Shown here: in pieces, positions 1-64,000 of the stretch | Position numbering within the stretch: the first letter of the stretch is position 1 | Layout of the letters: every line of letters begins with the position of its first letter | From: Rhodospirillales bacterium | Lineage (GTDB): Bacteria > Pseudomonadota > Alphaproteobacteria > Rhodospirillales > Shumkoniaceae | Length of the DNA stretch: 64,000 bases | Direction: 5' to 3' | Assembly: GCA_016776725.1 (NCBI GenBank) | Contig: JADHSV010000005.1 | Span: 1-64,000, forward strand | Position numbers and translations under genes: made by a program | Notes under the pieces: model-generated | What the model saw: the letters and a program-made list of their open reading frames with translations, nothing else | Told to the model about the DNA's origin: nothing | Databases searched by the model: none

Positions 1-423
1 AAATGCGGGTAACACGGCGGCGACCAGCAACACCAGACCGGTTACGGTCGCCACACGTTCCAACATGACGCCATTTAACGCACCACGCAGCGAAATACCG
101 TGCCGATAGGTCAGATAGGTGCGAACCGCATCGCCGCCGACGGACGCCGGAAGGGTTTGGTTGAAAAAAGACCCAATATAAAAAAGCCTGAGCCCCGGCA
201 CGAAGGCCAACGGCGCACCGATAGTGTGCAGAACCGTACGCCAGCGAAAAGTGCAAATTACAAACTGAACGACAAAGGCGAGCACGACCGGGACAATCAT
301 CTCCGGCGCCATCTGAAGAATCCGTGCCTTCGCGGCTTCCGGATCCACACCGGAAACCGCCCACCAGATCAAAGCGGCCGAAAACATAATTTTCAGCGAT
401 ATCAGCAGCCACTTCTTCAGCAT
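1..423 (-). CDS. Flippase-like / LPG-synthase transmembrane family protein (UPF0104), 3' end cut off
   Basis: An open frame starts with ATG at 423 and runs off the left edge without a stop; 141 codons are visible. The protein is hydrophobic, with membrane segments near residues 5-25, 45-62 and 125-141. It carries FFNQTLPASVGGDAVR near residue 90, which is typical of the integral membrane domain shared by lysylphosphatidylglycerol synthases and related lipid flippase-like proteins. A Shine-Dalgarno-like AAGGAA lies about 8 bases before the ATG. It follows amrS on the same strand after 77 bases and may be co-transcribed. Family membership is well supported; the lipid handled is unknown. Confidence 0.8.
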   Translation of the reverse strand, partial: MLKKWLLISLKIMFSAALIWWAVSGVDPEAAKARILQMAPEMIVPVVLAFVVQFVICTFRWRTVLHTIGAPLAFVPGLRLFYIGSFFNQTLPASVGGDAVRTYLTYRHGISLRGALNGVMLERVATVTGLVLLVAAVLPAF

Positions 424-500
424 CGGCGAGGCGTTCCTTGAACTTGGCCTTAATTTCTCAAACGTAGCGCTGTTTAGCACGAAACGCCGGGCGATCCACC

Positions 501-1571
501 CTAAACCCTAACCGGTGCGCGTTTGCGTCCCCAGGTTCCGGGCGGACCGTCGAAAACGCCGGCGCACGCCGCGCCGCAGGAACGGCAGCGGCCGTCGTCG
601 GTCAGGTTCCACCCAGATAGTTCATACCAGTCGCGCCCGATCAGCGGCTCGCGGCACTGGTGGCAGTAGGTGCTGTCGCCGGCGGGGTCGTGGACATTGC
701 CCACATAGGCATGGCGCACGCCGTTTTTGATGGCGATGGCGCGGGCGCGGGATAGAACGGCCCCGGGCGTGCGCGGCTTGTCCCGCATCTTCCAATCCGG
801 GTGGAAGGCCGAGAAATGCATGGGAACGTCCGGCCCCAGGTTTTCCACCACCCAGGCAGTCATTTCCTCGAACTCGGCGTCGCTATCATTTTCACCGGGA
901 ATGACCAGTGTTGTCGTTTCAAACCACACGTCCGTTTCGTGCTTCAGGTATTTCAGCGTCTCCAGAACCGGTTCCAGCCGGGCCGAGCAAAGACCGGCGT
1001 AAAAGCCCTCGGTGAACGCCTTCAGATCGACATTGGCGGCATCCATGTGCTTGAATAACTCGGCCCTGGGTTCTTCGCAGATATATCCGGCGGTGACGGC
1101 CACCGTTTTAACGCCCAGTTCGTGACAGGCTTGCGCCACATCGACCGCGTATTCCAGAAAGATAACCGGATCGTTGTAAGTGAAGGCAACGCTGCGGCAC
1201 CCGGTTTTGGCCGCCGCTTCGGCGATGGCGCGCGGAGACGCCTGATCGGTCAAGCGGTCGAATTCACGCGATTTGCTGATGTCCCAGTTCTGGCAGAACT
1301 TACAAGTAAGGTTACACCCGGCGGTGCCGAAGGACAGAACCGGCGTTCCGGGAAGAAAATGGTTGAGCGGCTTTTTTTCGATAGGATCGATGCAAAAGCC
1401 GCTGGAACGGCCATAGGTGGTCAGCGCCATCGCGCCTTCATGATTTGCGCGCACGAAACATAGCCCGCGCTGCCCATCACGAAGCTTGCACAGCCGGGGG
1501 CACAGATCGCACTGCACCCGGCCATCATCCAGCGTATGCCAATATCGCCCCGCGTGAACATCCATCGCCAT
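501..1571 (-). CDS. amrS: AmmeMemoRadiSam system radical SAM enzyme AmrS
   Basis: A 356-residue radical SAM protein. The cluster-binding CxxxCxxC is formed by Cys86, Cys90 and Cys93 (CNLTCKFC). The N-terminus has four more cysteines (21, 24, 28, 38), and the C-terminus has two CxxC pairs (YCHQC and CRSC), which look like extra metal sites. This is the layout of the PflA-like radical SAM partner of the AmmeMemoRadiSam set. The other partners, Memo and AMMECR1, are encoded divergently from 1625, with only 53 bases between the two starts, so the promoters must overlap. The reaction of the system is not established. Start ATG at 1571; an in-frame ATG two codons later is possible. Confidence 0.9.
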   Translation of the reverse strand: MAMDVHAGRYWHTLDDGRVQCDLCPRLCKLRDGQRGLCFVRANHEGAMALTTYGRSSGFCIDPIEKKPLNHFLPGTPVLSFGTAGCNLTCKFCQNWDISKSREFDRLTDQASPRAIAEAAAKTGCRSVAFTYNDPVIFLEYAVDVAQACHELGVKTVAVTAGYICEEPRAELFKHMDAANVDLKAFTEGFYAGLCSARLEPVLETLKYLKHETDVWFETTTLVIPGENDSDAEFEEMTAWVVENLGPDVPMHFSAFHPDWKMRDKPRTPGAVLSRARAIAIKNGVRHAYVGNVHDPAGDSTYCHQCREPLIGRDWYELSGWNLTDDGRCRSCGAACAGVFDGPPGTWGRKRAPVRV

Positions 1572-1624
1572 CGTCCACTTTGGTCAAGCGTGCTATATTA
1601 AACCTATATGTGGGGAAAAGCGCC

Positions 1625-3055
1625 ATGGGTTCCATCAGGCAAGCTGCCGTCGCCGGCCAGTTTTATCCGGATAACGCCGCCGAGTTGAGCGCGACGGTCA
1701 AGCGTTACCTTGCCGCGGCCGAAATGACGACAGGCGGCGTTCCCAAGGCGATCATCGCGCCCCATGCCGGTTACGTCTATTCCGGCGCCGTGGCGGCCAC
1801 TGCCTATGCCCGCATCAGCCCCGCCGCAGGGCAGATCAAGCGGGTCGTCCTGCTGGGGCCGTCCCACCGTGTTCCGCTACGCGGCCTGGCGTTAAGCAGC
1901 GCCGAAGCCTACGCCACGCCGTTGGGCAACATCCCCCTGGATCGCGATACAGAGCACCATTTGCTGGAACTGCCACAGGTCCAGATATTTGACGATGCCC
2001 ACCAACACGAACATAGCCTCGAGGTCCACCTGCCCTTCCTGCAGATCATACTGGGTGACTTCACCCTGGTACCGATCGTCGTCGGCGAGGCCAGCCCGGA
2101 CGAAGTCGCCGATGCGCTGGAAGCGGTATGGGGTGGACCGGAAACCCTGATCGTCATCAGCTCCGACCTCAGCCACTTCGAGAATTACGAAACGGCGCGC
2201 GGGATGGACGACGCCACCCGCCACGCCATTGAAAATCTGGACCCGGCGGGCATTGGCCGACATGACGCCTGCGGACGAACCCCGGTCGGCGGCATTCTGA
2301 CCATGGCCCGGCGGCGCGGTCTGGAGGTTTCCACCGTCGATCTTCGCAATTCGGGCGATACCGCCGGATCAAAGGATCGCGTGGTCGGCTACGGCAGTTG
2401 GGTGTTCGTTAATCACGCCCTACGGCCCGGCGATGAATTCGCGGAAAAAACACGCGCGCTTCTGGCTGATCACGGGGGTACGCTTTTACATCTGGCCGGG
2501 GCGTCCATCCGATATGGCCTTGAACGCGGCAGGCCGCCTGTTGTCGACTTGAACCAATCAGCCCCCGAGTTGCGGGAAAACGGCGCCTCTTTCGTGACGC
2601 TGAAGCGCGACGGCAAACTGCGCGGCTGCATCGGGTCTTCGGTCGCCAATCAACCGCTGGTCAAGGACGTTTCCGAACACGCCTACGCTGCCGCTTTCAA
2701 GGACCCTCGGTTCCCACCGCTAACGAATGCGGAAATCCCGGGTCTTTCCCTTTCCGTTTCGGTTTTAAGCACGCCCTCGCCCATGAGTTTTTCCGATGAA
2801 GGGCAGCTTCTTTCCATGCTTCGGCCGCGCATCGACGGCCTGATCATCGCCGATGGAGGGCGACGGGCGCTGTTTTTACCGGCCGTTTGGGAATCCCTTA
2901 CCGAACCGCACGCGTTCCTCAGCCAATTAAAAATAAAAGCGGGGTTGTCGGCGGGCCACTGGTCAGGCAATTTCAAGGCTTGGCGCTTCGTGGCTATCGA
3001 GGCCTCCACCGATCAGCTCGCCGATCCGCATGCGATCTGGACACAAGGCGACTGA
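1625..3055 (+). CDS. Fused AmmeMemoRadiSam proteins B and A (Memo + AMMECR1)
   Basis: A 476-residue two-domain protein. Residues 1 to about 265 are a Memo (AmrB) domain, with the conserved histidines of this dioxygenase-like fold in PHAGYVYSG, GPSH, HEHSLEVHLPF and SSDLSH. Residues from about 280 to the end are an AMMECR1 (AmrA) domain with the signature LRGCIGS. The usual two genes are therefore one polypeptide, next to the radical SAM partner amrS. The start at 1625 is chosen because the Memo homology begins there (MGSIRQAAVAGQFYP) and GGGGAAAAG precedes it. The frame stays open for 60 more codons upstream, but that stretch overlaps amrS and looks non-coding. The ATP-grasp-free function is unknown; cysQ follows 22 bases later. 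Confidence 0.9.
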   Translation: MGSIRQAAVAGQFYPDNAAELSATVKRYLAAAEMTTGGVPKAIIAPHAGYVYSGAVAATAYARISPAAGQIKRVVLLGPSHRVPLRGLALSSAEAYATPLGNIPLDRDTEHHLLELPQVQIFDDAHQHEHSLEVHLPFLQIILGDFTLVPIVVGEASPDEVADALEAVWGGPETLIVISSDLSHFENYETARGMDDATRHAIENLDPAGIGRHDACGRTPVGGILTMARRRGLEVSTVDLRNSGDTAGSKDRVVGYGSWVFVNHALRPGDEFAEKTRALLADHGGTLLHLAGASIRYGLERGRPPVVDLNQSAPELRENGASFVTLKRDGKLRGCIGSSVANQPLVKDVSEHAYAAAFKDPRFPPLTNAEIPGLSLSVSVLSTPSPMSFSDEGQLLSMLRPRIDGLIIADGGRRALFLPAVWESLTEPHAFLSQLKIKAGLSAGHWSGNFKAWRFVAIEASTDQLADPHAIWTQGD

Positions 3056-3077
3056 GAAAAAAGAACGGAGACAACGT

Positions 3078-3857
3078 GTGACGCTAAATATCGGACTTGG
3101 ACTCATCAAGCAGGTGCGGGAACTCGCGGTCCTGGCGGGCCATGAGGTTATGGAAGTTTACAACAGCGATTTTACGGTCGACACCAAGGACGATGCGTCA
3201 CCGGTCACCGAGGCCGACCGCCGGGCCGAAGCGCTGATCACGAAAGCAATCCGAAATGATATCACCGACGCCTTCCCCATTGTCGGCGAAGAAGCATTTT
3301 CTGAAGGGATCATTCCCGATGTCGCCGGACAACCCTTCTGGCTTTTGGACCCTCTTGACGGAACCAAGGAATTCGTCAAGCGCGGAAAGGATTTCACTGT
3401 CAACATCGCTTTGATCGAAATCGGCATTCCGGTGCTGGGCGTCGTTCATGTTCCGGCTACCGGCGACACCTATTGGGGAAGCCGCATGGGGTCGTTCGCC
3501 ACCACCGGCGGCAGTGCTGAGCGCCAGATCTTTTGCAGGCCGCAGCCCAGCGACGGCGTTGTCGCCATTGTCAGCAAATCGCACAGAACGCCCGAAGTGG
3601 ACGAGTACTTGAAGCAATTTACCGTGAGCAAGGAAATCAGCGCCGGAAGTTCGCTGAAATTCTGCCGGGTGGCGACGGGCAACGCCGACATCTACCCGCG
3701 CATGGGACGTACCATGGAATGGGATACCGCAGCCGGACACGCGGTGCTGAAATACGCCGGGGGAAAGGTTAACACGCTGGAAAATCAGAACCTTTTCTAT
3801 GGCAAGCCGGACTTTGAAAACCCCGACTTCGTAGCCCTCGGCGCCGACCCTCTTTAA
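3078..3857 (+). CDS. cysQ: 3'(2'),5'-bisphosphate nucleotidase CysQ
   Basis: A 259-residue member of the inositol monophosphatase superfamily. It should hydrolyse 3'-phosphoadenosine 5'-phosphate to AMP, clearing a by-product of sulfate assimilation. Metal-site motifs are present: EEAF near residue 73, DPLDGTKEF near residue 93 and EWDTAAGHAVL near residue 215. The length matches CysQ. The start is a GTG at 3078 behind ACGGAG; upstream in-frame codons fall in the end of the Memo-AMMECR1 gene and have no ribosome site. It lies 22 bases after that gene and is probably in the same transcript. A general inositol phosphatase is less likely, because the insert and the lysine-rich loop are CysQ-like. 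Confidence 0.9.
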   Translation: MTLNIGLGLIKQVRELAVLAGHEVMEVYNSDFTVDTKDDASPVTEADRRAEALITKAIRNDITDAFPIVGEEAFSEGIIPDVAGQPFWLLDPLDGTKEFVKRGKDFTVNIALIEIGIPVLGVVHVPATGDTYWGSRMGSFATTGGSAERQIFCRPQPSDGVVAIVSKSHRTPEVDEYLKQFTVSKEISAGSSLKFCRVATGNADIYPRMGRTMEWDTAAGHAVLKYAGGKVNTLENQNLFYGKPDFENPDFVALGADPL

Positions 3858-3944
3858 CCCTTTCGGCATAACGGACAGAGGGGTGTTCACAATGTCCCAA
3901 ATCGGCCCTAGTTTACTTGACAAATTGCCAAAAAAGGGCGCACT

Positions 3945-4095
3945 ATATTGATGGTGTTTTTAGCTAAACACCGCTTTAGCCGCCGCATTCCATGCGGTGA
4001 CTGCCGAGCCGGATCATTACCGCGGATGGTCTAGCCTGACCGCAGAAAAGATAAAATTAAAGAGCCGTCGGTATGGCCGACGGCTCTTTGTTATG
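3945..4095 (+). ncRNA. Candidate small RNA ending in a strong intrinsic terminator
   Basis: A 240-base gap between cysQ and tsaC has no plausible gene but holds a chain of hairpins. These are GGTGTTT/AAACACC near 3953-3972, CCGCAT/ATGCGG near 3983-3997, and an imperfect GCGG-ATGGT/ACC-GC stem near 4022-4043. They end in a 12-base-pair terminator stem followed by TTTGTT. A TTGACA lies at 3917-3922 with a weak -10 (CACTAT) 18 bases later. Together these suggest a discrete transcript of about 150 bases. It could instead be the 3' untranslated end of the cysQ message. No known RNA family was recognised. Confidence 0.4.
4060..4095 (+). terminator. Rho-independent terminator after cysQ / candidate small RNA
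   Basis: A perfect 12-base-pair stem (AAGAGCCGTCGG with CCGACGGCTCTT) closes a 5-base loop and is followed by a T-rich tail. It sits directly before the start of tsaC, so tsaC must have its own promoter or start within this region. Confidence 0.85.
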
Positions 4096-4101
4096 TAGTT
4101 T

Positions 4102-5085
4102 TTGAGTTATGCAATTTTGACTGATTTATCAACGATAGTCGCCGCCGCCGAACCGGACGGCATTCAAAGGGCGGCAACACTTTTGCGGCAGGGCCGATTG
4201 GTCGCTTTTCCCACCGAAACCGTATATGGGCTGGGCGCGGACGCCACCAACGATAAGGCCGTTGCCGCCATTTACGGGGCGAAAGGCCGGCCCGACTTCA
4301 ACCCGCTGATCGTGCATTTCACCGATTTGGATGCAGCCGCCGAAGCCGTGGTCTTCGATGATCGGGCAAAACGTGTCGCCGCGGCCTTCTGGCCGGGTGC
4401 GTTGACCCTGGTTCTTCCACGGACAAAGACATGCGCCATTTCGCTTCTGACAAGCGCGGGCCTGGACACCCTGGCCGTGCGTGTGCCCAGTCAACCGGTC
4501 GCCCAATCCTTGTTTAGGGCAACTGCTCGCCCCATTGCGGCGCCCAGCGCCAACCGATCCTTCTCGGTCAGCCCAACGACGGCCCGGCATGTCACCCAGG
4601 ATCTGAGCGGGCGGATCGACATGATTTTAGACGGCGGCCCCTGTGCGGTCGGACTGGAGTCAACGGTTATCGACCTGAGCACCCCGCGACCCACGTTATT
4701 GCGGCCAGGCGGCATTCCGGCCGAAGACATCGAAGCGGTAACCGGCCCGTTGGCTGCAGCGGGCGAAGGTGCGCCCAGGTCCCCGGGAATGCTAAGCCGC
4801 CATTACGCGCCAAACCGGCCGGTCCGACTAAACGCGGCAGCCCCCCGGGACGGAGAAGCGTTTTTGGCCTTCGGCCCCAATTCCGGCAACGCAACCATGA
4901 ACCTCAGCGAAAGCGGCAACCTGAACGAGGCGGCGGCCGCGTTTTTTGCCATGCTGCGGGCCCTCGACAGCGACGAATTCGAAGGCATCGCCGTGGCCCC
5001 GATCCCCGAAAAGGGGCTGGGGCGGGCCATAAACGACCGGCTACGCCGCGCCGCGACACCTGAAACTTCATCGGAAACACCATGA
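4102..5085 (+). CDS. tsaC: L-threonylcarbamoyladenylate synthase (Sua5/YrdC type)
   Basis: A 327-residue protein with an N-terminal YrdC domain (VAFPTETVYGLGADATN, then KGRPDFNPLIVH) and a C-terminal Sua5 extension (SPGMLSRHYAP). It makes threonylcarbamoyl-AMP from threonine, bicarbonate and ATP, the first step of t6A37 tRNA modification. The length is that of the long Sua5 form. The start is unclear: the frame opens with TTG at 4102, another TTG is at 4117, there is no in-frame ATG before the domain, and no clear ribosome site is seen. Its last four bases overlap the next gene (ATGA). Confidence 0.92.
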   Translation: MSYAILTDLSTIVAAAEPDGIQRAATLLRQGRLVAFPTETVYGLGADATNDKAVAAIYGAKGRPDFNPLIVHFTDLDAAAEAVVFDDRAKRVAAAFWPGALTLVLPRTKTCAISLLTSAGLDTLAVRVPSQPVAQSLFRATARPIAAPSANRSFSVSPTTARHVTQDLSGRIDMILDGGPCAVGLESTVIDLSTPRPTLLRPGGIPAEDIEAVTGPLAAAGEGAPRSPGMLSRHYAPNRPVRLNAAAPRDGEAFLAFGPNSGNATMNLSESGNLNEAAAAFFAMLRALDSDEFEGIAVAPIPEKGLGRAINDRLRRAATPETSSETP

Positions 5086-6494
5086 ACAAGAAAATCAATG
5101 TCATCGAAGCAATCCGTGAAGTGGTCGGGCCCGCCGGTTGGATCGACGACGACGACGGCAAGGAACCGTACCTGAAAGAAAGTCGGGGGCTTTTCCGCGG
5201 CGACTGCGCGGCCGTGGTTCGGCCCGCATCCACGGCCGAAACGGCCGAAGTCGTGCGCCTGTGCGCCAAAGCGCGCATTCCCATCACCCCGCAAGGCGGA
5301 AATACCGGGCACGTCGGCGGCGGCGTTCCCAATGGCGGCATCATTCTTTGCACCGGAAGGATGAACCGCATTCGCGCCATCGACCCGCTAAATCATACCA
5401 TGACGGTGGAAGCGGGATGCATTCTGGCTAATCTGCAAAAAGCGGCATCCGATGCGGATTGTCTGTTCCCGCTAAGCATGGCCTCGGAAGGCAGTTGCCA
5501 GATTGGAGGTAATCTTTCAAGCAACGCCGGCGGCATCGCCGTTTTGCGATACGGCAATACCCGCGAACTGGTCATGGGGGTGGAGGTCGTCCTGCCCGAC
5601 GGCCGTATTTGGGACGGTCTCAGGGGATTGCGAAAAGACAATACCGGCTATGACCTGAAACATCTGTTCGTGGGCGCGGAAGGAACTCTGGGGATCATCA
5701 CCGCCGCCGTCTTGAAGTTGTTCCCCCTGCCCCGGGCACGGGAAACCGCCCTGGCCGCGGCACCGGACCTGGACAGTATCCTCGAACTCTTCAAACGGGT
5801 TCGTGACCGCGCGGGCGACACCCTGACGGGTTTTGAGATGATGCCGCGCATCGGCGTGGAATTTGCGCTCAGGCATATGCCGGGGGTGATCGACCCCTTT
5901 GCCGAGGCCCACGCGCATTACGCCTTGATCGAATTGACCAGCCCACGGCCCGATGACCCGTTGCGCGCAACTCTGGAAACCGTTCTCGCGGAAGCCTTGG
6001 AAACCGGTTTCGTGGACGATGCGGTGGTGGCAACCAGCGAAACCCAATGCGACCAACTTTGGCGCATTCGCGAGAGCATTCCCGAAGCCCAAAAACATGA
6101 AGGGGCCAGCATCAAGAACGATATTTCGGTCCCCATCTCGCGGATCGCCGAATTCATGGCACGCGCGCGGGAATTGGTTGAACATGAAATTCCGGGGGTT
6201 CGGCTTTGCGCATTCGGACACGTCGGCGACGGAAATATTCACTTCAATCTGACCCAGCCTCTCGACGCCGAGCGCGAGGAATTCGTGGCCAAATGGCAAC
6301 CGATCAACCGGAAGGTCAACGCCTTATTGGCGGAACTGGGCGGCTCCATCAGCGCCGAACATGGAATAGGCCGCTTGAAAATGGATCAACTGGCCGAATT
6401 CCGCTCGGATGTCGAATTGGACGTCATGCAGCGGATCAAACGTGCGCTCGACCCCGACAACGTTATGAACCCCGGAAAACTATTCAAAAGCTGA
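5082..6494 (+). CDS. FAD-linked 2-hydroxyacid dehydrogenase (D-2-hydroxyglutarate / D-lactate dehydrogenase family)
   Basis: A 470-residue flavoprotein of the vanillyl-alcohol-oxidase fold. Residues about 40-220 are the FAD-binding domain (PQGGNTGHVGGGVP, GGNLSSNAGG, GAEGTLGIIT). The C-terminal half is the FAD-oxidase cap domain with CAFGHVGDGNIHFN and SAEHGIGRLK, the metal-binding and active-site histidines of the GlcD/D2HGDH group. It probably oxidises a D-2-hydroxyacid and passes electrons to a quinone or electron-transfer flavoprotein; which substrate cannot be told from sequence. It is translationally coupled to tsaC through a 4-base overlap. Confidence 0.85.
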   Translation: MNKKINVIEAIREVVGPAGWIDDDDGKEPYLKESRGLFRGDCAAVVRPASTAETAEVVRLCAKARIPITPQGGNTGHVGGGVPNGGIILCTGRMNRIRAIDPLNHTMTVEAGCILANLQKAASDADCLFPLSMASEGSCQIGGNLSSNAGGIAVLRYGNTRELVMGVEVVLPDGRIWDGLRGLRKDNTGYDLKHLFVGAEGTLGIITAAVLKLFPLPRARETALAAAPDLDSILELFKRVRDRAGDTLTGFEMMPRIGVEFALRHMPGVIDPFAEAHAHYALIELTSPRPDDPLRATLETVLAEALETGFVDDAVVATSETQCDQLWRIRESIPEAQKHEGASIKNDISVPISRIAEFMARARELVEHEIPGVRLCAFGHVGDGNIHFNLTQPLDAEREEFVAKWQPINRKVNALLAELGGSISAEHGIGRLKMDQLAEFRSDVELDVMQRIKRALDPDNVMNPGKLFKS

Positions 6495-6526
6495 CCCCGA
6501 TCGTTGGTTTCTGGCAGCCGTGCCAC

Positions 6527-6553
6527 AAAAAAAGCCGGGCCCGAAAAGGCCCG
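6527..6553 (-). terminator. Minus-strand intrinsic terminator with seven-T tail
   Basis: On the minus strand CGGGCC, loop TTTTCG, then GGCCCG, followed by GC and seven T. The plus strand has no T-run after the stem, so it can only serve leftward transcription. No protein gene on the minus strand feeds into it, which is the main reason to suspect a small RNA here. Confidence 0.7.
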
Positions 6554-6690
6554 CGGAGTCAACAAGGAGGCATGCTCTTGAGGGGCGGTGGCTGCCCGGC
6601 CATGAGGGGAGGGGGGAGACTGGAAGGGGCAGGCAGCCACCATTGTTTTTGATGTTGATCACCGGTTCCTTGAGAAATCGAGAAATCAAC
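6527..6690 (-). ncRNA. Candidate minus-strand small RNA with anti-Shine-Dalgarno linker
   Basis: Read on the minus strand, a 10-base-pair stem (GGTGGCTGCC at 6641-6632 with GGCAGCCACC at 6596-6587) encloses a very C-rich loop containing CCCCCCTCCCCTC. A linker containing GCCTCCTTG (6571-6563) follows. Then comes an intrinsic terminator: CGGGCC/GGCCCG (6553-6536) followed by seven T (6533-6527). C-rich loops and CCUCCUU-like linkers are typical of alphaproteobacterial regulatory RNAs that pair with ribosome sites. The 5' end and promoter are not visible, so the right boundary is a guess. Confidence 0.45.
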
Positions 6691-6914
6691 ACCCGTGCAA
6701 CGAACCGCGTATAGAATAATAGGGGATGCCCGTTTCTGGATTATGTCATTTCCCGAGTATTTTGTTTCGTTTTGTAACGCGAGTGAAAAGATTTGTTGCA
6801 GTTGGTTTGCGTTAATTTCTCTTACACCAACGGTGTGTAACATTGTGGTTATTCCTTGATTCTTGGGAGTTTTTCGCACAGTTTGGCGCGGGATTTAGTC
6901 GATTGAAATGACGA

Positions 6915-8045
6915 ATGGGTAGGATTACACGATACGTCTTCGGACAGTTGGTCATGGGAATGATTCTCGTGACGGCGGGGCTGACCTGTGTCGTCTGGCT
7001 GATGCAGTCCCTCAGGTTCGTCGAAATGATCGTAAACCGGGGGCTTAGCGCCGGAACGTTCGTGTACATGACGATCCTGATGCTGCCGAGCTTCTTCCCG
7101 ATCGTCCTGCCGATCGCGTTGTTTACCGTGGTCATTTTTATCTACAGCAAACTGGTATCCGATCGCGAACTAATGGTCATGAGAAGCGCAGGTTTCAGCC
7201 AATCCGCGCTTGCTGGACCGGCTATATTGCTGGCCATTATCACGATGCTGCTCACCTATATTCTTAATCTTTACGTGATGCCGGAATCATGGCGGAAATT
7301 CCGCGACATGCAGTGGAATTTCCGTTACAGCTTCGCCCATATCGTCCTGAAGGAAGGCGCTTTCAACACGTTGAACCGGGACATTACCGTGTTCGTCCGC
7401 GAACGCGGCAGTGAAGGTCAGCTTGACGGGGTATTGGTTCATGACAATCGGAACCCTGAAAAGCCGACCACATATATGGCCGAAAAAGGGGCGCTGGTGT
7501 CAACGGATGAAGCGCCGCGCCTGGTTTTATTTGACGGCAATCGCCAGGAAATGGATCGAAAGACGGGGCGATTATCAACACTGTTTTTCGACCGCGCGAC
7601 CCCGGATCTCGGAGAGTTCATTAAACCTCCGGCGAAGCGTTTTCTTGAAGCACGCGAACGAACCCTGGATGAACTTCTGAACCACCTGGATGAATCAGAT
7701 ATCATCAAACGTGATATCGGGAAATTCACCGTCGAGGCACACAAACGGCTTTCATCACCCATCCTTTCACTGGGATTTACGATCACCGGATTGGCCTGCC
7801 TGCTTTCCGGGGCGTTCACGAGACGCTCGCAAACCCGCAGGGTTGTTCTTTCGATTGCATTACTGGTGTTTTTGCAGGGCCTGACCCTTGGCTTACATTA
7901 TTATTGCGCCCGCAACCTCGCCCTAATTCCGCTGATGTACGTGAATGCGGTTTTACCGGTCGTTATTGGCTATCTGGTGCTTTTGCGTGCAACTGATTGG
8001 CGGCGGCGGCGGCGGCATCGCCAACCGACCGCAGCGACATCCTAG
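6915..8045 (+). CDS. lptF: LPS export permease LptF
   Basis: A 376-residue YjgP/YjgQ-family permease. Two membrane blocks (about residues 10-125 and 275-360) flank a periplasmic beta-jellyroll region. With LptG and the ATPase LptB it extracts lipopolysaccharide from the inner membrane and passes it to the periplasmic bridge. The position directly before lptG, lptD and surA confirms the role. The C-terminus ends in an arginine-rich stretch (RRRRRHRQ). Start ATG at 6915, giving MGRITRY; the ribosome site is weak. LptB is not in the window. Confidence 0.93.
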   Translation: MGRITRYVFGQLVMGMILVTAGLTCVVWLMQSLRFVEMIVNRGLSAGTFVYMTILMLPSFFPIVLPIALFTVVIFIYSKLVSDRELMVMRSAGFSQSALAGPAILLAIITMLLTYILNLYVMPESWRKFRDMQWNFRYSFAHIVLKEGAFNTLNRDITVFVRERGSEGQLDGVLVHDNRNPEKPTTYMAEKGALVSTDEAPRLVLFDGNRQEMDRKTGRLSTLFFDRATPDLGEFIKPPAKRFLEARERTLDELLNHLDESDIIKRDIGKFTVEAHKRLSSPILSLGFTITGLACLLSGAFTRRSQTRRVVLSIALLVFLQGLTLGLHYYCARNLALIPLMYVNAVLPVVIGYLVLLRATDWRRRRRHRQPTAATS

Positions 8046-8058
8046 GAGAGCCAAAGTC

Positions 8059-9159
8059 GTGCGCCTTTCATCAACACTTTCATTTTATATCGGCCGGAAC
8101 TTCCTGATTAGTTTCCTGGCGTTGTTCGGCATTTTCATGCTGATCATCCTCCTGTTTGACAGCATCGAACTGATGCGCCGATCTGCAAACAAATCGCACA
8201 TTTCCTTTGCGGTCATCATCGAAATGGCGCTGTTCAAATTGCCGCACCTGGGCCAAAAAGCGTTTCCGTTCGCCGCCCTTTTTGCGGCCATGGCCGTGTT
8301 CTGGCGGCTGACGCGCCACCATGAACTGGTGGTCACACGATCCGCCGGGGTGTCTGCCTGGCAATTCCTGTTCCCCGTTCTGGCCAGCGGATTTTTTCTG
8401 GGAATCGTAAAAATCGCGGTATTAAACCCGTTGGCGGCGACCCTTCTGACCCGCTATGAGCACCTTGAGTCCGTTCAGTTCCAAGGCGAGGTCAGCCTAT
8501 TGGCCCTGTCAAAGGGAGGAATTTGGCTGCGCCAAGCGAACGACACCGGGCAATCGGTCATATATGCGCCCCATGTGCTTCATCAGGGCCAGGATGTCGA
8601 ACTAAAAAACGTGATCGTCTTCGTCTATGACAAGGACTACAAATTCGTCGGTAGAGTCGACGCTGAAACGGCGCTTCTGGAAGATGGTTTCTGGCACATG
8701 AACAAGGCGATAGTGTCAGCCCCCGAACAGCCCCCCACCTTTGAAAAGGAGTACTGGCTGGCCACTGACCTTACGTTGAACAAAATCCAGGAAAGTTTCG
8801 CCACCCCGGAAACCATGTCGTTCTGGGATCTTCCCGGTTTCATCGCCACTCTTGAAAAAGCCGGGTTTTCGGCCGTGCGCCACCGCTTGCACTGGCATTC
8901 TTTGTTGTCGGCGCCATTGATGATTTGCGCGATGATTCTGATTGCGGCAACGTTTACATTGCGCCATGGCCGACGCGGCGCTACGACATGGGTAATAGGC
9001 AGCGGCGTGTTAAGCGGATTCGTCCTTTACTTCTTCCAGGACATTGTTTTCGCGTTGGGTTTATCCAACGGCCTGCCCGTAACACTGGCGGCTTGGACCC
9101 CCTCCAGCGTCGCGACGCTTCTGGGGGTTGCCATGTTGCTCCATCTCGAAGATGGTTAG
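8059..9159 (+). CDS. lptG: LPS export permease LptG
   Basis: A 366-residue YjgP/YjgQ-family permease with the same two-block membrane layout as LptF and a periplasmic domain between. The start is taken as GTG at 8059, because AGGAGAG sits 8 bases before it and the family homology begins there (RLSSTLSFYIGRNFL). The frame is open for 38 codons further upstream, inside lptF, but that stretch is glycine- and arginine-rich and not permease-like. It begins 13 bases after lptF stops and ends 6 bases before lptD, so the three are one operon. Confidence 0.93.
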   Translation: MRLSSTLSFYIGRNFLISFLALFGIFMLIILLFDSIELMRRSANKSHISFAVIIEMALFKLPHLGQKAFPFAALFAAMAVFWRLTRHHELVVTRSAGVSAWQFLFPVLASGFFLGIVKIAVLNPLAATLLTRYEHLESVQFQGEVSLLALSKGGIWLRQANDTGQSVIYAPHVLHQGQDVELKNVIVFVYDKDYKFVGRVDAETALLEDGFWHMNKAIVSAPEQPPTFEKEYWLATDLTLNKIQESFATPETMSFWDLPGFIATLEKAGFSAVRHRLHWHSLLSAPLMICAMILIAATFTLRHGRRGATTWVIGSGVLSGFVLYFFQDIVFALGLSNGLPVTLAAWTPSSVATLLGVAMLLHLEDG

Positions 9160-9165
9160 GCTGAA

Positions 9166-11304
9166 ATGCTGAGATTGACGCTCAAGATCGTATCCGCAAT
9201 CGCCGCCGCCGTCTGGTTGTACGGACAGGCGGCTGTTGCTGCCGATCTGCAGGAAGAAGATATACCCGTTCTGTTGCGCGCCGACGAGCTTAGTCATGAC
9301 CGCGAACTGGGTATCGTTAACGCCCGCGGAAACGTTGAAGTCTCGCGCAGTGACCGGGTCTTGCTGGCCGATTCGATCACTTATAACCAAAAAGATGACG
9401 TCCTTACGGCCAAGGGAAATGTATCGCTGCTCGAACCATCGGGAGAAGTCATCTTTTCCGAATATGTCGAACTAACCGGCGATTTTAAAGACGGCTTGGT
9501 CCGTGACATCCGCATGATCCTGAGCGACGGCGCCCGGCTCGCGGCGAACGGCGCCCGGCGGACCGGCGGGGTCGTGCATGAAATGACCAAGGCCGTATAT
9601 TCGCCGTGCAATCTGTGCCCGGACAACCCGACCGAGCCTCCGCTGTGGCAAATCAAGGCGGTTAAGGTTACCCACGACAAGCGTACGCGGAACATTTCCT
9701 ACGAAGACGCGTGGCTGGAAGTCATGGGTTTGCCCGTCGCCTACACGCCCTACATGTCCCACCCGGACCCGACCGTCAAACGGCGAACGGGCTTGTTGGT
9801 TCCCAGTATCGGGACGTCCTCGGATTTAGGTGTCATCGTCAAGGTTCCCTATTTCATCAATATCAACCCATGGCAGGACGTCACGTTCAATCCGATGTAC
9901 ACGTCGGAGGAAGGGCCGGTTCTGGCTGGCGAATACCGCCACCGTCTTGCCAAGGGCGAGGTGGAGGTCGCCGCCAGCATTACCAGTGATTCGGACGACG
10001 ACATCCGCGGTCATGTGGACGCCAGCGGGCTTTTCGACATTAACAACACGTGGCGCTGGGGGTTTGACGCAAATCGCACCACCGACGACACCTATCTGCG
10101 CCGCTACGGCTTCCCGTCAAACAACACCCTGACTAGCCGTCTGTATGCCGAAGGATTCAGGAAACGAAACTATTTTTCTGCAGACGCATACGCGTTCCAA
10201 GGCCTGCAAGAAGCGGACGACCCGGGTCAAGCGCCATTTGTCCTGCCCATGGTCAATTATCATCATGTGGGCGAACCTGACAAACTGGGCGGACGAAAAC
10301 GCCTTGATGCAAACGTTCTGGCCCTTACGCGAAACGACGGAACGGATACGCGAAGGGTTTCGCTCAAGGCAAGATGGGATTTGCCCTATGTGGGACCGAT
10401 GGGTGACATCTACCTGCTTTCCGCCTCGGTCCGTGGCGATGCCTATCATGTGACCGATCTTGACCGTGGCGGCAACAAAAGCGAATTCGACGGTTTTTCG
10501 GAACGTGTTCTTTACGAGGCCGGCCTCCATTGGCGTTATCCTTTTGTCCGTTCACAGGGCAGCGCCGTTCAGGTGATAGAACCGATGGCTTCGGCGATCA
10601 TCAGCCCGTATGGCGGCAACCCCGACACCATCCCCAACGAAGACAGTCAGGAATTCGAATTCGACGACACCAATCTGTTCAGCGCCAACCGGTTTCCTGG
10701 TCTGGACCGCGTTGAAGGCGGGCCACGTTTTAATTACGGCTTGAGGTGGGGCGTGTTCGGCCTGGGCGGCGGGCATACGTCTTTCGTCATTGGCCAAAGC
10801 GTTCGTGTCAGGGACGATGACACCTTCGCTGAGAATTCCGGTTTGGAAGGCCATTTTTCCGATGTCGTGGCTCGGGTGAAGGTATCGCCGGGAGAGCACC
10901 TGGATTTGACTTACAGAACGCGGCTCGACAAAGAAGATTTCGCCCCGAGACGGAACGAGGTCTCACTTGCGGCCGGCCCCAGTGCCTTGCGCCTGAGCAC
11001 CGATTACGTCTTTTTTGATCGCCAGCCCGGTAGCGAGTTTTCCACTTCACGCGAGGAACTGCGCTCGTCCGTTGCGGCGAAACTATCCCGAAATTGGCGT
11101 TCCGGCGGAAATTTCGTGTATGACGTCGAAGAAAGCGACATTCGATCCTATGGCCTGAATTTCACCTATGAGGACGAGTGCCTGGTATTTAACACCACTT
11201 GGGGACGTACGTTTTACCGTGATCGCGACATCGAACCCACCGACACCGTATTCTTCCGGGTAAACTTCAAAACACTCGGCGAGGTTTCGACGCAGGCCCT
11301 GTAA
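9166..11304 (+). CDS. lptD: LPS-assembly outer membrane protein LptD
   Basis: A 712-residue outer-membrane protein. A signal peptide (residues 1 to about 25, ending AAVAA) precedes an OstA/LptA-like N-terminal domain (about 30-150, with repeated ARGNVEVSR and AKGNVSLL motifs). A large C-terminal beta-barrel ends near the last residues. It inserts lipopolysaccharide into the outer leaflet together with LptE. Cysteines are in SPCNLCPDN and in DECLVF near the C-terminus; they could form the interdomain disulfide known from LptD. It is followed after 7 bases by surA, the chaperone it needs. Confidence 0.95.
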   Translation: MLRLTLKIVSAIAAAVWLYGQAAVAADLQEEDIPVLLRADELSHDRELGIVNARGNVEVSRSDRVLLADSITYNQKDDVLTAKGNVSLLEPSGEVIFSEYVELTGDFKDGLVRDIRMILSDGARLAANGARRTGGVVHEMTKAVYSPCNLCPDNPTEPPLWQIKAVKVTHDKRTRNISYEDAWLEVMGLPVAYTPYMSHPDPTVKRRTGLLVPSIGTSSDLGVIVKVPYFININPWQDVTFNPMYTSEEGPVLAGEYRHRLAKGEVEVAASITSDSDDDIRGHVDASGLFDINNTWRWGFDANRTTDDTYLRRYGFPSNNTLTSRLYAEGFRKRNYFSADAYAFQGLQEADDPGQAPFVLPMVNYHHVGEPDKLGGRKRLDANVLALTRNDGTDTRRVSLKARWDLPYVGPMGDIYLLSASVRGDAYHVTDLDRGGNKSEFDGFSERVLYEAGLHWRYPFVRSQGSAVQVIEPMASAIISPYGGNPDTIPNEDSQEFEFDDTNLFSANRFPGLDRVEGGPRFNYGLRWGVFGLGGGHTSFVIGQSVRVRDDDTFAENSGLEGHFSDVVARVKVSPGEHLDLTYRTRLDKEDFAPRRNEVSLAAGPSALRLSTDYVFFDRQPGSEFSTSREELRSSVAAKLSRNWRSGGNFVYDVEESDIRSYGLNFTYEDECLVFNTTWGRTFYRDRDIEPTDTVFFRVNFKTLGEVSTQAL

Positions 11305-11311
11305 TTGAAGT

Positions 11312-12616
11312 ATGGTCGGGAGACCGTCCATTTTGCACATGCGGTATTCAATGAGAAAATTTCTGGTTTTCAGCCTCGTCCTGTTGTTTGGCTTCGCCGG
11401 GCCTTCCGGTACGGCGTCCGCGCAACAGTTCGATAAAATTGCGGCAGTCGTAAACGACGAGGTAATTTCCGTATTCGACCTCAATTCCCGCCTTTCATTG
11501 GTAATTGCGGGAACCCAGGCAAAAAAACAGCCTGAAATCCTGCGTCGGCTTGCGCCCCAAATACTGCGGCAACTGATTGACGAAACACTTCAGATGCAGG
11601 AAGCCAAGCGCCTTGGCGTTCGGGTGACGGACGCCGACCTTGAGCGCGCATTTATCAATATCGAACGCCAAAATAAATTGAAGAAGGGAACACTCGAATC
11701 CCACCTGGCCTCTCAAGGGACCGATAAGATGGCGCTGATCGCCAAGATCGAACCCGAGATCGCATGGGTCAAGGTGGTTGGCCGGCGTATACGGCCGCAG
11801 GTTCAGGTCGGCCCCGAAGATATTGATGAAGCCCTTGCCCGCATCAATGCCGCAGCGGGCGCGCCAGAGTTCTTTCTCTATGAAATCTTCCTGCGCGTGG
11901 ATGCCGCCGAAAACGAAAAAGAGGTCAGGCAGATCGCCCGGCGAATTGTGCAACAGCTTAAATCCGGCGCCGCGTTCCAGGCGTTGGCAAGAAACTTCTC
12001 GCAAAGTGCTTCGGCGTCCAAAGGCGGAGACTTGGGCTGGGTTCGTCAGGGTGAACTGGAAAGCGAATTGACGGAGCCTGTGGCAAAACTAAAGCCTGGG
12101 CAATTTCTTGGACCTGTGCGCACCCTGGGCGGTTACCATATTCTTTTGCTCCGAGACAGACGGATCGCCAAAGGCCTCAAGGCCCCGAATGCCACACTCG
12201 AACTTCAACAGCTGTTTTTCCCCATCGCACAAGGCGCGCCATCGGACAAAGCCGATGCTGAGATGGTCCGCGCGAGATCATTCGCAGCACGGGCCGAAAA
12301 TTGCGAAAGCATGGAAAAGCTGGGGGCCGAATTGGGCACGGGAATGTCGGGTAGCTTAGGCAAGGTTGAACTCGCCGATCTTCCCGCCCCCCTTCGAAAA
12401 GCGGTTGAAACGCTGGAGCCGGGTCGTCCGAGCGAAGCCGTGCGCACCGAGAACGGTATCATTGTTCTGATGGTGTGCAGCCGTGAAGACGGCGGAACCG
12501 GCGGGACCGAGCGTGAACGCGTTGAGAAGATGCTGATTGTGCAACGCGTCGACGCGGCCGCCCGGCGCTATATGCGCGATCTTCGCCGCGCCGCCTTCAT
12601 TGATATAAGACTATGA
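11312..12616 (+). CDS. surA: Periplasmic chaperone / peptidyl-prolyl isomerase SurA
   Basis: A 434-residue protein with a signal peptide (FLVFSLVLLFGFAG...TASA), a SurA N-terminal helical domain starting at DKIAAVVNDEVISVFDL, and two parvulin-type PPIase domains (first with GDLGWVRQGEL and GGYHILLLRD). It escorts outer-membrane proteins, including LptD encoded just upstream. The start is uncertain: ATG at 11312 is used here, but ATG at 11351 would give a more usual signal peptide (MRKFLVF). The end overlaps pdxA by four bases. Confidence 0.93.
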   Translation: MVGRPSILHMRYSMRKFLVFSLVLLFGFAGPSGTASAQQFDKIAAVVNDEVISVFDLNSRLSLVIAGTQAKKQPEILRRLAPQILRQLIDETLQMQEAKRLGVRVTDADLERAFINIERQNKLKKGTLESHLASQGTDKMALIAKIEPEIAWVKVVGRRIRPQVQVGPEDIDEALARINAAAGAPEFFLYEIFLRVDAAENEKEVRQIARRIVQQLKSGAAFQALARNFSQSASASKGGDLGWVRQGELESELTEPVAKLKPGQFLGPVRTLGGYHILLLRDRRIAKGLKAPNATLELQQLFFPIAQGAPSDKADAEMVRARSFAARAENCESMEKLGAELGTGMSGSLGKVELADLPAPLRKAVETLEPGRPSEAVRTENGIIVLMVCSREDGGTGGTERERVEKMLIVQRVDAAARRYMRDLRRAAFIDIRL

Positions 12617-13647
12617 TAGATCAACTCGACAACGGGCAAACACAAGCCGTTCCACCAATCGCGCTGACCATGGGCGAACCTGCCGGGGTCGGCGGCGAAA
12701 CCACGCTGATGGCGTGGAAACGCCGAAATTCCAACGTTCCCTGTTTTTTTGCTATCGACAGCACGGAACGCCTGCAAAAGCTATCCGAAACGATTGGACT
12801 GGACGTTCCCGTCGCCGCCATATCGTCGCCGTCGGAAGCCGCCGGGCAGTTCGAATACGCCTTGCCCGTTCTCGAACAATCGCTGGCGGCAGCAGACGTG
12901 CCAGGGTCGCCGGACCCCGCCAATGCGCCCAGCGTCTGCGCATCCATCGAGCGGGCAGTTGGCCTTGTGAATGACGGACAGGCCTCGGCGGTTGTCACGA
13001 ACCCCATTCAAAAGGCCTGCCTGTACGACGCCGGATTCACCTACCCCGGACATACCGAATATCTGGCCGCATTGGCCAAAATCGGCACGCCGCCGGTGAT
13101 GATGCTTCTTTGCCCTCGGTTGCGTGTGGTGCCGGTCACCATTCACGTCAGCCTTGGCGAGGCTTTAAAGACGCTCGACGCAACCGCCATCGAAACCACG
13201 GCCGAAATCACCGCCACGGCATTGAAAAACGACTTTGCAATTAATCAGCCACGGCTGGCGATTGCCGGGCTTAACCCCCACGCGGGCGAAGACGGATCCA
13301 TGGGCCGCGAGGAAATCGACATCATCGCACCGGCCGTTGAACGGCTGCGCGCGAAAGGCATCAACGCCGTCGGACCGCTGCCGCCCGACACCCTGTTTAC
13401 GCCGCGTGCGCGCACCACTTACGACGCCGCCATTTGCATGTATCACGATCAGGCCCTGATCCCCATCAAGGCTTTGGACTTCGACGGCGGCGTCAACGCC
13501 ACCCTGGGGTTGCCGTTTGTCAGAACGTCGCCGGATCATGGTACCGCGCTGGACATCGCGGGGCACGGCCGGGCCAATCCCGGTAGCTTGATCGCGGCCT
13601 TGAGAACGGCCTACGCCATGGCCCGCCGCCGGGCTTCAAAAACCTAG
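12613..13647 (+). CDS. pdxA: 4-hydroxythreonine-4-phosphate dehydrogenase PdxA
   Basis: A 344-residue NAD-dependent enzyme of pyridoxal-phosphate synthesis by the DXP-dependent route. Conserved pieces are TMGEPAGVGGE at the N-terminus, YPGHTEYLAAL, NPHAGEDGSMGREE and MYHDQALIPIKAL, which carry the metal-binding histidines. ATGA overlap with surA shows translational coupling. Its stop codon TAG lies inside the CTAG at the left edge of a palindromic mobile element that now separates it from ksgA. Confidence 0.95.
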   Translation: MIDQLDNGQTQAVPPIALTMGEPAGVGGETTLMAWKRRNSNVPCFFAIDSTERLQKLSETIGLDVPVAAISSPSEAAGQFEYALPVLEQSLAAADVPGSPDPANAPSVCASIERAVGLVNDGQASAVVTNPIQKACLYDAGFTYPGHTEYLAALAKIGTPPVMMLLCPRLRVVPVTIHVSLGEALKTLDATAIETTAEITATALKNDFAINQPRLAIAGLNPHAGEDGSMGREEIDIIAPAVERLRAKGINAVGPLPPDTLFTPRARTTYDAAICMYHDQALIPIKALDFDGGVNATLGLPFVRTSPDHGTALDIAGHGRANPGSLIAALRTAYAMARRRASKT

Positions 13648-13910
13648 TGGACTGTCCGAGACATATGGCACCCATACGATCACATATCCCGGTTTCTCGG
13701 AAGGAGAGTGGCCGCAGGCGATGCCTTTGCATCGTCAAGGGTGCTCGACGCCCCGAGAATCCGGGATATGGGACCCGCAGGGCGGCTACCCAAGCCCGCC
13801 GGATGCGTTGTCCGATGCTCGTGATGCGAAGGCATCACGTCACATCGAACGCCTTACCGGACGAACTTGGGAAACCGTCGTATGGGTACCATATGTCTCG
13901 GACAGACCAC
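13647..13910. mobile_element. MITE-like palindromic element inserted between pdxA and ksgA (IS630-type footprint)
   Basis: A 264-base element bounded by 33-base terminal inverted repeats: 13647-13679 begins GTGGACTGTCCGAGAC and 13878-13910 ends GTCTCGGACAGACCAC, with two mismatches. Each end sits in CTAG, so a TA is duplicated at 13645-13646 and 13911-13912. TA duplication inside CTAG is the known target pattern of IS630/Tc1-type elements. A second inverted pair lies inside (13683-13700 and 13753-13770, 17 of 18 matching). There is no transposase frame, so it would need a partner in trans. Removing it and one TA joins the pdxA stop directly to the ksgA start. Confidence 0.85.
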
Positions 13911-13913
13911 TAG

Positions 13914-14744
13914 ATGCCCACTGATCTGCCGCCGTTACGCGACGTCATCGCCCGCCATAATCTGGGCGCGCGTCATTCGCTGGGCCAGCATTTCCTTTTT
14001 GATTCGAACCTTTGCCGCCGCATCGCCCAGGCGGGCGGAAACCTGACCGATTGCAACGTTATCGAGATTGGCCCCGGTCCCGGCGGGCTGACCCGCGCGA
14101 TCCTGGAATCAGGCGCCAAAAGCGTAACCGCCATTGAAAAGGACAGCCGCTGCATCGCTGCCCTGAACGAGCTGGCCGATCATTTTCCCGGACGGCTGAA
14201 CATCATCGAGGGCGATGCGCTTGAAATCGATGAAACGCAATTGGTTCCCGCCCCCCGGCGGATCATCGCCAACCTTCCCTACAACGTCGCCACGCCGTTG
14301 CTGATCAACTGGCTGAAACGCGCCGACGCCTTCGACGGCCTGACCTTGATGTTTCAAAAAGAGGTGGCCGACCGCCTGGTCGCCAAGCCGCGAACCAAAG
14401 CCTACGGCCGGTTGTCGATCATCACCCAATGGATGTGCGACATTCGCTTCGGCTTCAACATCGACCGCCGCGCCTTCACGCCGCCGCCCAAGGTGACCAG
14501 CGCCGTGGTCCTGCTGACCCCCCACGCGCCCGCCCCGGCGGACGCTACGTTTGCGGCCATGGAAACCGTCACGGCCGCCGCCTTCGGCCAGCGCCGCAAA
14601 ATGCTGCGCAGCAGCCTGAAATCCCTGGGCCTGGACCCAGCCGCAGCCGACATCCCCCCCACCGCCAGAGCCGAAGAACTAACCGTCCCCCAATTTTGCG
14701 CCCTGGCCCGGGCGTGGGCGGAGAAGACAAAGGATGAAGATTAG
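13914..14744 (+). CDS. ksgA: 16S rRNA dimethyladenosine transferase KsgA (RsmA)
   Basis: A 276-residue SAM-dependent methyltransferase that dimethylates the two adjacent adenines near the 3' end of 16S rRNA. Motifs: SLGQHFLFDSN, EIGPGPGGLTRAIL (SAM-binding motif I) and NLPYNVATPLLINWL (catalytic NLPY). The ATG follows immediately after the palindromic element and has no recognisable ribosome site, which suggests that translation was once coupled to pdxA. It closes the lptF-to-ksgA run. Confidence 0.95.
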   Translation: MPTDLPPLRDVIARHNLGARHSLGQHFLFDSNLCRRIAQAGGNLTDCNVIEIGPGPGGLTRAILESGAKSVTAIEKDSRCIAALNELADHFPGRLNIIEGDALEIDETQLVPAPRRIIANLPYNVATPLLINWLKRADAFDGLTLMFQKEVADRLVAKPRTKAYGRLSIITQWMCDIRFGFNIDRRAFTPPPKVTSAVVLLTPHAPAPADATFAAMETVTAAAFGQRRKMLRSSLKSLGLDPAAADIPPTARAEELTVPQFCALARAWAEKTKDED

Positions 14745-14925
14745 GGATATTCGATACCAAGCGTGGAATCGCCGCGCTCACGGATGACATCGAAATCGAA
14801 GCACCCTTTCTTTCAGCCGCTTTCGGGCCGATACCGGACCACCTTCAATGAAGTCTTGGTAGTCTGGAGGTGACCCGTAGCAGACGGTTGCACGAAAAGG
14901 ACTCAACCTCTTCGGCATGGCTGAA

Positions 14926-14959
14926 TTGACACCAGGCACCACATTAAGTTAACGTTAAC
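14926..14959 (+). promoter_or_regulatory. Promoter and operator 1 of the LacI-type regulator gene
   Basis: TTGACA at 14926-14931 is followed by a poor -10 region that overlaps a perfect 12-base palindrome, GTTAACGTTAAC, at 14948-14959. The palindrome has the form of a LacI/GalR-family operator. It lies 33 bases before the regulator's own start, so the gene is probably autoregulated. Near-copies occur at 16041 and 16149. Confidence 0.65.
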
Positions 14960-14992
14960 ATCACAGCTCAATTAGCGAAATGCTGAACAATC

Positions 14993-16018
14993 ATGCAGGA
15001 ACGTGCGAAACGACCGACCATCAAAGATGTCGCTCGGGAGGCCGGAGTCTCCACCATGACGGTTTCGCGGGTGGTGACGAAAAAGGGCCGCGTTGCGCCG
15101 AAAACGGTCGCCAAAGTCTCGCGTGTCATTGAGGAACTGGGCTATGTCCCCGACCTGAATGCGGGCGGTCTCTCGTCGCGGAACTCGGGTTTCGTTGCCG
15201 TCCTGGTGCCATCCATCGATAATTCGAACTTCGCCCAACAGGCCCGCGGCATTACCGACGCTCTTACCAAGAACGGTCTGCAAATTCTGCTCGGATCGAC
15301 CGATTTTTCCATCGAGCGTGAGGAAACAGTTCTCGGAACCATGCTTCGCCGCCGTCCCGACGGCGTCATCCTGACAGGTGGTAACCATACCGAGGGTAGC
15401 CGCCGAATGCTTGAAAACGCGGGTATACCTGTCGTCGAGACCTGGGACCTGCCACGACAACCCATCGACCATGTTGTCGGTTTTTCCAATATCGCCATCG
15501 CCCAGGCCATGGTCGATCACCTGCATGAACGGGGCTACCGCCACATCGGTTTTATCGGCTCCTCGTCCGCCAGCGATACGCGCGGCGCTGACCGCGAGCG
15601 TGGGTTCTCGGAAGCGCTGCGCAAGCACGCCCTCGACGATTCCCGTGTCATTCGTCTTGGCGCTCCTCCCATTCCGGTCGAACAGGGCGGCGAGGCCATC
15701 GTCGAGATGCTGCGCCGGTGGCCCGATACGGACGCCGTGATGTTCGTATCCGACCGCACCGCATTCGGCGCCATGCAGGAATGCCTGCGACGCGGCTGGC
15801 CGGTGCCCGAGCGCGTCGCCATTGCGGGGTTCGGCAACTTCGACATGGCGCGCAACTGCCACCCCCGCATCACGACGACATCCATCGATTGCTACGAAAT
15901 GGGGCGGTTCGCTGCCGAGCGTATCATCTCGGCAGGAACGCAACTCGCCGACGGCGTCAGCGTCGAACCTGAAATCATCATGATTCCATACCGAATCCTC
16001 GCTCGGCAAACGACATAA
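14993..16018 (+). CDS. LacI/GalR-family transcriptional regulator of the adjacent transport operon
   Basis: A 341-residue repressor-type protein. The N-terminal helix-turn-helix (TIKDVAREAGVSTMTVSRVV, residues about 9-28) and hinge helix (about 50-58) precede a periplasmic-binding-protein-like effector domain (FVAVLVPSIDNSNFAQ onward). The effector domain resembles gluconate-type regulators (GntR of the LacI family), so the ligand may be a small hydroxy acid. Three matching operators, one in front of this gene and two in front of the dehydrogenase-transporter operon, support local control. Start ATG at 14993 with a weak ribosome site. Confidence 0.9.
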   Translation: MQERAKRPTIKDVAREAGVSTMTVSRVVTKKGRVAPKTVAKVSRVIEELGYVPDLNAGGLSSRNSGFVAVLVPSIDNSNFAQQARGITDALTKNGLQILLGSTDFSIEREETVLGTMLRRRPDGVILTGGNHTEGSRRMLENAGIPVVETWDLPRQPIDHVVGFSNIAIAQAMVDHLHERGYRHIGFIGSSSASDTRGADRERGFSEALRKHALDDSRVIRLGAPPIPVEQGGEAIVEMLRRWPDTDAVMFVSDRTAFGAMQECLRRGWPVPERVAIAGFGNFDMARNCHPRITTTSIDCYEMGRFAAERIISAGTQLADGVSVEPEIIMIPYRILARQTT

Positions 16019-16040
16019 GCCGAATATTTCGCGGTTTTTC

Positions 16041-16054
16041 GGTTAACGATAACC
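16041..16054. promoter_or_regulatory. Operator 2 (imperfect LacI-type palindrome)
   Basis: GGTTAACGATAACC is a 14-base near-palindrome matching the regulator's own operator at the core (GTTAACG-TAAC). It lies 23 bases after the regulator stop and about 100 bases before operator 3, a distance that could allow DNA looping by a tetrameric or dimer-pair repressor. Confidence 0.55.
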
Positions 16055-16133
16055 CGTTGTTCAAAACAAATTTTTTGAAAACCCCTTGGATTACAGCCAA
16101 TTACGGGGGCCTCAAGGATGTTTATAGAGATTA

Positions 16134-16162
16134 TTGACTCGCAAAATTGTTAACGTTATCAT
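16134..16162 (+). promoter_or_regulatory. Promoter with embedded operator 3 for the dehydrogenase-TctBA-sulfatase-TctC operon
   Basis: TTGACT at 16134-16139 and TATCAT at 16157-16162 are 17 bases apart, a good sigma-70 promoter. Operator-like GTTAACGTTATC fills the spacer at 16149-16160 and reaches into the -10. A repressor bound there would exclude RNA polymerase. The start codon of the first gene is 34 bases downstream. Confidence 0.7.
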
Positions 16163-16195
16163 TTTTTTGGGTTTCGGGAGAAAACGAGAATTCAT

Positions 16196-17110
16196 ATGAG
16201 CAAGAATATTAAAGTAGGTCTCATCGGCGTGGGGCTTATGGGCCACGGAATGGGCCACAACATCCTTCAGGGCGGTTTCGAATTGCGGCTCTTCGATCCC
16301 AACAAAACCAAGGGGATGGAGGAACTGACGGGGAGCGGCGCCATGGAAATGCCAAGTGTGCGCGCCGTGGCCGAAAATTCAGACATCGTTTTGTGCAGCC
16401 TTCCCACCGTGCCGGTCATCGCCGAAGTCATCGGCGGGCCTGACGGCGTCATCGAAAGCATCGGCGAGGGCGCGATCATCGTCGACACCTCGACCGGCAC
16501 GCCGGTTCTGGCAACCGGATTTGCCGAGCGCGCCGCCGCCAAGGGCGCGGGATTCGTCGATGCGGCCCTGATGAAGGGGCCGGTGCAGGCGATGGAGGGC
16601 GTTCTCAACGTCATCGCCGGCGGTTCCGATGCCGATGTCGCACGGGTCAAGCCGGTGCTGGATACGTTTTCCGAACAATTCTTCCACGTCGGCCCGGTGG
16701 GCTCCGGCTTCACGGTCAAGCTGCTCAATCAGGCCATCGGGCTCGGCACCCATGCCGTGGTGACCGAGGCTTTTGTTTTGGGAGCCAAGCTGGGAGTGGA
16801 CATCGGCGTGCTGTTCGACATTATCGATTCGGGTCAGGCAAGCTCCGAAAAGTTGAAAATCCTGTCCAAGAAGTTCCTGGATCACGACTACAGCCTGAAA
16901 TTCGCCACCAATACCGGAATCAAGGATCTGCGCCTGTGCGAGCGCATGAGCGTCGACGCCGAGGGGCATACGCCGATTTTGAACACGGTCATCGGATTAT
17001 TCGAGACGAACGCGGCGCTTGGGAACGGAGCAGAGGACGTTTCCACGCTCGCCGCAAGCGTGGGAAAGCTGACAGGAATCGATTTTCCCGAAATCGCCCA
17101 TAAGAAATAG
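16196..17110 (+). CDS. Beta-hydroxyacid dehydrogenase (3-hydroxyisobutyrate / tartronate-semialdehyde family)
   Basis: A 304-residue NAD(P)-dependent enzyme. It has an N-terminal Rossmann fold with GLIGVGLMGHGMGHN, the substrate motif DTSTGTPV, the segment MKGPVQAMEGVLNVIAGG, and the catalytic lysine in GFTVKLLNQAIG near residue 170. The family interconverts beta-hydroxy acids and semialdehydes; members include 3-hydroxyisobutyrate, tartronate semialdehyde and 3-sulfolactaldehyde enzymes. Here it is the first gene behind a LacI-type operator and ahead of a TctABC importer, so it most likely acts on the imported compound or on what the sulfatase releases. The exact substrate is unknown. Confidence 0.88.
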   Translation: MSKNIKVGLIGVGLMGHGMGHNILQGGFELRLFDPNKTKGMEELTGSGAMEMPSVRAVAENSDIVLCSLPTVPVIAEVIGGPDGVIESIGEGAIIVDTSTGTPVLATGFAERAAAKGAGFVDAALMKGPVQAMEGVLNVIAGGSDADVARVKPVLDTFSEQFFHVGPVGSGFTVKLLNQAIGLGTHAVVTEAFVLGAKLGVDIGVLFDIIDSGQASSEKLKILSKKFLDHDYSLKFATNTGIKDLRLCERMSVDAEGHTPILNTVIGLFETNAALGNGAEDVSTLAASVGKLTGIDFPEIAHKK

Positions 17111-17140
17111 CGGCGCAGAGGGGAGCAAGGGTTTTTTGCT

Positions 17141-17632
17141 ATGCGCGACGAGGAAACATTCAAGGGCCGCATTCATCCGGACTTCTACTTCGGCCTGGTC
17201 CTGCTCATCATCGGTACGGGCCTGCTTTTGCATACCTTCAATGACCGCTACGACTTCGACTTGCTGTTCGGTGACGTCTCCACGGTGTTTTTTCCGCGCA
17301 TCATTCTGGTCTTCTGGGTCGGGCTGTCTGCGATTCTGATCTTCAACGGTTTGCGCGGACGCGGGGCGACCGAAGACCGCACCCGTTTGCTGTCGGTCGG
17401 CATTCCCAGGCTGGCGATGGTTTTTGCTGTCATCGTCGCCACGGTCATCGTCCTGTGGCTTGTCGGGCTTCTTGTCGGCGGCCCCATTCTCATGATCGCC
17501 ACCGGGGTGGCGCTGGGCTACCGGCGATGGGTGCTTCTGGTTCCCGTCAGCCTAACGCTGCCCGTCGCCATTTGGTTCGCGCTGGGTCATGTGGCGCGGA
17601 TCAGCCTTCCTTCCGGCATCCTGTGGGATTGA
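17141..17632 (+). CDS. tctB: Tripartite tricarboxylate transporter small membrane subunit TctB
   Basis: A 163-residue protein with about four membrane segments (FYFGLVLLIIGTGLLL, TVFFPRIILVFWVGL, MVFAVIVATVIVLWLVG and a C-terminal one), typical for TctB. It follows the dehydrogenase after 30 bases with GAGGGGAGCAAGG as ribosome site and ends 4 bases before tctA. TctB and TctA form the membrane part of a solute importer that takes its substrate from periplasmic TctC. Confidence 0.88.
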   Translation: MRDEETFKGRIHPDFYFGLVLLIIGTGLLLHTFNDRYDFDLLFGDVSTVFFPRIILVFWVGLSAILIFNGLRGRGATEDRTRLLSVGIPRLAMVFAVIVATVIVLWLVGLLVGGPILMIATGVALGYRRWVLLVPVSLTLPVAIWFALGHVARISLPSGILWD

Positions 17633-17636
17633 TCGC

Positions 17637-19151
17637 ATGATTGAGCATCTTCCCGAAGCGATGTCGTTGGCGTTTTCGTGGCATGCCCTGCTGGCGGTTC
17701 TCGCTGGCAGCGTGGTTGGTGTCGTGGTCGGCGTTTTGCCGGGGCTTGGCAGCGCGCTTGGGCTGGTCATGGTGCTGCCGATTACCTTCGGTCTGGAACC
17801 GGCGGCGGCCATCGCCGTGCTGGTGTCGGTCTATGCGTGTTCGATCTATGGCGGATCGGTCTCGGCGATCCTGATCAACGTGCCCGGTACGCCACAATCG
17901 GCGGCGACGGTCATCGACGGCTATCCCATGGCGCAGCAGGGCAAGGCGGCTCTGGCGCTCGGCTGGGCCACCGTGGGCTCGTTCATCGGCGGCATGTTCT
18001 CGCTTGTCTTGTTGGTTCTGACTGCGCCGCAACTGGCGAAATTCTCGCTGAACTTCGGCCCCATCGAAACCTTCGCCCTTATTCTTTTTGCCATGACCAC
18101 CATTGCCTGGGTGTCCCATGGCAGCATGGTGAAGGGTGTTCTGGCGTCCTTGATCGGGGTTTTTCTCGGGCTCGTCGGGCCTGATCAAATGACCGGCCAA
18201 ATCCGGTTCGACTTCGATTTCTTCGCCCTTTCCGGCGGCTTTGCGCTGGTGCCCGTTCTCATCGGCATCTTCGCAATGTCGGAAGTTCTCATTCAGGCGG
18301 CGTTCCTTAAGGACGCATCCGCGCCAACCGTCATCGAGGGCGGGTTCAAACTGGCTCCGTGGCACGAATGGTGTATACGCTGGAAGACCTTCCTGCGCAG
18401 CAGCGTCATTGGTAGCTTCATCGGCATCCTGCCGGGCACCGGTGCGACCGCAGCGGCCTTCATCGCCTATGCCGACGCCAAGCGCAACTCGCCACGCACT
18501 GGCAATTTCGGCCATGGCGAACCGGAAGGCGTTGTCGCCTCCGAGACCGCCAACAACGCGGTCAGCGGTGGTGCGATGATCCCCATGCTGGCCCTGGGAA
18601 TTCCCGGTGACGGCGTGACGGCGATTATGATGGGGGCGTTGACGATCCATGGGATCGTGCCCGGCGTCCGTCTATTCAGCGATCAACCGGCACTGGTGAC
18701 CAGCATCTTCCTTCTGTTTTTCCTCGCCAATTTTCTGATTCTGATCGTCGGTGCCGCCGGTGCGGGCCTCTATGCCCGTTTGCTGCGCGCGCCGATGTCG
18801 CTGTTGATGCCTGCGGTCGCACTTCTGTCCTTCGTCGGCGCCTATGCCACGCGAAGCGCCCCTTTCGACTTCACCGTCGCGATCGTTGCCGGTGTGGTTG
18901 GTTTTTTATTGCGCCTCAACGGGTTCCCCCTGGCGCCGATTATCATCGGGTTCATTCTGGGCCGACCGCTGGAGATGTCGTTGCGCCAAGGCTTGGTCAT
19001 GACCGACCAGAATTTCTTTGCTTTCGCCCTCAGCCCCATCGCGGCGGTACTGTTCGCGCTCACGGTCGTGGTGCTGCTTCATCCCGTTATCACCAAATGC
19101 ATCAGCGCGTTGCGCGGGAACGGTTCCGACAGCGCCAAAGAGATGAATTGA
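17637..19151 (+). CDS. tctA: Tripartite tricarboxylate transporter large membrane subunit TctA
   Basis: A 504-residue, very hydrophobic permease with 11-12 membrane segments. Family signatures are GVLPGLGSALGLVMVLPITF near residue 35 and the repeated form GILPGTGATAAAFIAYADAKR near residue 265. The second is followed by a conserved EGVVASETANNAVSGGAMIP stretch. The start ATG at 17637 was chosen because upstream codons fall in tctB and are not conserved. It is followed without a gap by the sulfatase gene. Confidence 0.93.
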   Translation: MIEHLPEAMSLAFSWHALLAVLAGSVVGVVVGVLPGLGSALGLVMVLPITFGLEPAAAIAVLVSVYACSIYGGSVSAILINVPGTPQSAATVIDGYPMAQQGKAALALGWATVGSFIGGMFSLVLLVLTAPQLAKFSLNFGPIETFALILFAMTTIAWVSHGSMVKGVLASLIGVFLGLVGPDQMTGQIRFDFDFFALSGGFALVPVLIGIFAMSEVLIQAAFLKDASAPTVIEGGFKLAPWHEWCIRWKTFLRSSVIGSFIGILPGTGATAAAFIAYADAKRNSPRTGNFGHGEPEGVVASETANNAVSGGAMIPMLALGIPGDGVTAIMMGALTIHGIVPGVRLFSDQPALVTSIFLLFFLANFLILIVGAAGAGLYARLLRAPMSLLMPAVALLSFVGAYATRSAPFDFTVAIVAGVVGFLLRLNGFPLAPIIIGFILGRPLEMSLRQGLVMTDQNFFAFALSPIAAVLFALTVVVLLHPVITKCISALRGNGSDSAKEMN

Positions 19152-20642
19152 ATGGGTCAAGCCATGTCCACACGACCAAACGTCCTGCTGATTACTGTCG
19201 ATCAATGGCCCGGTTTTCTTCTCGGCGCGGCCGGTCATCCGGTGATCGAGACGCCGACCATCGACACCCTGGCGGCGGCTGGAACCCGCTATGCAGCAAC
19301 CTACAGCGAATGCCCGATCTGCATTCCGGCGCGGCGCACCCTAATGACCGGTCTCAGCCCGCGAGGCCACGGCGACCGTGTATTCAAGACCCAGGAACCC
19401 ATGCCGGACGCGCCGACGTTGGCCTCGACCTTCCGCGCCAACGGCTATCAAGCGACGTCGGTTGGCAAGCTGCATGTCTATCCGCAACGCGACCGCATCG
19501 GTTTCGACGACACCATTATCGCCGAGGAAGGCCGTCCCCAATTGGGCGCGGTTGACGACTACGACACTTTCCTGGCTGACCGGGGGCTGGCCGGACAGCA
19601 GTTCATGCACGGCATGAGCAACAACGAGTACGCTTGGCGCGAATGGCATCTGTCGGAGTTTGATCATGTCACCAATTGGACGGCGCGAGAAACATGCCGT
19701 GCCATCAAGCGCCGCGATCCGACGCGCCCGGCCTTCTGGAACATGTCCTTCACGCACCCCCACCCTCCGCTGGTGCCGTTGCGCTCTTATCTGGAACGCT
19801 ACGAACGCTCGGCCATCGACGCGCCGGTAAACGGCGACTGGGCGGAAAACTTCGACGATTTGCCCCATGCCCTGCAGCTGGTGCGCCTTTACTGGTCTGA
19901 ATTGAGCCCCAGGGCGATGATCGAGATGCGCCGCGCCTTCTATGCCCTTTGCACCCATATCGATCATCAAATCCGGGTGGTGCTGGGAACGTTACGCGAG
20001 GAGGGGCTTCTCGACAACACGGCCATCTTGTTCACCGCCGATCATGGCGATATGCAGGGCAATCACGGGCTCTATGCCAAGCGCCTGTTCCTGGAGCCCT
20101 CTGCCTGCGTTCCGACCTTCCTGGTCCTGCCCAAGGGCGACATGGCTGAATCGCGCGGCAGCGTGCGCGAAGATCTTTTCGGGCTGGCCGACGTGATGCC
20201 GACGCTGCTCGAAATCGCCGGTATCACGGTGCCCGATACGTGCGAGGGCATCTCCATGCTCGGCAGCGAGGGGCGGCCGTTCTTCTACGGTGAATGTATG
20301 GAGGACGGAAAGGCCACGCGCATGATCCGCGAAGGCGGGTTCAAGCTAATCTGGTATCCGGCCGGTAACCGCGTGCAGTTGTTCGATCTGGCAAACGATC
20401 CGAAAGAATGCCGAAATCTGGCCGACGATGCGGCCCACGCCGAAACCCGCAAGCGGTTGGAGACCACCTTGATTTCACAGCTTTACGGCGTCGACCTCGA
20501 TTGGATCGAGGGCGATCAACTCAAGGGCTTCGAAGCCCCTGACCTTCCGCGGCTGGACAACCGCGGTCTGTCGGGGCAGCGCGGCCTCCACTACCCCACC
20601 CCGCCCTTTGATGCCAAGGGGCAGGTGGTGGGTACCATCTGA
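19152..20642 (+). CDS. Cytoplasmic sulfatase (alkaline-phosphatase superfamily)
   Basis: A 496-residue type I sulfatase. The formylglycine motif CIPAR (Cys57 in SECPICIPARRTLMTG) and the metal-binding segments VDQW near residue 17 and TADHGDMQGNHG near residue 300 are present. There is no signal peptide, so it should act inside the cell on a compound brought in by TctABC, inside whose gene set it is encoded. Choline sulfatases and phosphonate monoester hydrolases share this architecture and cannot be excluded. A sulfatase-activating enzyme is not seen in the window. The ATG directly abuts the tctA stop; an ATG four codons later is possible. Confidence 0.85.
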   Translation: MGQAMSTRPNVLLITVDQWPGFLLGAAGHPVIETPTIDTLAAAGTRYAATYSECPICIPARRTLMTGLSPRGHGDRVFKTQEPMPDAPTLASTFRANGYQATSVGKLHVYPQRDRIGFDDTIIAEEGRPQLGAVDDYDTFLADRGLAGQQFMHGMSNNEYAWREWHLSEFDHVTNWTARETCRAIKRRDPTRPAFWNMSFTHPHPPLVPLRSYLERYERSAIDAPVNGDWAENFDDLPHALQLVRLYWSELSPRAMIEMRRAFYALCTHIDHQIRVVLGTLREEGLLDNTAILFTADHGDMQGNHGLYAKRLFLEPSACVPTFLVLPKGDMAESRGSVREDLFGLADVMPTLLEIAGITVPDTCEGISMLGSEGRPFFYGECMEDGKATRMIREGGFKLIWYPAGNRVQLFDLANDPKECRNLADDAAHAETRKRLETTLISQLYGVDLDWIEGDQLKGFEAPDLPRLDNRGLSGQRGLHYPTPPFDAKGQVVGTI

Positions 20643-20682
20643 GACACGACAGGGAACCACTTGAAAAAATGGGAGAAAGACC

Positions 20683-21621
20683 ATGATTAAGCGTATCTTC
20701 GGTGCCGCCCTAGCGGCCACCGTCATCGCCCTGCCGGCGGTGGCCGAATACCCCGATAAGGACATCAAGCTGATCGTGCCCTATGGCGCAGGTGGCGGCA
20801 CCGACACGGCGGCCCGCCTGATCCAGCCGCATCTCGAAAAGGTACTGGGATCGAACCTTATCGTCGTCAACATGCCGGGTGCTGGCGGCACCATTGGCGC
20901 GACCAACTTCGCCCAGACCAAAGCAGACGGCTACACGCTGGCTTTTCTGCCGGCGGGTACCGCAGTCGTGCAGCCCCACCTTCGCAAGCTGCAATACAAT
21001 GAAAGCAGCTTCGAGCCCGTCTGCAGGACCATCCAGGAACCGGTCGCCATTATGGTGGGGCCGGAATCCGAGTACACAACACTAGACAAGCTGATGGCGG
21101 CCGCGAAGGCCGGCAAAGTGTCGGCGGCAGGTTCTGCTCCCGGCTCGTTCCCCCATATCGGCGCGGTTCTGGTTCAGAAAAACTATGACGTGAAAATCAA
21201 ATACGTTCCGCATGAAGGCGGTGCCAAATCTGCCCGTTCGGTGCTCGGTGGCAAGGTCGACATGCTCGTCGACAACATCGGCCTGGCAGCCAAATTTGGA
21301 ATCAAGGCCCTTGCCGTACTTTCGGACAAGCGCGCCAAATCGATGCCCGATGTGCCGACCATCGACGAACTGGGCGGGCCTCCGATCCGCCTGTCGATCT
21401 GGTGGGGCCTCTTTGCTCCTGCTGGCACGTCTGCCGCCGTTTTGGATAAACTCGCGTCGGCATGTGCCGAAGCTGGCACCTCGAGCGCCTATATCAGTTC
21501 GGTGAAGGCTGCGAACAAGACGCCTAACTTCCTCGGCGCTGGAAAGTTCAAGGCGTTGTTCTTGGAGCAGTACAAGGCGAATGCGACCCTGTTCCAGGAA
21601 ATCGGATTGAAGAAGAAATAG
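20683..21621 (+). CDS. tctC: Tripartite tricarboxylate transporter substrate-binding protein TctC
   Basis: A 312-residue Bug-family receptor with a signal peptide (MIKRIFGAALAATVIALPAVA) and the usual opening YPDKDIKLIVPYGAGGGTDT. VNMPGAGGTIGA and the Asp-containing loop VDMLVDNIGLA follow. It binds the solute in the periplasm and delivers it to TctAB. Bug proteins bind carboxylates of very different kinds, so the ligand cannot be named. The gene is preceded by GGGAGAAAG and closed by a terminator 30 bases after its stop, marking the end of the operon. Confidence 0.92.
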   Translation: MIKRIFGAALAATVIALPAVAEYPDKDIKLIVPYGAGGGTDTAARLIQPHLEKVLGSNLIVVNMPGAGGTIGATNFAQTKADGYTLAFLPAGTAVVQPHLRKLQYNESSFEPVCRTIQEPVAIMVGPESEYTTLDKLMAAAKAGKVSAAGSAPGSFPHIGAVLVQKNYDVKIKYVPHEGGAKSARSVLGGKVDMLVDNIGLAAKFGIKALAVLSDKRAKSMPDVPTIDELGGPPIRLSIWWGLFAPAGTSAAVLDKLASACAEAGTSSAYISSVKAANKTPNFLGAGKFKALFLEQYKANATLFQEIGLKKK

Positions 21622-21650
21622 AAACTATCGTCTCAATCTCCAACGTGATC

Positions 21651-21678
21651 AGCCGCGCCTTCGGGCGCGGCTTTTTTT
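21651..21678 (+). terminator. Intrinsic terminator of the TctABC-sulfatase operon
   Basis: A 9-base-pair GC-rich stem (AGCCGCGCC/GGCGCGGCT) with a TTCG tetraloop is followed by seven T. Confidence 0.93.
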
Positions 21679-21692
21679 GTCGGCTTGTGGCT

Positions 21693-21840
21693 GAGGCTGT
21701 TGAAAAACTATTTTGAGGGCCCAGAGACGCAAGATTGATTCGCCGACAAGGCCGTCAGCGAAACAATGATTCGATTTGGCGCTCTCGCTGATTCAATTAT
21801 TGCGACGACCCCGATTTCTTGGGAGTTTTTCAACGGCCTC
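21693..21840. mobile_element. Small MITE-like element with 4-base target duplication
   Basis: A 148-base stretch is bounded by 17-base inverted repeats: GAGGCTGTTGAAAAACT at 21693 and its complement, one mismatch, ending at 21840. It is flanked on both sides by GGCT (21689-21692 and 21841-21844), a likely target duplication. The TGTTGAAAAACT end resembles termini of IS1182/IS5-like elements. No transposase frame is inside. The 306-base gap between tctC and pxpC holds the terminator, this element and nothing else that I recognise. Confidence 0.7.
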
Positions 21841-21927
21841 GGCTATAACCAGCAGTTCAAGCCTTCCCGCCATTATTTCCGCAATCAGTACGGTAGCCGA
21901 CGTCCCTACGCCGCGTCGGTGTCCAGC

Positions 21928-22947
21928 TCAATAAACCCCGCCCACAACCCCGTCGATCAGGTTGGTGTTAAGCAGGTGTTCGGTTTCACGGTCGGCGGAG
22001 CCGGTGGCGGTCATGGATTCTTTCAGGTGTTCCAGGCCGTCCAGCATGGTCTCGCGCAGAGTTTCGGCCTCGATGATGGAAATGGCCTCAAAGCGAACCG
22101 TTTGGCCCGGCCTGCGTTGGGCGAAGAGCGGCAGATCGGCCGATATGATGGTGGCAATTTTGGCGTAGCCGCCGGTGGTCTGGCGGTCGGCCAGCAAGAC
22201 GATAGGCTGCCCGTCGCCGACGATTTGAACGCTGCCCCGGGCGATGCCGTCGGAAACGATGTTGAAATCTCCGGCATGCTCGACCACCGGCCCGTCCAGC
22301 CTGCACCCCATGCGGTCCGACTTGGGCGACACCTTATATTCGGACGACAACAGGGTTTCAATTCCGGCCTGTGTGAACAAACCGTCCTGCGGCCCCATAA
22401 CCACGCGAATGGGTCCCTCACCGTGGGGCCAGAGGGCGAAGGGGAGCGACAAATCGGGGCCGTTAAACGTGCCGGGCGCCCGCAAGGGGATTTGCGCGCC
22501 GCTTGCGAGCGCCTCGCCGTTAAGCCCGCCCAGCGCGGATCGGATGTGGGTCGAACGGCTACCCAGGTCTTCGGGCAGGTCAAAGCCGCCCGCCACCGCC
22601 AGATACCCGCGAGCGCCCGTTGTGGCGGCCCCGATAGCGATGCGGTCGCCCCGGACCAAAGTATGACAGGCGTGGCTGCTGGCCGGGATATCGTTTATGG
22701 AGACGGGAAAGTCGCCGCCGGCCACGGCCAGGCGGCATATGTCGGCGTCAATCCGATAGCTTCCGCCCGCAAGGGTAAACTCGATAGCTGCTTCACCTTC
22801 GTCGTTACCCACAAGCATATTGGCCACGCGGAGGGAGCTTTCGTCCATGGCGCCGGAGACCGAGACGCCGAACCGCTGATATCCGAAACGACCCAGATCC
22901 TGAACGGTGGCAAACGGCCCCGGATCAATAACGTAAAGACAATCCAT
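21928..22947 (-). CDS. pxpC: Biotin-dependent carboxyltransferase-fold protein, 5-oxoprolinase subunit C-like (PxpC/KipA)
   Basis: A 339-residue protein of the allophanate-hydrolase subunit 2 / KipA family. It opens with DPGPFATVQDLGRFGYQRFG, followed by VSGAMDESSLRVANMLVGN and later GPQDGLFT, all characteristic of PxpC. In bacteria PxpA, PxpB and PxpC together hydrolyse 5-oxoproline to glutamate with ATP. Here neither pxpA nor pxpB is adjacent; the gene stands alone between a mobile element and a gap with a palindromic operator. Assignment to the family is firm; the oxoprolinase role depends on partners elsewhere. Confidence 0.82.
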   Translation of the reverse strand: MDCLYVIDPGPFATVQDLGRFGYQRFGVSVSGAMDESSLRVANMLVGNDEGEAAIEFTLAGGSYRIDADICRLAVAGGDFPVSINDIPASSHACHTLVRGDRIAIGAATTGARGYLAVAGGFDLPEDLGSRSTHIRSALGGLNGEALASGAQIPLRAPGTFNGPDLSLPFALWPHGEGPIRVVMGPQDGLFTQAGIETLLSSEYKVSPKSDRMGCRLDGPVVEHAGDFNIVSDGIARGSVQIVGDGQPIVLLADRQTTGGYAKIATIISADLPLFAQRRPGQTVRFEAISIIEAETLRETMLDGLEHLKESMTATGSADRETEHLLNTNLIDGVVGGVY

Positions 22948-22961
22948 TTATTTCGCCCAAT

Positions 22962-22975
22962 GTGAACCGGTTCAC
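22962..22975. promoter_or_regulatory. Perfect 14-base palindrome in front of pxpC
   Basis: GTGAACCGGTTCAC is a perfect palindrome 14 bases upstream of the pxpC start on the minus strand. The shape, with a central CCGG, fits a LacI- or GntR-type operator. The regulator is unknown; the LacI-type protein encoded at 14993 has a different operator core. Confidence 0.5.
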
Positions 22976-23011
22976 TGAACCAACGCCGCCTATGTGGCAC
23001 GATGGCATCAT

Positions 23012-23108
23012 TGATTGAGGATTTATACGGTTTCTCTCCCCCTCAATCAGGCTCCCTGTTGAACTTGCCGGGTCCCTTTCCCCCCCGAACGGACCCGGCA
23101 CCTTTTTT
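23012..23108 (+). ncRNA. Candidate plus-strand small RNA (two hairpins and terminator)
   Basis: In the gap between pxpC and gmk, both read leftward, the plus strand has a 9-base-pair hairpin TGATTGAGG/CCTCAATCA (23012-23020, 23041-23049). It is followed by a 10-base-pair GC-rich stem TGCCGGGTCC/GGACCCGGCA (23066-23075, 23091-23100) and six T. The T-run is on the plus strand only, yet no plus-strand protein gene precedes it. A short transcript of about 100 bases would explain it; no clear promoter was found. Confidence 0.35.
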
Positions 23109-23116
23109 CCGATATA

Positions 23117-23752
23117 TCAATTTCCGTCGCAAAGGCCGGCAACGAAGGCCGGAAGGTCCAACTGACGCTTTCGGCGCAGGCGTTCGGCCGCAAGAATGGC
23201 CTGTACGCTGGCAACGCTTTCGTCCACATCGTCGTTGACGATGATGTAGTCATAAGCTTCCCAGTGGCTCATTTCGGACGCGGCCTTGGCCATGCGGCGG
23301 CGCACCACTTCCTCGGGATCCTGGGCGCGTTTGTGAAGCCTGCGTTCCAACTCGTCGTGGGACGGCGGCAAGATGAAAACGCTGACCAGATCGTCCCCGG
23401 CATTATGGGCAAGCTGCTGCGCGCCCTGCCAATCCACATCGAAAAGAACATCGCGCCCGTCGCTCAGGGCCGCTTCCACCGCCCCTTTCGGCGTTCCATA
23501 CCGATGGTCGAAAACATGGGCGTGCTCAAGAAATTCCTCGGTGTCCACCATTTCCCGGAATTTCTCGTCGGGAACGAAAAGATAGTCCTTACCGTCCACC
23601 TCGCCGGGTCTGGGCGAACGCGTCGTCGCCGAAATCGAAAGGGACAGGTTTGCGTCGTGCGCCAGAAGGGAGCGCGAAATCGTCGTCTTTCCAGCGCCCG
23701 AGGGCGAGGACAGAACAAGCATCAGGCCCCGCCGGGACATGGGCCGGGACAT
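23117..23752 (-). CDS. gmk: Guanylate kinase
   Basis: A guanylate kinase of about 211 residues that phosphorylates GMP to GDP. The P-loop SSPSGAGKTTIS lies near the N-terminus, followed by the GMP-binding DGKDYLFVPDEKFREM region and the lid RRRMAKAASEM. The start is uncertain: ATG at 23752 is used because homology begins shortly after it. A TTG at 23791, overlapping the end of yicC by 8 bases, would add 13 residues. The pairing yicC-gmk is common in Proteobacteria. Confidence 0.92.
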   Translation of the reverse strand: MSRPMSRRGLMLVLSSPSGAGKTTISRSLLAHDANLSLSISATTRSPRPGEVDGKDYLFVPDEKFREMVDTEEFLEHAHVFDHRYGTPKGAVEAALSDGRDVLFDVDWQGAQQLAHNAGDDLVSVFILPPSHDELERRLHKRAQDPEEVVRRRMAKAASEMSHWEAYDYIIVNDDVDESVASVQAILAAERLRRKRQLDLPAFVAGLCDGN

Positions 23753-23783
23753 GGCCGAAAGTTTTTCCGTTTTCTTCGCTTCG

Positions 23784-24674
23784 TTACTCAACGTTCTGCA
23801 CCTGCTCGCGTAATTGATCGATCACAGCTTTCAGGGCCAGTCCCCGTCGGCTTAATTCCAGATCCGCCGCCTTGGAACACAGCGTATTGGCTTCGCGGTT
23901 AAACTCCTGACACAGGAAATCGAAACGCCGGCCAATGGGCTTGTCCTCTTTCAACAGTCCGCGCGCGGCTTCCAGGTGGGCTTTCAGGCGATCCAGTTCT
24001 TCGCGCGGATCGGCCTTGGTCATTAAAATCGCCGCCTCCTGCGCCAGCCGGTCCTCGGAAATAGCCGGATTGTCTTCCGTCAGCGCCGCGATTTGCTTCT
24101 TTAGGCGCTCGCGAATGGTTTGGGGCTGCATCGCCGTCAGGGCTTCGGCTTCGACGCACAGGCCCTCGACCTCGTCCAGCTGCGAAGAAAGAATATCGGC
24201 CAGACGCTCGCCTTCGGACCGGCGCGCGGTCAACAGGCTTTCGAGCGCCGTTTCCAGGCTTCCCAGAATTTCAGTGTCGAAAGCCGCCTTGTCTTCTTCG
24301 TTAAGGGTATCTTCCGCCATTTCGATAACTCCGCGAAGAGCGAAAATACCGTCAAGGCTGGGTGCGGCGGCTCCCGGAACCCGCGCCTGGATTTCCGGCA
24401 GCAGCCCGATAACTTCGTCGAGCACCGCTTGGTTGACCCGGTAAGCCACTTCCTTTCCGGCTCGTTCGACTGCCAGATTAAGGGTGATGCTGCCGCGCTT
24501 GAAAATCGTCTGCGCGCGCCGCCGAACGGACTGATCCAGATGGTCGAAGCCGCCGGGCAAACGGCTACGAATGTCCAGGCCACGGCCATTTACGCTTTTC
24601 ACCTCCCACACCCACGAGCTCGCATCGTTACGGCCCTGGGTGCGTGAAAACCCGGTCATTGAAGAAACGGCCAC
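23784..24674 (-). CDS. yicC: YicC-family endoribonuclease
   Basis: A protein of about 296 residues with the YicC N-terminal domain (SSMTGFSRTQG, then EVKSVNGRGLDIRSRLP) and the C-terminal DUF1732 (GRRFDFLCQEFNREANTLCSKA). Members are reported to act as RNA-degrading enzymes in E. coli. GTG at 24674 is preferred because AGGAGGT lies just before it; an ATG at 24659 gives the more usual N-terminus but is farther from the ribosome site. The end overlaps or abuts gmk. Confidence 0.9.
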   Translation of the reverse strand: MAVSSMTGFSRTQGRNDASSWVWEVKSVNGRGLDIRSRLPGGFDHLDQSVRRRAQTIFKRGSITLNLAVERAGKEVAYRVNQAVLDEVIGLLPEIQARVPGAAAPSLDGIFALRGVIEMAEDTLNEEDKAAFDTEILGSLETALESLLTARRSEGERLADILSSQLDEVEGLCVEAEALTAMQPQTIRERLKKQIAALTEDNPAISEDRLAQEAAILMTKADPREELDRLKAHLEAARGLLKEDKPIGRRFDFLCQEFNREANTLCSKAADLELSRRGLALKAVIDQLREQVQNVE

Positions 24675-24749
24675 GGGACCTCCTGCCATTCTAGTTGGAA
24701 GGCCCCGTTATATCCCCGCGCCTGCCGTTCAACAACCCGCGACGTAGGC

Positions 24750-25511
24750 TCACGGCCCCTTTTGCTGCGCAGAAGCCGTCTTTGCCGTAATACGGACGAC
24801 GCGCCCCGCCACAGCACCGCCGCGGGGCAGGCGCCGCACCCCGACAACCACACACCTGTCGTCCGCCTGAACGACGAGGGGCGCAAAACGTCCGACGCGG
24901 GTCGTTTGCCCTTTTTGAATAGCTTGGGTGCGGGTTTCTTCCTTGCCCAGACCGTAAGCCACCACGCCTTGTGCAAGGTTTTCGCGGGTCGGCGTAATCT
25001 CCACGGGAACCCCGCCCTTGATAATGAATTTGAAACCGTCGCATACGACAATGTTATCTTGCTTGGGACGGCTTGTTGGCCAGCCGCCTAAAAATCGAAC
25101 GGCGGGCAGCAGTTCTTCGCACCGTTCTTCAATGGCATCTTGATCGGCGTCGGCGGCGAGCCCCAGAAGTTCACCCAGCGGAAACTCAACCTCATCACCG
25201 TCGTAATACTTGTGAAAAAAGTTGCAGTGGTAATTCTGCCAATTCGCGGTTGCTTCGGCTTCTTTTTCTCTTTCCGCTTTTCGCAGGGCGATTTCATCCA
25301 CCGATAGTGCGATCGGGATGCCTTCGTCCCCATTCAGCTCGGGAAGGGCCAGATAAAGCCATCCGGACACCGCTGCGGCAATGATGACCACGCAGGAAAC
25401 AACGAGGTAGAGGATCAGCCGTTTCGGCTTTTTCGATGCGGCAGGCTCGCCCCCGGCAACAACGGCCGCCTGATCTTCGCGCTCAACATCCGCCTGCAGC
25501 TCTTCGCTCAT
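24750..25511 (-). CDS. Single-pass membrane protein of unknown function
   Basis: A protein of about 253 residues not matched to any family I know. An acidic N-terminus is followed by one membrane segment (about residues 30-53, LILYLVVSCVVIIAAAVSGW). A soluble region of about 200 residues lies beyond, with four cysteines (one in YHCNFFHKYYDG, one in EERCEELL, one in VVCDGFKF, one in DRCVVVG), so disulfides in the periplasm are possible. It is transcribed toward yicC after a 75-base gap. The start ATG at 25511 is chosen over a TTG five codons earlier; neither has a clear ribosome site. Confidence 0.6.
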   Translation of the reverse strand: MSEELQADVEREDQAAVVAGGEPAASKKPKRLILYLVVSCVVIIAAAVSGWLYLALPELNGDEGIPIALSVDEIALRKAEREKEAEATANWQNYHCNFFHKYYDGDEVEFPLGELLGLAADADQDAIEERCEELLPAVRFLGGWPTSRPKQDNIVVCDGFKFIIKGGVPVEITPTRENLAQGVVAYGLGKEETRTQAIQKGQTTRVGRFAPLVVQADDRCVVVGVRRLPRGGAVAGRVVRITAKTASAQQKGP

Positions 25512-25652
25512 TGATCTAAGCACCAATTATTTTGCTGCATAAAAAAATTTACCCGTATCGCAATATCGGGAGGTATCTTAGATGAGAATTCGACGGCGCG
25601 AAAGATGCCGGTCCGAGAGTGTATCGGATTGCAACGTTTTGGGAACGGGGAA

Positions 25653-26414
25653 ATGACGACCAAGTCCATTCTGATTACCGGGGCGTCGAGCGGAATCGGC
25701 GCGGCGCTGGCTAAGGAGTACGCTACGTCTGGCGTTTTTCTGGCCCTTACCGGGCGCAATTCCGAACGCCTGCAGGCTGTGGGGGGCGAATGCGAGGGCC
25801 TTGGCGCGCAGGTGGCGATCAAGACCATGGACATAACCGACCGTGAAGCCGTGCAAAGCTGGATCGACGAGATCGACGACGTCCACCCCATCGACCTTTT
25901 GGTCGCCAACGCGGGAATTTCATCGGGAACGGCACGGGCTGAGGAAAGGTTTGACAAGGTTCGCGAGATTTTCGCCGTCAATGTGGACGGCGTTCTCAAT
26001 ACCGTCCTTCCCGCGATCCCACGCATGCAATCGCGCCGCGCCGGTCAAATCGCCATAATGAGTTCAGTTGCCGGATTTCGCGGATTGCCCGGAACATCGG
26101 CCTACGCCGCCGGAAAGGCGGCCGTTAAAAGCTGGGGCGAAGGCCTGCGAGGACAGTTATGGGCCGATGGAATTCGGGTCAGCGTGATTTGTCCGGGCTA
26201 TGTGGTCAGTTCCATGACCGACACAAACCAGTTTCCCATGCCCCTTATCATGCCCACCGCCCGGGCGGCGCGCATCATTCGCCGCGGTCTGCAACGCAAT
26301 AAATCACGCATCGCCTTTCCCTGGCCCATGCATTTTCTTGTGTGGCTGATGCAGGCGCTGCCCATTGGGTGGACCGATCCGCTGTTCCGCAAACTGCCCA
26401 AAAATCCGGAGTGA
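25653..26414 (+). CDS. Short-chain dehydrogenase/reductase
   Basis: A 253-residue classical SDR. The cofactor motif GASSGIGAALA, NAGIS, and the catalytic Ser and YAAGK (SSVAGFRGLPGTSAYAAGK) are all present. C-terminal basic and hydrophobic residues (WPMHFLVWLMQALPIGW) suggest membrane association, as in SDRs working on lipid substrates. It lies alone on the plus strand, divergent from the unknown membrane protein and convergent with mltG, so it interrupts the otherwise leftward fatty-acid and gmk cluster. Start ATG at 25653 follows GGGGAA. The substrate is unknown. Confidence 0.85.
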   Translation: MTTKSILITGASSGIGAALAKEYATSGVFLALTGRNSERLQAVGGECEGLGAQVAIKTMDITDREAVQSWIDEIDDVHPIDLLVANAGISSGTARAEERFDKVREIFAVNVDGVLNTVLPAIPRMQSRRAGQIAIMSSVAGFRGLPGTSAYAAGKAAVKSWGEGLRGQLWADGIRVSVICPGYVVSSMTDTNQFPMPLIMPTARAARIIRRGLQRNKSRIAFPWPMHFLVWLMQALPIGWTDPLFRKLPKNPE

Positions 26415-26415
26415 T

Positions 26416-27399
26416 CTACTTTTTCTGCTGTTTGCGGATTTTGCGCCAGCGCGCGACGTTTCGGTTGTGCTGAGCAAGCGTACTGGCAAAAAGGTGGCCG
26501 CCCGATCCGTCAGCGACGAAGTACAGCTCCTTCGTTTTTTCCGGATGCAAGGCCGCCGCCAGCGATTCCCGGCCCGGATTGCAGATGGGTGCGGGCGGAA
26601 GTCCCTTGTTGAGGTAGGTGTTGAAGGGGGATGGAGTTTTCAGGTCCTTGCGTGTCAGGGTCCGGCCCAGGCTCCGTTCGCCTTCGGTCAGCGCATACAC
26701 GACCGTCGGATCCGACTGAAGGCGCATGCCGCGTTCCAATCGATTGATGAAAACGGCGGCGACACGCGCGCGCTCCTCGGCCCGCCCCGTTTCCTTCTCG
26801 ATCAGGGACGCCAGAACCACCGCCTCGCGCTCGTTTTTCAGGGGAAGGTTGGGCGCGCGCCTGGGCCAAAGTTCGCCCAACGCACGGCGCATGGCCCCGG
26901 CCATTCTATCGACCACTTCGTTGCGACTGTCGCCGAAGGAAAAATGATAGGTTTCGGGAAGCAATTCTCCCTCGCCCGGCTGCCGCGCAATATCCCCCGA
27001 CAGTCCGTCAACAGCGCCTAGCAGCGTAATAACCTCGGCAGCGGTCGTACCTTCGACGATAGTGAACCGCCGGACAACGGTTTTCCCGCTGTTCAGGAGA
27101 GCCAGGGTTTCGCGCATGCTTATGCCCGCCGGGAACGCGTACTCGCCGGCCTGCAATCCCTTGTCGGCCTTGATCAGGCGCGCGCCAACCCGAAAGACCG
27201 CCGGATAGACAACAACGCCCGCCTCGCTCAAGCGCCCGGCGATGGCCGCAAGGCCGGTTCCCTTTGGGATAACAATGGTGGCGGGGGCCGACAGCGGCCC
27301 AGGGCGCGTAAACTGGGCATGACCCCAGGCGAACACACCACCCGCCGCAATAGCGGATAGAATTAGAAGCGCCGTAAAACTAAGGACGGCCCGACGCAT
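26416..27399 (-). CDS. mltG: Endolytic murein transglycosylase MltG
   Basis: A 327-residue YceG-like protein. It has an N-terminal membrane anchor (LSFTALLILSAIAAGGVFAW), a LysM-like stretch (VVRRFTIVEGTTAAEVITLL), and the catalytic domain with the glutamate in ASLIEKETGRAEER and the conserved SPFNTYLNKGLPPAPICNPG. It cuts nascent glycan strands in the periplasm and sets their length. The position directly downstream of fabF (6 bases) is the usual alphaproteobacterial arrangement. Confidence 0.95.
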   Translation of the reverse strand: MRRAVLSFTALLILSAIAAGGVFAWGHAQFTRPGPLSAPATIVIPKGTGLAAIAGRLSEAGVVVYPAVFRVGARLIKADKGLQAGEYAFPAGISMRETLALLNSGKTVVRRFTIVEGTTAAEVITLLGAVDGLSGDIARQPGEGELLPETYHFSFGDSRNEVVDRMAGAMRRALGELWPRRAPNLPLKNEREAVVLASLIEKETGRAEERARVAAVFINRLERGMRLQSDPTVVYALTEGERSLGRTLTRKDLKTPSPFNTYLNKGLPPAPICNPGRESLAAALHPEKTKELYFVADGSGGHLFASTLAQHNRNVARWRKIRKQQKK

Positions 27400-27405
27400 C
27401 AGACC

Positions 27406-28668
27406 TTACGAACAGGCCTTGAACACGAGCGACGCGTTCGTACCCCCGAACCCGAACGAATTGGACAGGATAGCGCGAATTTCGCGTTCCCTGGCCTTAT
27501 GCGGCACCAGATCAATGCCAAAGCAGCTGTCCGAAGGATTGTCGAGGTTCAGCGTCGGCGGCGCGATGCCTTCGTTCATGGCCATGATCGAGAAAATGGC
27601 CTCAACAGCACCGGCGGCGCCCAGACAATGACCGACGGCGGATTTGGTCGATGACATGGACAGCTTCTCGGCCGCATCACCGAACAGGCGCTTGACGGCG
27701 CCGAATTCGATCTCGTCACCCAACGGCGTCGAGGTGCCGTGCGCATTGACGTAATCGATATCCTCGGGGTTAAGACCGGCCCGGTTGACGGCGGCGGTCA
27801 TGGACCGGAACGCACCGTTTCCGTCTTCGGCGGGGGCCGTAATATGGTTGGCGTCACCCGACATGCCGTAACCGACGATTTCGCCGTAAATTTTGGCGCC
27901 ACGCTTCTTCGCGTGTTCCAGTTCTTCGAGGACAACGACACCCGAACCGTCACCCATGACGAAGCCGTCACGGTCACGATCCCACGGGCGCGAAGCCCGC
28001 GCTGGCTCGTCGTTGTATCCGGTTGAAAGCGCATTGGCGCGGGCAAATCCAGCCATGCCGAGACGGCAAATCGCCGCTTCCGCGCCACCGGCAATCATCA
28101 CATCGGCATCGTCCCACATAATCAGGCGGGCGGCGTCGCCGATGGCGTGCGCGCCGGTCGAGCACGCGGTCACCACCGCGTGGTTCGGTCCCTTGAAACC
28201 GTACTTGATGGAAACGTGGCCCGAGACAAGGTTGATCAGGCTGGCGGGAATGAAAAACGGGCTGAGGCGGCGAATATTCGTATCCACCGTTACCGCGCCC
28301 TTGGCAATCTCGGCGAGGCCGCCGATGCCCGAACCGATCATGACGCCGGTGCGGCACTTTTGCTCGTCCGTTTGCGGTTCCCACCCGGAATCTTCAACCG
28401 CCTGGGTCGCTGCCGCCATCCCATACAGGATAAATGTATCGACCCGTCGGGCATCCTTGGGGGACATCCATTCGTCGGCGTTGAACAGACCGTCGGCCTT
28501 ATCGCCCGGCGCGACCTGGCCGCCGATTTTCGCGGCGATGTCCGAAACATCGAAAGACTCGATAGCCCTGATTCCGGAACCGCCCGCGATCAGGCGTTCC
28601 CAACACGGTTTCACCCCGCATCCCAAGGATGTGAGGAGCCCCATACCAGTAACAACGACACGTTTCAT
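27406..28668 (-). CDS. fabF: 3-oxoacyl-[ACP] synthase II FabF
   Basis: A 420-residue condensing enzyme that elongates acyl-ACP with malonyl-ACP. The active-site Cys169 is in VVTACSTGAHAIG, and the two histidines are in NAHGTSTPLGD and KSAVGHCLGAAGAVEA. It follows acpP by 81 bases and ends 6 bases before mltG. Confidence 0.96.
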   Translation of the reverse strand: MKRVVVTGMGLLTSLGCGVKPCWERLIAGGSGIRAIESFDVSDIAAKIGGQVAPGDKADGLFNADEWMSPKDARRVDTFILYGMAAATQAVEDSGWEPQTDEQKCRTGVMIGSGIGGLAEIAKGAVTVDTNIRRLSPFFIPASLINLVSGHVSIKYGFKGPNHAVVTACSTGAHAIGDAARLIMWDDADVMIAGGAEAAICRLGMAGFARANALSTGYNDEPARASRPWDRDRDGFVMGDGSGVVVLEELEHAKKRGAKIYGEIVGYGMSGDANHITAPAEDGNGAFRSMTAAVNRAGLNPEDIDYVNAHGTSTPLGDEIEFGAVKRLFGDAAEKLSMSSTKSAVGHCLGAAGAVEAIFSIMAMNEGIAPPTLNLDNPSDSCFGIDLVPHKAREREIRAILSNSFGFGGTNASLVFKACS

Positions 28669-28749
28669 GATGGCTGATGACCCGTTGCGACGGGGATCAC
28701 CGCGGCACTCAAGCTACGAGGGCGGGTCCCCTTTCCGACCAATACGATA

Positions 28750-28986
28750 TTACGCGTCCTGGGACCCGATAAAATCGATAGCGTCTTTCACGGTGAGAAT
28801 TTTCTCGGCCGCGTCATCGGGGATTTCGCAGTTGAATTCCTCTTCGAACGCCATCACGAGTTCAACGGTGTCCAGACTATCGGCGCCGAGATCGTCAATG
28901 AAGCTGGCATTTTCCGTAACTTTGGATTCTTCCACGCCGAGATGCTCCACGACGATTTTTTTTACGCGATCAGCAACGTCACTCAT
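28750..28986 (-). CDS. acpP: Acyl carrier protein
   Basis: A 78-residue acidic helical protein with the phosphopantetheine attachment Ser37 in [12 protein letters not shown], the usual ACP length and charge. It carries growing acyl chains for FabD, FabG and FabF encoded around it. A 150-base gap in front of the gene may hold its own promoter, which is common because ACP is needed in large amounts. Confidence 0.97.
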
Positions 28987-29136
28987 CGTTAATTTCCTTG
29001 CGTTTTTCTAAGCTCAAAACAAATGAACCGGGCGCTTTTCGCCAGATTCCACATAGACCAAACTCCGGCCAAACGGGCACCGGTTTCGCCCTCTGGTAAC
29101 ACACTTTTCAGGCCATTGCCAGCGCCCAAAAGGGGG

Positions 29137-29874
29137 TTAAATCATAGCCATTCCACCATTCACGTGAATGGTCTGCCCCGTGACGTAGGCCGCTTCATCG
29201 CTGGAAAGGAAAGCGACAGCAGCGGCCACGTCTTCGGACGTGCCCAGGCGGCCTCCCGGAATTCCGGCGATCAGACGGTCCTTTTGTTCTTCCGAAAGGG
29301 CGTCAGTCATGGGCGTGGCGATAAAGCCCGGCGCCACGCAGTTAACCGTGATGCCGCGGGCCGCCACTTCCTGGGCCAGCGATTTGGACATGGCGATCAT
29401 GCCGCCCTTGCTTGCTGCGTAATTGACCTGCCCGGCGTTGCCGGTAACGCCGACGATGGAAGCGATGCCAACAACACGCCCGAAACGCTGCTTCATCATC
29501 GGACGCATGCACGCGCGGGCCAGCCGGAACGCCGCCGTAAGATTGACGTCGATCACCAGTTGCCAGTCATCGTCCTTCATGCGCATGGCGAGGTTATCGC
29601 GGGTCAGGCCCGCGTTGTTAACCAGAATGTCGATGCGCTCCATAGCTTCCAGGGCCTGTTTTACAAGCTGGGCCGGGGCTTCCGGATCGCTCAGATTAGC
29701 TTCCAGAACATGGACCCTTTCGCCCAGTTCAGCCGCTAGCTTGTCCATGCCTTCGCGGTTCATGTCGGTCAACGCGACCGTCGCGCCCTGCGCGTGCATC
29801 ATCCGTGCGATGGCGCCGCCGATGCCGCCCGCAGCACCCGTAATCAATGCACATTTACCCGTAAAATCCATCAT
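29137..29874 (-). CDS. fabG: 3-oxoacyl-[ACP] reductase FabG
   Basis: A 245-residue SDR that reduces 3-oxoacyl-ACP with NADPH. GAAGGIGGAIA, NNAGLTRDNLAMRM, the catalytic Tyr and Lys in YAASKGG, and GFIATPMTDAL are classical FabG motifs. ATG at 29874 is used (MMDFTGKCALITG), with GAAGGGA about 10 bases before it; an upstream TTG in frame overlaps the fabD end and would add six residues. It lies 14 bases after fabD. Confidence 0.96.
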   Translation of the reverse strand: MMDFTGKCALITGAAGGIGGAIARMMHAQGATVALTDMNREGMDKLAAELGERVHVLEANLSDPEAPAQLVKQALEAMERIDILVNNAGLTRDNLAMRMKDDDWQLVIDVNLTAAFRLARACMRPMMKQRFGRVVGIASIVGVTGNAGQVNYAASKGGMIAMSKSLAQEVAARGITVNCVAPGFIATPMTDALSEEQKDRLIAGIPGGRLGTSEDVAAAVAFLSSDEAAYVTGQTIHVNGGMAMI

Positions 29875-29888
29875 TTGCAGATATCCCT

Positions 29889-30830
29889 TCAAAGGGTTTT
29901 TACAAGTTCTTCGATGCCTTCCGGCGTTCCCACGGCCATGCCGCCAAGTTCGCGGTCGATGCGGCGGGTCAATCCGCTCAGCACCTTGCCCGCGCCCACT
30001 TCAACCAACGTATCAACGCCGCGTTCCTTCATGGCCAGCACGCATTCACGCCAGCGCACGGTCGCCGTTACCTGCTTAACCAACAGGTCGCGAATCACTT
30101 CCGGGTCTTGGGCCGGTTCAGCGGTCACATTGGCCACGACAGGAACCACCGGATCATTCATTTGCACTGCGGCCAGGGCGTCGCGCATGACATCCGCCGC
30201 CGGGGCCAAAAGCGAACTATGGAACGGCGCGCTGACCGGCAGCATGACGCATTTGCGCGCCCCGCGTTCACCGGCAAGCTCAACCGCCTTTTCCACGGCC
30301 GCCTTGGCGCCGCTGATCACCACCTGTCCGGGCGCGTTGTCGTTGGCGGTTTCGCACACGCCTACGCTTGACGCTTCCTCGGACACCGCGGCGGCCACGT
30401 CAAGATCAACACCCAGCAAGGCAGCCATGGCGCCTTCGCCCACGGGAACCGCTTCCTGCATGGCCTTGCCGCGGGTTTTCAAAAGGCGCGCGGCATCGGC
30501 AACGCTGAACGTGCCTGCCGCGGCCAAAGCCGAATATTCGCCCAGCGAATGACCGGCGACAAACGAGCACGCGCCCGCCAGATCCAGTCCGCCTTCCGAA
30601 CGCAACACCCGCATCACCGCCAAGCTAACGGCCATCAGCGCAGGCTGGGCATTTTCGGTGAGCGTCAGTTCCTCGATCGGCCCCTCGAACATCAGGCGGC
30701 TGAGGCTCTGCCCCAAGGCGTCATCGACCTCTTGGAACAACTCCTTTGCGCCGACAAACGCCCCGGCCAGTTCGCGGCCCATTCCAACCGCCTGCGACCC
30801 CTGCCCCGGAAATACAAACGCACGCGCCAT
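29889..30830 (-). CDS. fabD: Malonyl-CoA:ACP transacylase FabD
   Basis: A 313-residue acyltransferase that loads malonate onto ACP. FVFPGQGSQAVGMG at the N-terminus and the catalytic serine in AGHSLGEYSAL are diagnostic, with the partner histidine in SAPFHSSLL. ATG at 30830 fits both the family length and the ribosome-site region. It is the first gene of the leftward fatty-acid operon; a 45-base palindrome lies upstream at 30914. Confidence 0.96.
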   Translation of the reverse strand: MARAFVFPGQGSQAVGMGRELAGAFVGAKELFQEVDDALGQSLSRLMFEGPIEELTLTENAQPALMAVSLAVMRVLRSEGGLDLAGACSFVAGHSLGEYSALAAAGTFSVADAARLLKTRGKAMQEAVPVGEGAMAALLGVDLDVAAAVSEEASSVGVCETANDNAPGQVVISGAKAAVEKAVELAGERGARKCVMLPVSAPFHSSLLAPAADVMRDALAAVQMNDPVVPVVANVTAEPAQDPEVIRDLLVKQVTATVRWRECVLAMKERGVDTLVEVGAGKVLSGLTRRIDRELGGMAVGTPEGIEELVKTL

Positions 30831-30913
30831 ATCATTCAGTTCCCATATAGCCAATTTCGCGGCAAGTGATAACGGTTCTGCCACTCACGTTCAAGCCCAA
30901 CCCCTCCTATTTG

Positions 30914-30958
30914 GTGACAGTATACTAAACTATCTCTTATAGTTTAGTATACTGTCAC
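30914..30958. repeat. Perfect 20-base inverted repeat with GTGACAGTATACTAA arms
   Basis: Two perfectly complementary 20-base arms, beginning GTGACAGTATACTAA and ending TTAGTATACTGTCAC, enclose a 5-base spacer. The left arm, with five bases before it, recurs exactly over 20 bases at 59491-59510. It lies between fabD and the ynfA-type gene. The structure looks like a mobile-element end pair or a repeat family member more than an operator. It could also act as a hairpin on either transcript. Confidence 0.8.
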
Positions 30959-31068
30959 GTAACTCGGGTCAGGAATCGGTGGTTCTGTGCAGAAGCCTGC
31001 GTCGACAACGATCATCCCCATATAACGATTAGCTGGAACCGGATTTTTTTGCGGAGGGCCAGAAACAT

Positions 31069-31389
31069 ATGCAAACGATCACCGCCTATATAGGCGCTGC
31101 CATTGCCGAAATCGCCGGGTGTTTTGCGTTCTGGGCCTGGCTGAGGCTGGACAAGCCGGTCTGGTGGCTGGTGCCGGGTATGGCCTCGCTGGCATTGTTT
31201 GCCTATCTCCTGACCCTTGTCGACAGCGCGGCGGCGGGACGGGCCTATGCGGCATACGGCGGCGTATACATCGGCGCATCGTTGGCCTGGCTATGGATCA
31301 TCGAAGGCGTGCGCCCCGACCGCTGGGACGTCTCAGGCGTCATCATCTGTCTTGTGGGCGCAACGGTGATCATCGTCGGCCCGCGCTAA
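31069..31389 (+). CDS. YnfA/UPF0060 family small membrane protein
   Basis: A 106-residue protein with four membrane segments, matching the UPF0060 family in length and pattern ([56 protein letters not shown]). The family resembles small multidrug-resistance transporters, but its function is not settled. A good ribosome site, GGAGGG, precedes the ATG. Short inverted repeats related to GGTGACAGTNTAC frame the gene on both sides. Confidence 0.9.
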
Positions 31390-31447
31390 TGGCCGACAAG
31401 GCGGGCCGGCTCGAGGCGGCGGCGTCAAGGTGGCAGACCGAATTACA

Positions 31448-31504
31448 TTGACAGTTCACCTTTTGCATTTCCATCGGCGCGCGGGAAAGGGGTAAACTGT
31501 CACC
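31448..31504. repeat. Imperfect inverted repeat TTGACAGTTCACC ... GGTAAACTGTCACC
   Basis: TTGACAGTTCACC at 31448-31460 faces GGTAAACTGTCACC at 31491-31504. The right copy, read on the other strand, is GGTGACAGTTTACC and shares GGTGACAGT-TAC with the palindrome at 30914. The ynfA-type gene thus sits between related inverted motifs. Confidence 0.5.
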
Positions 31505-31558
31505 CGGAATACACCTGGAATATGGGTTCTCGGGAGGCTTTGTCCGATTGCAAATTTC

Positions 31559-32941
31559 TTGAATATTGCGTCCGACTTTCTGCTAATCGGAAAAGGTCGG
31601 TGGAGATATTTGATAACCGCGGCGTTGCTTTTGATACTGGCATTCGGCGGGTATCTGCGTGCGGTCGCAATCGATGAAACCGTTGTCATTAAGCCAATCC
31701 GGGCCGACGCGGCGGAGTATTATATTTCCGCCTATAATCTCTATCATCACAACGTCTATTCCGCGTCTACGAAGAAACTGCGTGATCCGAGGGCCGAACT
31801 GGTTCCGGATGCGCTCCGTCCACCGGGGCTTCCTCTCGTCATCACGCCTATGATGAAGGAATGGCCGAACCACAAAAAAATCCTCGGCAACCTTCAGGAC
31901 ATCAATTTGATGTTAGGGGTAGCGACTATCTTTCTGGTTTTTGTCGCTGCAGCGCGCGTCCTTTCCCCCTGGGCAACATTGACGGCGGCCTTGCTAACGG
32001 CGATTTCGCCGCATCTTGTCTCGTTCAGCGTTTATATGCTGACAGAGACACCAAGCGCATTTTTCGTTACCGCGATACTTGTCATGGGTGCGGTTTGGAC
32101 CCCTGATCGAAGGATATATTACTATGCCTTCATGGGGGTGCTGGTTGGTGTTGCCGCGATGGTAAGGCTGCAATTCCTCCTCCTGCCGTTCTTACTATGC
32201 TTTCTTTTATTTCTAAGCATGGACAGAAGGAAATGGTTCAGGGGTGCAGGGGCGATGTTGTTGGGGTTCGCGCTCGTTGCTGCACCCTGGTTTATCCGCA
32301 ATGCAGTTTCCGTTCCCGCCGACCAGAACGAAAATTACATGGCGCGAACATTGGCCGCGGGTGCGTATGCCGATCTGAAATATTTAGGGGATGATAAAAC
32401 TTTTCCGTACCCCTACCTTCATGATCCACAATTCAAAGAGGCAAAAAAAAATCTTCCCAACGCACTTTCGTTCATTGGCAAACGAACGCTTGAACAACCC
32501 TATGAGATGTTGAAATGGTACATAATTGGAAAAATACGTTTCATTTGGCAATTTGATAATGTGGATGGGATTGGTGACGTTTTTATTTATGCCCACAGAT
32601 ATTCTCCGTTTGGCGTCTCCGGCCCGCATAAAACGACCCGCGCGGCCATGAAATCGGCTCACTGGGTGTTGATTGTCCTGGCGGCAATTGGAGCTGTCGG
32701 CGCGTGGCTTCCCCAGATACGCGCACGCTATTCGGAACGGGCCGTGTTCGTTTTGCGTCTTTCCTCCCTGTTTCCAGTTCTCATAACGGGAGTGTTCATG
32801 GTTTTCTGGCCGGCGGCCCGTTTTGCCGTTCCCGTTTATCCTGCCGTGTTCCTGCTTTCGGCGTTCACAATGATGCATGCGGTTTCGCTGATGCGCGATT
32901 TGAAGATCCGCAGACGCCTTTCCAACGGCCCGTCGGAATAA
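31559..32941 (+). CDS. Membrane glycosyltransferase-like protein (GT39/ArnT type)
   Basis: A 460-residue integral membrane protein with about ten segments. After the first helix comes an acidic loop, IRADAAEYYISAYNL, then LRPPGLPLVITP. This resembles the periplasmic loop of dolichyl-phosphate-mannose-type glycosyltransferases (PMT/ArnT), in which an aspartate is catalytic. These enzymes move sugars from polyprenyl phosphates to lipids or proteins. The start is unclear: the TTG at 31559 is 21 bases from the nearest ribosome-like GGGAGG. The codon use is more AT-rich than its neighbours and there is no functional partner nearby, so it may have been acquired. Confidence 0.7.
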   Translation: MNIASDFLLIGKGRWRYLITAALLLILAFGGYLRAVAIDETVVIKPIRADAAEYYISAYNLYHHNVYSASTKKLRDPRAELVPDALRPPGLPLVITPMMKEWPNHKKILGNLQDINLMLGVATIFLVFVAAARVLSPWATLTAALLTAISPHLVSFSVYMLTETPSAFFVTAILVMGAVWTPDRRIYYYAFMGVLVGVAAMVRLQFLLLPFLLCFLLFLSMDRRKWFRGAGAMLLGFALVAAPWFIRNAVSVPADQNENYMARTLAAGAYADLKYLGDDKTFPYPYLHDPQFKEAKKNLPNALSFIGKRTLEQPYEMLKWYIIGKIRFIWQFDNVDGIGDVFIYAHRYSPFGVSGPHKTTRAAMKSAHWVLIVLAAIGAVGAWLPQIRARYSERAVFVLRLSSLFPVLITGVFMVFWPAARFAVPVYPAVFLLSAFTMMHAVSLMRDLKIRRRLSNGPSE

Positions 32942-32981
32942 TTGGCGCAGAGAATAGGCGCGTCGTTTGAGCCAAGTGCGC

Positions 32982-33009
32982 TTGCGCGGCGCAATTAAAT
33001 GTGTATAGT
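32982..33009 (+). promoter_or_regulatory. Likely promoter of the rpsF-rpsR-rplI operon
   Basis: TTGCGC at 32982-32987 and TATAGT at 33004-33009 are 16 bases apart, about 105 bases before rpsF. The leader carries a hairpin GCCGGG/CCCGGC at 33029-33045. This is where an S6:S18-binding autoregulatory RNA would be expected, but I could not match its consensus. Confidence 0.5.
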
Positions 33010-33112
33010 GCCGCGCCTTGATCTCTGTGCCGGGAAACCCCCGGCTATGCCTGATCGTTGCGAGGATTTCACTTCGCAGCCGCGGGATGAGAAAAGCCAT
33101 ACGGAGTAGATC

Positions 33113-33670
33113 ATGCCATTCTATGAGAACGTGTTTATTGCACGTCAGGATATCTCTGCAACCCAGGTCGATGCGCTCTGCGACGCTTTCACCGGTATCA
33201 TCGAAAAGATGGACGGTAAGGTGGAGAAGCGTGAGTACTGGGGTCTGCGCAGCCTGGCGTACCGAATCAAGAAAAACCGCAAGGGCCACTACGTCCTGTT
33301 TAATCTGGATGCGCCTTCCGACGCCGTCCAGGAAATGGAACGGCAAATGCGGATCAACGAAGATGTTCTTCGTTACCTGACCATTCGCGTCGACGAGCTT
33401 GAGGAAGGTCCGTCTGCGGTCATGCAGGGACGTGGCGACAGACGCCGTGAACGCGGCCCCGATTCCCGAGGCCCGCGCGACAGCCGTCCGCGCGACGACC
33501 AAAGTGCTTCGAGCGAAAAGGTCGAAGCCGAAGCTCCGGCAGCAGCCGAAGCCCCGGTCGAAGCCCCGGTCGAAACCAAGGTCGAAGCCAAGGTCGAAGC
33601 CCCGGTCGAAGCCAAGGTCGAAGCCCAAGTCGAAGCGAGCGAAGTTAGCGAAGAAGGAGAAGATAAATGA
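33113..33670 (+). CDS. rpsF: 30S ribosomal protein S6 with long acidic tail
   Basis: A 185-residue S6. Residues 1 to about 100 are the conserved fold ([35 protein letters not shown]). A basic linker ([23 protein letters not shown]) leads to a tail made of VEA-P/K-VEA repeats, encoded by a 12-base GTCGAAGCC-type repeat. Typical S6 is about 100-150 residues, so the tail is long. In some bacteria S6 is glutamylated after translation; here acidity is built in. The gene overlaps rpsR by four bases. Confidence 0.96.
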
Positions 33671-33951
33671 TCGGCTCCGAACAGAATGAAGATGGTGGAC
33701 GCGGACGCAGTGGCGGTGGCGGCGGTGGCCGCAGGCCGTTCGTGCGGCGGCGCAAAACCTGCCCCTTCTCGAGCAAAAGCTCGCCGAAGATCGACTACAA
33801 GGACGTGAAGCTTCTGAGCCGTTACGTTTCCGAACGTGGCAAAATGGTGCCGAGCCGCATTACCGCGGTTTCCGCCAAGAAGCAGCGCGCGCTTTCCACG
33901 GCGATCAAACGGGCACGCTACCTCGGTCTTCTTCCTTACTTGATCAAGTAA
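33667..33951 (+). CDS. rpsR: 30S ribosomal protein S18
   Basis: A 94-residue S18 with a glycine/arginine-rich N-terminus and the conserved core [19 protein letters not shown], then [20 protein letters not shown] and [13 protein letters not shown]. It pairs with S6 in the platform of the 30S subunit, and the two genes are coupled through ATGA. Confidence 0.97.
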
Positions 33952-34008
33952 GGTCGCGACCGGGCGGCATTGTCGAAATTCAGATCTCATAGGCAAGCAG
34001 GAAATTTG

Positions 34009-34947
34009 ATGTCCAGGCAACTCCTCATCGCACTGGGAGGCGGCACGAGCGCAATTCTTTCGATTGCGTTCATGGCCGGTTCGCCGATGATGCTGGTGTT
34101 CGCCAATCTGGCGCCGCTGCCGCTATTCTTTGTGGGGCTGGGCATTGGCTCGACCGCCGCGGTGGTAGCGGGCGTCATCGGACTGATCATTTCCGGCACG
34201 TTCGGTGGGTTGGTAAGTGCGGGTCTTTACGGGCTCGTTCATGCGTTACCCACCTGGCTGGCGGTTCGCCAGGCCCTTCTCAAGCGCGTCGCACCCGACG
34301 GAACCGTGCATTGGTATTCCATCGGTGCGGTGCTCAGCTGGCTGTCGGCCCTTGCCGCCGCATTGCTGATTGTTGCCACGTTGACAAGCTACCAACATGG
34401 CAGCGGACTTGAAGAAGCGGTGACGGCCTATCTGGATCAGGTGATGCTGGCCTTGATGCCGAACATCGGGGTATCGGACAGGGAGGTGTTCGTCGCAACG
34501 CTTACCCCCCTTTTCCCGAGCACCGCGGGAATTTCGTGGATTGCGGTCGTCGTGGGCAACGGGTTGTTCGCGCAGGCGGTCCTTACCCGGTCCGGGCGCA
34601 ACATCCGCCCGGCCCCCACGATCAAGGACTTCACGCTTCCCGACTGGATGAGCTGGCTTTTGGTCGCTTGTGCGGCCATGGCTTTGCTGGGGTCCGGTGA
34701 TCTGGAGTATATCGGCCGTAATTTGGCGGCGATCATAGCGGTTCCGTTCTTTGTGCTCGGTGCCGTCGTGGTTCACGTCCTGGCCCGCCGTACTCCGTCG
34801 CCCAAGGTGCTTCTGGTGGCGTTTTATTTGGTTTTGTTCGTGTCCGGCTGGGCCCGCGTGGCAATTGCCGGGTTAGGGTTGATCGAGCAATGGTTTGGCG
34901 TGCGGCAACGTGTCGCGGCGGCCCAACCCTTGCAGGAGGATGAATGA
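34009..34947 (+). CDS. DUF2232 (YybS-like) multi-pass membrane protein
   Basis: A 312-residue membrane protein with about eight segments, placed between rpsR and rplI as is usual in Rhodospirillales-like genomes. It fits the DUF2232 family ([24 protein letters not shown] near the N-terminus). The function is unknown; relatives resemble the membrane component of small-molecule transporters. ATG at 34009 follows CAGGAAA. The last four bases overlap rplI. Confidence 0.85.
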
Positions 34948-35618
34948 TGGAAGTAATTCTTTTAGAGCGGGTTGAAAAGCTTGGGCAGATGGGCGACGTG
35001 GTTAACGTCAAGCCCGGTTATGCCCGGAATTTTCTTTTGCCGCAAAAGAAGGCCCTGAGGGCCACTGCGGAAAACAGTAAAATCTTTGACGAGCGCAAAG
35101 CGCAACTCGAAGCGGTTAATCTGGAGCGTCGCGCCGAAGCCGAGGCGGTCGCCGAGAAGCTCGAAGGCCTGATGATTTCACTGATCCGCCAGGCCGGTGA
35201 AGCCGGTCAGCTTTACGGATCGGTTAATGCCCGCGACATCACCGATGCGGTTGTCGAAGGCGGGTTTACCATCGACAAGCAGCAGGTCAAGCTGGCGCCG
35301 CCGATCAAGAACGTCGGCATCCACGATGTGCGGGTAGATCTGCACCCCGAGGTTCAGGTCATCGTCAAGGCTAACGTGGCTCGCTCGGCTGAAGAGGCTG
35401 AAATCCAGGCTGAAACCGGCTCCGCCGTGCTCAGCAGTGAAGAAGCCGAACGTGCCGCCGAAACCGCTCAAATCGAGGCTGCCGAAGCCGCTGCCGCCAA
35501 AGCCGCCGAGGCCGAGGAAGCCGCTGAGGAAGCCGCTGAGGAAGCCGCTGAAGACGAGGCTCCCGCGGAAGATACCGAAGCCGAGGCTCCGGCCGAGGAC
35601 GCGGAAAAAAGCGAATAA
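34944..35618 (+). CDS. rplI: 50S ribosomal protein L9 with Glu/Ala-rich tail
   Basis: A 224-residue L9. Residues 1-150 are the normal protein: [34 protein letters not shown], a long connecting helix, and the C-terminal domain ending [10 protein letters not shown]. About 75 extra residues follow, rich in glutamate and alanine, with [11 protein letters not shown]-type repeats. Typical L9 is about 150 residues. The extension is likely disordered or helical. S6 in the same operon also has an acidic tail. Confidence 0.95.
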
Positions 35619-35647
35619 TTTTCGGCCCCGATCGGTCGTGAATTGGG

Positions 35648-35678
35648 AACGGCGCGCTGCCTGCAGTGCGCCGTTTCG
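35648..35678 (+). terminator. Possible weak terminator or attenuator between rplI and dnaB
   Basis: AACGGCGC/GCGCCGTT form an 8-base-pair stem with a 12-base loop, followed by only a short T-containing tail (TCGCTT). It lies 30 bases after the rplI stop and could reduce readthrough into dnaB. Confidence 0.4.
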
Positions 35679-35777
35679 CTTGCCCGTTTTCGCACAGGCT
35701 TTTCCACCGCTCATCCCCATGTTCCACAAGCCGACCGGCTATCGCCGGAGGCCAAGACATTCTAGTTTGACCTCGCA

Positions 35778-37283
35778 ATGACCATTCAATCCTCAACCCC
35801 GTTACCGCCGGAATTGTCGGACGCCGACCCCCGCCTTTCCGCCTTTCGCACGGCCCCGCACAACGTCGAGGCCGAAAAGGCCTTGCTGGGCGCCATCTTC
35901 GCCAACAACCGTGCCTATGAAGCGGTGTCCGAGTTTCTGCGCGCCGAGCATTTCGCCCTGGGACAGAACGGACGCGTTTTCGAAGCCTGCGGCAAATTGA
36001 TCGACCGCGGCCAGATTGCCGATCCGGTTACCTTGCGAAGTTTTTTCGAAGCCGACGAAGGGTTGGCCGAAATTGGCGGACCGGCCTACCTGATGGAACT
36101 GGCAGGATCGGCGGTGGGCATCATCAATGCGGGCGAATACGGCCGCGTCGTCTATGACCTTTTCCTGCGCCGCGAGCTTATTGCACTGGGCGAGGAAGTG
36201 GTCGAGCGCGCCTTCGGCGGCGATGTCGAGGAGACCGCCGTCCGCCAGATCGAAACCGCCGAGCAGAACCTCTACGACCTGGCCACTTCGGGTGAATACG
36301 AGGGTGGATTTCAGGACTTCAAATCATCGGTGATCGAGGCCATCAGATTAGCCGAGACGGCGCACAAACGAGACGGCGCGTTCGCCGGCGTGGCTGCCGG
36401 GTTTACCGATATCGACAAGATGCTGGGCGGGCTGCATCCGTCGGATCTGATCATTCTGGCCGGACGTCCATCCATGGGCAAAACGGCGCTGGCCACCAAC
36501 ATGGCTTTCAACGCCGCCTATTCGCGCGCCCAGTCATCGGGCAAGGAAGGCGGTGTCGTCGGGTTCTTCTCCCTGGAAATGTCGGCCGAACAACTGGCCA
36601 GCCGCATCCTGTCGGAACAGACCAACATCTCATCCAACCGCATGCGCAAAGGCGAGTTGACCAACGACGAGTTTAACCGTCTGGCCATGGGCAGCCAGAC
36701 CCTGCATCAAATTCCCATTTTCATTGACGACACTCCGGCCCTGACCGTCAGCGCACTGCGGACCCGCGCCCGGCGCTTGAAACGCCAGCATGGCCTGGAC
36801 ATGATCGTGGTGGATTATCTGCAGCTTATTTCGGCTTCGCCCAATTCGCGCAACGACGGGCGGGTCAACGAGGTGTCGGAAATCACGCGCGGCCTGAAAA
36901 CCCTGGCCAAGGAACTGGACGTCCCGGTTCTGGCCCTGTCCCAGCTTTCGCGCGCGGTTGAGCAGCGCGACAACAAACGCCCGCAACTGTCCGACCTCAG
37001 GGAATCGGGGTCCATCGAACAGGATGCCGATGTGGTCATGTTCATTTTCCGCGAGGAATACTATCTGGAACGCGACGAACCGGTCCAGCGCCAGGACGAG
37101 AAGGACGACTCCTTCCACAACAAATTCGAACGTTGGCAGCAAAGGCTGGAAGAGGTGCGAAGCGTGGCGGAAGTTATCGTCGCCAAGCAGCGCCATGGAC
37201 CGATCGGCACCGTGAAACTGCACTTCGAGGGCCAATTCACGCGCTTCGGAAATCTGGAACGCGAACACGGGACCGATTTCTGA
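35778..37283 (+). CDS. dnaB: Replicative DNA helicase DnaB
   Basis: A 501-residue hexameric helicase. The N-terminal domain (NVEAEKALLGAIFANN) is followed by a RecA-like motor with the Walker A motif AGRPSMGKTALA, ESM-like GFFSLEMSAEQL, Walker B in MIVVDYLQLI, and DLRESGSIEQDADVVMFIFR. It unwinds DNA ahead of the replisome. No intein is present. Confidence 0.97.
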   Translation: MTIQSSTPLPPELSDADPRLSAFRTAPHNVEAEKALLGAIFANNRAYEAVSEFLRAEHFALGQNGRVFEACGKLIDRGQIADPVTLRSFFEADEGLAEIGGPAYLMELAGSAVGIINAGEYGRVVYDLFLRRELIALGEEVVERAFGGDVEETAVRQIETAEQNLYDLATSGEYEGGFQDFKSSVIEAIRLAETAHKRDGAFAGVAAGFTDIDKMLGGLHPSDLIILAGRPSMGKTALATNMAFNAAYSRAQSSGKEGGVVGFFSLEMSAEQLASRILSEQTNISSNRMRKGELTNDEFNRLAMGSQTLHQIPIFIDDTPALTVSALRTRARRLKRQHGLDMIVVDYLQLISASPNSRNDGRVNEVSEITRGLKTLAKELDVPVLALSQLSRAVEQRDNKRPQLSDLRESGSIEQDADVVMFIFREEYYLERDEPVQRQDEKDDSFHNKFERWQQRLEEVRSVAEVIVAKQRHGPIGTVKLHFEGQFTRFGNLEREHGTDF

Positions 37284-37293
37284 GTGCCGGGCG

Positions 37294-38400
37294 ATGCCAA
37301 AGATGGAACACAGCGGCGCAATCCTGACCATCGATCTGGGGGCCGTGTGCGCCAACTGGCTATCACTTAGGGAGCGCCTGAGCGGGCTCGCCGAATGCGC
37401 GGGCGTGGTCAAGGCTGATGGTTACGGACTGGGCGCGGAAAAGGTCGCTGCCGCCCTGTCGGGTGCGGGCTGCCGCATTTTCTTCGTCGCCCATCTGGAT
37501 GAAGCCTTGGGCCTGCGCGCCGTTTTACCCGACGCCGAAATCCATGTCCTCAATGGCCTGATGCCCGGATGCGCGCCTGAATATATCGAAAACCGGCTGG
37601 TCCCGGTGCTTAACGATCTGGGAAGCATCGACGCGTGGCGGGAATTTTGCGTAGCGCAAGATCAAGCGTTACCCGCCGATGTTCATGTCGATACGGGCAT
37701 GTCGCGGCTGGGACTGCCGCCCGGCGAAGTGGCGATTTTGGCGGACCAACCCCACCGGCTGGAAGGTTTCACGCTCGCAAATCTGATAAGCCACCTGGCC
37801 TGCGCCGATGAGCCCGATCATCCGCTAAATCGCCAACAGTTGGCCGATTACAGAACCGCACTCGCCACGTTGCCTGCCGCCCGCCGATCCTTCGCCAACT
37901 CGTCCGGAATATTCCTAGGCGCTGAATATCACTTCGATCTGGCCCGCCCGGGCGTCGCGCTTTATGGCGGAAACCCAACGCCCGGCAAGCCAAACCCGAT
38001 GACGCAAGTCATTCGTTTACAAGGAAAAATCCTGCAGGTGCGCGACGTTGACACCCCCCTGACCGTTGGATATGGTGCGACCCATAAAGTCACCGGCCCC
38101 ACCCGGGTCGCCACCGTTGCCGTCGGTTACGCCGACGGATTTTTACGATCATTAAGCAGCTCCGGGTACGGGTATATCGGCGGCGTTCGAGTTCCAATTA
38201 TCGGACGGGTGTCCATGGATTTGATCACGCTCGACGTTTCATCCGTTCCACACTCCCAATCCTTGCCCGGCGGTCTGATCGATCTTATCGGCCCCGACAA
38301 CCCGGTCGATGCCGTGGCGGAAAGTGCTGGAACCATCGGCTACGAAATCCTCACCAGCCTAGGCCGGCGCTATCATCGGGTTTACGTGGACGGAAATTAA
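37294..38400 (+). CDS. alr: Alanine racemase
   Basis: A 368-residue PLP enzyme that makes D-alanine for peptidoglycan. The PLP lysine is in VVKADGYGLGA near residue 40; the tyrosine of the second active-site base lies in the LTVGYGATHK region, followed by VAVGYADGF and GRVSMDLITLDV. It starts 10 bases after dnaB and is followed after 3 bases by radA. Confidence 0.95.
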   Translation: MPKMEHSGAILTIDLGAVCANWLSLRERLSGLAECAGVVKADGYGLGAEKVAAALSGAGCRIFFVAHLDEALGLRAVLPDAEIHVLNGLMPGCAPEYIENRLVPVLNDLGSIDAWREFCVAQDQALPADVHVDTGMSRLGLPPGEVAILADQPHRLEGFTLANLISHLACADEPDHPLNRQQLADYRTALATLPAARRSFANSSGIFLGAEYHFDLARPGVALYGGNPTPGKPNPMTQVIRLQGKILQVRDVDTPLTVGYGATHKVTGPTRVATVAVGYADGFLRSLSSSGYGYIGGVRVPIIGRVSMDLITLDVSSVPHSQSLPGGLIDLIGPDNPVDAVAESAGTIGYEILTSLGRRYHRVYVDGN

Positions 38401-38403
38401 CCT

Positions 38404-39831
38404 ATGGCACGAAACACCCGGCAGTATGTTTGTCAGGAATGCGGCGCAAGCTTTCCCAAATGGGCGGGCCGGTGCGACGCCTGTGGTGCTTGGAATTCGC
38501 TGGTCGAGGAAACGGGCGCGCAATCCGCGCCCAAGGGGCTGGGAACCAAACGCGGCCGCGCCATCGAATTCGTCGGCCTTGAAGGCAAAAGCGAACGCCC
38601 GCCCCGGCAGATCACCGGTATCGCGGAGTTTGACCGGGTATGCGGCGGCGGATTGGTTCCGGGCTCGGCGCTGCTGGTCGGCGGCGATCCGGGGATCGGC
38701 AAATCAACCGTGCTTTTGCAGGTGGCCGCCGCGCTGTCGGCGGGCTGCGGGTGTGCTTATATTTCTGGTGAGGAATCGGTCGATCAGCTACGCCTGCGCG
38801 CGGACCGACTGGGGCTTGCCAAAGCGTCCGTGCAGTTGGCCGCGGCCAATTCGGTGCGCGATATCGTGGCGACCCTGGACGCGCCCGACGCGCCTCGTTT
38901 CGTGGTTATCGATTCGATCCAGACCATGTTCGTCGATAACCTGGACTCGGCCCCCGGCACGGTGGCCCAGGTGCGCACCTCGGCCCAGGAACTGGTGCGT
39001 CTCGCCAAACGCCGAGGTTTTTCGGTGGCGCTGGTCGGCCATGTCACCAAGGACGGGCAAATCGCCGGGCCACGGGTTCTCGAACACATGGTCGATACGG
39101 TTCTCTACTTTGAAGGGGAACGCAGCCATCAGTTCCGAATTTTGCGCGCCGTGAAAAACCGCTTTGGAGCCGCCGACGAGATCGGCGTGTTCGAGATGAC
39201 CGACGCCGGATTGACCGAAGTGCCCAATCCGTCAGCACTTTTTCTGGCCGACCGTCAGGGCGACGTTTCGGGAGCCTGTGTTTTCGCCGGGATGGAAGGA
39301 ACCCGCCCCGTGCTGGTGGAAATCCAGTGCCTGATCGCGCCAAGCGCCTTCGCCACGCCGCGCCGTGCCGTCGTCGGCTGGGATTCGGGCCGTCTGGCAA
39401 TGCTGTTAGCCGTCCTTGAAGCAAGGTGCGGGCTTGCCTTTGCCGGCGCTGACGTGTACCTCAACGTCGCCGGTGGCCTTCGGGTTCAGGAACCGGCCGC
39501 CGATCTGGCCGTGGCAGCGGCTTTGGCCTCGGCGGTGAGCGGCGTTCCCGTCCCGCCGGACGCCGTTATCTTCGGCGAGGTAGGTCTGGCCGGTGAAATA
39601 CGGCCCGTGGCACATACCGAAGCGCGGTTGAAGGAAGCGGCGAAATTGGGATTTGCCCAGGCCATCGTCCCGGTCAGCCGCAACAAGGGAAAAAACCGGC
39701 GGGCGTCGGAGGCGGCGGCCAAGGGAATGGAATTGCGCCGGATATCGCGTGTCGACGAAATCGTGCGCCTTTTCGGGCCTGAGCGTGCCATAGGTGAAGA
39801 ACGAAGTATGGAAAGAGCGATGAATGGATAG
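38404..39831 (+). CDS. radA: DNA repair protein RadA
   Basis: A 475-residue RecA-like branch-migration protein. It has a four-cysteine zinc finger (CQECGASFPKWAGRCDAC), Walker A in GGDPGIGKSTVLLQ, the RadA-specific KNRFG in VKNRFGAADEIG, and a C-terminal Lon-like domain (GEVGLAGEIRPV). It aids recombination intermediates. It overlaps cvpA by 8 bases. Confidence 0.96.
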   Translation: MARNTRQYVCQECGASFPKWAGRCDACGAWNSLVEETGAQSAPKGLGTKRGRAIEFVGLEGKSERPPRQITGIAEFDRVCGGGLVPGSALLVGGDPGIGKSTVLLQVAAALSAGCGCAYISGEESVDQLRLRADRLGLAKASVQLAAANSVRDIVATLDAPDAPRFVVIDSIQTMFVDNLDSAPGTVAQVRTSAQELVRLAKRRGFSVALVGHVTKDGQIAGPRVLEHMVDTVLYFEGERSHQFRILRAVKNRFGAADEIGVFEMTDAGLTEVPNPSALFLADRQGDVSGACVFAGMEGTRPVLVEIQCLIAPSAFATPRRAVVGWDSGRLAMLLAVLEARCGLAFAGADVYLNVAGGLRVQEPAADLAVAAALASAVSGVPVPPDAVIFGEVGLAGEIRPVAHTEARLKEAAKLGFAQAIVPVSRNKGKNRRASEAAAKGMELRRISRVDEIVRLFGPERAIGEERSMERAMNG

Positions 39832-40495
39832 CCTGCCCGTCAACATTACCGATATCGCGGTGGTGGTCGTTGTTTTGCTTTCGGCCCTGTTGGCCTATGC
39901 GCGCGGGTTCGTTCACGAAGTTCTTTCGGTTCTGGGGTGGATCGGCGCCATCTTTGCCACCATTCACGGATTACCTTTCGCCAAGCCCTACGCCCGGGAC
40001 CTGATACCCGTCGAATTGATTGCCGATTTGGCCGCAGGCGTCGCCATTTTCGTGATCACGTTGATCTTGCTTTCGTTCGTAACCCGGGGCGTAGCCAAAT
40101 TGGTAAAGGCCAGCGCGCTGAATTTCCTGGATCGTTCGCTTGGGTTTTTGTTCGGCATCGTCAGGGGTGGCGTTATTATATGCATCTTGTACATCGGGCT
40201 TTCCTGGATGGTAACGCCCGCCGATCAACCGTCCTGGATACAGAATGCGCGCAGCATGCCGCTTATTCAGACCGGTTCGAACATGTTACGCACGCTAGTC
40301 CCCGAAAACGCGGCCAAAGCCGGTTCGGATGCGGCTGAAAACGTCCAGAAGAAGGCGGAAATTGTGATTGAAACACAGAAGGTATTTCGCGACATGATGA
40401 CCATCCGACCGCAAGCGCCCGAAGGCTCGGGCTCTGACGGCTATAACCGAGGCGAGCGCAGCGAAATGGAACGCTTGATCGAGGGCGCCAAATGA
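39824..40495 (+). CDS. cvpA: CvpA family membrane protein
   Basis: A 223-residue protein with four membrane segments in the first 150 residues (ITDIAVVVVVLLSALLAYARG, GVAIFVITLILLSFV and others) and a soluble C-terminal tail. CvpA is linked in E. coli to colicin V export and to purF expression; its molecular job is not settled. The overlap with purF through ATGA is the classical cvpA-purF pair. Confidence 0.93.
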   Translation: MDSLPVNITDIAVVVVVLLSALLAYARGFVHEVLSVLGWIGAIFATIHGLPFAKPYARDLIPVELIADLAAGVAIFVITLILLSFVTRGVAKLVKASALNFLDRSLGFLFGIVRGGVIICILYIGLSWMVTPADQPSWIQNARSMPLIQTGSNMLRTLVPENAAKAGSDAAENVQKKAEIVIETQKVFRDMMTIRPQAPEGSGSDGYNRGERSEMERLIEGAK

Positions 40496-41967
40496 TGCGG
40501 CAACCCGTCCTCCCGCAACTCACCACGTTCGACGACGACGACCACCCGCACGACGAATGCGGCATCTTCGGCATCTTCGGTCACGAGGATGCAGCAGCCC
40601 TTACGGCTCTGGGGCTGCACGCCCTGCAACATCGCGGTCAGGAGGCCGCCGGTGTGGTATCCTTTGACGGCGATCACTTCCATATTCACCGCGCGCTCGG
40701 ACTGGTTGGCGACAACTTTAACTCCGGAGACGTGATCGGACGCCTACCGGGGTCGGGCGCCATGGGTCACGTACGTTATTCGACCAGCGGCGAAACCATC
40801 CTTCGCAATGTCCAGCCCCTGTTCGCCGACTTTGAATTCGGCGGCATGGCCATCGCGCACAACGGAAACCTGACCAACGCCTATCGTATGCGCCGTCGTC
40901 TGGTGCGCCAGGGGTGCATTTTTCAATCGACGTCCGACACCGAAACGATCGTCCATCTGATCGCGCTAAGCCATCACTCGACGGTTGTCGACCGTATGAT
41001 CGATGCGTTCCGGCAGCTTGAAGGGGCATATTCCCTGATTTCGCTGACCCGGCGCAAACTGATTGGCGTTCGCGATCCGCTGGGTGTGCGCCCGCTGTCA
41101 CTGGGGCGCATTGGGGACGCCTATATCCTGGCATCCGAAACCTGCGCCTTTGACATCATCGGCGCCGAATTCGTGCGCGATGTGGAACCGGGCGAGATCG
41201 TGGTGATTGACGAAGACGGGATTCACAGCATCAAACCGTTCGCCAAAACACCACCGCGGTTTTGCGTCTTCGAATATATCTATTTCGCCCGTCCCGACAG
41301 CATGGTGGACGGCAGAAACGTTTACGAGGTGCGCAAAAGAATTGGCGCCGAGTTGTCCCGGGAAAGCCAGATCGAAGCCGATATGATCGTCGCTGTGCCG
41401 GACTCGGGCGTTCCGGCGGCCATCGGTTACGCCGAACACGCGGGCATTCCTTTCGAGTTGGGCATTATCCGCAATCACTATGTGGGCCGCACCTTCATCG
41501 AGCCAACCCAGAACATTCGCCATCTGGGCGTCAAGCTTAAGCACAACGCCAATATTTCCTACCTGAAGGGCAAGCGGGTCATTCTGGTGGACGATTCCAT
41601 CGTTCGCGGAACAACGTCCATGAAGATCGTTGAAATGGTCCGCAACGCGGGTGCTGCCGAAGTTCACATGCGTATTTCCAGCCCGCCATCGGCGCATTCG
41701 TGCTTTTACGGAATTGATACGCCCGCCACCTCTGAACTGCTGGCCGCGCAAATGAATATTGATGCCATGGCCAAGCATATCGGTGTCGACACATTGCAGT
41801 ACATTTCCCTGGACGGCCTGTACCGCGCCGTTGGTATGGAAGGGCGCGACGAAGTAACGCCGCAATTCTGCGATGCGTGTTTCAGCGGTGATTATCCGAT
41901 AAGATTGATTGACCAGGAAGAAGGCCCCATTCCCGAACAGCTATCGCTGTTAACGGAAACGGATTGA
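40492..41967 (+). CDS. purF: Amidophosphoribosyltransferase PurF
   Basis: A 491-residue first enzyme of purine synthesis. A 22-residue propeptide precedes the catalytic Cys23 (HDECGIFGIFGH). The glutaminase domain is followed by the PRPP-binding motif VILVDDSIVRGTTSMKI. Cysteines in FCVFEYIYF, HSCFYGID and FCDACFSG match the four ligands of the iron-sulfur cluster in the B. subtilis-type enzyme. So this is the cluster-containing, propeptide-processed form and not the E. coli form. Confidence 0.96.
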   Translation: MMRQPVLPQLTTFDDDDHPHDECGIFGIFGHEDAAALTALGLHALQHRGQEAAGVVSFDGDHFHIHRALGLVGDNFNSGDVIGRLPGSGAMGHVRYSTSGETILRNVQPLFADFEFGGMAIAHNGNLTNAYRMRRRLVRQGCIFQSTSDTETIVHLIALSHHSTVVDRMIDAFRQLEGAYSLISLTRRKLIGVRDPLGVRPLSLGRIGDAYILASETCAFDIIGAEFVRDVEPGEIVVIDEDGIHSIKPFAKTPPRFCVFEYIYFARPDSMVDGRNVYEVRKRIGAELSRESQIEADMIVAVPDSGVPAAIGYAEHAGIPFELGIIRNHYVGRTFIEPTQNIRHLGVKLKHNANISYLKGKRVILVDDSIVRGTTSMKIVEMVRNAGAAEVHMRISSPPSAHSCFYGIDTPATSELLAAQMNIDAMAKHIGVDTLQYISLDGLYRAVGMEGRDEVTPQFCDACFSGDYPIRLIDQEEGPIPEQLSLLTETD

Positions 41968-41970
41968 CAG

Positions 41971-42693
41971 ATGGGCGGAACCGCAAGCGCAAATCGTCTT
42001 CAGGGCCGCGTTGCACTGATTACCGGCGCATCGCGCGGCATCGGGCGCGCAGTGGCCTTGCGATTCGCCACCGAGGGCGCGCATGTAATCCTGGCGGCGC
42101 GAACCCTGGGCGCACTGGAAGACCTGGATGATGAAATCCGCGCCATGGGGCGGGCCACCACCCTGGTGCCGACGGATTTAACCGATCACGCCAAAATTGA
42201 CCAAATGGGCGCCGCCGTATTCGAACGTTTTGGCCGTCTGGACATCCTGGTGGGAAACGCCGCTGTTTTGGGAATTCTGGGCCCCGTCGGCCACGTTGAC
42301 CCCGAAACCTGGGCACAGGTTATCGATGTCAATCTTACCGCCAACTGGCGCTTGATCCGCAGTTTCGACCCGCTTCTGAAAACCAGCGAGTCGGGCCGCG
42401 CCATTTTCGTTACTTCCGGTGCGGCGCGCGGGGCAACTCCGTATTGGGCGCCCTACTCCGTCAGCAAGGCCGCCCTCGAAACCATGGTTCTGACGTACGC
42501 CGCTGAAGTCGCCAAGACACCGCTAAAGGTCAACCTGATCGACCCCGGTATCGTGGGTACGGCCATGCGCGCCCAGGCCTTTCCCGGTGAAGACGCGGCC
42601 AAACTGAAAACGCCGGAACAGATTACCGATCTTTTCGTTGAACTGGCCGAACCCGCGTGCCGACATCACGGCGAGATTATCGGTTCGGTTTAA
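41971..42693 (+). CDS. Short-chain dehydrogenase/reductase next to purF
   Basis: A 240-residue SDR with GASRGIGRAVAL, a dinucleotide-binding acidic turn, GNAAVLG in place of the usual NNAG, and the catalytic YSVSK. The N-G-N-A variation does not remove the catalytic Ser-Tyr-Lys set (VTSGAARG, YSVSK). It begins 3 bases after purF. An SDR at this place is conserved in related bacteria, but its substrate is unknown. Confidence 0.88.
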   Translation: MGGTASANRLQGRVALITGASRGIGRAVALRFATEGAHVILAARTLGALEDLDDEIRAMGRATTLVPTDLTDHAKIDQMGAAVFERFGRLDILVGNAAVLGILGPVGHVDPETWAQVIDVNLTANWRLIRSFDPLLKTSESGRAIFVTSGAARGATPYWAPYSVSKAALETMVLTYAAEVAKTPLKVNLIDPGIVGTAMRAQAFPGEDAAKLKTPEQITDLFVELAEPACRHHGEIIGSV

Positions 42694-42705
42694 GAGCCTA
42701 GCGCT

Positions 42706-43470
42706 TTAGTCGCTTTCTTCCGCCACCAAAACTTCCGCGCCCAGGATATTAAGCGCCGTGGCAAAGGCGTTTTGCGGTTTGCGGTCGACGACAATGTAAT
42801 TGGCTTTCTCGAAATTGGCGACGCGGACGGGAGCGATGCGGTCGAACTTTGTATGATCGGCCAGAACCACGGGGCAGCGCGCCAGCCCCAGCATTTGGCC
42901 CCGGATTTCGGCGGCCTCGCGGGAAAAATCCATGAGCCACGGATGCGATGAGATAGCGCCCGCGCCAACGAACGAAAAATCGGCGAAATAGTTTCCCAGC
43001 ATGGCCGTAGCATCACGGCCCATAATCGCCCCTTCTCCGGCAATTAGTTCACCGCCCAGGATAAGCACACGGTTGTCATTGCGGCCCGACAGTTTCGCCG
43101 CTGCCTGAAAATCGTTGGTGATGATACTAAGCCGCCTCTTGTCGGCCAGCGCCTCGACCAGTCCCTGAATGGTCGTCCCCGAATCGATAATCACGGATGC
43201 GCCATCGGGAACCAACGCGGCCGCCACCCTGCCGATGGATCTTTTGGCTTCAACGTTAACGGATTTGCGCTCGTCAAAAGCGGGCTCGCTATCAAGCGCC
43301 AACGCCCCGCCATGGGTTTTGCGCAGGCGGCTTTCCTTGTCCAGACGCGTAATGTCGCGGCGAATGGTTTCGCGCGACACGCCCAGTTTCCGGTAAAGAT
43401 CGGCTACGGAAACCGCGCCCTTTTCCGCCAGTGTGTCCAGAATAACGCTTCGTCTTTGCTCGGCGAGCAT
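42706..43470 (-). CDS. DeoR-family transcriptional regulator
   Basis: A 254-residue regulator. The N-terminal DeoR helix-turn-helix (RRSVILDTLAEKGAVSVADL, then LGVSRETIRRDITRLD) is followed by a sugar-isomerase-like sensor domain with the conserved DSGTTIQGLVEAL near residue 100. Such proteins usually sense a phosphorylated sugar. ATG at 43470 follows GGGGAAAG; the frame continues upstream, but that part runs into the divergent exporter gene. A spaced direct repeat lies in the 96-base shared promoter region. Confidence 0.9.
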   Translation of the reverse strand: MLAEQRRSVILDTLAEKGAVSVADLYRKLGVSRETIRRDITRLDKESRLRKTHGGALALDSEPAFDERKSVNVEAKRSIGRVAAALVPDGASVIIDSGTTIQGLVEALADKRRLSIITNDFQAAAKLSGRNDNRVLILGGELIAGEGAIMGRDATAMLGNYFADFSFVGAGAISSHPWLMDFSREAAEIRGQMLGLARCPVVLADHTKFDRIAPVRVANFEKANYIVVDRKPQNAFATALNILGAEVLVAEESD

Positions 43471-43524
43471 ATTTCTTTCCCCGTTTTGGTGGAGAGAATC
43501 TAACATACGTTGGATTTTCGCAGA

Positions 43525-43551
43525 CAGAGCAAATTTTGGCAGAACAAATTT
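43525..43551. promoter_or_regulatory. Direct repeat in the DeoR-exporter divergent promoter region
   Basis: CAGAGCAAATTT at 43525 and CAGAACAAATTT at 43540 match in 11 of 12 bases, with a 15-base period, between two divergent genes. Tandem sites of this type are common for DeoR-family repressors. Confidence 0.45.
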
Positions 43552-43566
43552 AGGATCGGGGACTTG

Positions 43567-44463
43567 ATGCCAAGCGGCGACGAAACAAATTCGGGCAGCA
43601 AAGCCGTCGTCCAGGGAATCGGCCTGATCGTACTCGCAATCTTTTTTCTGTCGTCTCTGGACGCCATGGTGAAATGGCTGACCAGCGGTTTCGCCCTGGC
43701 CCAGATCATTTTTTTTCGTAACCTGTTCGGCCTGCTTCCCGTGTTTGTCATCATTCACATGCAAGGCGGCGTGAGCGCCATCAGAACCCGCCGTCCGGCA
43801 TTCCATGTGTTCAGGGTATTTCTGATTTTGACCATCGCATTTTCTTTTTTCTGGGCGCTGTCGCGCATGGAACTGGCCGACGCAACAGCCATTTTCTTCA
43901 CGGTGCCGCTGTTCATCACCGTCATGTCGGTGGTGGTGCTGAGGGAAACGGTGGGAATACGCCGCTGGATCGCCGTTTTCGCCGGTTTAGGCGGAGTGCT
44001 TCTGATCATACGGCCGGGATCGGGCGTTTTTGATATTGGCGCCGTTGCCGTTCTTGTCGCCAGTCTGGGCTACGCCACATTGATGATCACAAACCGCGCC
44101 ATTCGCAACAAGGAAACACCCGCCACGTTGACATTCTTCACCACCCTGGGCTGCCTGATCGTGACAGGTTGCCTACTCCCGTGGGTTTGGGTCACGCCAA
44201 GCACGTTCGAATGGCTGCTGCTGGCGGCCATAGGCGTATTCGGCGGAACAGGCCAGATTCTTCTGGTCTTCGCCTTTCAACGTGCGCCCGCCGGCGTCAT
44301 CGCACCGTTTGAATACACAACGCTGATATGGGCAACTTTATACGGTTACCTTATCTGGGGTGATTTGCCGGATATGATGACCGTGACCGGCGCCGCGATT
44401 ATCGCAGCCGGCGGCGTCTATATTCTGCATCGCGAAAAGGCAGGTGCAGATACGCTCCGCTAA
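43567..44463 (+). CDS. DMT-superfamily (EamA) transporter
   Basis: A 298-residue protein with ten membrane segments in two homologous EamA halves (FFLSSLDAMVKWLTSGFALAQ near the N-terminus and APFEYTTLIWATLYGYLIWGD in the second half). Members export amino acids, purines or other metabolites. ATG at 43567 is behind GGGGA. The divergent DeoR-type gene may control it. The substrate cannot be inferred. Confidence 0.88.
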   Translation: MPSGDETNSGSKAVVQGIGLIVLAIFFLSSLDAMVKWLTSGFALAQIIFFRNLFGLLPVFVIIHMQGGVSAIRTRRPAFHVFRVFLILTIAFSFFWALSRMELADATAIFFTVPLFITVMSVVVLRETVGIRRWIAVFAGLGGVLLIIRPGSGVFDIGAVAVLVASLGYATLMITNRAIRNKETPATLTFFTTLGCLIVTGCLLPWVWVTPSTFEWLLLAAIGVFGGTGQILLVFAFQRAPAGVIAPFEYTTLIWATLYGYLIWGDLPDMMTVTGAAIIAAGGVYILHREKAGADTLR

Positions 44464-44527
44464 TGATGCGCTTTCGCATTCTATATGATAGTGTTCGCGC
44501 CGAATTGAACCTCGCCGAAAGACACTT

Positions 44528-46399
44528 ATGAAAACACCAGTGAACCGCACGGAAATAGCGATCCTTCTGATCGCGCCCGTGGCCGCTGCATTGGTTTTCG
44601 TGGTGCCGGATATTCATGACTATTGGCACGCGTTCTACGAGGATACCGGCGAACATCGGTTGGGCCTTTTTTTGTCGGCGGCGGGTGGTTTGGCGTTAGC
44701 GGCGCTGGCAATTCGATTGCGGCGCTGGCGCGAGGCCGCCCGGCAGTCTGCAGACCGGGCAAGGACGGAAACCGCGCTACGTGAAAGCGAAGCCCGCTTC
44801 CGCGCCATCTACGCCAATGCCGGAACCGGAATTTTGCTGGCATCGCCCGAGGGAAAAATCCTCGGCGCCAACGCAGCATTTCAGGATATCCTGGGATACG
44901 ACGAGGACGAGTTGCGCAATATCGGGTGGCAAGAACTTATTCACCCGAAGGATGACCCCGTCGCCGCAGAAAACACGGACGACGGCGGTGGCGTCGAACG
45001 CAGGTTTGTTCATAAAAACGGCGATCCGATCTGGCTAAAGCTGACAACTTCCTACGCGTTTGATCATAACAATATGCCGGTTTTGGGCATCGCCGTGGCC
45101 GAGGACGTGACCGCCAAGCGGCGCGCCGAGGAAGCCTTGCGTGACGCTCATGATGATCTTGAGCATCGGGTCGAACAGCGAACCCGGGAGCTGCAGGACG
45201 AGATCGCCGAGCGCGTGAGGGCGGAGGCCGCCTTGCGCGAAAGTGAAGAGAAATTCCGTGCGTTGATCGAAAACGCCCTGGATATCATCACGGTTCTGGA
45301 CAAGACCGGGTCGATCACCTTTCAAAGCCCCGCCATTGGGGAGTCATTGGGTTTGCGCCCCGACGATATGGTCGGAACCAACTTCTTCGACCACGTTCAT
45401 CGGGAAGATACGATCCGCGTGAAGGAAGCTTTTTTCCACCTGATGGAGGTTGAAGGCGCGACGGCATCGTTCCAGCTTCGGTGCCGACATGCCGACGGGT
45501 CGTGGCGGACCATGGAAATCATTTGCAGGAACCTTTTGCATGATCCCGCCGTCTGTGGCGTGGTTATCAATTCGCGTGATGTTTCGGCCCGCCACGAGGC
45601 CGAGGGAAAGGCCAGCCGGCTTCAAAACGAGCTCGCCCATGTGGCTCGGCTTAGCACCATGGGTGAAATGGCTACGGGATTTGCGCACGAGCTCAACCAG
45701 CCCCTGACAGCCATCCACAGTTACGTGAAAGGCAGTTTGCGACGCCTTCAGGCAGGCGCGGAAACCCACGAAGACATACTTGAAGCCATGGAGCTGGCCG
45801 CTGATCAGGCCTTGCGCGCCGGAGAAATTTTGCGCCGGATTCACTGGTTCATCCGCCGCGTCGAACCCGAGCTTGCACCGATTGTTGTTAATGACGTGGT
45901 CATGGAGGCGGTCGATCTCATACAAAGCGAGGCCAATCACAACGGTGTTTCCGTTCGTGCGGATCTTGCCCGTGATCTTCCCTGGGCAAAGGGCGACGCC
46001 GTCCAAATTCAGCAGGCCATCATCAATCTGGCCCGTAATGCCATTGAAGCGATGGCAAGCAGCAGCCGCCGGTCCCGTAAATTGACAATACGCACGTCAT
46101 TGCCCAAACCCGACCAGATCGAGATCGAGGTCGCCGACAACGGGCCAGGCATTCCCACCGATGTTCATGATCGGCTTTTCGAACCCTTCAGCACGACGAA
46201 ATCGCACGGTTTGGGAATGGGTTTGGCGATCTGCCGTTCGATCATCGACCGCCACGGCGGACGCATCTGGACGGAAGAAAACGGCCAGCGGGGAACGCGC
46301 GTACTCTTTGTTCTGGAAGTTTTCGACGAAGCGGCGCACCATCGTGACCCCAATATCGGAAAACCGGACGAAAACGAAACCGTAAATTACACGTCATGA
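44528..46399 (+). CDS. Orphan two-PAS sensor histidine kinase (FixL-like catalytic part)
   Basis: A 623-residue kinase. Two membrane segments (about residues 9-27 and 45-63) enclose only a short periplasmic loop. PAS 1 (about 85-200), a coiled coil (200-240) and PAS 2 (243-355) follow. The HisKA domain has His387 in FAHELNQPLTAI. The ATPase domain has NLARNAIEAM, DNGPGIP and GLGMGLAICRSI. The H-box type is that of FixL/DctB-like kinases. No response regulator is next to it. PAS sensing inside the cell is likely, but heme binding cannot be judged from sequence. Confidence 0.9.
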   Translation: MKTPVNRTEIAILLIAPVAAALVFVVPDIHDYWHAFYEDTGEHRLGLFLSAAGGLALAALAIRLRRWREAARQSADRARTETALRESEARFRAIYANAGTGILLASPEGKILGANAAFQDILGYDEDELRNIGWQELIHPKDDPVAAENTDDGGGVERRFVHKNGDPIWLKLTTSYAFDHNNMPVLGIAVAEDVTAKRRAEEALRDAHDDLEHRVEQRTRELQDEIAERVRAEAALRESEEKFRALIENALDIITVLDKTGSITFQSPAIGESLGLRPDDMVGTNFFDHVHREDTIRVKEAFFHLMEVEGATASFQLRCRHADGSWRTMEIICRNLLHDPAVCGVVINSRDVSARHEAEGKASRLQNELAHVARLSTMGEMATGFAHELNQPLTAIHSYVKGSLRRLQAGAETHEDILEAMELAADQALRAGEILRRIHWFIRRVEPELAPIVVNDVVMEAVDLIQSEANHNGVSVRADLARDLPWAKGDAVQIQQAIINLARNAIEAMASSSRRSRKLTIRTSLPKPDQIEIEVADNGPGIPTDVHDRLFEPFSTTKSHGLGMGLAICRSIIDRHGGRIWTEENGQRGTRVLFVLEVFDEAAHHRDPNIGKPDENETVNYTS

Positions 46400-46417
46400 C
46401 CAGGGTTTGATCGTTTC

Positions 46418-46669
46418 ATGTCACGAATTCTTCGCGCCATTGCCGAGTTCGCCAATTTCTTCCACGGCATGTTTGGAAGCAGCATCCAACGCCCGTTCAG
46501 CCGTCAGGCGATTGAGGACCGCATCGGGCCGGTGTGGACACGCGTGGTCATGAGCATCCCGGCCGTTACCCTGGGCGTCTGGCTGATTTTGTGGGTGGCT
46601 TCAAGACTTCTCGATATGCCCGAAGGCGAGGATCCCTTCGCCTGGATGCGCAACAATTTCGGAAACTAA
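46418..46669 (+). CDS. Small single-pass membrane protein of unknown function
   Basis: An 83-residue protein with one strong membrane segment (about residues 43-64, RVVMSIPAVTLGVWLILWVAS) and a basic amphipathic N-terminus containing FFHGMFGSSIQRPFSRQ. It lies 18 bases after the sensor kinase on the same strand and could be a partner of it. Its stop overlaps the stop of the convergent TPR gene by four bases. I do not recognise the family. Confidence 0.6.
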   Translation: MSRILRAIAEFANFFHGMFGSSIQRPFSRQAIEDRIGPVWTRVVMSIPAVTLGVWLILWVASRLLDMPEGEDPFAWMRNNFGN

Positions 46670-48396
46670 GAAAAAACTGCAAGTTCCTCGCGCACCCGTC
46701 TGACGACACCGGTCCAGTCGCCGGGCGATTGCTGACGAAAAAGGCGCAGGGTCGGGTACCAGGGGGAATCGTCGCGATCCGCCATCCAACGCCAATCCGC
46801 CACATAGGGAAGCATCGCCCACACCGGCTTTCCCATGGCGCCGGCCAAATGGATAATCGCCGTATCCGGCGCAATTACCAGATCGAGGCCTGAAACAACA
46901 GCCGCCGTTTGCGAAAAATCGCGCCACGACGCGGTGTCGTCACGCACAACCCCGGTAAGGCCGAATTCCGCCAGATCGGCGGGACCGCCATCCTTTTGCA
47001 GGGAGACGAATGAAACGCCGGGCATATCAAACAAGCCGCGCAGAACCTCAAGGCCCACTGAGCGAATACGATCACGTTTGAAGGCCGAACTGCCACGCCA
47101 GGCGATGCCCACGCGCAGGTTTTGTGTTTCCAGCGGGCTGGAACAATCGGCGTTCAGATAGGGTATATCCGCCGGGATATTTGAAAGATCGGTGGCGAAG
47201 ATACCGGGAAGGCTCAACAAGGGGGCATGGCAATCGATATCGGTCATTCGGGACGCGTCAGCAACCACCCGTCCGGGGTCCACCAGACCGCGCGCCAGCT
47301 CAGCCAATTCCGGCGGACACTCGAACACGATATCGCCGCCGCGCGCCGAAACCAGCGGAAGGTAGCGCATGAATTGAAGGGTATCGCCGTAGCCTTGCTC
47401 GGCGCGAATCAGGATGGTTCGCCCCGAAAGCTCATCCCCGCCCCACTGTGGAACCCCCAAATCCCGCTTGAGGACCGCGAAGTGCTTTGTTTTCCAGCGC
47501 CAATCGTTCTCCCGCCAGCCTTCGGCGAAACGTCCCATGGACAACAGAATTACGGCGCGGTTGCGGTGAATTTCGGCGTCATCCGGCGCCAACTCCAGGG
47601 CGCGGTCAAAACACCCCAGCGCCCCCTCCTGATCGGCCAGTTCATGAAGGACCACGCCAAGGTTGGAGTGGACTTCGGCGATGGCCGGGTTGATGGTGAT
47701 TGCGGCCCGGTATTCGGCCTCGGCGGCCGCGAAATCCCCGTTGTCCTTGAGGATGTTTCCCAAATTGCAACGGGCTTCGGCATGCTGCGGATCAATTTCA
47801 ATCGCGCAGCGGTAACACGCCGCCGCATCCGCCGAGCGGGCGGCCGCCTGAAGGGCGACGCCACAATGGAACTGCGCGAACCCGTCTCCGGGTGCAAGTT
47901 GAACGGCTTTTTCCAGACTTTTGATAGCCTCCCCGCCCGCGCCGCCGTTAAGGTGAACCAGTCCCAGGTTCAAATGCGCTTTGGCAAACCCGGCATCCAA
48001 TGCCAGGGCGCGATCACAGTCGTTTCGCGCCTCGTCATACCTATCAAGCGAAATCAGCGCCGCCGCCCGGTCCGAATGCAATACGGCGGTCCCGGGTTGC
48101 AAGTCGATCGCCCGGCCGTAAGACCGAACAGCGTCTTCCGAACGTCCCGAAGCCTGAAAGACACGTCCGAGATTTGCGTGATACGTCGCCTGCGTTCCGT
48201 CAATCCCCACAGCCTTTTCAATCAACCCGGCGGCTTCATCCATCCGCCCCGTCTGAAAAGAGATCAGGCCGCTGAGATGCAGCGCGTCCGCATGATCGGG
48301 ATCGTTTCGCAGAATTTCGTCATAGATGCGCATCGCCGCAGCTAGATCGCCCGCTTGATGCGCGCGAATGGCCCGGCTTAACGGATCAGGAGCCAT
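46666..48396 (-). CDS. TPR-repeat protein with C-terminal GT9/OGT-like glycosyltransferase domain
   Basis: A 576-residue protein. Residues about 1-300 hold eight or nine tetratricopeptide repeats (for example AIEIDPQHAEARCNLGNIL). The rest is a GT-B-type domain with RIGVAWRGS-like NLRVGIAWRGSSAFKRD and the nucleotide-sugar site IAPDTAIIHLAGAMGKPVWAMLP. This layout is shared with bacterial O-GlcNAc-transferase-like proteins and TPR-glycosyltransferases of flagellin or surface modification. It has no signal peptide. It overlaps the Sel1-repeat gene by 11 bases, so the two are co-expressed. The target is unknown. Confidence 0.85.
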   Translation of the reverse strand: MAPDPLSRAIRAHQAGDLAAAMRIYDEILRNDPDHADALHLSGLISFQTGRMDEAAGLIEKAVGIDGTQATYHANLGRVFQASGRSEDAVRSYGRAIDLQPGTAVLHSDRAAALISLDRYDEARNDCDRALALDAGFAKAHLNLGLVHLNGGAGGEAIKSLEKAVQLAPGDGFAQFHCGVALQAAARSADAAACYRCAIEIDPQHAEARCNLGNILKDNGDFAAAEAEYRAAITINPAIAEVHSNLGVVLHELADQEGALGCFDRALELAPDDAEIHRNRAVILLSMGRFAEGWRENDWRWKTKHFAVLKRDLGVPQWGGDELSGRTILIRAEQGYGDTLQFMRYLPLVSARGGDIVFECPPELAELARGLVDPGRVVADASRMTDIDCHAPLLSLPGIFATDLSNIPADIPYLNADCSSPLETQNLRVGIAWRGSSAFKRDRIRSVGLEVLRGLFDMPGVSFVSLQKDGGPADLAEFGLTGVVRDDTASWRDFSQTAAVVSGLDLVIAPDTAIIHLAGAMGKPVWAMLPYVADWRWMADRDDSPWYPTLRLFRQQSPGDWTGVVRRVREELAVFS

Positions 48397-49552
48397 TCCC
48401 GCATTCCACGATTTTATCGAAGGGGGTTTGCATAACCTGGTTCCGGTTCAGGGGACCGTCTCCCGGAAAGAAAAATACGCTTTTCACGGCAACGCTTCCC
48501 AACCCCTTGTTCACCGGGTCAAGAAGACGGTCGGGAAGGTTTCGCAAATCGGGACGGCCGCGGAATATGGGCACGGGATTAGACCAAAGGGCCTGGAACA
48601 CCGCTTCGTTCACGCGCGGGGCCAGCCCACACACTGCTGCCGAAGCCGCCGGGTCGATCAATTCGACGATCAAATTCACCGAATAATCCTTGGCCTCTTT
48701 GTTGGTGAGAGGAACGTCCATCGCAAGAACGCGAAGTCCCGTTCGCGTCGGTTTCGGATCATCCGTCTTTTGATCCGGCGGCAATTTGCCCAAAAGAGCC
48801 GTTCCTTCGCGCAGATAACTGCGACTCGCGTGGGCAGGGCTGAATTTCGCGGCCATTTTTTCACCGCGCGAGATATCAAAACGCGTCATGCGCGCCGCCA
48901 ATTTATCGCGCGCCTCGATCGCATCGAAATCCTTGTCGGCAGCCAACGCCTCTTCCTGCTTTTGCGCCGCCAAAGTGTACCATTTATAGGCTTCGGCGGG
49001 ATCGGCTTTAACGCCCCAGCCTGCTTCATGGATGGCGCCAAGCCGGTACTGCGCGCCTGCGTGCCCGCGTGCCGCCGAATTGCGGTACCATTTAAGCGCC
49101 TGGCTGGGATCGTTGGGTACGCCGCGGCCTTCGTAATACAACTGCGCCAGCGCAAACTGCGCTCCGGCGTGTTTTCCGATATTGGCCGCAAGATCGTACC
49201 ACTCGGCTGCCTTGCGAAAATCCTGCCTCAGGCCCTCGCCGCTCTCAAACAGGTTTCCCAGGGCGAACTGTGCCCCGACATGTGACTTTTCAGCCGCTTT
49301 TTCGTACCAGCGAACGGCTTGCGAGATGTCCTTCTTGACGCCGACCCCCTGATGAAAAAACCGAGCCAACGCGAACTGGGCCGTATGCTCACCGGCCACG
49401 GCCTTGACCTTAACGGCCTGGAATTGTGCCACTTTCTCGGCTTGAACACGGGCTTGCTCTATTTCAGCCTCAGTATCGCGCAAGGCGAAATAGGCCACGA
49501 TCAAAACCGCGGCCAATAACCCGAGTCCAACCCAAAGACGCTTACGAGTCAT
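48386..49552 (-). CDS. Sel1-repeat protein with membrane anchor
   Basis: A 388-residue protein. An N-terminal membrane helix (LWVGLGLLAAVLIVAYFAL) and a short coiled coil precede at least four Sel1-like repeats between about residues 55 and 205 (ALARFFHQGVGVKKDISQAV, ALGNLFESGEGLRQDFRKAA, AQLYYEGRGVPNDPSQAL, LGAIHEAGWGVKADPAEAY). A C-terminal region of about 170 residues contains no domain I recognise. Sel1 repeats mediate protein contacts, often at the envelope. It lies upstream of, and overlaps, the TPR-glycosyltransferase gene. Confidence 0.85.
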   Translation of the reverse strand: MTRKRLWVGLGLLAAVLIVAYFALRDTEAEIEQARVQAEKVAQFQAVKVKAVAGEHTAQFALARFFHQGVGVKKDISQAVRWYEKAAEKSHVGAQFALGNLFESGEGLRQDFRKAAEWYDLAANIGKHAGAQFALAQLYYEGRGVPNDPSQALKWYRNSAARGHAGAQYRLGAIHEAGWGVKADPAEAYKWYTLAAQKQEEALAADKDFDAIEARDKLAARMTRFDISRGEKMAAKFSPAHASRSYLREGTALLGKLPPDQKTDDPKPTRTGLRVLAMDVPLTNKEAKDYSVNLIVELIDPAASAAVCGLAPRVNEAVFQALWSNPVPIFRGRPDLRNLPDRLLDPVNKGLGSVAVKSVFFFPGDGPLNRNQVMQTPFDKIVECGNGS

Positions 49553-49579
49553 TTCCCAGGGTCCGGCACACCATATTAG

Positions 49580-49921
49580 TTAGTATTTTTTTATGTAGTT
49601 GTGTTCGTTGTCGCCGACTTGGCGACGTTCGCCCTGCCGGGTGTCCGGTTTGTCGTAGCAGGTTACCTTGGCAAGCTCGCGGTAGCAGTAGACCTCGGGA
49701 CGCGGGATCACCTCGTCTTCCTTGCAATAGGTCATGCCGCGTTCCTTACGGACCAGCGAGCAATCCTTGCCGCTGGACATGGAGACGACGTGATCGATCA
49801 TGGTCTTGTCGGAACCGATCACAACCCCGCCGTCAATCATTACAAACGGCGGCGCAATTCCGCACCCGCCAACCAACAGGCCGACCCCTATGCCCGCCAA
49901 TAATCTTGGCAATCGTTTCAT
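49580..49921 (-). CDS. Small lipoprotein of unknown function
   Basis: A 113-residue protein with a lipoprotein signal (LLAGIGVGLLVGGC, lipid-anchored Cys near residue 20). The mature part has five more cysteines in two clusters (KDCSLVRK, MTYCKED, YCYRELAKVTCYD) and a charged C-terminus. ATG at 49921 is chosen for the signal peptide. The frame is open much farther upstream but overlaps the divergent thioredoxin-fold gene and has no lipobox sense there. It lies 27 bases before the Sel1 gene in the same direction. Confidence 0.75.
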   Translation of the reverse strand: MKRLPRLLAGIGVGLLVGGCGIAPPFVMIDGGVVIGSDKTMIDHVVSMSSGKDCSLVRKERGMTYCKEDEVIPRPEVYCYRELAKVTCYDKPDTRQGERRQVGDNEHNYIKKY

Positions 49922-50018
49922 CACTGGAACACCCAAGCCTCTTTCAATCGCTTCGATTCCCGTCATATCATGACCTAACGTGGTTAAGGTCCGGTTAAGC
50001 GGAGGCAAGGAACGCATC

Positions 50019-50573
50019 ATGGTCAGCACCAAAACCCCCATTTGTGATTTCGGATGGAAGGCTCCAGATTTCAGCCTCAAGGGCATTGACGGCAAATCAT
50101 ACGCTCTGGCGGACCTGCGCGGACCGAAGGGTCTTCTGCTCATGTTTATCTGCAATCATTGCCCTTATGTGAAAGCTATCGCCGACCGTTTGGTCAGGGA
50201 CGCGGGCGATCTTCAGGCCCTGGGTATCGGCGTGGCGGCGATCATGTCCAACGATTACGCCCATTATCCCGACGACGCGCCGGACAAAATGAAGGCGTTC
50301 GCCGCCAATCACGGATTTACGTTTCCGTATCTGATTGATGAAACCCAACAGGTGGCACGATCCTATGACGCGGTGTGCACGCCCGACTTCTTCGGCTTCA
50401 ACGCCGAACTGGGTCTTCAGTATCGTGGTCGGCTGGACGAATCGAGGAAGGAACCCGCCGGGCTCGATGTCCGGCGCGAACTGTTCGAGGCCATGGAAAT
50501 GGTCGCGAAAACCGGAAATGGGCCGGAGGATCAGCACGCCAGCATGGGATGTTCCATAAAATGGCGTGAATAA
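50019..50573 (+). CDS. Thioredoxin-fold protein (AhpC/TSA-like)
   Basis: A 184-residue cytoplasmic protein. KAPDFSLKGIDGKSYALADL is the usual peroxiredoxin/TlpA opening, followed by MFICNHCPYVKAI, a CxxC active site near residue 45. CTPDFFGF and YRGRLDES follow in the second half. It belongs to the thioredoxin-family group of small redoxins with the CNHCPYVK motif. Their partners are not known. The ATG at 50019 follows GGAGGCAAGGAA; no signal peptide is present. Confidence 0.85.
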   Translation: MVSTKTPICDFGWKAPDFSLKGIDGKSYALADLRGPKGLLLMFICNHCPYVKAIADRLVRDAGDLQALGIGVAAIMSNDYAHYPDDAPDKMKAFAANHGFTFPYLIDETQQVARSYDAVCTPDFFGFNAELGLQYRGRLDESRKEPAGLDVRRELFEAMEMVAKTGNGPEDQHASMGCSIKWRE

Positions 50574-50659
50574 GCATGGATTCGCACCAAGGATCAGTGA
50601 TAAAGACCCGTGGTGATTTCGTGTCCGCGTTAAATTGACCAATAGTCTCGGAGTTTCAA

Positions 50660-51316
50660 GTGGCCGACCAAGTTCAAGACAATCTGCTTCGCGAAATTGA
50701 TGAAGAGCTTCGCCAGGAAAAATACTCGAAGCTTTGGAAGCAATACGGAAGTTACATAATCGCCGTAGCCGTGATTATCGTCGGTAGCGTCGGCGGGTAT
50801 CAGGGGTGGCGAAGCTGGGACACCAGGACCCGGATGGAGCAAAGCGACCGTTTCGAAGCGGCCTTGGAAATTCAACGTGCGGGCGACTTGGAAGCCGCGC
50901 GCAATGCCTTCGTCGAACTTTCCGACGACGCCGGGGCCGGATACGCGACGCTGGCGCGATTCCATGAAACCGCGATTCTGGCAAAAAATGGGGATCGGAA
51001 CGCAGCGGTCGAGAGCTATCGGCAAATCTCCGAAGACTCGTCGGTCACAGACGATTTCCGCAATCTCGCCATTATCCTCGGTGCCCTCCTGGAATTGGAC
51101 GACGCCGACCCGGCTCAGTTGGCCGCCAGGATCGAACCGTTGACCGGGGCTGAAAATCCGTGGCGTTTCAGCGCCCTTGAGATTACCGGGATATTGGCTT
51201 TCCGCACCGGTGACTCGGAAAAGGCGCGAACGGTATTCAAACAACTGAGCGACGACGCGGCCACCCCGCAGGGAATCAGGGGACGTGCGGCGGAAATGTT
51301 GGCGTCGCTGGGGTAA
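50660..51316 (+). CDS. YfgM-like tetratricopeptide membrane protein
   Basis: A 218-residue protein starting with GTG. The N-terminal cytosolic stretch (NLLREIDEELRQEKYSKLWKQYG), a single membrane helix (IIAVAVIIVGSVGGYQGW) and a periplasmic TPR-like domain fit the YfgM family, which assists the SecYEG translocon and periplasmic chaperones in E. coli. It is followed after 6 bases by bamB and then der, the arrangement found in many Proteobacteria. Confidence 0.87.
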   Translation: MADQVQDNLLREIDEELRQEKYSKLWKQYGSYIIAVAVIIVGSVGGYQGWRSWDTRTRMEQSDRFEAALEIQRAGDLEAARNAFVELSDDAGAGYATLARFHETAILAKNGDRNAAVESYRQISEDSSVTDDFRNLAIILGALLELDDADPAQLAARIEPLTGAENPWRFSALEITGILAFRTGDSEKARTVFKQLSDDAATPQGIRGRAAEMLASLG

Positions 51317-51322
51317 TCAGGC

Positions 51323-52654
51323 ATGAGTTCTTTCGGAACATGGCGGACGATCGCACTGATGACGGGCGTTGCCCTTCTTGGCGGAGCCTGCGACACGTTG
51401 TTTCCGGATGCCCAGGACCCGCCCCTGCCGGGTGAGCGGTTGTCGGTGTTGACACATGCCCGCACGGTGGTGCCGGACCCTGAACTGGCCGAAGCCGAAA
51501 TCCTGTTGCCGCCGCCATCGATCAACACGGAATGGCCGCAGGCCGGCGGCTACGCCAACCACGCCATGCATCATATCGAGGTTGGCGATTCCCTGAACGA
51601 GGCCTGGAGCGAAGACATCGGCGAGAGCGCCGACGATGAGGAACGTCTGGTCGCTTCGCCCGTCGCTGCAGACGGGATGGTTTTTGCCATCGACGCGGAA
51701 ACCACCGTTTCGGCAGTGGACGGTAAAAGCGGAAACAGGCTCTGGTCGGCGGAGTTGACACCCGACGAAGAGGATGACGGTCATATCAGTGGCGGTCTCG
51801 CCTATGAGAACGGGCAGGTTTTCGTCTCGACGGGGTTTGCGCAGGTCATCGCACTGAATGCCAAGAGCGGACGGATAAATTGGCGCCGGTCGGTTGACGC
51901 CCCCATGCGGGCCGCCCCCACGGTGCGCGGCGGCCGTGTTTTCGTCATTACGCTCGACAACAAACTTTATGCCCTGAACGCCCAAAACGGTGAAACGCTG
52001 TGGACGTATAGCGCGGCCACCGAGGTGGCAAGCCTGCTTGGCGGCGCAAGCCCCGCCGTCGACGAGGGTTTCGTCGTGGCCCCGTTTACCTCCGGCGAAC
52101 TGATTGCCCTGCGGGTCGAGAGCGGCCGCGTTTTATGGACCGAATCCCTGGCGGCGGTGCGGCGCACGGACGTTGTTTCAACCCTGTCGCATATTCGGGG
52201 ACGTCCCATTATCGACCGTGGCCGCGTTTATGCGGTCAGTCATAGCGGTCAGATGGCAGCCATCGATCTTAGAAGCGGCCGGCGTGTCTGGGACAAGGAA
52301 ATCGGCGGGCTGGAAAGCCCATGGGTCGCGGGGGACTACCTGTTTCTATTAACCAACGAGGCGGAACTGATTTGCCTTTCGCGGAAATCGGGCCGGGTTT
52401 TCTGGGTTCAAACCCTGCCACGCTTTGAAGATGAAGAAGACCGTGAAGACCCCATCGTCTGGACCGGGCCGATCCTGGCCAGCGACCGGCTGATTGTTGC
52501 CGGATCGCACGGTGAATCTTATGCCCTTTCCCCTTACGACGGCCGCATTCTTGGAAAGATGGAAATGCCGGATGATGTTTCGGTTCCTCCCATCGTGGCG
52601 AATGGCACCGTCTATGTGCTAACCGACAATGCCAGCCTTGTGGCATTGCGCTAA
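51323..52654 (+). CDS. bamB: Outer membrane assembly lipoprotein BamB
   Basis: A 443-residue lipoprotein with a lipobox (MTGVALLGGAC, Cys near residue 23) and an eight-bladed beta-propeller of PQQ-like repeats (DGMVFAIDAETTVSAVDGKSG, NGQVFVSTGFAQVIALNAKSG and others ending in a Gly-x-x-x-Trp pattern). It is the scaffold subunit of the Bam complex that folds outer-membrane proteins. Its position beside yfgM and der agrees. Confidence 0.94.
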   Translation: MSSFGTWRTIALMTGVALLGGACDTLFPDAQDPPLPGERLSVLTHARTVVPDPELAEAEILLPPPSINTEWPQAGGYANHAMHHIEVGDSLNEAWSEDIGESADDEERLVASPVAADGMVFAIDAETTVSAVDGKSGNRLWSAELTPDEEDDGHISGGLAYENGQVFVSTGFAQVIALNAKSGRINWRRSVDAPMRAAPTVRGGRVFVITLDNKLYALNAQNGETLWTYSAATEVASLLGGASPAVDEGFVVAPFTSGELIALRVESGRVLWTESLAAVRRTDVVSTLSHIRGRPIIDRGRVYAVSHSGQMAAIDLRSGRRVWDKEIGGLESPWVAGDYLFLLTNEAELICLSRKSGRVFWVQTLPRFEDEEDREDPIVWTGPILASDRLIVAGSHGESYALSPYDGRILGKMEMPDDVSVPPIVANGTVYVLTDNASLVALR

Positions 52655-52678
52655 AAGCGCATTGAAAACCGCTAGATC

Positions 52679-54064
52679 ATGAACTTTACCGTTGCCATCA
52701 TCGGCCGACCCAATGTCGGCAAATCGACTTTGTTCAATCGTTTGGTCGGCAAACGGTTGGCCATCGTTAACGATTCGCCCGGTGTCACGCGAGATCGCCG
52801 CGAGGGCGACGGGCGGATTGCCGATCTTCGCTTCACGGTCATCGACACCGCCGGGCTGGAAGATGCCTTTGACGACAGCATGCAAGGGCGCATGCGCGCG
52901 CAGACCAACCACGCCGTCGCCACGGCCGATGTCGCCCTTTTGCTGATCGACGGGCGCAGCGGACTAACGCCGTTGGACAGCCACTTCGCCCGCTGGCTTC
53001 GCACCCACGAGACGCCGACCATCCTGCTTGCCAACAAGTGCGAGGGCCGGAAGGGAGACATTGGTTTGTTCGAGGCTTTCAAATTGGGTCTGGGCGATCC
53101 CATTGCGCTGTCAGCGGAACACGGGGAAGGCATCGGCGATCTGTACGACGCGCTCGTTCCCTTTGCCGAAGCCGCCCGCGCACGCGCAGAAAGTCAGACA
53201 TTTGAGGCCGTCGATACCGGCGACGACGATTTGGAAGACGACGACGCAGCACCGACCCATTTGCAGATGGCCATCGTCGGGCGACCCAACGTCGGCAAAT
53301 CGACCCTGGTCAACCAATTGATCGGCGAGGATCGGATGCTGACCGGGCCCGAGGCAGGCATCACGCGCGATGCCATAACCGTCTCGTGGACCTTCCGCGA
53401 CCGCCCCATCCGCCTGATCGACACGGCCGGACTTCGGCGCAAGGCAAGGATATCGGAGCAACTGGAACACCTGTCGGTAAACGACAGTTTACGCTCCATC
53501 CGCTACGCTCATTGCGTTGTGCTGTTGATCGACGCCACGGCGCCGCTGGAAAAACAGGACCTGACCATCGCGCGAACCGTCATCGAGGAAGGACGTTCGC
53601 TGGTCATCGCCGTCAACAAGTGGGATCTGGCGAAAGACCGGCGAAGTATTACGCGCGCCATTCAGGACCGATTGGAGACGTCTTTGCCGCAGGTTCGCGG
53701 CATCCCCGTGGTCACGCTATCAGCCAAAACCGGCACCGGCGTCGGAAAACTGCTGCCAGCCGTTTTTAAGGTTTTCGATACCTGGAATACCCGAATTTCC
53801 ACGGGCAATTTGAACCGCTGGCTGGAAGAAGTGTGCGAACGCCATCCGCCGCCACTGGCGCGCGGCCGCCGATTGCGCCTTCGTTACATGACCCAGGCCA
53901 AGGCGCGGCCGCCGACTTTTGTAATCTTCGTCAATATTCCCGAGGAATTGCCGGAATCGTACTCGCGTTACCTTATTAACGGCCTGCGGGAAACATTTGA
54001 TCTTCCCGGCGTTCCTGTGCGCATTCGTACGCGCCGGGGCAAGAATCCTTACGCCAAAGACTAG
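52679..54064 (+). CDS. der: Ribosome biogenesis GTPase Der (EngA)
   Basis: A 461-residue protein with two tandem GTPase domains: [14 protein letters not shown] near residue 8 and [14 protein letters not shown] near residue 203. Each is followed by a DTAG ([20 protein letters not shown]) and an NKxD (ANKCEG in the first, VNKWDL in the second). A C-terminal KH-like domain ends in [11 protein letters not shown]. It acts in 50S assembly. The first domain has NKCE in place of the usual NKxD. The gene is closed by a terminator. Confidence 0.96.
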
Positions 54065-54135
54065 CGAAAATTCTTTGTTTTTTGGCTAAAAAACCGGTTT
54101 ACTTCGACATCCGATAGGACTAGAAGTCCCACGTT

Positions 54136-54171
54136 CGCGGCTACCCTTTTGCTGGGGCCGCGTCGTTTTTT
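54136..54171 (+). terminator. Intrinsic terminator after der
   Basis: CGCGGC pairs with GCCGCG, and an inner CCC/GGG extends the stem. It is followed by TCG and six T. It ends the yfgM-bamB-der run and precedes the SulP gene by about 30 bases. Confidence 0.8.
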
Positions 54172-54200
54172 ATACCCGAGATACAATTTGGAATAAGAAG

Positions 54201-56567
54201 ATGCTGCTGCGGATGCTACGCGCCCGCTCCGAAGGCAGCGCATCGCCGTTACTGCCTTCGCTTTCATGGCTTCAAACCATGGACCGGCCCACCCTCGGAG
54301 CCGACCTTACCGCTGGCCTGACCGGTGCGTTGGTCATGCTTCCGCAGGGCGTGGCCTTTGCCATTATTGCCGGAATGCCGCCCGAGTACGGCCTTTACGC
54401 GGGCATGATTCCGGCCATCATCGCCGCCCTTTTCGGATCATCCTGGCACCTGGTCTCGGGTCCGACAACGGCGGCGTCCATTATCATCCTTTCCGCCATC
54501 AGCGCTTTTGCCGAACCGGGTTCCATAGACTACGTGCGCCTCGTGCTGACGTTGACGTTCATGGTCGGTGTGATTGAACTGGCCATGGGTCTCATGCGCA
54601 TGGGCGTTCTGGTCAATTTCATATCCCATACCGTCGCCATCGGGTTCACGGCGGGTGCGGCCATTCTGATTTCCGCCAACCAGATCAAACATTTTTTTGG
54701 ACTGGATATTCCCCGTGGCGCGCCCTTTTACGAAATCGTACGTATTCTCGCCAGCGACATTCAACTGATATCGCCCGCCGCGACTGTCGTGGGCGTCACG
54801 ACGGTGATTACCGGCCTACTTGCCAAACGCTATCTTCCCCGCCTGCCCTACATGATCGTTGCCATGGTTGCCGCCAGCGTTCTGGCAACTGTTCTAAATG
54901 GGTTTTCCGAGACCATGGTTCCAACCATCGGAGCCATTCCCTCGGGTCTGCCGCCGCTTTCTTCGCCGGAATTTTCCCTGGACGTTATTCGCGAACTTGC
55001 GCCGACGGCGTTGGCGGTCGCGCTTTTCGCACTGACCGAGGCGGTTTCCATTTCGCGGGCCCTGGCGATACGTAGCGGACAGCAGATCGACGGCAACCGG
55101 GAATTCGTCGGACAGGGCCTGTCCAATCTGGCCGGCAGCTTTTTCTCGGGCTATGTGGCGACGGGATCGTTCAATCGCAGCGGCCTGAACTACGAATCAG
55201 GCGCCAAGACGCCGTTGGCCGCGATTTCGGCCGGTGTATTGCTGATGCCGGTCGTTTTCCTTGTCGCCCCTTACGCCATTTATCTGCCGAAAGCCGCGGT
55301 GGCGGGAATTTTGTTTCTGGTCGCCTACGGCCTGATCGACATTCCCCATATTCGGCAAATTCTTAGATCGGGCCGATCCGAATCGACGGTCATGGCCGTT
55401 ACCTTTTTCGCGGTCCTGTTTGTTAATTTGGAGATCGCCATCTTCTCGGGCGTGATTCTGTCGCTTTTCTTTTACCTTAACCGCACGTCGCATCCGAACG
55501 TCGCCAGTCTGGTCCCCGATCCGCAGGAGCCGCGCCGTCGCATGACCACCAAACCGAACCTTCCGGAATGCCCGCAGATCAAGATCGTTCGCATCGACGG
55601 ATCGCTGTATTTCGGCGCCGTTTCCAATGTGATTGGAAAGCTGCGCGGCATGGAAAAACGAGGTTCGGCGCAGACCCATCTGGCCATCGTCGCTTCGGGC
55701 ATCAACTTCATCGACATGGAAGGGGCCGAAGCCCTGGTCAATGAGGCCCGCCGCAGGCGGAAGGCCGGCGGGCAACTTTACCTGATCGACCTGCACGAAA
55801 CCGTGGCCTACCAATTTGAACGCGATGGCCATATGGACGCCATCGGCCGCGAAAACGTTTTCGCTTCAAAAACCGCCGCCCTTGCCAACATTTACGCTCG
55901 CCTCGACCGTAATCCCTGCGCGACATGCACAAAGCGCATCTTCCGCGAATGCGATGCCAAGGCCTCGAAAAATCTTGCGAAGGAAGAACCCGTCGAAATG
56001 ATCAATACCGAAATTCGCGTCGCCAAACGCGCAGCCGCCGAGCCGATTTATTCCGATCCTCGCAATACCAAACCCTTGGAGCCCCGCCGCCCGCGGGTTC
56101 TGGCGTTGGTCGACTTCGATATCGCGGCCGATAAAACGGTCCGCGCGGCCGCCCAACTGGCAAAATCCGCCGGAGCCGAACTGGCGCTGGGCCATGTCGC
56201 CAGCAGCGACTGGAGCAGCGGCTACGACTTCGCCCCCGGGCTGGTTTCGGGCGACACCTTTACCGCCCTGCGCGGCTCCGCCCGCGCCCGCCTGGGCAGG
56301 GTCGCCGCCGAGGCAAATATCCAGACGAAGGCTTTACTGGCCGCAACGACGCCGGATCGAAGCAGGGGAATTCGCGAACTTGTCGGCGAATGGCGGCCTG
56401 AAATCATCATCGTCAACGCGCGGTCAAATTTCGATATCGCGGATAGGCCGTTCGTCGATCTCGACACGCCCTATGGAACGGTCCACTGCGAAGTTCGCAA
56501 GGTCGGAGGTGGGTTCCCCGAAACCTACGACCTCGAACCCGATTCCCTGAAATCATTGTCGAGCTAA
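54201..56567 (+). CDS. SulP-family anion transporter with STAS domain and C-terminal USP-like domain
   Basis: A 788-residue fusion. Residues about 25-430 are a SulP permease with 12-14 membrane segments (GLYAGMIPAIIAALFGSSWHL, VSGPTTAASIIILSAI, GSFFSGYVATGSFNRSGLNYESGA). A STAS domain follows at about 450-570 (FIDMEGAEALVNEARRRR), then a cysteine-containing linker (NPCATCTKRIFREC) and a universal-stress-protein-like domain (RPRVLALVDFDIAADKTVRAA). SulP proteins carry sulfate, bicarbonate or other anions, often with sodium or protons. The C-terminal domain suggests nucleotide control. The CxxC linker is unusual. Confidence 0.9.
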   Translation: MLLRMLRARSEGSASPLLPSLSWLQTMDRPTLGADLTAGLTGALVMLPQGVAFAIIAGMPPEYGLYAGMIPAIIAALFGSSWHLVSGPTTAASIIILSAISAFAEPGSIDYVRLVLTLTFMVGVIELAMGLMRMGVLVNFISHTVAIGFTAGAAILISANQIKHFFGLDIPRGAPFYEIVRILASDIQLISPAATVVGVTTVITGLLAKRYLPRLPYMIVAMVAASVLATVLNGFSETMVPTIGAIPSGLPPLSSPEFSLDVIRELAPTALAVALFALTEAVSISRALAIRSGQQIDGNREFVGQGLSNLAGSFFSGYVATGSFNRSGLNYESGAKTPLAAISAGVLLMPVVFLVAPYAIYLPKAAVAGILFLVAYGLIDIPHIRQILRSGRSESTVMAVTFFAVLFVNLEIAIFSGVILSLFFYLNRTSHPNVASLVPDPQEPRRRMTTKPNLPECPQIKIVRIDGSLYFGAVSNVIGKLRGMEKRGSAQTHLAIVASGINFIDMEGAEALVNEARRRRKAGGQLYLIDLHETVAYQFERDGHMDAIGRENVFASKTAALANIYARLDRNPCATCTKRIFRECDAKASKNLAKEEPVEMINTEIRVAKRAAAEPIYSDPRNTKPLEPRRPRVLALVDFDIAADKTVRAAAQLAKSAGAELALGHVASSDWSSGYDFAPGLVSGDTFTALRGSARARLGRVAAEANIQTKALLAATTPDRSRGIRELVGEWRPEIIIVNARSNFDIADRPFVDLDTPYGTVHCEVRKVGGGFPETYDLEPDSLKSLSS

Positions 56568-56585
56568 AATTCACGCAAAAGAAAA

Positions 56586-56626
56586 GGCGCGAAGGCATCG
56601 CAATCATGCCTTCGCGCCAATTTTTT
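56586..56626. terminator. Bidirectional terminator between the SulP gene and serA
   Basis: A 13-base-pair stem, GGCGCGAAGGCAT with its complement, encloses a 7-base loop. It has AATTTTTT on the plus side and TTTTCTTTT on the minus side. It serves both convergent genes. Confidence 0.92.
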
Positions 56627-56637
56627 GTGGGCGCACT

Positions 56638-58215
56638 CTAGAACGTCAGAGCCTTCGCCCGCACCACGTTAGGCAATTTGTTCACGCTATCCAGAACCTC
56701 GTCGGGAACTGCGCCGTCCACTTCGATCAGAACAATCGCGTCCCCACCGGCATCGGTCCGCCCCAGATTGAACGTGGCGATATTGATGCCCGCATCGCCC
56801 AATGCTGTGCCCAGCGCGCCGATAAAGCCCGGCTTGTCGTGGTTGGTGACAAACAGCATGTGCGGCCCCATTTGCGCATCCATGGCGATGCCCTTGATTT
56901 CAACAATGCGCGGATTGTCGCCGTTGAAAAGGGTGCCCGAAATGCTTCGGGTCTGGGCTTCCGTGGTCACCTCAAGACGGATCAGCGACTGGTATGCGCC
57001 TTTGCGTTCGTGGGTGATTTCGGTCACGTCAATCCCGCGTTCCTTGGCGATTGCGGGCGCACTGACCATATTCACCGCTTCCAGAAGCGGCGTCAGAAGC
57101 CCCTGCAGGACAACGGCGGTCAGCGGTTTGGTGTTGAGTTCGGCCACCGCGCCTTCGTAGGTGATGGAAACGGCCTCGATGGAGCTTTCCGTTACCTGCC
57201 CCGCGAAACTGCCGATCTGTTCGGCCAGCTTCATGTAGGGTTTCAGTTTCGGCGCTTCCTCGGCGCTGACCGACGGCATATTCAGCGCATTGACCACCGC
57301 CCCGGTCAGCAGGTAATCGGCCAGTTGCTCGGCCACCTGAAGGGCGACTTTTTCCTGCGCTTCCGTGGTCGACGCGCCCAGATGCGGGGTCGCCACAACC
57401 TGATCCATACCAAACAGGATATGTTCCTTGGCCGGTTCCTTGGCGTAGACGTCAATGGCAGCCGCCGCCACTTTCCCAAGTTCCAGCGCCGCTTTCAGGT
57501 CTTCATCGACGATCAGGCCGCCGCGCGCGCAGTTAACGATGCGTACGCCGGGCTTCATTTTAGCGATGTTTTCGGCACAGATTATGCCCTTCGTGGCATC
57601 GGTCATGGGCGCGTGCAGGCTGATGAAGTCGGCGCGGGCCAAAAGCTCGTCCAGTTCCACCTTCTCGACACCCAGATTTTTGGCCCGTTCGGGCGACAGG
57701 TAAGGATCGTAGCCGATCACCTTCATTTTCAGGCCCTGGCCCCGTTCGGCAACCGCCGAACCGATGTTGCCGCAGCCGAAGATGCCCAGCGTCTTGCCCA
57801 TCAATTCCACGCCCATGAAGGCCGACTTTTCCCATTTACCGGCATGGGTGGACACGTTGGCCTGCGGAATTTGCCGGGCCACCGCCATAACCAGGGCAAT
57901 GGCGTGTTCGGCGGTGGTGATGGAATTGCCAAACGGCGTGTTCATGACCACGACGCCGCGTTGCGTGGCGGCGGGAATATCGACGTTATCAACGCCGATA
58001 CCGGCCCGTCCGATCACTTTCAGGTTCGTGGCGGCTTCCAGAACTTCGGCCGTGGCCTTGGTGGCGGAACGAACGGCAAGACCATCGTATTCGCCGATGC
58101 AGGCTTTCAGTTCTTCCGGTGTCATTCCGGTTTTGACGTCGACCTCGACCCCGCGTGCCTTGAAAATTTCGGCCGCCATGGGGCTCATTTTGTCGGAAAT
58201 CAGTACTTTTGGCAT
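56638..58215 (-). CDS. serA: D-3-phosphoglycerate dehydrogenase SerA
   Basis: A 525-residue long-form enzyme, the first step of serine synthesis. The substrate and NAD domains carry the Rossmann motif GCGNIGSAVAERG, the catalytic arginine and glutamate (NCARGGLIVDE), and the active-site histidine in TPHLGASTTEAQ. A regulatory intervening domain and a C-terminal ACT domain (MLFVTNHDKPGFIGALG) bind serine in this type. ATG at 58215 follows GAGGAGGGAAAA; an upstream extension in the same frame overlaps serC and is not conserved. It follows serC by 10 bases. Confidence 0.96.
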   Translation of the reverse strand: MPKVLISDKMSPMAAEIFKARGVEVDVKTGMTPEELKACIGEYDGLAVRSATKATAEVLEAATNLKVIGRAGIGVDNVDIPAATQRGVVVMNTPFGNSITTAEHAIALVMAVARQIPQANVSTHAGKWEKSAFMGVELMGKTLGIFGCGNIGSAVAERGQGLKMKVIGYDPYLSPERAKNLGVEKVELDELLARADFISLHAPMTDATKGIICAENIAKMKPGVRIVNCARGGLIVDEDLKAALELGKVAAAAIDVYAKEPAKEHILFGMDQVVATPHLGASTTEAQEKVALQVAEQLADYLLTGAVVNALNMPSVSAEEAPKLKPYMKLAEQIGSFAGQVTESSIEAVSITYEGAVAELNTKPLTAVVLQGLLTPLLEAVNMVSAPAIAKERGIDVTEITHERKGAYQSLIRLEVTTEAQTRSISGTLFNGDNPRIVEIKGIAMDAQMGPHMLFVTNHDKPGFIGALGTALGDAGINIATFNLGRTDAGGDAIVLIEVDGAVPDEVLDSVNKLPNVVRAKALTF

Positions 58216-58225
58216 TTTTCCCTCC

Positions 58226-59380
58226 TCAAATCTTTTCTTTGGCTTGCGCGAAGGCCCAGTCGAGCCACGGCAAAAGCGCCTCGACATCGGATGTTTCGAC
58301 GGTTCCACCCGTCCACACCCGCAGGCCCGCAGGCGCATCGCGGTAGGCGCCGATATCAAAGGCGACGCCTTCCTCGGCCAACAGGGCGGCGATACCCTTC
58401 GCCGCAGCCGCCTGGCCATCGGCATCCAACGACGGATCAACCACCGTCAGGCATACCGACGTGCATGATCGCGTGGCCGGATCGGCGGCGAGGAAATCGA
58501 CCCAGGGCGTTTGTTCGACCCAGGCCGTAATGGCGGCAAGATTGCCTTCGGACCGCCCAATCAGGCCCGGCAATCCCCCAACGGATGCCGCCCATTTCAA
58601 GCCGTCCAACGCATCTTCCACCGCCAGCATTGAAGGGGTGTTGATGGTCGAGCCCTGGAAAATCCCTTCGATCAGCTTGCCCGCTTTGGTCATGCGGAAA
58701 ATCTTGGGGATCGGGCGATCGGGCGTGAACGTTTCAAGCCGTTCGACCGCTGCTGGGCTCAAAACCAGAATGCCGTGCTGGCCTTCGCCGCCCAGAACTT
58801 TTTGCCATGAATACGTCACCACATCGAGCTTGTCCCACGGCAGTTCCATGGCAAAAGCCGCCGATGTGGCATCCGTGATAACCAGCCCGTCATGTTGGGC
58901 GGGGATCCAGTCGCCGTTTGGCACGCGAACGCCGGAAGTCGTTCCGTTCCAGGTGAAGACCACGTCGCGCGAGAAATCGACCTCGCTCAGGTCAGGCAGA
59001 CGCCCGTAGTCGGCCTTTAAAACACGCACATCGGCGGGTTTCAGCTGCTTAATGACATCGGTGACCCAACCCTCACCGAAGCTTTCCCAAGCCAGCATAT
59101 CAACGCCGCGCGCGCCCAAAAGCGACCACAAGGCCATCTCCACCGCGCCCGTGTCGGACGCCGGGACGATACCCATGCGATAATCGTCGGGCACGCCGAG
59201 AATTTCCCGCGCCCGCGAAATAACTTCCTGGATTCTTTCTTTTCCCGGCTTTGATCGATGCGATCGCCCAACGAACGCATTTTCAAGCGCGGCTGGAGAC
59301 CAGCCAGGACGCTTCGAACAGGGACCGGATGCAAAATTTGGATTCGCCGGACGGATGTCCGGATATAAGGACGTATTCAT
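58226..59380 (-). CDS. serC: Phosphoserine aminotransferase SerC
   Basis: A 384-residue PLP enzyme turning 3-phosphohydroxypyruvate into phosphoserine, the product-side partner of SerA. The N-terminus ([16 protein letters not shown]), the PLP lysine in [14 protein letters not shown] and [11 protein letters not shown] are of the long type used in Alphaproteobacteria and Methanosarcina, not the E. coli type. It is the first gene of a serC-serA operon behind a well-formed promoter and a structured leader. The ribosome site AAGGGAGA is inside a hairpin. Confidence 0.96.
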
Positions 59381-59389
59381 CTTTCATCT

Positions 59390-59470
59390 CCCTTCCTCAC
59401 AGAAGGGTCGCGATCCGTTGGGGGACCGTGGCCCAACTCCGCTTATAAGGAGGTGACAGATGGGCGTCAA
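59390..59470 (-). promoter_or_regulatory. serC promoter and candidate serC-motif leader RNA
   Basis: On the minus strand TTGACG (59470-59465) and TATAAG (59447-59442) are 17 bases apart, so transcription should start near 59435. The leader forms two hairpins, GTTGGG/CCCAAC (59437-59417) and CCCTTC/GAAGGG (59407-59390). The right arm of the second contains the ribosome site of serC. A short leader of two hairpins, the second masking the ribosome site, is the form of the serC RNA motif known upstream of serC in Alphaproteobacteria. I did not verify the full consensus. Confidence 0.6.
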
Positions 59471-59490
59471 CAGCCAAAATTCGATGCAGC

Positions 59491-59510
59491 ATTTGGTGAC
59501 AGTATACTAA
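59491..59510. repeat. Second copy of the GTGACAGTATACTAA repeat arm
   Basis: ATTTGGTGACAGTATACTAA is identical over 20 bases to 30909-30928, the left arm of the perfect palindrome there with its flank. Here it is a single arm, between the serC promoter and the caspase-like gene end. Confidence 0.75.
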
Positions 59511-59535
59511 TAAGGGAGACAGGCTCTAGCCCCCG

Positions 59536-60456
59536 TCAATTAGTAATCGGCGTCCACTGACCCTGCGGAATTTGCTGGGGCGGCTGAACTGCCGGGGGCT
59601 GCGTTGCGCCGGGGAACTGAACTGTTGGCGCGGGCGGCTGCGGCGGGATTACCGGCCTTGCCACACGTGGTGTTGCGTCGGCAACGCGGGTTGCCTGCAT
59701 GGCATAGAACGGCTGCTGAGACATGGTCTGGCCGTTCGCGCTCGTGCGGGTCAGGCGCGATCCGGCGGCGTTGTCCATAAGTGATTTCCAAGTGGGCTGC
59801 GCCTGGGCGATTTCGCCTCGCAGGGCTTTCAGGAAACTGAGCGTGAACAGGCTGCCGCTGCCGGTAGCAGTCGAGGTTTCGCCGGGGATCGAGGACGCGC
59901 CGTTGACGTAACCGCGATAGCGCAGGAACAGCTCCTTGTATCCCGCAGCCGCTTTCGACGCACTTGCAGGAATTCCCTTTTGCTCTTCGCGCACCTGAAC
60001 GTTGACCACGTTGTTGCACGCATCCACCAGGGAAATGGCCAGCCGCGCACCCTTGTTGCGAAGAGTATCGGCAACCCAGCCGAAATCAATCACCCGGTCC
60101 GAATGAAAATAGAAATAGGGCCAGTCGCTTTTCTTGGGTGGCGTGCGGAAACCGTGGCCCGAGTAATAGAAGAAAACCACGTCGTCCGGCCCGGGAGCCA
60201 CGGAATTCACCGCGTTTTTGACGTTGTCGATGGTGAAATCGCGGCCCTTGAAAACACGGTCCGACAGGGTCATTCCGGTCGCCTGGGCGACGCGCTGGAT
60301 TTCGTCGCCGACGACGCTCAGATCGCGGGCCACCATTTGGCCGATGCTCTTGTCGTCGGTGTCGATAACGAAGATCGCATGCAGGGTGGCCGCACCGGCA
60401 GGCGCTGTTACTGAGAGCGCCAGAAGAACCGCTATCATCGTCCGCAACGTTTTCAC
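59536..60456 (-). CDS. Secreted caspase-fold (metacaspase-like) protease
   Basis: A 306-residue protein with a signal peptide (residues 1 to about 22, TAPAGAA) and a caspase-like p20 domain. The catalytic His101 is in FFYYSGHGF and Cys147 in SLVDACNN, both in the right sequence context, so the dyad looks intact. The C-terminus is a proline- and glutamine-rich tail (PPQPPAPTVQFPG). It should act in the periplasm or outside the cell, where few bacterial caspase homologues are understood. It is preceded after 12 bases by a small lipoprotein gene on the same strand. Confidence 0.88.
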   Translation of the reverse strand: MKTLRTMIAVLLALSVTAPAGAATLHAIFVIDTDDKSIGQMVARDLSVVGDEIQRVAQATGMTLSDRVFKGRDFTIDNVKNAVNSVAPGPDDVVFFYYSGHGFRTPPKKSDWPYFYFHSDRVIDFGWVADTLRNKGARLAISLVDACNNVVNVQVREEQKGIPASASKAAAGYKELFLRYRGYVNGASSIPGETSTATGSGSLFTLSFLKALRGEIAQAQPTWKSLMDNAAGSRLTRTSANGQTMSQQPFYAMQATRVADATPRVARPVIPPQPPAPTVQFPGATQPPAVQPPQQIPQGQWTPITN

Positions 60457-60468
60457 GGCGCCCTCCGA

Positions 60469-60972
60469 TCAATCCAGCTTGAACACGGTCTCGACAATTG
60501 CGCTCAGATTTGCCGCCACCGGATCGAAGTCCTCGACATTGTCATTCGAACCGAAGGCCCACATTTTGCATCCGAAGGCCACCAGCACGTCGGCCGACTT
60601 CGTCCCCGCATGGAAGCGAAAAACGTATTCGGGAACCATCACGCATTTCTTGGCGGCCTCGAAATCGTAACTGGCTTCATCAAGCACCAGCGCCTTGAAG
60701 GCGGCCATCTGGGCCGGAGCCAGATCGGCGCCGCGCGCTTTCCACTCGTACCCGGCAATCGCGCCTGGGCCGGTTGCGCCGGGCGGCATCAGGGAGGGCT
60801 TGAGCAGGAACGGCTCCACCCGCTCGGCGGTGCTGACCACATGGATGACGTCGGCGCCTAGAAAACCGCCCAGCCTGTCCTGGGCGACCGCGCCGCAGGC
60901 CACCAGCGTCATGACGCCGACAAGACCGGCGAGTTTCGATGAAAATTTCCAGAATGCGCCACGAAATTTCAT
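60469..60972 (-). CDS. Small putative lipoprotein paired with the caspase-fold protease
   Basis: A 167-residue protein with an N-terminal signal and possible lipobox (LVGVMTLVACG, Cys near residue 26). The mature part has CVMVPEYVFRFHAG and FGCKMWAFG, giving two cysteines that could form a disulfide. No known domain is recognised. ATG at 60972 is preceded by GGGGGAAACC; upstream codons in frame run into the permease gene. The tight spacing to the protease gene suggests a functional pair, for example an inhibitor, substrate or localisation factor. Confidence 0.72.
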   Translation of the reverse strand: MKFRGAFWKFSSKLAGLVGVMTLVACGAVAQDRLGGFLGADVIHVVSTAERVEPFLLKPSLMPPGATGPGAIAGYEWKARGADLAPAQMAAFKALVLDEASYDFEAAKKCVMVPEYVFRFHAGTKSADVLVAFGCKMWAFGSNDNVEDFDPVAANLSAIVETVFKLD

Positions 60973-61031
60973 TGGTTTCCCCCGATTTCCGATGCCTCTC
61001 ATCCGACTATGAAACGCCCAGCCGCAAATTC

Positions 61032-62873
61032 TTAAAGGCCATAGTACCACGGAACAACCAGCGTGAATGTGGCCCATAGAATAAATATCAGTGGAATTCC
61101 GACCCTTGTGAAGTCCAGAAAACGATAATGCCCCGGCCCCATGACCAGCAGGTTGGTTTGATATCCGATGGGTGACCCGAACGAGCAGTTCGCTGCAAAA
61201 ACGACGGCCACGGCGAAAGGCTCCGGCTGGGTTCCCAGTTCAACGGCGATATCAATGGCAATGGGCGTGAACAACACCGCGCAGGTTTTCGTACTGATGA
61301 TATTCGACAGCCCGGCAACCAGAAGAAAGAAGAAGGACAAAACCGTCACCGTGCTGGCGTCGCCAACAACAATAAGCAAGGCGCGGGCAAGAAAAGCGGC
61401 CCCCCCCGTTCCCTGAAGGCAAACACCCATGGCCAACGCCGCGCCAATAGTGGTGGCGATTTTGGGATCGACTGCGCGGGTGGCTTGCCGGATATTGACA
61501 ACCCCTGTCGCGATCATGGCAATGGCCCCGCAAAGGGTCGCCACCACGATGGGGATAAGCCCGGCCGCAGCCAGCGAAATGGCGCCGCCGAATATGAGCA
61601 AAGCCCTTCTCGCATGGATCACAACGGGCAATTCCTCGGCCGACCATTCGATCAGCACAACGTCACTGTTGCGCTTGAGGGCCTCGATATCCTGGGTTTG
61701 CCCCTGAATCAAAAGCACATCACCAGCCTTGAGACGAATATCGGTCAGCTGGGCGCGGATCATGCGCGAGCGCCTTTGCACCCCCAAAACGATGCATTGG
61801 GTCTGATGATGAAAGCCGATCTGCAGCAAGGTCTGGCCGATAAATCTGGATGCCGGCGGGATCATGGCTTCGGCCAGCATGCGTTCGCCTTCGTCCCAGG
61901 GGGCATGGCCGTCGTCGTTATCCAGACGCGGAAACAACAGTCCGGGATCTTTCGCCAGGGCGTCGGTCAAGGCTTTGCGGGTCGCGGCGACAACCAAAAT
62001 ATCGTCATGCCGCAAGGTCACATCCTCGAAGGGCGGCAAAACGGCCACCTCGCCACGCTGGACCATGCGCACCGTCATGTCCGGCAGATCCTGGAAGATA
62101 CCGCCGCGCGCGCTTTTTCCAATCAGTCCCGAATCGGCGGTTAGCGTCAATTGGGCGATGAATTGTTTGCCGCCGCTCCCTAAGAGGCGCTCGACCAAGG
62201 ATGCCCGATCGGGAAGAAGCCGGGGTGCCGCAAGGTAAACGTAGATAAACCCGACTGAGGCCATAATCAGGCCCGGAACGGTGAAGTCGAAGAATTCGAA
62301 GGGGCGCTCGCCAACCTCGATCAGGGCGCTGTTGACGAGAAGGTTGGTGCTGGACCCGACCAGCGTGGTCATGCCGCCCAGAACAGCGGCGAAGCTAAGC
62401 GGGATCATGACCTTGCTGACCGAGCGGCCAAACCGTGCGGCCAGCACCTGCATCACCGGAATGAAGATAACGACCACCGGAATATTATTGAGAAACCCGC
62501 TGACCGCCAAAGCCACTATGAGCACCAGCCCGACCGACAGCCAGGCGTGCTTTCCGCCCAGCGCCAGGATCATCCGCGCCCCACGGTCCAGAACACCTGT
62601 ACTCACCATTCCCTGCCCCATTACGAGCAAAGCCAACACCGTAATCAGCGCCGGATTGGCGAACCCCTGAAGAATACGGGTGGGACTGAGATGATTGACG
62701 CCGGCCTCGTCGACCAGCGGAAAAACCGAGAAAAGCATCAAAAGCGCGCACACGACACCGATGGACGTAACTTCCATAGGCGCGCGTTCCAGCGCATATA
62801 CCACCAGCGCGCCGGCAACGATGGCGAAGACAGCCATCATGTGAAAATTGACGCCGAATTCCGCGTCCGTCAT
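61032..62873 (-). CDS. SLC13-family (DASS) permease with two TrkA-C (RCK_C) domains
   Basis: A 613-residue permease. Residues about 1-215 and 405-613 are two membrane blocks of about 11 segments. The sodium/anion motifs SSTNLLVN and SPIGYQTNLLV are present in the two halves. Between them lie two TrkA-C domains (RQ..QLTLTADSGLIGKSARGG..., and RFIGQTLLQIGFHHQTQCIVLG...), as in the YfbS/SAC1-type group. Such transporters move sulfate, dicarboxylates or related anions. The second family motif differs slightly between halves. It follows the methyltransferase gene by 46 bases. Confidence 0.9.
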   Translation of the reverse strand: MTDAEFGVNFHMMAVFAIVAGALVVYALERAPMEVTSIGVVCALLMLFSVFPLVDEAGVNHLSPTRILQGFANPALITVLALLVMGQGMVSTGVLDRGARMILALGGKHAWLSVGLVLIVALAVSGFLNNIPVVVIFIPVMQVLAARFGRSVSKVMIPLSFAAVLGGMTTLVGSSTNLLVNSALIEVGERPFEFFDFTVPGLIMASVGFIYVYLAAPRLLPDRASLVERLLGSGGKQFIAQLTLTADSGLIGKSARGGIFQDLPDMTVRMVQRGEVAVLPPFEDVTLRHDDILVVAATRKALTDALAKDPGLLFPRLDNDDGHAPWDEGERMLAEAMIPPASRFIGQTLLQIGFHHQTQCIVLGVQRRSRMIRAQLTDIRLKAGDVLLIQGQTQDIEALKRNSDVVLIEWSAEELPVVIHARRALLIFGGAISLAAAGLIPIVVATLCGAIAMIATGVVNIRQATRAVDPKIATTIGAALAMGVCLQGTGGAAFLARALLIVVGDASTVTVLSFFFLLVAGLSNIISTKTCAVLFTPIAIDIAVELGTQPEPFAVAVVFAANCSFGSPIGYQTNLLVMGPGHYRFLDFTRVGIPLIFILWATFTLVVPWYYGL

Positions 62874-62919
62874 ACCCCACGCCCCGCGGCAATTCTAACC
62901 CCTACCACTATACCAAGGA

Positions 62920-63408
62920 TCAGTTCTTTCGATACAGATGATAACGTTTGGCAGGAACCCCGTCGGGCAAGGCCGGACGCTTCCAGTCGTCCAACCCAAG
63001 GTCCTGATCGGACGCTATAATTCCGCCCGTCGCCACCAGAGCCGGAAGGTGATGGCCGAGGAAAGCTGCAATACGCGCGTTCCCTTCGGCGTCCCCCGTG
63101 CCGATATCGGTATGCACCAAAGCGGCTGGACCGCCGATCCATTGCATCGCCTCGGGCAACGTCTGGAAAATATCGCCCAAAATCATGTGGTCGTCGTCGG
63201 GAATGCATTCCGGATGGGCCGCAACCTGCCGATCAAACACGAAAATCTCGCGATTTGGAAACAGGGATCGCAGATGATCGAACGTGCGGCCGTTGCCCAG
63301 CCCCAGTTCCAAAACCGGGCCGTTGATCCCGGACACCATCCCGGCCACCATGTTCAGGCAATCGCGTTGGGCCGAGACCCTGCGGATAAAGCTATCAAGA
63401 CGGCTCAA
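62920..63408 (-). CDS. Small class I SAM-dependent methyltransferase
   Basis: A 162-residue protein with the SAM-binding motif PVLELGLGNGRTFDHLR near residue 32, an acidic residue two strands on (FVFDRQV) and GDIFQTLPEAM. It is short for the fold, consisting of the core only. No target-recognition domain is present. It overlaps the cyclic-nucleotide-domain gene by four bases (ATGA), so the two are coupled. The substrate is unknown. Confidence 0.8.
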   Translation of the reverse strand: MSRLDSFIRRVSAQRDCLNMVAGMVSGINGPVLELGLGNGRTFDHLRSLFPNREIFVFDRQVAAHPECIPDDDHMILGDIFQTLPEAMQWIGGPAALVHTDIGTGDAEGNARIAAFLGHHLPALVATGGIIASDQDLGLDDWKRPALPDGVPAKRYHLYRKN

Positions 63409-63926
63409 CGCTCACCACCTCCGGGCACCGGCATCGGTGCGCACGGGTGCGCCGCATCTGATATGGATTGCAGGCTGCGGACCTGTTCCTCGACCGCTTC
63501 AAAACGTTCCGTCGTGCGCGCGATCTTGTCGCTAAGCATCTGCATCACGCCCAGCGCGGTGTCTGGATTCTCGGTCACCATGCGCAGGAACATATCGCCT
63601 TCAATCTGTATCACCTTGACCGCACCCTTGGCGCGGATCGTGGCGACCCTGGGCGAATTCCTGAAAATGGCCATCTCGCCGAACAATTCGTGGCGACCGA
63701 GCGTTCCCACGACCATCTCATGACCGGCATCACCAGCACAGATCAATACCTCGCCCTCGTCAATCAGGTAGGCGCTGTCGGCCTCTTCGCCTTCGAAGAA
63801 AAGGACTTCGCCGTCGTCGAAGGTCAAATAATCGCTGGCGAATGCCAGAAGCTTTAGTTTCGCGGAGTCCAGCTTCGAAAACATCGGGACACTCCGCAAA
63901 ACCTGAACCGCTTCACCAAAATCCAC
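63405..63926 (-). CDS. Cyclic nucleotide-binding domain protein without DNA-binding domain
   Basis: A 173-residue protein with one Crp/Fnr-type cNMP-binding domain: KLDSAKLKLLAFASDYLTF, LFFEGEEADSAYLIDEGEV and LFGEMAIFRNSPRVATIRAK. The PBC glutamate (FGEMA) and an R-x-A-T pattern are seen, so ligand binding is possible. The C-terminus is a predicted coiled coil (ARTTERFEAVEEQVRSLQSI) and no helix-turn-helix follows. It is thus probably a sensor or scaffold, not a transcription factor. The start is GTG at 63926 behind GGGAG. Confidence 0.85.
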   Translation of the reverse strand: MDFGEAVQVLRSVPMFSKLDSAKLKLLAFASDYLTFDDGEVLFFEGEEADSAYLIDEGEVLICAGDAGHEMVVGTLGRHELFGEMAIFRNSPRVATIRAKGAVKVIQIEGDMFLRMVTENPDTALGVMQMLSDKIARTTERFEAVEEQVRSLQSISDAAHPCAPMPVPGGGER

Positions 63927-63975
63927 GGATCAACTCCCTTTCTCACGGTTACAATAAATGGCCTCCGGGCGTATT

Positions 63976-64000
63976 TTACTCGGCTGCCGTCGCGCGCTCC
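63976..64000 (-). CDS. Possible 3' end of a further minus-strand gene
   Basis: Reading leftward from the right edge, the frame ends in ERATAAE and TAA at 63978-63976. With only seven codons visible it cannot be identified. It is 49 bases ahead of the cyclic-nucleotide-domain gene and on the same strand. Confidence 0.3.

Follow-up and report, generated by a model that had tools for sequence, protein, structure and literature searches.

The operon that extends from position 16196 to 21621 of the window, the whole 64,000-nucleotide stretch analysed here, is probably controlled by LacI and dedicated to importing a sulfated sugar acid, desulfating it in the cytosol and oxidising the product. It is well supported that the importer and the cytosolic sulfatase form one functional unit. 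A sulfated sugar acid is the likely substrate class, the predicted substrate probably being a small C3-C6 hydroxycarboxylate with a sulfate ester. Sulfated organic matter is usually considered to be desulfated outside the cytosol and then taken up. Since a carboxylate importer is encoded here with an intracellular sulfatase whose relatives lie beside sugar-acid pathways, uptake of whole sulfated sugar acids for carbon is probable.

In the proposed mechanism, LacI would keep the operon off through three palindromic operators, one of them on the -10 element. The periplasmic TctC would catch the anion and TctA/TctB would carry it inward, the three proteins being assigned to their families by Pfam. 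The S1 sulfatase, matured by a formylglycine-generating enzyme (FGE), would then strip the sulfate in the cytosol, and the dehydrogenase would use NAD(P)+ to oxidise the hydroxy acid so released, feeding central metabolism.

Gene arrangement and predicted operators

The genes lacI, dehydrogenase, tctB, tctA, sulfatase and tctC follow one another in this order on the + strand. The LacI-type regulator (14993-16018), called from its ORF and profile matches, is separated by 177 nt from the gene of a beta-hydroxyacid dehydrogenase family member (16196-17110; ORF, PF03446 and PF14833), so lacI need not share its transcript. Then come tctB (17141-17632; PF07331), the small membrane subunit of the importer, tctA (17637-19151; PF01970), its large permease subunit, the cytosolic S1 formylglycine-type sulfatase (19152-20642; Pfam and residues, with a second ATG at 19164) and tctC (20683-21621; PF03401), the periplasmic binding protein with an N-terminal signal sequence. 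All three TctABC subunits are encoded together, and their Pfam matches exceed the cut-offs. The gaps from dehydrogenase to tctC are 30, 4, 0 and 40 nt. The longest tctA ORF starts at 17589, giving a 44-nt overlap with tctB instead of the 4-nt spacing, but the ATG at 17637 is the likelier start. A terminator scan placed a strong intrinsic terminator, with a 9-pair stem followed by a T run, at 21651-21672 (+). ORF calls and Pfam matches bore out all gene positions of the initial annotation, and its tight single-strand array with one terminator was also recovered. Its inclusion of lacI among the operon genes holds as far as the upstream position on the same strand; the gene itself lies outside the operon interval, 177 nt away.

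The upstream flank contains pdxA- and rsmA-like genes of housekeeping type (translations read by eye). Downstream, on the other strand, are a carboxyltransferase-domain protein (Pfam) and gmk- and yicC-like genes (translations read by eye). The former, KipA/PxpC-like (PF02626, 21928-22947, -), is a lone gene with no adjoining partner subunit seen. The G+C content of the operon showed no contrast with its flanks.

A pattern search found a perfect palindrome, GTTAWCGWTAAC, on both sides of lacI, as the operator-like sites GTTAACGTTAAC upstream of the gene (14948-14959) and GTTAACGATAAC (16042-16053), and a near-perfect third copy, GTTAACGTTATC (16149-16160), over the -10 element of the operon promoter. 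This promoter-like sequence, TTGACT-17-TATCAT (16134-16162, +), is the best-scoring site of the promoter scan 5' of the dehydrogenase. The three operator copies had been overlooked in the initial annotation. With at most one mismatch, the palindrome gave 10 strand-wise matches in the 64-kb window against a chance mean of 0.71. Without mismatch, no further copy was found in the window's own genome or in G002, a second genome of the family, and a reversed control pattern gave zero matches in both. G002, whose lacI ortholog is 81% identical, has the same operator arrangement around its lacI and operon: the layout upstream of lacI is the same, GTTAACGATAAC is conserved, and TTGACT is kept in the intergenic alignment. 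The best NCBIfam match of LacI is a gluconate-type GntR model, under cut-off, and its nearest relatives are GntR-type members. LacI is best described as a putative local repressor, with predicted operators at its own promoter and at that of the operon, and it may autoregulate through the putative operator GTTAACGTTAAC.

The sulfatase and its relatives

The sulfatase contains PF00884 and SGSH_C domains (Pfam). The formylglycine motif CIPAR of the initial annotation corresponds to residues 57-61 and is of the S1 CxPxR type, and the S1 catalytic set is complete (D17, Q18, C57, R61, K106, H108, H204, D297, H298, K310). The nearest solved relatives, by sequence and by predicted structure (mean pLDDT 78), are the Enterococcus faecium arylsulfatase EfAS (PDB 9koq) and BT1918 (PDB 7oz8, SulfAtlas S1_46), at about 30% identity; they share the fold and catalytic residues with the window enzyme, D17, Q18, K106, H108, H204, D297, H298 and K310 being aligned in both. 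Inactivating mutations of EfAS are known by residue (PMC12421950). The activity-essential residues are all present in the window sulfatase according to the alignment, and nearly all are invariant among 31 relatives, a few of which have DH instead of DQ. BT1918 of Bacteroides is a periplasmic 3S,6S-GlcNAc sulfatase (PMC10154612), unlike the cytosolic window enzyme, whose N-terminus, MGQAMSTRPNVLLITVDQ, shows no signal peptide on inspection. The available text of the two papers makes no mention of a TctABC importer for either enzyme. The start of TctC resembles a signal peptide as read from its sequence, and an FGE gene is present elsewhere in the window's own genome (contig C27, PF03781, 191.9 bits). 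From these sequence features, the protein is predicted to be a cytosolic S1 formylglycine sulfatase that hydrolyses sulfate esters.

A choline sulfatase (BetC) assignment was rejected, with 216.8 bits on TIGR03417 against a cut-off of 433.45. Choline-O-sulfate utilisation combines an importer with the cytosolic choline sulfatase BetC. The proposed route resembles it in that an intact sulfate ester would be imported and then desulfated by an S1 enzyme in the cytosol, but the window has other neighbours and its importer type suggests an anionic carboxylate.

Sulfatase orthologs, with roughly 52-80% identity, were found in Rhizobiales, Rhodospirillales, Rhodobacterales, Comamonadaceae, Burkholderiaceae and Enterobacterales. 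At the thresholds used the family is rare, with 8/317 genomes of the order and 2/385 of the class, both counts including the window's own genome. The co-occurrence of the six genes, which the initial annotation had proposed to look for in other genomes, was limited to the own genome and G002, where the set is about 80% identical; being restricted to two genomes, it was dropped as the main argument. A 31-member tree places the window sulfatase with those of a Rhizobiales MAG, G002 and a Chelativorans plasmid (support 99/100), the Chelativorans gene lying 3' of TctC-TctB-TctA and of a second sulfatase. TctC and/or TctA adjoin 21 of the 31 members or lie within a few genes of them, while seven (six Enterobacterales and Paraburkholderia) adjoin an MFS transporter behind a divergent LysR, one is near ABC transporters and two have no identified transporter. 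The Enterobacterales with the MFS and LysR genes are Kosakonia, Phytobacter, Superficieibacter, Cedecea, Izhakiella and Sodalis (L056, L057, L058, L060, L061, L063); in Sodalis endolongispinus the MFS gene seems split. One TAG was reported within the open frame surrounding the sulfatase match of genome G300 (L079, 9113-10627), yet the 504-aa ORF used is open.

Sugar-acid enzymes near the orthologs and the dehydrogenase

The operon of Paracoccus seriniphilus has the order sulfatase-tctC-tctB-tctA-ltnD-otnK-otnC-otnI, and its LtnD scores 422 bits on NF043037, above the cut-off of 350. LtnD, OtnK, OtnC and OtnI belong to the L-threonate/D-erythronate (tetronate) catabolic pathway (PMC12540250). 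Tetronate operons share a beta-hydroxyacid dehydrogenase and an importer with the window operon, and that of P. seriniphilus adds the orthologous sulfatase; in contrast, the window operon contains no kinase, decarboxylase or isomerase and its dehydrogenase is not LtnD. The tetronate pathway was rejected for the window's own genome, since a search of 74% of it turned up no DUF1537 (OtnK) kinase. Another G002 ortholog has a UlaD/UlaE/UlaF-like set next to it, made up of PfkB, a TIM barrel resembling UlaE, a decarboxylase resembling UlaD (236.5 bits, with the cut-off at 250), a class II aldolase and a lactonase-like protein. Members from Rhodospirillales have a UxaA/galactarate-type dehydratase and enolase-superfamily dehydratases nearby, further orthologs have aldolases, and in Rhizobium wenxiniae the genes about 5 kb downstream include one for a RuBisCO-like protein and one for a DUF1537 kinase. 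These neighbourhoods serve as independent pointers to sulfated sugar acids, not to one substrate; since the pathways differ (threonate, gulonate-like, galactarate/altronate-like), the sulfatase family may have several substrates.

The dehydrogenase has both superfamily domains, PF03446 and PF14833, and the catalytic lysine in KLLNQ is aligned. Where the canonical substrate loop reads DAPxSGG, as it does in Paracoccus LtnD (28% identity), the window protein and that of G002 have DAALMKGP. The protein falls under every NCBIfam cut-off, and its assignments as LtnD (140.3 bits on NF043037 against 350) and as tartronate semialdehyde reductase, HIBADH or sulfolactaldehyde reductase were rejected on these grounds. 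It is the least conserved partner in the operon, with an ortholog beside the orthologous sulfatase only in the own genome and G002; the short contig of the Rhizobiales MAG does not allow a judgement. On plasmids its only relatives are Sinorhizobium genes, 35% identical and in an ABC sugar context. Since the dehydrogenase is poorly conserved, lacks DAPxSGG and scores under the cut-offs, its action after desulfation is the weakest step of the proposal. Of the import-desulfation-oxidation route of the initial annotation, cytosolic desulfation of an imported carboxylate is supported by the recurrent importers and sugar-acid enzymes, while oxidation is a step that we infer.

A wider TctABC-sulfatase module and alternative readings

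The window operon is one instance of a more widespread TctABC-sulfatase module. In its own genome, 14 tctA genes and seven sulfatase genes were counted, each of the seven within 6 kb of a tctA. Counted as clusters, 4/4 are near tctA (P ~4e-5), and so are 13/18 in G002, with its 39 tctA (P ~1e-9); both P values come from uniform placement, which ignores gene clustering, and are rough. Contigs C9 and C22 of the own genome contain the order enolase-superfamily dehydratase-tctC-tctB-tctA-dehydrogenase-membrane protein-SDR-sulfatase, and contig C29 combines several sulfatase genes with two tctA and with genes for an IlvD/EDD dehydratase and an HpcH aldolase. A TctA tree was built with all TctA of the own genome (G000) and G002 plus linked TctA from elsewhere. 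On the full tree, sulfatase linkage required 10 changes, where shuffling gave 23.1 on average (0/500 as low); on the complete two-genome set it required 9, where 300 shuffles averaged 15.6 and never went below 12. Near-identical orthologs inflate this clustering. The window TctA belongs to a clade (support 99) that has 13 members, 10 sulfatase-linked ones among them, and that also contains the permeases of the Paracoccus threonate operon and of the G002 UlaD-like operon. Among plasmid TctC matches at E<1e-50, only that of the P. seriniphilus sulfatase operon appeared. The window importer is a TctABC/Bug tripartite tricarboxylate transporter by its three subunits, but it differs from others in being encoded with a cytosolic sulfatase and in that its permease falls into clades where many members are sulfatase-linked.

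Since TctABC genes are so plentiful in both genomes, importer and sulfatase could be functionally unrelated, adjacent by chance or in a mobile cassette, with TctC binding an ordinary dicarboxylate. This is very improbable, because the association far exceeds uniform expectation, the pairing recurs in Alpha- and Betaproteobacteria, and the linkage labels cluster on the TctA tree. TctABC importers are able to carry aromatic acids, TctC is similar to a solved terephthalate-binding protein, among others, and the nearest NCBIfam model of the sulfatase is an arylsulfatase, under its cut-off, all of which would fit a sulfated phenolic acid or another aryl sulfate carboxylate. However, sugar-acid enzymes, and no aromatic-ring degradation genes, were seen near the annotated orthologs, which makes such a substrate improbable.

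The enzyme might instead belong to the phosphonate or phosphate ester hydrolases of its superfamily and act on an imported phospho- or phosphono-carboxylate, given that PehA and phosphonate monoester hydrolases are relatives and that EfAS cleaves esters of phosphate, phosphonate and sulfate with no more than tenfold differences. Yet EfAS favours sulfate five- to sevenfold (both from PMC12421950), the window enzyme matches sulfatases best (391 bits for the arylsulfatase PRK13759 vs 145 bits for PehA) and the folds nearest to the predicted model are those of EfAS and the S1_46 sulfatase BT1918, so that this activity is quite unlikely. Sulfur scavenging, in which sulfate would be freed from various imported organosulfates under sulfate shortage with carbon incidental, agrees with the acceptance of many esters by S1 sulfatases and with the promiscuity of EfAS, the nearest solved relative (same source). 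We regard it as unlikely: the operon has a dedicated local LacI whose operators are absent elsewhere in both genomes, the sugar-acid catabolic neighbours recurring in relatives point to carbon use, and no sulfate-assimilation genes were seen in the operon.

Import of an intact sulfated sugar acid followed by desulfation inside the cell, if true, would account for many uncharacterised sulfatases adjoining TctABC genes. It would also supply testable ligands for a large family of orphan transporters and suggest that sulfated sugar acids are a nutrient pool. More tentatively, some TctABC sub-families could be dedicated to sulfated sugar acids and constitute, with cytosolic S1 sulfatases, an undescribed carbon route of Proteobacteria, with ascorbate 2-sulfate as the candidate beside threonate/UlaD-like genes. 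The open-access literature searched, which leaves out most subscription journals, contained no description of the module and no paper on a bacterial ascorbate 2-sulfate sulfatase.

Two further protein families accompany these clusters. X11 (about 460-493 aa) is encoded beside TctABC-linked sulfatases in several genomes (L042 9871-11247, on contig C29 of the own genome; L046 7508-8989; L049 2-1072; L074 10189-11634). It gave no Pfam match and no PDB relative, and its predicted structure (pLDDT 35) is unusable; motifs such as GLRVDWPEYPPY suggest a candidate TIM-barrel glycosidase. The second is a membrane protein of about 400 aa, again lacking Pfam matches, which the C9 sulfatase cluster encodes between its dehydrogenase and its SDR (C9/C22 loci L091 3022-4332 and L044 9367-10750, that of C22 assigned by position); as one guess, it could be an exporter of product or sulfate. 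In addition, plasmid p420573 of P. seriniphilus carries two adjoining sulfatase-TctCBA modules at 90-130 kb (L083/L085), with tetronate, FGGY-kinase/aldolase and uronate genes as neighbours, and is a good cultured model of the module.

Follow-up and report, generated by a model that had tools for sequence, protein, structure and literature searches.

The C14 peptidase family (caspases, metacaspases and orthocaspases; PF00656) has in common with the protein studied here the fold, the His-Cys dyad and a Pfam score over the cut-off. Among bacterial caspase homologues, attention has gone mostly to those that act in the cytoplasm, in cell death or against phages. Proteases that are encoded together with an inhibitor are also known, as with staphopain and staphostatin, or with the Streptomyces subtilisin inhibitors (SSI). 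The caspase in our window (the whole stretch of 64,000 nucleotides from a Rhodospirillales bacterium that was analysed) differs from the C14 family at large in its predicted export, in an LHAI-type first strand, in a Pro/Gln-rich tail and in a dedicated partner encoded alongside it. With the staphostatin and SSI-type pairs, it shares the arrangement of a small beta-rich, exported or co-encoded protein beside a cysteine or serine protease; however, we found no sequence relation between those inhibitors and the window partner. An SSI-type likeness of the partner fold was rejected, as the six SSI entries among the 50 matches listed lay at noise level (Z 2.3 to 2.7).

The MALT1 paracaspase and the type I-III metacaspases are like the window caspase in having a D-x-C ahead of the nucleophile, together with an acidic helix 1 residue, which fits an Arg/Lys preference (PMC4357240). 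They differ in being cytosolic or of plant or eukaryotic origin, in their very low sequence identity and in having no such partner gene. A 2012 survey reported an N-terminal helix or putative signal peptide on many prokaryotic caspase homologues, and some prokaryotic metacaspases that share an operon with OmpA genes or genes of the cell surface (PMC3501461). The premise of an original prediction on this locus, that bacterial caspases are mostly cytoplasmic, therefore needs softening. The exported metacaspases of that survey resemble the window protein in carrying the caspase domain behind an N-terminal helix, possibly a signal peptide; in the sections of the survey drawn on here, no comparable partner family is named, and neighbours were classed by Pfam, whereas the window partner has no Pfam family (PMC3501461). 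The literature that we searched held no description of the partner family or of the caspase-partner pair. Exported bacterial caspase homologues, by contrast, are already known.

The caspase gene and its partner gene

From the letters of the window, the original prediction had proposed a secreted caspase-fold protease paired with a small lipoprotein. We re-found both genes at the positions it gave, together with the His-Cys dyad, the N-terminal signal, the Pro/Gln-rich tail and the gap of 12 bases between the end of the partner gene and the start of the caspase gene downstream (Table 1). On a reading of sequence and hydropathy, the caspase N-terminus is hydrophobic and runs into an Ala-rich, cleavage-like stretch before ATLHA. 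The match to Peptidase_C14 (PF00656) had an E of 4.4e-12 and scored 46.6 bits against a gathering cut-off of 21.4, with H101 and C147 at the dyad positions of the C14 family and in the same alignment columns in relatives. An AlphaFold2 model of the caspase domain, made with seven relatives, reached a pTM of 0.87 and a pLDDT of 84; its best solved match was human caspase-9 (VIA Z 18.9, rmsd 2.4, 186 residues aligned), and MALT1 gave a Z of 17.9. Every test run, on the sequence and on the predicted model, assigns the window protein to the C14 peptidase family (caspase-haemoglobinase fold). It is not of the EACC1-associated caspase type (NCBIfam NF047832), for which it scored 25.3 bits against a curated cut-off of 140. 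The PADLOC model PDLC02987, a generic caspase model for anti-phage defence that has no curated cut-off, matched over part of its length at 25.2 bits (E 2.2e-6).

The partner N-terminus reads as that of a lipoprotein, with a lipobox Cys after a hydrophobic signal and hence predicted lipidation; AVA-Q, right after LVAC, is a possible alternative signal peptidase I site. The window partner matched no family in Pfam or NCBIfam at E 1 and nothing in PADLOC, and when 22 members of the partner family were compared with Pfam and NCBIfam, LysM tails alone scored well. A model of the partner core, built from five rows, reached a pTM of 0.79 and a pLDDT of 80, with several core loops at low confidence. 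The closest solved fold was 4r7r (Foldseek E 6.5e-3; VIA Z 9.8, rmsd 3.4, 113 aligned), a putative Clostridium perfringens lipoprotein that has no assigned function and gave no sequence match. A second fold match was 4q0y (Z 6.4); these two are the matches above Z 5 named here, and absence of a family among the matches listed excludes nothing. Against the sequences of solved structures, the partner profile found nothing below E 0.43. We consider the features of caspase and partner to be beyond chance, because relatives keep them and AlphaFold2 gives the caspase fold.

Table 1. Features of the caspase gene and the partner gene, in window coordinates
Feature	Position	Strand	Basis
Caspase-fold (Peptidase_C14) protease gene, predicted exported, 306 aa, GTG start	59536..60456	(-)	ORF, Pfam, AlphaFold2, fold comparison
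Signal-peptide-like N-terminus of caspase, residues 1-22	60391..60456	(-)	sequence + hydropathy
Catalytic His101 codon (YSGHG)	60154..60156	(-)	conserved alignment column
Catalytic Cys147 codon (DACNN), sole Cys of caspase	60016..60018	(-)	sequence
Pro/Gln-rich tail of caspase, residues 263-306, P or Q = 22/44	59539..59670	(-)	sequence composition
GGAGGG, likely ribosome-binding site of caspase gene, precedes GTG	60461..60466	(-)	sequence
Partner gene, 167-aa predicted exported protein with lipobox, ATG start, no Pfam/NCBIfam family	60469..60972	(-)	ORF, Pfam, NCBIfam
Lipobox LVAC, partner residues 23-26	60895..60906	(-)	sequence
Partner Cys110 codon (KKC), one of two conserved cysteines	60643..60645	(-)	alignment
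Partner Cys135 codon, second conserved cysteine; likely disulfide with Cys110	60568..60570	(-)	alignment

Elsewhere in the window (54201-56567) lies a gene for a 788-aa sulfate permease with a STAS domain and a weak universal-stress-protein-like C-terminus.

Recurrence of the two-gene unit in two phyla

The original prediction held that the two genes form a unit, and counted a failure to co-occur in other genomes as a refutation. It withstood this check: a gene-neighbourhood search re-found the unit, with the partner adjoining the caspase, in two further genomes of the order, in a gammaproteobacterium and in Bacteroidota. In a single-sequence search of 317 genomes of the order, all partner matches (3/3) lay beside a caspase gene, one in the window's own genome, one in a Rhodospirillales MAG (G004) and one in a genome from another family of the order (G122). 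The gammaproteobacterium, Thiomargarita (L006), was picked by its caspase alone and carries a partner gene directly upstream. The window unit has a CitMHS transporter gene and serC as its outer neighbours, whereas L004 has an OmpA-type gene there and L016 a Crp-like gene (read by eye); because these surroundings differ, the link is not accounted for by shared synteny, and the conserved thing is the two-gene unit, not the wider region. Few Alphaproteobacteria have the caspase subfamily: at E 1e-10 it was found in 1/190 genomes of the class, that of the window, and it occurred in 1/119 genomes of a gammaproteobacterial sample, Thiomargarita itself. A partner search of a sample of the phylum (398 genomes) returned the window and two noise-level matches only.

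Beside the first Bacteroidota caspases examined lay small exported genes resembling diverged partners, and on a Bernardetia plasmid a clear partner gene lay downstream of the caspase. A plasmid search with the caspase gave one match, that of Bernardetia, and a plasmid search with a single partner sequence gave none, although the Bernardetia partner was present. As a partner that was there had been missed, the single-sequence partner search is too weak across phyla. Partner profiles were built from six seeds and then from four Pseudomonadota partners only. Run on 1241 ORFs, the Pseudomonadota-only profile recovered the Bacteroidota neighbours with E values from 1e-24 to 3e-4, against 0.5 for the best reversed decoy; it missed the caspase-adjacent gene L038, which was recovered only after iteration. 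A profile-profile comparison of Pseudomonadota and Bacteroidales partners gave a probability of 95 and an E of 2.6e-8.

Among 118 Cytophagales genomes, 21 had a caspase of this kind at E 1e-20, with 25 caspase genes between them. Partners numbered 15 in 14 genomes, 15/15 of them beside a caspase, with -16 to 407 bases between nearest matches; the 97 caspase-negative genomes had none (Fisher 2e-13). A caveat on this count is that 10/22 rows of the Cytophagales partner profile (A7) were taken from the same caspase-adjacent loci. The 119 Bacteroidales genomes held 11 caspase genes in 6 genomes; here a profile free of Bacteroidales rows, which missed the more divergent partners L008 and L038, found two partners, both (2/2) beside a caspase. 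The partner lies upstream of the caspase in Pseudomonadota, in Bacteroidales and in L079 and L089, and downstream in other Cytophagales. The two genes share a strand in every pair, and adjacency is kept despite the reversal of order. Overall, the pairing of caspase and partner is real and old, spanning two phyla.

Some Bacteroidota loci have further features. A row of exported genes, of ~200 and 270-300 aa, follows the caspase in L007 (7143-8668), L008 (7152-9040), L038 (2661-3799) and L005 (7167-8733), and those scanned in L005, L007 and L008 had no Pfam family over the cut-off. In L056 (5386-6000) and other partner-linked Cytophagales caspases, an extra exported N-terminal part of ~200 aa stands before the caspase core. 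The N-terminal extension of the Bernardetia caspase had been a candidate for a partner fusion; it was rejected, since the partner profile finds the partner as a separate next gene, and no caspase-partner fusion was found among the loci examined.

Caspases also occur without a partner, as do 10/25 in Cytophagales, that of Siphonobacter (L005) and L003, a second copy in the window's own genome. This second copy (L003 / L012; G000:C38, 30472-31980) is a putatively exported caspase with an intact dyad and a C-terminal PAN/apple domain. Poribacteria (G1058 and G1059; L036, L040-L055) have nine related exported caspases per genome, many in tandem and several with His or Cys lost.

A three-row partner profile matched 12 genomes among 385 Alphaproteobacteria. 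Partner-like proteins without a caspase comprised two strong matches, L018 and L019 (both E 1e-28), and seven weak, more distant matches; the two remaining alphaproteobacterial matches, at E 0.005-0.007, were treated as noise. None of the genomes of these nine proteins (0/9) had a window-type caspase, nor was there one within ±1.5 kb, in a check that ran without an internal positive control and with a profile that finds both G000 copies in a separate search. The partner domain is therefore not exclusive to caspases. The nine proteins (L018 1483-1995, L019 1480-1995 and L020-L026) appear exported and carry the partner core C-x3-P...RF...DVLLS-x-C. By sequence, these caspase-free relatives are members of a wider unnamed domain family.

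Conserved cysteines, lipid anchors and the catalytic dyad

The sole invariant residues in 15 non-Bacteroidales partner rows are Cys110 and Cys135 (window numbering). Over 22 partner rows, both cysteines are present in 18 and neither in 4, which are Bacteroidales, and no row has a single one; this both-or-neither pattern is as would be expected of a disulfide. We also read the N-termini of 26 distinct caspase-linked partners by eye, setting aside one L076 pattern match that lies before the likely start, and found a clear lipobox in 13, a borderline one in 5 and none in 8. L016 has the two swapped, with a lipobox on its caspase but not on its partner. Lipid anchoring, as predicted from these N-termini, is optional and possible on either member.

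Two partners (L064 and L089) carry LysM tails, one partner has two partner domains, and the second Thiomargarita caspase carries an OmpA domain, all of which fit the cell envelope. The original prediction of a periplasmic protease with an anchored partner is thus borne out in part: the N-terminal signals on both proteins, the LysM tails and the OmpA domain point to an exported, periplasm-facing location, whereas anchoring as the defining property is not supported, given the partners free of a lipobox. In Thiomargarita L039 (97-2349 and 2365-3147), the OmpA-fused caspase has a possible beta-barrel tail and lies directly downstream of another exported caspase-like gene.

We then compared the catalytic dyad in 61 distinct caspases. 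It was intact in 28/28 partner-linked caspases vs 20/33 without a partner (Fisher 9e-5), an association that is not phylogenetically independent because each label needs ~4 changes on the tree. The count took in caspases at E 1e-18 or better, with weaker ones left out and identical or contained copies merged, and its 28 partner-linked members include two second members of tandem arrays; the dyad was read from alignment columns, for five rows via the best-scoring domain. The direction of the association is the one to be expected if the partner goes with an active enzyme.

Possible control by the partner and predicted specificity

We give about even odds to the proposal that the two genes form a protease-partner module outside the cytoplasm in which the partner controls the protease. 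Slightly short of even, in our judgment, is the chance of a more specific version: a new dedicated partner family in an ancient two-gene module of Pseudomonadota and Bacteroidota, in which an exported protein with a disulfide would inhibit an active periplasmic caspase or bring about its maturation. Both proteins would be exported by their N-terminal signals, after which the partner would fold around its two cysteines, bind the protease and control it as an inhibitor, a folding chaperone or an activity switch. A substrate or envelope stress would release the protease from this control, and the Pro/Gln tail of the caspase may serve as a flexible spacer. Protease activity, control by the partner and the physiological role of the pair are all things that we infer.

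Other readings of the pair have to be weighed against control by the partner. One, in line with the anchored partner of the original prediction, is that the partner serves chiefly to anchor or adapt the protease to the membrane or cell wall, keeping it at the peptidoglycan or outer membrane, and the lipoboxes of the window and L004 partners, the LysM tails and the OmpA domain are what such an anchor would show. We nevertheless consider this unlikely, as the 8/26 partners without a lipobox and the swap in L016 indicate that anchoring is not the conserved property. With anchoring not conserved and the two cysteines conserved, a regulator (inhibitor or chaperone) is favoured over a mere anchor. 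Pairing only with dyad-intact caspases would fit a substrate as well as a regulator, and several partner core loops were modelled at low confidence, as might suit a partner that is a substrate, or a sensor cleaved by the protease, in an envelope proteolysis cascade. However, the conserved elements are the two cysteines and a folded core rather than an exposed Arg/Lys loop, and no conserved cleavage site was seen by eye, making this reading rather improbable.

We hold it to be quite improbable that the genes are a killing pair, with the caspase as an exported toxin-like effector and the partner as its immunity protein. An exported enzyme with a small exported neighbour would suit such a pair, and one family member resembles a putative T6SS immunity lipoprotein model, at a noise-level E of 0.017; but the neighbourhoods read held no secretion-system, trafficking or polymorphic-toxin gene, the pairing persists over large distances without toxin-tip diversification, and the PADLOC likeness is to a generic caspase model only, at 25 bits. 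Least probable of all, we think, is an incidental adjacency, in which two exported genes with unrelated functions share an operon for expression reasons. Partner-like proteins without a caspase and the many caspases without a partner are consistent with it, yet the arrangement recurs over two phyla with its order reversed and its outer neighbours different.

A pair that is conserved and exported, and whose protease keeps its dyad, offers a testable handle on periplasm-facing caspases. If inhibition or chaperoning is what the partner does, an exported bacterial caspase would have in it a natural control protein, and the nine relatives without a caspase could indicate a wider class of exported regulators.

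The alignment also bears on specificity, and so on a possible place of the window caspase in subfamily C14B, the metacaspase/paracaspase type that has acidic S1 residues and takes Arg/Lys at P1. Asp145, two residues before the catalytic Cys, and Asp45, in helix 1, are invariant in 8/8 caspase rows; Asp145 aligns with the Asp of the MALT1 D-x-C, and Asp45 was placed by its helix 1 position only. The S1 pocket is lined by Asp365 and Asp462 in MALT1 and by Asp95 and Asp211 in TbMCA2 (PMC4357240). Because Asp145 and Asp45 appear to sit where the acidic S1 residues of metacaspases and paracaspases lie, the window caspase probably cuts after Arg or Lys.
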